Source of the DNA: Thermoplasmatota archaeon
GTDB taxonomy: Archaea; Thermoplasmatota; E2; DHVEG-1
Direction: 5' to 3'
Length of the DNA: 7,693 nucleotides
Assembly: GCA_030615845.1 (NCBI GenBank)
Contig: JAUWYM010000031.1
Coordinates: 1-7,693 of the forward strand
Position 1 is the first letter of the stretch, and every line of letters begins with the position of its first letter. Of this stretch, positions 1 through 7,693 are shown in pieces. The position numbers and the translations under genes were made by a program. A model generated the notes under the pieces. The model saw nothing but the letters and a program-made list of their open reading frames with translations. It did not search any database and had not been told where the DNA came from.

Positions 1-175
1 CAATTAATTGAGAAGGATTGATATCATAGATATCAAATGGTTCAAATCCTGTTACAAGTACTATCTGAGAATCATTAATATTTGTTATGTTGGCATAAAC
101 AAAATTAGAAGAAAATATTGATATTATAATTGCAAAGACTATGATATTTATAAGACATATTTTGGCTTTCTTCAT
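1..175 (-). CDS. pcp: Secreted pyroglutamyl-peptidase I (family C15), N-terminal part, runs off the window
   Basis: This is the first 58 codons of a gene that continues past the left edge. The protein begins with a clear signal peptide: MKKAK, a hydrophobic run to about residue 21, then an AXA-like site VYA at residues 26-28. Directly after it comes VLVTGFEPF (residues 39-47), followed by NPSQLI at 53-58. TGFEPF followed by NPS is the N-terminal signature of pyrrolidone-carboxylate peptidase, which removes pyroglutamate from peptide N termini; its phenylalanines line the pyroglutamate pocket. The usual GG after TGFEPF is replaced by DIY. The catalytic Glu, Cys and His lie outside the window, so activity cannot be confirmed. 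The ATG shares its A with the last base of the M28 stop (TAATG), which implies translational coupling and one mRNA. Characterised C15 enzymes are typically cytosolic, so a signal peptide is unusual. Family assignment is firm, activity is inferred. Confidence 0.85.
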   Translation of the reverse strand, partial: MKKAKICLINIIVFAIIISIFSSNFVYANITNINDSQIVLVTGFEPFDIYDINPSQLI

Positions 176-1473
176 TACCATCTTCCATATTGACTTGAAA
201 AAATAAATATTATTATATCCATTTCATCAGTTGCTACTTTACCTGATGTTGTATATGCATAGACTTTGAGTTTATGTCTTCCAATTGGAGGGAAATGTTT
301 TCCTTGAATTTTCCATTCGTAGGGAGGTTCTGAATCCCAGTACATAAAATTATCATCAATACAGAATATTACGTATTCTATTTCTTCATTAGCAATTACA
401 TCTGCACTTGCAACAGCTCTTCCAAGAATAAAAGTCATTCCTCTTAATCCTTTATACCATTGTCTCCCTAAGTGTAATGGAATAATCGGTCGGTTAAAGA
501 AATACCCGTATCCTTCATAAGGAGTTTTTAAGATAATTTGTACATCAATTGGTTTTATTGAAAGCTTTGCCATAACTGCAAGTAAAAATTTTGTTGCCTT
601 TACTTCGTATGTAAAATTAATATGATCCAGTGTATCTTCTGGTGAATGACCCCATGGATAACCATCATAGTGAGCTATCCAGACTCCATCAAAACCGTAA
701 TCAATAAATGGTTGGTGATCAGCACCAATATAATTCGGACGTATTTCTACAGATAGATCAATCAATTCCATATACTTCTCGCTTATAGTAGTAGCAAATT
801 CTGCAATCCATTCGGATCTTTCCGGAGGAAAAAAACGAAGAATTCTACCACCTTTAGCTGTATCTGCATATCCAACCATATCAGGATTTATTACTGCAAC
901 AATATTGTCTCCTCTATTGTAAGCATCACGTGCATAGGAAAAACTTCCATATGCTCCAACTTCTTCTCCAGAAAATGTGATGAACCTGATGGTATGATTA
1001 AATGAATATTGGCTCATGATTTTCGCTGTGGCAAGAACAGCAGCTACCCCTGAACCATCATCATTGGCTCCAGGAGCATCAGGTACAGTATCATAATGCG
1101 CAGTCATCAAGAAAATTGCAGTACTTGTTGGATCATTTCCATGCAAGGTACCTATAACGTTTCTACTGTTAAATCCGCCATATCTCCATTCATGAAATTC
1201 GACATCCAACCCCATTTCTTCAAATTCATCGTGGATGTATTGTCCAGCAAGTGTACAGTTTATTGTACCAGTATATCGCGGTCCAAATCTCATAAGATTA
1301 TAATGGTAATAAAATAACAATGATTCATCTATCTGATTAATCATTTCAATAATTTCATCTTCATTAGTAGAAACTGGTTGATTTTTGATGTCTGTTCCTG
1401 CTGCAGGTAAAACGGTTACTGTTGAAAGTACAATTATACTTATTATTAGAATGGAATATAACTCAGTTTTCAT
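175..1473 (-). CDS. Secreted M28-family zinc aminopeptidase with C-terminal Ig-like domain
   Basis: The protein has 432 residues. Residues 1-25 are a signal peptide. The M28 catalytic domain spans about 40-303 and has the full co-catalytic two-zinc set: H126 (TAHYD), D138 (GANDDGSG), general base E170 and ligand E171 (FSGEEVGAYGS), D198 (NPDMVG) and H276 (GHSPED). The expected activity is removal of N-terminal residues from peptides outside the cell. Residues about 303-426 form an Ig-like beta domain (NRPIIP, IEYVIFCIDD, PPYEW, HKLKVYAY). It resembles the tail of the protein encoded at the right edge of the window. The start is ATG with AAGAGG at 1481-1486, seven bases upstream. It lies 82 bases behind the C25 gene and overlaps the C15 start by one base, so M28 and C15 are surely co-transcribed. 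Substrate preference cannot be read from the sequence. Confidence 0.93.
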   Translation of the reverse strand: MKTELYSILIISIIVLSTVTVLPAAGTDIKNQPVSTNEDEIIEMINQIDESLLFYYHYNLMRFGPRYTGTINCTLAGQYIHDEFEEMGLDVEFHEWRYGGFNSRNVIGTLHGNDPTSTAIFLMTAHYDTVPDAPGANDDGSGVAAVLATAKIMSQYSFNHTIRFITFSGEEVGAYGSFSYARDAYNRGDNIVAVINPDMVGYADTAKGGRILRFFPPERSEWIAEFATTISEKYMELIDLSVEIRPNYIGADHQPFIDYGFDGVWIAHYDGYPWGHSPEDTLDHINFTYEVKATKFLLAVMAKLSIKPIDVQIILKTPYEGYGYFFNRPIIPLHLGRQWYKGLRGMTFILGRAVASADVIANEEIEYVIFCIDDNFMYWDSEPPYEWKIQGKHFPPIGRHKLKVYAYTTSGKVATDEMDIIIFIFSSQYGRW

Positions 1474-1480
1474 TATAATT

Positions 1481-1486
1481 CCTCTT
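1481..1486 (-). promoter_or_regulatory. Ribosome binding site of the M28 gene
   Basis: On the minus strand AAGAGG lies seven bases before the ATG at 1473. It matches the Shine-Dalgarno consensus and supports the chosen start. Confidence 0.6.
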
Positions 1487-1496
1487 AATCAAGATT

Positions 1497-1518
1497 ATTT
1501 ATATAGATATTTAAATAT
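1497..1518 (-). promoter_or_regulatory. Possible TATA region for the M28-C15 unit
   Basis: The 82-base gap behind the C25 gene contains, on the minus strand, an A/T-only stretch with ATTTAA and CTATATAAAT. A TATA box here would place the transcript start about 25 bases downstream, close to the Shine-Dalgarno of the M28 gene. It may let M28 and C15 be transcribed separately from C25. Low AT complexity makes the exact box uncertain. Confidence 0.4.
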
Positions 1519-1520
1519 TT

Positions 1521-1536
1521 CTAAGAAAAAAGAAAG
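1521..1536 (-). terminator. T-rich tract behind the C25 gene
   Basis: About 20 bases past the TGA stop of the C25 gene the minus strand reads CTTTCTTTTTTCTTAG. Archaeal RNA polymerase terminates at such T runs without needing a hairpin. It could end or partly attenuate the C25 transcript before the M28 gene. Confidence 0.45.
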
Positions 1537-1555
1537 TAGGGATTTATTGGATGAA

Positions 1556-3451
1556 TCAATCTGGATATCCACCTATTTTAAGACTTGGATCTCCAAGAAG
1601 CGCCCATTGCTGAACGATTTTACAGTCGATTTGATCATCCATTGGTGGAAACTCGTTGAGATAATAGATTAAATCCATTCCATGAGTTTCTCCAAGGACT
1701 TCATATCCATCACTGTAACTCTTGAAAAAATTCATTTCCATGACTCGCCCTCTACTCTGGTTCCAATCAGCTCCTGAGGCTCCGTATCCAAGTCCAGTAT
1801 TGGCAATAATTGCGATACATCCGCCACCCTTCTTGTTTGCCATAGACCATGCCCAACAACGTGGGATCCATTCTCTGTACCAAAAATCTCCAAATGGTTG
1901 TTCTGTACTAAAGTACTGCATTCCATCTTCGATAATTCCCTTTAAGATGTTTGAGAGACTAACATTGTATTGTGCATTGTGACATCCACCGACAATTGTT
2001 ACAGGAAGTCTCTCTTTGTTTCGCATTTTAATCATATCAAAAGAACTTGGACCATCTACCCATTCGTCTTCTTCATTTGGTGGATGGTTACTCCATACGT
2101 TAGGGTTGCCATGTCCTGAGAAATGTAAAAATCCACATCCTTGGCTGATCTCATTTATAACATCTTCTTTTCCTGTGAAGCGTCCATTGGATGTCCAAAT
2201 AAATGATGATTCAAAGCCAAGAGGTTCAAGATAATCAAATGATCCTTGTGTTGCAAGTTCTCCCTCGTAGTATGGATCTCCTGCAGAGGGATATGTATCT
2301 CCAGCAACACCTACAAATTTTTTGACCCAATCCGTTCCATATGCTTCGTTTTCATATTTAATTATCTTATTTACTACGGTTTTGACTTCAAATCTTGTTC
2401 TGCAGGGAAGTCGACCAACATACACCTCAGGATACATATCAATAATGTCTTTAGTCATTCCATCCCATTCTGCAAAGATACCGTTTTCATTAGAATCCCA
2501 ACTTGAAAAATTACCTAAATCATCATAAATATCTGCAAAGTAAAGATCAGTTAAATATGATCCTTCTCCACCATCGTCTAGATGTGAATATCGTACAGGA
2601 ACATACCATTTTTCTTCCATAACTCCACCGGCTCTTCCCCCAACAAGCATAACATATTTTATCCCCCATTCATCAAAGGCGTTTTTAATGAAATATTTAA
2701 GCTCTTCTGCACAATCTCTACCTTCTAATGGAAAATACGTACCATCATTTATCTCATTTAAAGTCACTAAAATAGTGGAAACTCCGCAATCAATTTTATG
2801 ATCAACAAGTGGTTGAAGAGAAGTGGAAAACTTTGATGGAGAAATAATTAGTAGATCATACTCATCAGCTAATACAACTGGACTGTCGGGAGCTTCATAA
2901 ATTATTTTTATATCGGCATTGTCTGCATAATAGATTGTATCTTTTGATGAATCATATTGAATAGGGTACATTTTTACGGATAAGTAACAAATCAATTCGT
3001 CTCCATACCTGCCTGCACCAACATTGAATGAATATGTTTCTTTTGGAAACAATCCCATTGGATAGATTTGTTTGCTATCCTGAACTGATGGAGAGAGAAA
3101 TCTATTGTAAATATCTGGTATCGGTTGTGATGCTATCTGAACTTTTTTTGATACTTTTTGTTCAGTTACATCTGAAAAAATAACATCAACATTTTCAATA
3201 GTCGTTCCAAAAGAAAAGCGATAAACACGGGTGACAGTAGGTAGAACGAAGTTATCTGGATCCATTCGATAGGAGGTTGCCTCTTCAAGAGTTACTCCAA
3301 TATACTCGTTCATGTCTTGTATTTGAGGAGCAGAAAAAGAAATTGACTCTGATTTCTCCAATGTTTCATGCTCGTTTACAGGTAATGCAGCAGCTCCAAA
3401 TCCGCTAATGATTAATATCGATACTATTCCGATTATTATACTTTTTTTCAT
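1556..3451 (-). CDS. Secreted gingipain-like cysteine endopeptidase (family C25)
   Basis: The protein has 631 residues. Residues 1 to about 22 are a signal peptide ending GFGAAA. Residues about 25-190 resemble the C25 propeptide. The caspase-fold catalytic domain runs from about 196 (EYDLLIISPSKF) to the end. The catalytic dyad is visible as H447 in HFSGHGNP and C490 in IVGGCHNAQYN, matching the GHG and Cys motifs of gingipains. DLYFADIYD (302-310) and DSNENGIFAEWD (319-330) resemble the gingipain calcium-binding region. The chain stops right after LLGDPSLKIGGYP, the usual end of the catalytic unit, so there is no visible Ig, PKD or membrane anchor and the enzyme is probably released. Arg or Lys specificity cannot be assigned. 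The ATG is preceded by GGGG eight bases upstream and by a TATA box about 40 bases upstream. It is the first gene of the peptidase locus. Confidence 0.93.
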   Translation of the reverse strand: MKKSIIIGIVSILIISGFGAAALPVNEHETLEKSESISFSAPQIQDMNEYIGVTLEEATSYRMDPDNFVLPTVTRVYRFSFGTTIENVDVIFSDVTEQKVSKKVQIASQPIPDIYNRFLSPSVQDSKQIYPMGLFPKETYSFNVGAGRYGDELICYLSVKMYPIQYDSSKDTIYYADNADIKIIYEAPDSPVVLADEYDLLIISPSKFSTSLQPLVDHKIDCGVSTILVTLNEINDGTYFPLEGRDCAEELKYFIKNAFDEWGIKYVMLVGGRAGGVMEEKWYVPVRYSHLDDGGEGSYLTDLYFADIYDDLGNFSSWDSNENGIFAEWDGMTKDIIDMYPEVYVGRLPCRTRFEVKTVVNKIIKYENEAYGTDWVKKFVGVAGDTYPSAGDPYYEGELATQGSFDYLEPLGFESSFIWTSNGRFTGKEDVINEISQGCGFLHFSGHGNPNVWSNHPPNEEDEWVDGPSSFDMIKMRNKERLPVTIVGGCHNAQYNVSLSNILKGIIEDGMQYFSTEQPFGDFWYREWIPRCWAWSMANKKGGGCIAIIANTGLGYGASGADWNQSRGRVMEMNFFKSYSDGYEVLGETHGMDLIYYLNEFPPMDDQIDCKIVQQWALLGDPSLKIGGYPD

Positions 3452-3459
3452 ATTCGTAT

Positions 3460-3463
3460 CCCC
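3460..3463 (-). promoter_or_regulatory. Weak ribosome binding site of the C25 gene
   Basis: GGGG on the minus strand lies eight bases before the ATG at 3451. It is a short partial match to the anti-Shine-Dalgarno and the only purine-rich candidate for this start. Confidence 0.4.
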
Positions 3464-3488
3464 ATATAGATTATTTATAACGCAGACG

Positions 3489-3498
3489 TATATAAATT
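3489..3498 (-). promoter_or_regulatory. TATA box of the C25 peptidase gene
   Basis: The minus strand reads AATTTATATA, containing TTTATATA, a consensus archaeal TATA box. A start about 25 bases downstream, near 3468, gives a leader of roughly 15-20 bases that still includes the GGGG ribosome site. An A-rich stretch (ACAAAAA) upstream could serve as the BRE. The same octamer occurs upstream of the transporter at 4541-4548. Confidence 0.6.
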
Positions 3499-3540
3499 TT
3501 TGTAATTTAAAGCAGAATATTAAAAATTTTAAAATTAAAC

Positions 3541-3560
3541 ATGAAAATAAAAAAAGAGAT
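3541..3560 (-). terminator. T-rich terminator of the proline-rich gene
   Basis: Just past the TAA stop of the proline-rich gene the minus strand carries CTCTTTTTTTATTTTC. This is an archaeal T-tract terminator and separates the gene from the C25 promoter about 45 bases further on. Confidence 0.5.
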
Positions 3561-3572
3561 GGGAACTATACC

Positions 3573-4220
3573 TTATTCAATTCCCAAAACAAAGAATAGC
3601 AACACAAATCCAGTCGCTGTTTTTTCAACTGAAATTGGAACAGCTTCTGCGTATTCATTGCTTGCTATGGCGAACTGTTCTGATGGTTCATAATATGCTT
3701 CTTGGATTCCTTCTTTTTTTGGAAATGTTTCTAATGTTATTCCACCTGTTTCAATGGGCCCACCAGGATATCTTTGAACGTCTCCAAGTTTTGGTCTATA
3801 GTCAGATGGTGGTCCAGGAGTTCGTCTTTCATCTATTGCTTTCACTACGCTTACTGGTAATCCTAATCTTGCAGCTTTAACTCTTGTCTCAAATTCAGTA
3901 GGGGGAGATGGCCCCGGCTTTGGTCCTATGGGTTCAGAGGGAGCTTCTTTAATAGGAGGAGGCCTTTGTCTTTCATCTATCTTTTTTACTACCTCTACAG
4001 GCAACCCCATTCTTGCAGCTTTAACCCTTGTTTCAAATTCAGTAGGAGGCTTTTCAGTAGGAGATGGTCCTGCTGGTGCAGATCCGGGAGATGGAGCCGC
4101 TTCAGATGGGGGAGATGGTTCGGGTTCAGGCTCCGGCTCTGGTTCAGATGGTGGTGGCATGGGCAATACATATTGTTCTTCGAATTGTCCTGTGTCAGGA
4201 TTCCAGACCATTCTTCCCAT
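3573..4220 (-). CDS. Proline-rich protein of unknown function with a duplicated 25-residue motif
   Basis: I do not recognise this 215-residue protein. Residues 1-20 (MGRMVWNPDTGQFEEQYVLP) carry no signal peptide. Residues 21-57 are a Pro/Glu/Ser/Ala linker with a (PE) run. A 25-residue motif, T-E-F-E-T-R-V-K-A-A-R-x-G-L-P-V-x-V-V-K-x-I-D-E-R, occurs at 60-84 and again at 108-132, with 22 of 25 residues identical, separated by a proline-rich linker. The rest is low complexity, ending in a short hydrophobic stretch TGFVLLFFVLGIE (203-215). The two DNA copies differ at six silent third positions but give only three amino-acid changes, which supports this frame. AAAGGAGAG (4227-4235) gives a strong ribosome site with an eight-base spacer from GGAG. 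Motif helices on flexible linkers suggest a scaffold or a binding-site carrier, which is inference. Confidence 0.75.
   Translation of the reverse strand: MGRMVWNPDTGQFEEQYVLPMPPPSEPEPEPEPEPSPPSEAAPSPGSAPAGPSPTEKPPTEFETRVKAARMGLPVEVVKKIDERQRPPPIKEAPSEPIGPKPGPSPPTEFETRVKAARLGLPVSVVKAIDERRTPGPPSDYRPKLGDVQRYPGGPIETGGITLETFPKKEGIQEAYYEPSEQFAIASNEYAEAVPISVEKTATGFVLLFFVLGIE
3825..3899 (-). repeat. Second copy of the 75-base coding repeat
   Basis: It encodes residues 108-132 of the proline-rich protein. It matches the copy at 3969-4043 at 61 of 75 bases, and the copies lie 144 bases (48 codons) apart, so they arose by internal duplication. Six of the differences are silent third-position changes. 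Confidence 0.8.
3969..4043 (-). repeat. First copy of the 75-base coding repeat
   Basis: It encodes residues 60-84 of the proline-rich protein. The differences from the other copy are M/L, E/S and K/A plus silent changes, so the charged and hydrophobic core of the motif is kept. Confidence 0.8.
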
Positions 4221-4226
4221 TATCTT

Positions 4227-4235
4227 CTCTCCTTT
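4227..4235 (-). promoter_or_regulatory. Strong ribosome binding site of the proline-rich gene
   Basis: The minus strand reads AAAGGAGAG, with GGAG eight bases before the ATG at 4220. It fixes the start codon and argues against the overlapping plus-strand frames being genes. Confidence 0.7.
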
Positions 4236-4258
4236 AAACTACTTGAACAAAAATGGAA

Positions 4259-4285
4259 ATGATTTGGCCAAATCATCATGATGAT
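4259..4285. promoter_or_regulatory. Two overlapping perfect palindromes, possible operator
   Basis: ATGATTTGGCCAAATCAT (4259-4276) is an 18-bp perfect palindrome. ATCATCATGATGAT (4272-4285) is a 14-bp perfect palindrome overlapping it. They lie 39-65 bases upstream of the proline-rich gene, downstream of TATA-like stretches near 4312-4334 on the minus strand. The site therefore fits an operator just after the transcript start, or a hairpin in the leader. No regulator can be named. Confidence 0.55.
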
Positions 4286-4370
4286 CTTGAAATGATGAAT
4301 GCTTTATCAACATTTAAGCTTTTACATTAATAAAGTAATGTCTCACAATGGACATAATAAACTAATAGAA

Positions 4371-4523
4371 TTAATTTTACCGTCATTTTGCTCCACGTGG
4401 CCAGCTGGATCTTATTCATTATGCCGTCAAATTGATGCACCGGGTGCAGCTGCAGCAACATGTTTTGCCGTCATTTTAGTGATCACAATATCTTGATCAC
4501 TGATTGTTTTGACGGTAAATTAA
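4371..4523. repeat. Periodic CCGTCA array bounded by inverted repeats
   Basis: CCGTCA starts at 4380, 4424 and 4468, exactly 44 bases apart, in the wider context ttttRCCGTCAwwTTR. A fourth copy is inverted (TGACGG, 4510-4515). Each 44-base unit holds short palindromes a few bases after the motif: CCACGTGG and CCAGCTGG in unit 1, TGCACCGGGTGCA and TGCAGCTGCA in unit 2, and AGTGATCA/TGATCACT arms in unit 3. The outermost copies form an inverted pair, TTAA(T)TTTACCGTCA against TGACGGTAAATTAA, 14 bp with one bulged T. The block lies 18 bases upstream of a TATA box for the transporter. It could be a regulator array, a small structured RNA or a MITE-like element, and I cannot choose between them. 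Confidence 0.6.
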
Positions 4524-4540
4524 AAAATTTTCTATAATTA

Positions 4541-4548
4541 TTTATATA
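4541..4548 (+). promoter_or_regulatory. TATA box of the transporter-UspA unit
   Basis: TTTATATA is a consensus archaeal TATA box, identical to the one before the C25 gene. A start near 4572 would give a leader of about 100 bases that includes the ribosome site. A second TATA-like TTTATAAG at 4645-4652 would put the start almost on the TTG codon and lose that site, so the upstream box is preferred. Confidence 0.5.
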
Positions 4549-4585
4549 GAATATAAGATGTATTTCATTATATTTTTTGATGCTT

Positions 4586-4603
4586 GTTATTAAAGTTATT
4601 AAA
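4586..4603 (+). repeat. Tandem 9-base repeat in the transporter leader
   Basis: GTTATTAAA occurs twice in direct tandem. A 10-bp palindrome, TAATGCATTA, follows at 4616-4625. Both lie between the upstream TATA box and the start codon. Function is unknown, and chance is possible in such AT-rich DNA. Confidence 0.4.
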
Positions 4604-4657
4604 CAGTTGGATTATTAATGCATTACATTATACGAAAATTCAAGTTTATAAGTATTT

Positions 4658-4670
4658 GAGGTAGGTTAGG
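4658..4670 (+). promoter_or_regulatory. Ribosome binding site that supports a TTG start
   Basis: GAGGTAGGTTAGG ends four bases before the TTG at 4675, and the GAGGT core is twelve bases away. An in-frame TGA at 4657-4659 rules out any earlier start. The next ATG (4696) has no ribosome site at a usable distance, so TTG is the better start. Confidence 0.55.
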
Positions 4671-4674
4671 AAAA

Positions 4675-6123
4675 TTGGAAAAAGATACTGAAAAAATGGA
4701 GGAAGAATACAAGGTAATAAAAGGAAAAAGTCCTACTCTTTCTAAGAGAAATATCTTGTTTATTGCTGTTGCCTTTTTAGTTGTAGTACTATTTTATTTT
4801 CTACCCATTCCAGAAGGTTTATCGAATAATGGTAAAATGATGATTGGTATTCTTCTCATGGGAGGTATTCTTTGGATTACAGAACCCATACCGCTTGCTG
4901 TTACTGGCCTCTTGATAATTATAATTCAACCAATACTGGGTATCATGCCTGCGGGAGATGTTTTCTCCTCATTTGGAAATCAGGCAGTATTTTTCTTGAT
5001 AGGCGCATTTATCCTTGCTGGTGCTTTAGAAAAACATGGACTGCATAAAAGAATAGCATTGAAATTTCTTAGTTTTTTTGAAAAAAACCCTAAACTGTTT
5101 ACCTTTGGAATAATGATTTCCTGTGCATTTTTATCGTTTATTATGCCTGAACATGGTGTCGCTGCTATGTTTTTACCTATTGTAATATCGATTCTTATCG
5201 CCATGAAAATAACACCGAGAAAAAGCAATTTTGGAATAGTAAGCATGTTAAGCATCGCATATGGATGCTCGATTGGCAGTCTTGGTACACTTATCGGTGG
5301 TGCAAGAAACCCTTTAACCATTGGAATGCTTTCAGATATTGGTTATTCTGTATCGTTTTTTGATTGGATGACGTATTCCATGCCTATCGTATTTATTTCC
5401 TTACCTTTGGTTTGGCTTATTTTACACATCTCTTTCCCCATAGAAATTAAAAATATCGCATCTGCCAAAACAGAGATTAACCGCCAAGTAAGTAGATCAG
5501 GGAAGATGGGGAGATACGAACTAACGGTTTTGTGTATTGTCGTGCTCACCATTATTCTTTGGATTTTTGTTTCATCACCAACGTATTTTAGTCTTGCAGT
5601 CATTGCAATACTTGGCAGCATCCTCTTATTTTTCACAGGATGCATCACCTGGAAGGATGTTGAACAAAGGGTTCCTTGGGGAATCATATTACTTTATGGT
5701 GGAGCGATAACGCTTGGTATTGGTATGCAAAAAACTGGTGCTGGATCTTGGATAGCTCACCGACTATTTGATGTGACAGGAAATAACCCATATCTCGTTA
5801 TATTTGGACTCATAATTCTTACTGTTCTGCTCACAAATATTATGTCAAATGTAGGAGCCGTAGCGATATTATTGCCCATAGGGCTTGCAATAGCAACGGA
5901 GGTTCCTGGAGTAAGTCCACTTCTTGCTTCAATGCTAATAGCGCTTAGTGGGGGCTTGGCATTTATATTTATTATTGCTACACCAGGTAATGCTATCGCC
6001 TATTCCTCAGGATATTTTTCAAGCAGGGATTTACTGAAAGCAGGAGTTGTAGCAAATATTGCATGTATTGGAGTAATTTTTCTTGTAGCAATCATCTATT
6101 GGAAAGGAGTGTTGAATTTATGA
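4675..6123 (+). CDS. SLC13/DASS-family anion or dicarboxylate transporter
   Basis: The protein has 482 residues, with about 23 charged cytoplasmic residues followed by roughly a dozen hydrophobic membrane segments. Family landmarks are WITEPIPLAVTGLL (67-80), GTLIGGARNP (204-213), the second-half sodium-site motif SNVGAVAILLPI (391-402) and TPGNAIAYSSGYFSSRDLLKAG (436-457). These fit SLC13/DASS carriers, which move dicarboxylates, citrate, sulfate or similar anions, usually with sodium. The matching first-half motif, SNT in well-studied members, reads PEHG here (158-161, FIMPEHGVAAMFLPI), so sodium coupling and substrate are open. The start is TTG with an SD-like purine stretch. The UspA gene follows after 48 bases, and such pairs often reflect regulation of the carrier by the Usp protein. 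Family is confident, substrate is not assignable. Confidence 0.87.
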   Translation: MEKDTEKMEEEYKVIKGKSPTLSKRNILFIAVAFLVVVLFYFLPIPEGLSNNGKMMIGILLMGGILWITEPIPLAVTGLLIIIIQPILGIMPAGDVFSSFGNQAVFFLIGAFILAGALEKHGLHKRIALKFLSFFEKNPKLFTFGIMISCAFLSFIMPEHGVAAMFLPIVISILIAMKITPRKSNFGIVSMLSIAYGCSIGSLGTLIGGARNPLTIGMLSDIGYSVSFFDWMTYSMPIVFISLPLVWLILHISFPIEIKNIASAKTEINRQVSRSGKMGRYELTVLCIVVLTIILWIFVSSPTYFSLAVIAILGSILLFFTGCITWKDVEQRVPWGIILLYGGAITLGIGMQKTGAGSWIAHRLFDVTGNNPYLVIFGLIILTVLLTNIMSNVGAVAILLPIGLAIATEVPGVSPLLASMLIALSGGLAFIFIIATPGNAIAYSSGYFSSRDLLKAGVVANIACIGVIFLVAIIYWKGVLNL

Positions 6124-6126
6124 AAA

Positions 6127-6144
6127 TATATAAAGTATATAAAG
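6127..6144 (+). promoter_or_regulatory. Tandem TATA-like boxes before the UspA gene
   Basis: TATATAAAG occurs twice in perfect tandem. Starts about 26 bases downstream of each would fall near 6156 and 6166, giving short leaders to the ATG at 6172. It may be an internal promoter that lets uspA be made without the transporter. Confidence 0.4.
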
Positions 6145-6151
6145 AAAAATT

Positions 6152-6160
6152 GAGGAGGGT
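6152..6160 (+). promoter_or_regulatory. Ribosome binding site of the UspA gene
   Basis: GAGGAGGGT is a near-perfect Shine-Dalgarno, with GGAGGG twelve bases before the ATG at 6172. The spacing is somewhat long, but no other in-frame start lies between. Confidence 0.6.
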
Positions 6161-6171
6161 TTCAAACGGCC

Positions 6172-7029
6172 ATGTTTAAGAATATTTTAATACCTATTTC
6201 TTCAGAATTTTATCAAAAAGAAATCTTCCAAACAGGGGCATTTCTCGCTGAAAAATTTGATAGTACGATAAAATTGATATATATAATTGAGGGGAAAACG
6301 TTAGATCAAACAGAAAAACGTTTAGATTCATATAGAACAGATTTTGATAGAGCAGAGACAAAAAAAGAGATAATAAGGAGGCACATCCATGTAGCAGACA
6401 CCATTATCTTCGAGGATGCAAAACGTCTGTTCGCAGATAAAAACATACCTTTCAATGGGGAAGTAATAGAAGGAGAGTTCAGTACAGTCATAAAAGGTCA
6501 GCTTAACAAATATAAATATGATTTGATTCTCATGGGTTTTGAGAAAGAATGTTTGTTACATTACCGTCTTTTTGAGGAAGTGGATATTCCCATATGGGTA
6601 GAATCAGGTACCGACGAGAAAAGTATACTTGCAGTTTGTTCTAATCTCGCACCAAATCAAAAAGTACCAGAGATGAGCCTTCGTCTTTCTAAAACCCTGG
6701 GATGGGATTTACATATGGTATATGTAGTTGATATCCAGGATGCTGTTGAAGTAGACAGCAATGGAAAAAGATCAGAAAAGAAATCGGAAAATGCGTTGCT
6801 TGAAAGAGGGCAGCAGTTTATTTCTGAGATGGAGAAAAAAGGAATCGATGTAACACTTGTAAAAGGTAGTTTGGAAAAAGAAACTGCAAAGGCTGCTGAA
6901 GATATTGGAGCAGGGCTTGTGATTTTAGGAAGAGAGCAGAAAAAGAAAAGCATACTGGGCATTCCTGTAAAAGGTATGAAGAGAAAGATGGCAGAGACAT
7001 GTAAGTATTCGATACTGTTTGTCAATTAG
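6172..7029 (+). CDS. Tandem universal stress protein (two UspA domains)
   Basis: The protein has 285 residues and no signal peptide. Domain 1 (about 1-145) starts MFKNILIPIS and ends with YDLILMGFEKE and DIPIWVES. Domain 2 (about 149-285) has KSILAVCSNL, HMVYVVD, AGLVILGRE and ends CKYSILFVN, the usual last strand of the UspA fold. Such tandem proteins mimic the UspA dimer and often accompany membrane carriers. The ATP-binding pattern G-x2-G-x9-G-S/T is not intact in either half: domain 2 reads G253-REQKKKS, with Q256 where the second glycine should be, and domain 1 reads G122-FEKE. Nucleotide binding is therefore doubtful. It lies 48 bases behind the transporter and probably shares its transcript, suggesting a cytoplasmic regulator of that carrier. 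The fold is confident, the regulatory role is inference. Confidence 0.85.
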   Translation: MFKNILIPISSEFYQKEIFQTGAFLAEKFDSTIKLIYIIEGKTLDQTEKRLDSYRTDFDRAETKKEIIRRHIHVADTIIFEDAKRLFADKNIPFNGEVIEGEFSTVIKGQLNKYKYDLILMGFEKECLLHYRLFEEVDIPIWVESGTDEKSILAVCSNLAPNQKVPEMSLRLSKTLGWDLHMVYVVDIQDAVEVDSNGKRSEKKSENALLERGQQFISEMEKKGIDVTLVKGSLEKETAKAAEDIGAGLVILGREQKKKSILGIPVKGMKRKMAETCKYSILFVN

Positions 7030-7030
7030 A

Positions 7031-7052
7031 TGTTTCTATTTCTGTATTTCTT
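7031..7052 (+). terminator. T-rich tract behind the UspA gene
   Basis: Immediately after the TAG stop come three T runs (TTTCT, ATTTCT, ATTTCTT) without a hairpin. This fits an archaeal T-tract terminator in the 46-base gap before the converging gene end. Confidence 0.45.
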
Positions 7053-7075
7053 GGAGATTTAACGGAAAGAGGTTT

Positions 7076-7693
7076 TTAAAAGAACTTCCACACCATAAGC
7101 TCATCTTCAGCATCGTTATCGAAGATATCAATTGCAACAACCTTTATTGTCTGTCTGAAAAAAGCATTTTGTGTCCAAGTAAAATTATAAGGGGCAGTAT
7201 TATCTGTTCCCATTTTCTGATCACCGATGAAAAATTCCACTATATCTACTCCAGAAGAATCAGTTGCATCAACCATGACGTCGATATCACCAATTATAAG
7301 AGTTGTTAGGAAAGGTATGATTTCTCGATTCATAAAATAGAAATAATTCTGCTTAGGAGATGTAATCTCAACAACAGGTGGTTCAGTATCTCCTCCATCC
7401 CCAACTATCATTTTTTCAAGTGTACTGAAATCTCCCCATTCGTGTTCATCGTTATAGCCTTTTACTCTATAGTAATACGTTCCATTTTGTTTTCCTGTGA
7501 TTTCATAGTAATCATCGGCAATAGAATCTGAAAGGGTAGTAATTGTCTCAAAGTCTGCAACTGGTGAAATATCATCGACATAAAATCCCTCTTCAGTTAC
7601 TTCATCATCGGTTGTGGATCGAAAGCGTACAAAAACAGACTCATCCACGTAATCACCTAGGCTATATTCCATATATTGCCAGCCACCTGAAAG
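7076..7693 (-). CDS. C-terminal part of a large secreted protein: InhA-like, Fn3-like and Ig-like domains
   Basis: Only the last 205 codons are in the window; the frame stays open to the right edge (LSGGWQYMEYS...), so the true start lies outside. Numbering from the edge, residues 1 to about 46 (VFVRFRSTTDDEVTEEGFYV, then DDISPV) match the beta-sandwich at the end of immune-inhibitor-A/M6-type metallopeptidases. Residues about 47-97 look like a fibronectin-III domain (NGTYYYRVKGYNDEHEWGDFS). After a GDGGDTEPP linker, residues about 105-205 form an Ig-like domain (NREIIP, GVDIVEFFIGD, APYNFTW, TIKVVAIDIFDNDAEDEL) like the tail of the M28 peptidase. The catalytic part is not visible. A secreted peptidase is the best guess from domain order and context. 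It converges on the UspA gene with a 46-base gap. Confidence 0.8.
   Translation of the reverse strand, partial: LSGGWQYMEYSLGDYVDESVFVRFRSTTDDEVTEEGFYVDDISPVADFETITTLSDSIADDYYEITGKQNGTYYYRVKGYNDEHEWGDFSTLEKMIVGDGGDTEPPVVEITSPKQNYFYFMNREIIPFLTTLIIGDIDVMVDATDSSGVDIVEFFIGDQKMGTDNTAPYNFTWTQNAFFRQTIKVVAIDIFDNDAEDELMVWKFF

Follow-up and report, generated by a model that had tools for sequence, protein, structure and literature searches.

Arrays of a near-palindromic octamer on a 44-bp dyad frame, with palindromic spacers, in a family of Thermoplasmatota

Introduction

In the intergenic region between two divergent genes of a Thermoplasmatota archaeon (GenBank assembly GCA_030615845.1), copies of the hexamer CCGTCA follow each other at a constant distance, with self-complementary sequence between them. 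This raises the question of what kind of element has such an architecture, and whether it belongs to the neighboring genes or to something that moves between genomes. The window, i.e. the whole stretch of 7,693 nucleotides analyzed here, is the entire contig JAUWYM010000031.1 (C147) of a 1.05-Mb genome that is 73% complete (G000). From left to right it contains, on the minus strand, a partial gene that starts at 181, genes for an M28 and a C25 peptidase, and a proline-rich orphan ORF (3573-4220), followed on the plus strand by genes for a DASS-type (Na_sulph_symp) transporter (4675-6123) and a universal stress protein and, again on the minus strand, by a gene for a Big_7 protein. The array lies midway between the orphan ORF and the transporter gene, around 155 bp from both start codons. 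The orphan ORF has matches in 1 of 99 genomes, namely its own, and only two database proteins were retrieved with it, one of them nearly identical to the query itself; its product has two copies of a TEFETRVKAARxGLPVxVVKxIDER-like stretch. A literature search covering titles and the opening parts of abstracts returned no description of this array.

Results

The array in the window

CCGTCA is present in four copies in the window, all of them inside 136 bp: three on the plus strand, starting at 4380, 4424 and 4468, and one on the minus strand at 4510-4515. At least four copies anywhere were obtained in 2 of 200 shuffles of the window, and CCGTCA was the sole hexamer with at least four G/C found in the window in three equally spaced copies (periods 15-100), any such triple appearing in 1 of 500 dinucleotide shuffles. 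The exact 44-base intervals between direct copies described in the initial annotation were confirmed, and its listing has to be completed with the inverted fourth copy, the center of which falls on the same frame. The hexamer is part of the 8-mer TRCCGTCA, which can be read as a near-palindrome (TGCC|GTCA) with its near-dyad between CC and GT. Site 1 (4378-4385, plus strand, center 4381.5) is TACCGTCA, sites 2 (4422-4429, plus strand, center 4425.5) and 3 (4466-4473, plus strand, center 4469.5) are TGCCGTCA, and site 4 (4510-4517, minus strand, center 4513.5) reads TGACGGTA on the plus strand, the inner two sites thus being of the TGCCGTCA kind and the outer two of the TACCGTCA kind. Despite the inversion of the last copy, the steps between dyad centers are 44, 44 and 44 bp. 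The whole intergenic element, with four sites and three spacers, spans 146 bp (4375-4520), as delimited by the motif positions and by the homology to an array in contig C4 of the related genome G033, which begins at its edge. Its G+C content is 42%, versus 23% in the remaining intergenic region.

A listing of palindromes gave CCACGTGG, TGGCCA, CCAGCTGG and GATC in spacer 1 (4386-4421), TGCAGCTGCA, GCTGCAGC and AACATGTT in spacer 2 (4430-4465) and GTGATCAC and TGATCA in spacer 3 (4474-4509). Together the spacers hold eight 6-bp palindromes, versus 2.1 expected, a number reached by none of 1000 shuffles. This excess is relative to composition-matched shuffles, the raw density being no higher in the array (8 in 146 bp) than in the remaining intergenic region (14 in 308 bp). 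A clear hairpin fold was obtained for spacer 3 only (z -4.0 and -3.7, versus 0.1 to 1.1 for the other two), so that the proposed palindrome in every spacer stands as self-complementarity, mainly in the form of loopless palindromes, and as a hairpin in that spacer alone.

Distribution in related genomes

The motif at a 44-base period was sought in related genomes, as had been suggested, and ten more arrays were found in four relatives of the same family. The 11 arrays in five genomes are W (the window, G000), 33a, 33b and 33c (G033), 10a to 10d (G010), 37a and 37b (G037) and 11 (G011). When 99 relatives were searched at the DNA level, 76 genomes had matches at E ≤ 1; those in G033, G010 and G037 were followed and most of the others were taken as chance. 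A profile (R1) made from 17 of the first 18 units of 44 bp was run on 80 genomes of the class, with search filters that lose some weak matches, and it identified arrays in five of them: G000, G010, G033 and G037, from which it had been built, and G011, which was new. Because R1 was built from 44-bp units, it favors finding this period. The last site of 10a, with one mismatch, was kept in the counts, while a 59-bp interval in L071 (its left site is inside an ORF) and a degenerate 43-bp pair in G011 (one site mismatched) were left out; a weak R1 match in contig C395 of G005, with a single exact site, was rejected as an array. When a two-site pattern for one kind of unit was searched in species genomes, 45 stretches were retrieved, five of which (six units) were the known Thermoplasmatota contigs; in the other 40, judged by the matching unit and its palindromes only, these were unlike the array family. 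In G037, CCGTCA also forms irregularly spaced clusters (C11, 16555-16884; C86, 7585-7676), frequently as AGCCGTCA, which constitute a different repeat.

Genome-wide, AT-flanked TGCCGTCA was located inside arrays in 12 of 12 cases in G010 and three of three in G037, in seven of 11 in G033 (four outside) and in two of three in G000, where the third is in a coding frame at the contig edge; G004 has six copies and no array. A genome-wide site for a host regulator was discarded in view of this confinement, complete in G010 and G037 and predominant in G033 and G000. A viral origin of the arrays was also discarded, given that searches of IMG/VR with exact two-site patterns produced 2 and 0 matches, the two not being array-like. 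Among the 80 loci listed for a single 15-mer in viral contigs, R1 found 46 matches, all of them weak and most of them partial, the best with 17.9 bits.

A frame set by the dyad

The 28 intervals between dyad centers in the 11 arrays comprise 21 of 44 bp, three of 43 bp and four of 54 bp, the large change in spacing being 10 bp, and a scan for exact sites at any distance up to 60 bp returned the same 43, 44 and 54 inside arrays. The 44-bp intervals are found in every relative orientation (++ 7, -- 4, +- 7 and -+ 3), for which the raw distances between hexamer starts are 44, 44, 42 and 46, respectively. Since these raw distances vary with orientation while the centers remain 44 bp apart, it is the dyad that defines the frame. 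In nine of the 11 arrays the outermost sites are directed inward (1.3e-4 if each end were random), the exceptions being 33b (++++) and 37a (---).

A repeated dyad-symmetric site with helix-phased spacing, as would characterize a phased array for dimer binding, is therefore what is observed. The helical phase of the intervals gave R values of 0.97-0.98 for repeats of 10.0 to 11.0 bp, which is partly trivial, most intervals being equal. With 10.5 bp per turn, each step exceeds whole turns by 1.8 bp; with 10.8 the excess is 0.6 bp, and with 11.0 the step falls 0.2 bp short. The sites share one face of the helix strictly only near 10.8-11 bp per turn, so "one face" is an approximation. The idea of a regulator array acting on one DNA face consequently gains from the base-exact dyad spacing in any orientation and from the 10-bp size of the large change, and is weakened by the roughly 2 bp that separate 44 bp from whole turns at 10.5.

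Loopless palindromes in the spacers

In a set of 23 spacers, 52 palindromes of 6 bp (12.3 expected) and 22 of 8 bp (3.3 expected) were counted, neither number being reached in 1000 shuffles, whereas the flanks used as control showed no excess (29 of 6 bp, 32.9 expected). These counts are not independent, as spacers are related by descent and two of the 23 (37a.2 and 37b.3) are one unit in opposite orientation. Common words are CTGCAG, AGATCT, CAGCTG, TCTAGA, TGATCA, CCATGG, GACGTC and GGATCC. Centers of palindromes of at least 6 bp are most frequent at positions 17 and 27 of the 44-bp unit, around 5-6 bp from the middle of the spacer, in a picture that is symmetric by construction because centers were counted from both unit ends.

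When inverted repeats with arms of 3 were evaluated in 28 spacers, z values were 14.6 for loop 0, 2.5 for loop 1 and 5.1 for loop 2, and there was no excess with loops of 3-16 (z -1.9 to 1.3 for arms of 3, at most 1.5 for arms of 4). Folding of the same spacers compared with shuffles gave mean z values of +0.15 and +0.06 on the two strands. A perfect loopless palindrome cannot be a hairpin, and the signal therefore belongs to duplex DNA. We regard the exact frame and the loopless palindromes as firmly established.

In 12 pairs of related units with at least 77% identity, 40 palindromes stay, six are replaced in place by another palindrome (e.g. CTGCAG/GATATC and TGATCA/GCCGGC) and 15 are lost. 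Palindrome-to-palindrome changes are therefore six of the 21 changed (29%), versus 5% by random change, the six being both directions of three events. With a stricter set (nine pairs, 80% identity), two of 13 changed palindromes became another palindrome, versus 4% expected.

The window locus in relatives

Five genomes of genus g7 have the transporter, at 79-84% protein identity, and DNA similar to that of the window (71-73%) from 4586 or 4596 on. At these loci, up to around 1.5 kb upstream of the transporter, no exact pair of CCGTCA within 60 bp was found in any of the five. The gene content left of the array differs, with an ORF of another kind in L043. Because these relatives keep the transporter without the array, the latter is not a fixed part of the transporter locus, and its role as a fixed regulator of that gene was rejected. 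Relatives with the same flanking gene and no motif, which the initial annotation had named as evidence against its proposal, do exist for this locus; as relatives have conserved motif, period and palindromes at other places, this indicates no more than that the array is not fixed here. When the two flanks were joined and aligned to three of the relatives as a presumed empty site, scores were 57, 50 and 64, with shuffle means of 42.6, 39.1 and 43.5, and remained below the best of 100 shuffles (73, 62 and 65) in all three.

Gene setting and edges of the arrays

Array 33a adjoins a tyrosine recombinase and a protein taken by eye as DNA-binding, in a contig that also encodes an MCM protein and a DnaA-like ATPase; the contig of 33b and 33c carries genes for a tyrosine recombinase and a DnaA-like ATPase, together with a large ORF without family assignment. 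The neighborhood of arrays 10a to 10d includes two tyrosine recombinases as well as an ORF related to the large one, array 11 is near another such relative and recombinases named by eye from translations, and 37a and 37b are near Fic and ion-channel genes. The contig stretches covered were around 21.0 of 24.0 kb in G033:C4, 26.0 of 38.3 in C141, 35.5 of 100.0 in G010:C65, 11.1 of 31.1 in G037:C94 and 15.0 of 21.3 in G011:C45. No recombinase was found in G037:C94 among the eight tested of the 14 ORFs of at least 80 aa, and recombinase genes are present on array contigs in three of the four relatives. These stretches would correspond to mobile islands. No close recombinase is common to the array contigs of G010, G011 and G033, the sole cross-genome match being 25% over 126 aa (G010 to G033).

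Two candidate partners were discarded. The pair formed by the recombinase and the RHH-like/coiled-coil protein beside 33a had no match in the array-bearing genomes G010, G011 and G000. The large ORF (G010, G011 and G033:C141) was matched in 10 of 80 genomes, including some that lack arrays but not G000, and of the three array contigs that share it, it is near the arrays in G010 and G011 only. It is helicase-like by eye only; two members had no Pfam or PHROG match, the one member compared with PDB had no match there, a third showed sub-threshold Pfam matches, and no relatives were found in IMG/VR. As a separate observation, the tyrosine recombinase and its RHH-like/coiled-coil/winged-helix-like partner (domains of the partner assigned by eye) at 2187-3673 of L071 have further copies in G033 and G037, with seven and five matches to the recombinase and seven and eight to the partner.

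According to ORF lists, two of the 11 arrays (33a and 10d) have gene ends on both sides, array 11 overlaps a 129-aa ORF, and placement shows no clear promoter bias. Differences at array edges were detected in two cases. In the first, a flank of 327 bp is common to 33a and 33b (96%); it stops 6 bp short of the first site in 33a, but in 33b it continues into an additional ORF of 169 aa that precedes the array. In the second, 33c resembles 37a in a 57-bp flank (81%) up to the first site and 37b in the array itself (85% over 101 bp), from which it follows that G037 has an array and a 291-aa ORF between flank and array. Such differences are expected from a cassette system, and also from insertion or loss of the array itself. 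Around 60 bp to the right of 33a and 33b are also conserved (L071 4222-4285, L072 3796-3855; AAAATYGMTCTAAAYARAGATTCTGGAC...), and dispersed and tandem repeats of around 50-70 bp, many of them 90-97% alike, were seen near 10b and 10d (G010:C65; L073 around 3160-3820 and 16800-17800).

A candidate binding protein

A small RHH protein of 60-70 aa is encoded on three array contigs, with RHH_1 above the cut-off in one and RHH_1 or RHH_8 below it in two. At E ≤ 1.3e-23 it is present in four of the five array genomes versus none of 40 others (best other 3.2e-7), although three of these four genomes built the query and the independent part of the co-occurrence is G011 alone (p 0.048). It was not found in G000, nor were relatives found in IMG/VR; 84 relatives were retrieved from the protein database at E ≤ 1e-6. 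In G011 its gene is on a different contig from the array, with no array-spaced pair of sites in the 19.5 kb around it. The candidate genes in L074, L073 and G011 are preceded by A+T-rich palindromic repeats, recognized by eye and unlike TGCCGTCA, which speaks against this protein as the binder of the array. A+T-rich palindromic repeats of this type at L074 3130-3200, L363 1380-1480 and L073 461-560 are perhaps the own operators of small RHH genes.

Discussion

The reading we tentatively prefer, with slightly less than even confidence and from sequence analysis, is that these elements may be phased docking arrays for a dimeric protein, the one in the window being a solitary copy. Each copy of the TGCCGTCA type would likely be bound by one dimer of a putative DNA-binding protein, as the dyad frame suggests, and dimers lined up along the double helix could form a nucleoprotein complex, with the spacer palindromes providing further two-fold contacts or being traces of how units formed. 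The arrays might serve mobile islands in the control of genes, replication or partition, and the copy in the window probably came from such an island or is what one left behind; an effect on the two divergent genes beside it would be a guess. Our confidence is slightly lowered because phasing on one face holds only near 10.8-11 bp per turn, each step being around 1.8 bp out of phase at 10.5. Other facts that fit poorly are that the binder is so far an RHH candidate linked by co-occurrence only, that TGCCGTCA also occurs outside arrays (4 of 11 in G033, 1 of 3 in G000, and the six of G004, which has no array), and that arrays show no clear bias toward promoters, array 11 even overlapping an ORF. 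A specific binder would also leave the strong differences between spacer palindromes unexplained.

As an alternative, the arrays might be recombination sites, i.e. joints where a recombinase of the island would insert, excise or invert single genes, in a role like that of integrons or shufflons but with duplex sites, and cutting and joining would take place in their palindromic middles, which vary. The two cases in which DNA ends at an array edge and one gene is present or missing, the outer sites inverted in nine of 11 arrays and the palindromes replaced by others in place (6 of 21, against an expected fraction of 0.05) argue for such a role, which we nevertheless consider rather unlikely: the array contigs of G010, G011 and G033 have no close recombinase in common, none was found among the ORFs tested in G037:C94 (8 of 14), and array insertion or loss explains both edge cases as well. 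In another reading, each array would itself be a non-autonomous, MITE-like miniature element with inverted end sites, and the window copy a simple insertion. The homology between W and 33a starts at the array edge, with no homology found in the flanks, five relatives lack the array at the window locus, and the weak alignment of joined flanks to three of them hints at an empty site. That alignment, however, scored below the best shuffle for all three, no target-site duplication was evident by eye at 33a, 10b, 10d and 37b (W is ambiguous, being A+T-rich), only one to four arrays were found per genome, and a MITE does not need an exact internal 44-bp frame, so we find this explanation improbable.

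Much less probable still is an operator array that regulates both divergent genes of the window, the proline-rich ORF and the transporter. The position midway between their start codons would suit it, but in five relatives of genus g7 the transporter and the DNA upstream of it are retained and the array is absent, and the orphan ORF is found in one of 99 genomes only. As for the multi-hairpin RNA that had been offered as the other option, we give it hardly any credit. The whole 165-bp stretch does fold better than shuffles (z -3.6 on the plus strand and -3.0 on the minus strand), in a fold that relies on the inverted outer sites, on spacer 3 and on base pairing between spacers 1 and 2. Against a structured transcript stand the lack of excess of loops of at least 3 and the mean z around 0 on both strands in 28 spacers, the mixed orientation of sites within arrays and the absence of any Rfam family at gathering score.

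Whichever the function, a DNA grammar as sharp as this, common to more than one genus of the same archaeal family, points to protein machinery devoted to it. If the arrays are docking arrays, as we prefer to think, they could be used to trace a protein for regulation, partition or replication in an archaeal mobilome about which little is known; if they mark gene joints, they would reveal a cassette system built on duplex sites. Taken as a whole, the picture of an element of Thermoplasmatota mobile islands in which palindromic words are swapped as blocks on a 44-bp dyad frame, and arrays act as duplex joints for the gain or loss of single genes, strikes us as unlikely.

Several known systems resemble these arrays in part. 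MITEs of archaea and bacteria, the subject of a review (PMC10969869), are short, non-coding and dispersed, with inverted ends. The arrays are alike in being short, non-coding and dispersed, and have terminal inverted repeats in that outer sites point inward in nine of 11; they differ in their few copies, the lack of target duplications by eye (33a, 10b, 10d and 37b) and their internal sites in a fixed 44-bp frame. Integron attC sites have core boxes GTTRRRY and RYYYAAC. Like them, the arrays are non-coding repeats whose middles are self-complementary, and they lie at the borders of genes in presumably mobile regions, but no match to the core boxes was read by eye in 4375-4520, most single spacers do not fold as hairpins (mean z around 0, 28 spacers) and no integron integrase was identified. 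CRISPR arrays consist of near-identical repeats of around 20-50 bp, in one orientation, with unrelated spacers. The alternation of a constant repeat and a variable spacer of fixed length is similar; the arrays described here depart from CRISPR arrays in having an 8-bp core in both orientations and spacers that are palindromic and related between arrays. In phased multi-site operators and plasmid iterons (e.g. MetJ met boxes, RK2 and P1 iterons), helix-phased short sites are bound by dimers or oligomers. The likeness is in the short, near-palindromic or repeated sites in helix phase, and what sets the present arrays apart is their period of 44, the 36-bp spacers full of varied palindromes, the mixed orientation of sites on one dyad frame and the presence of several arrays per genome.
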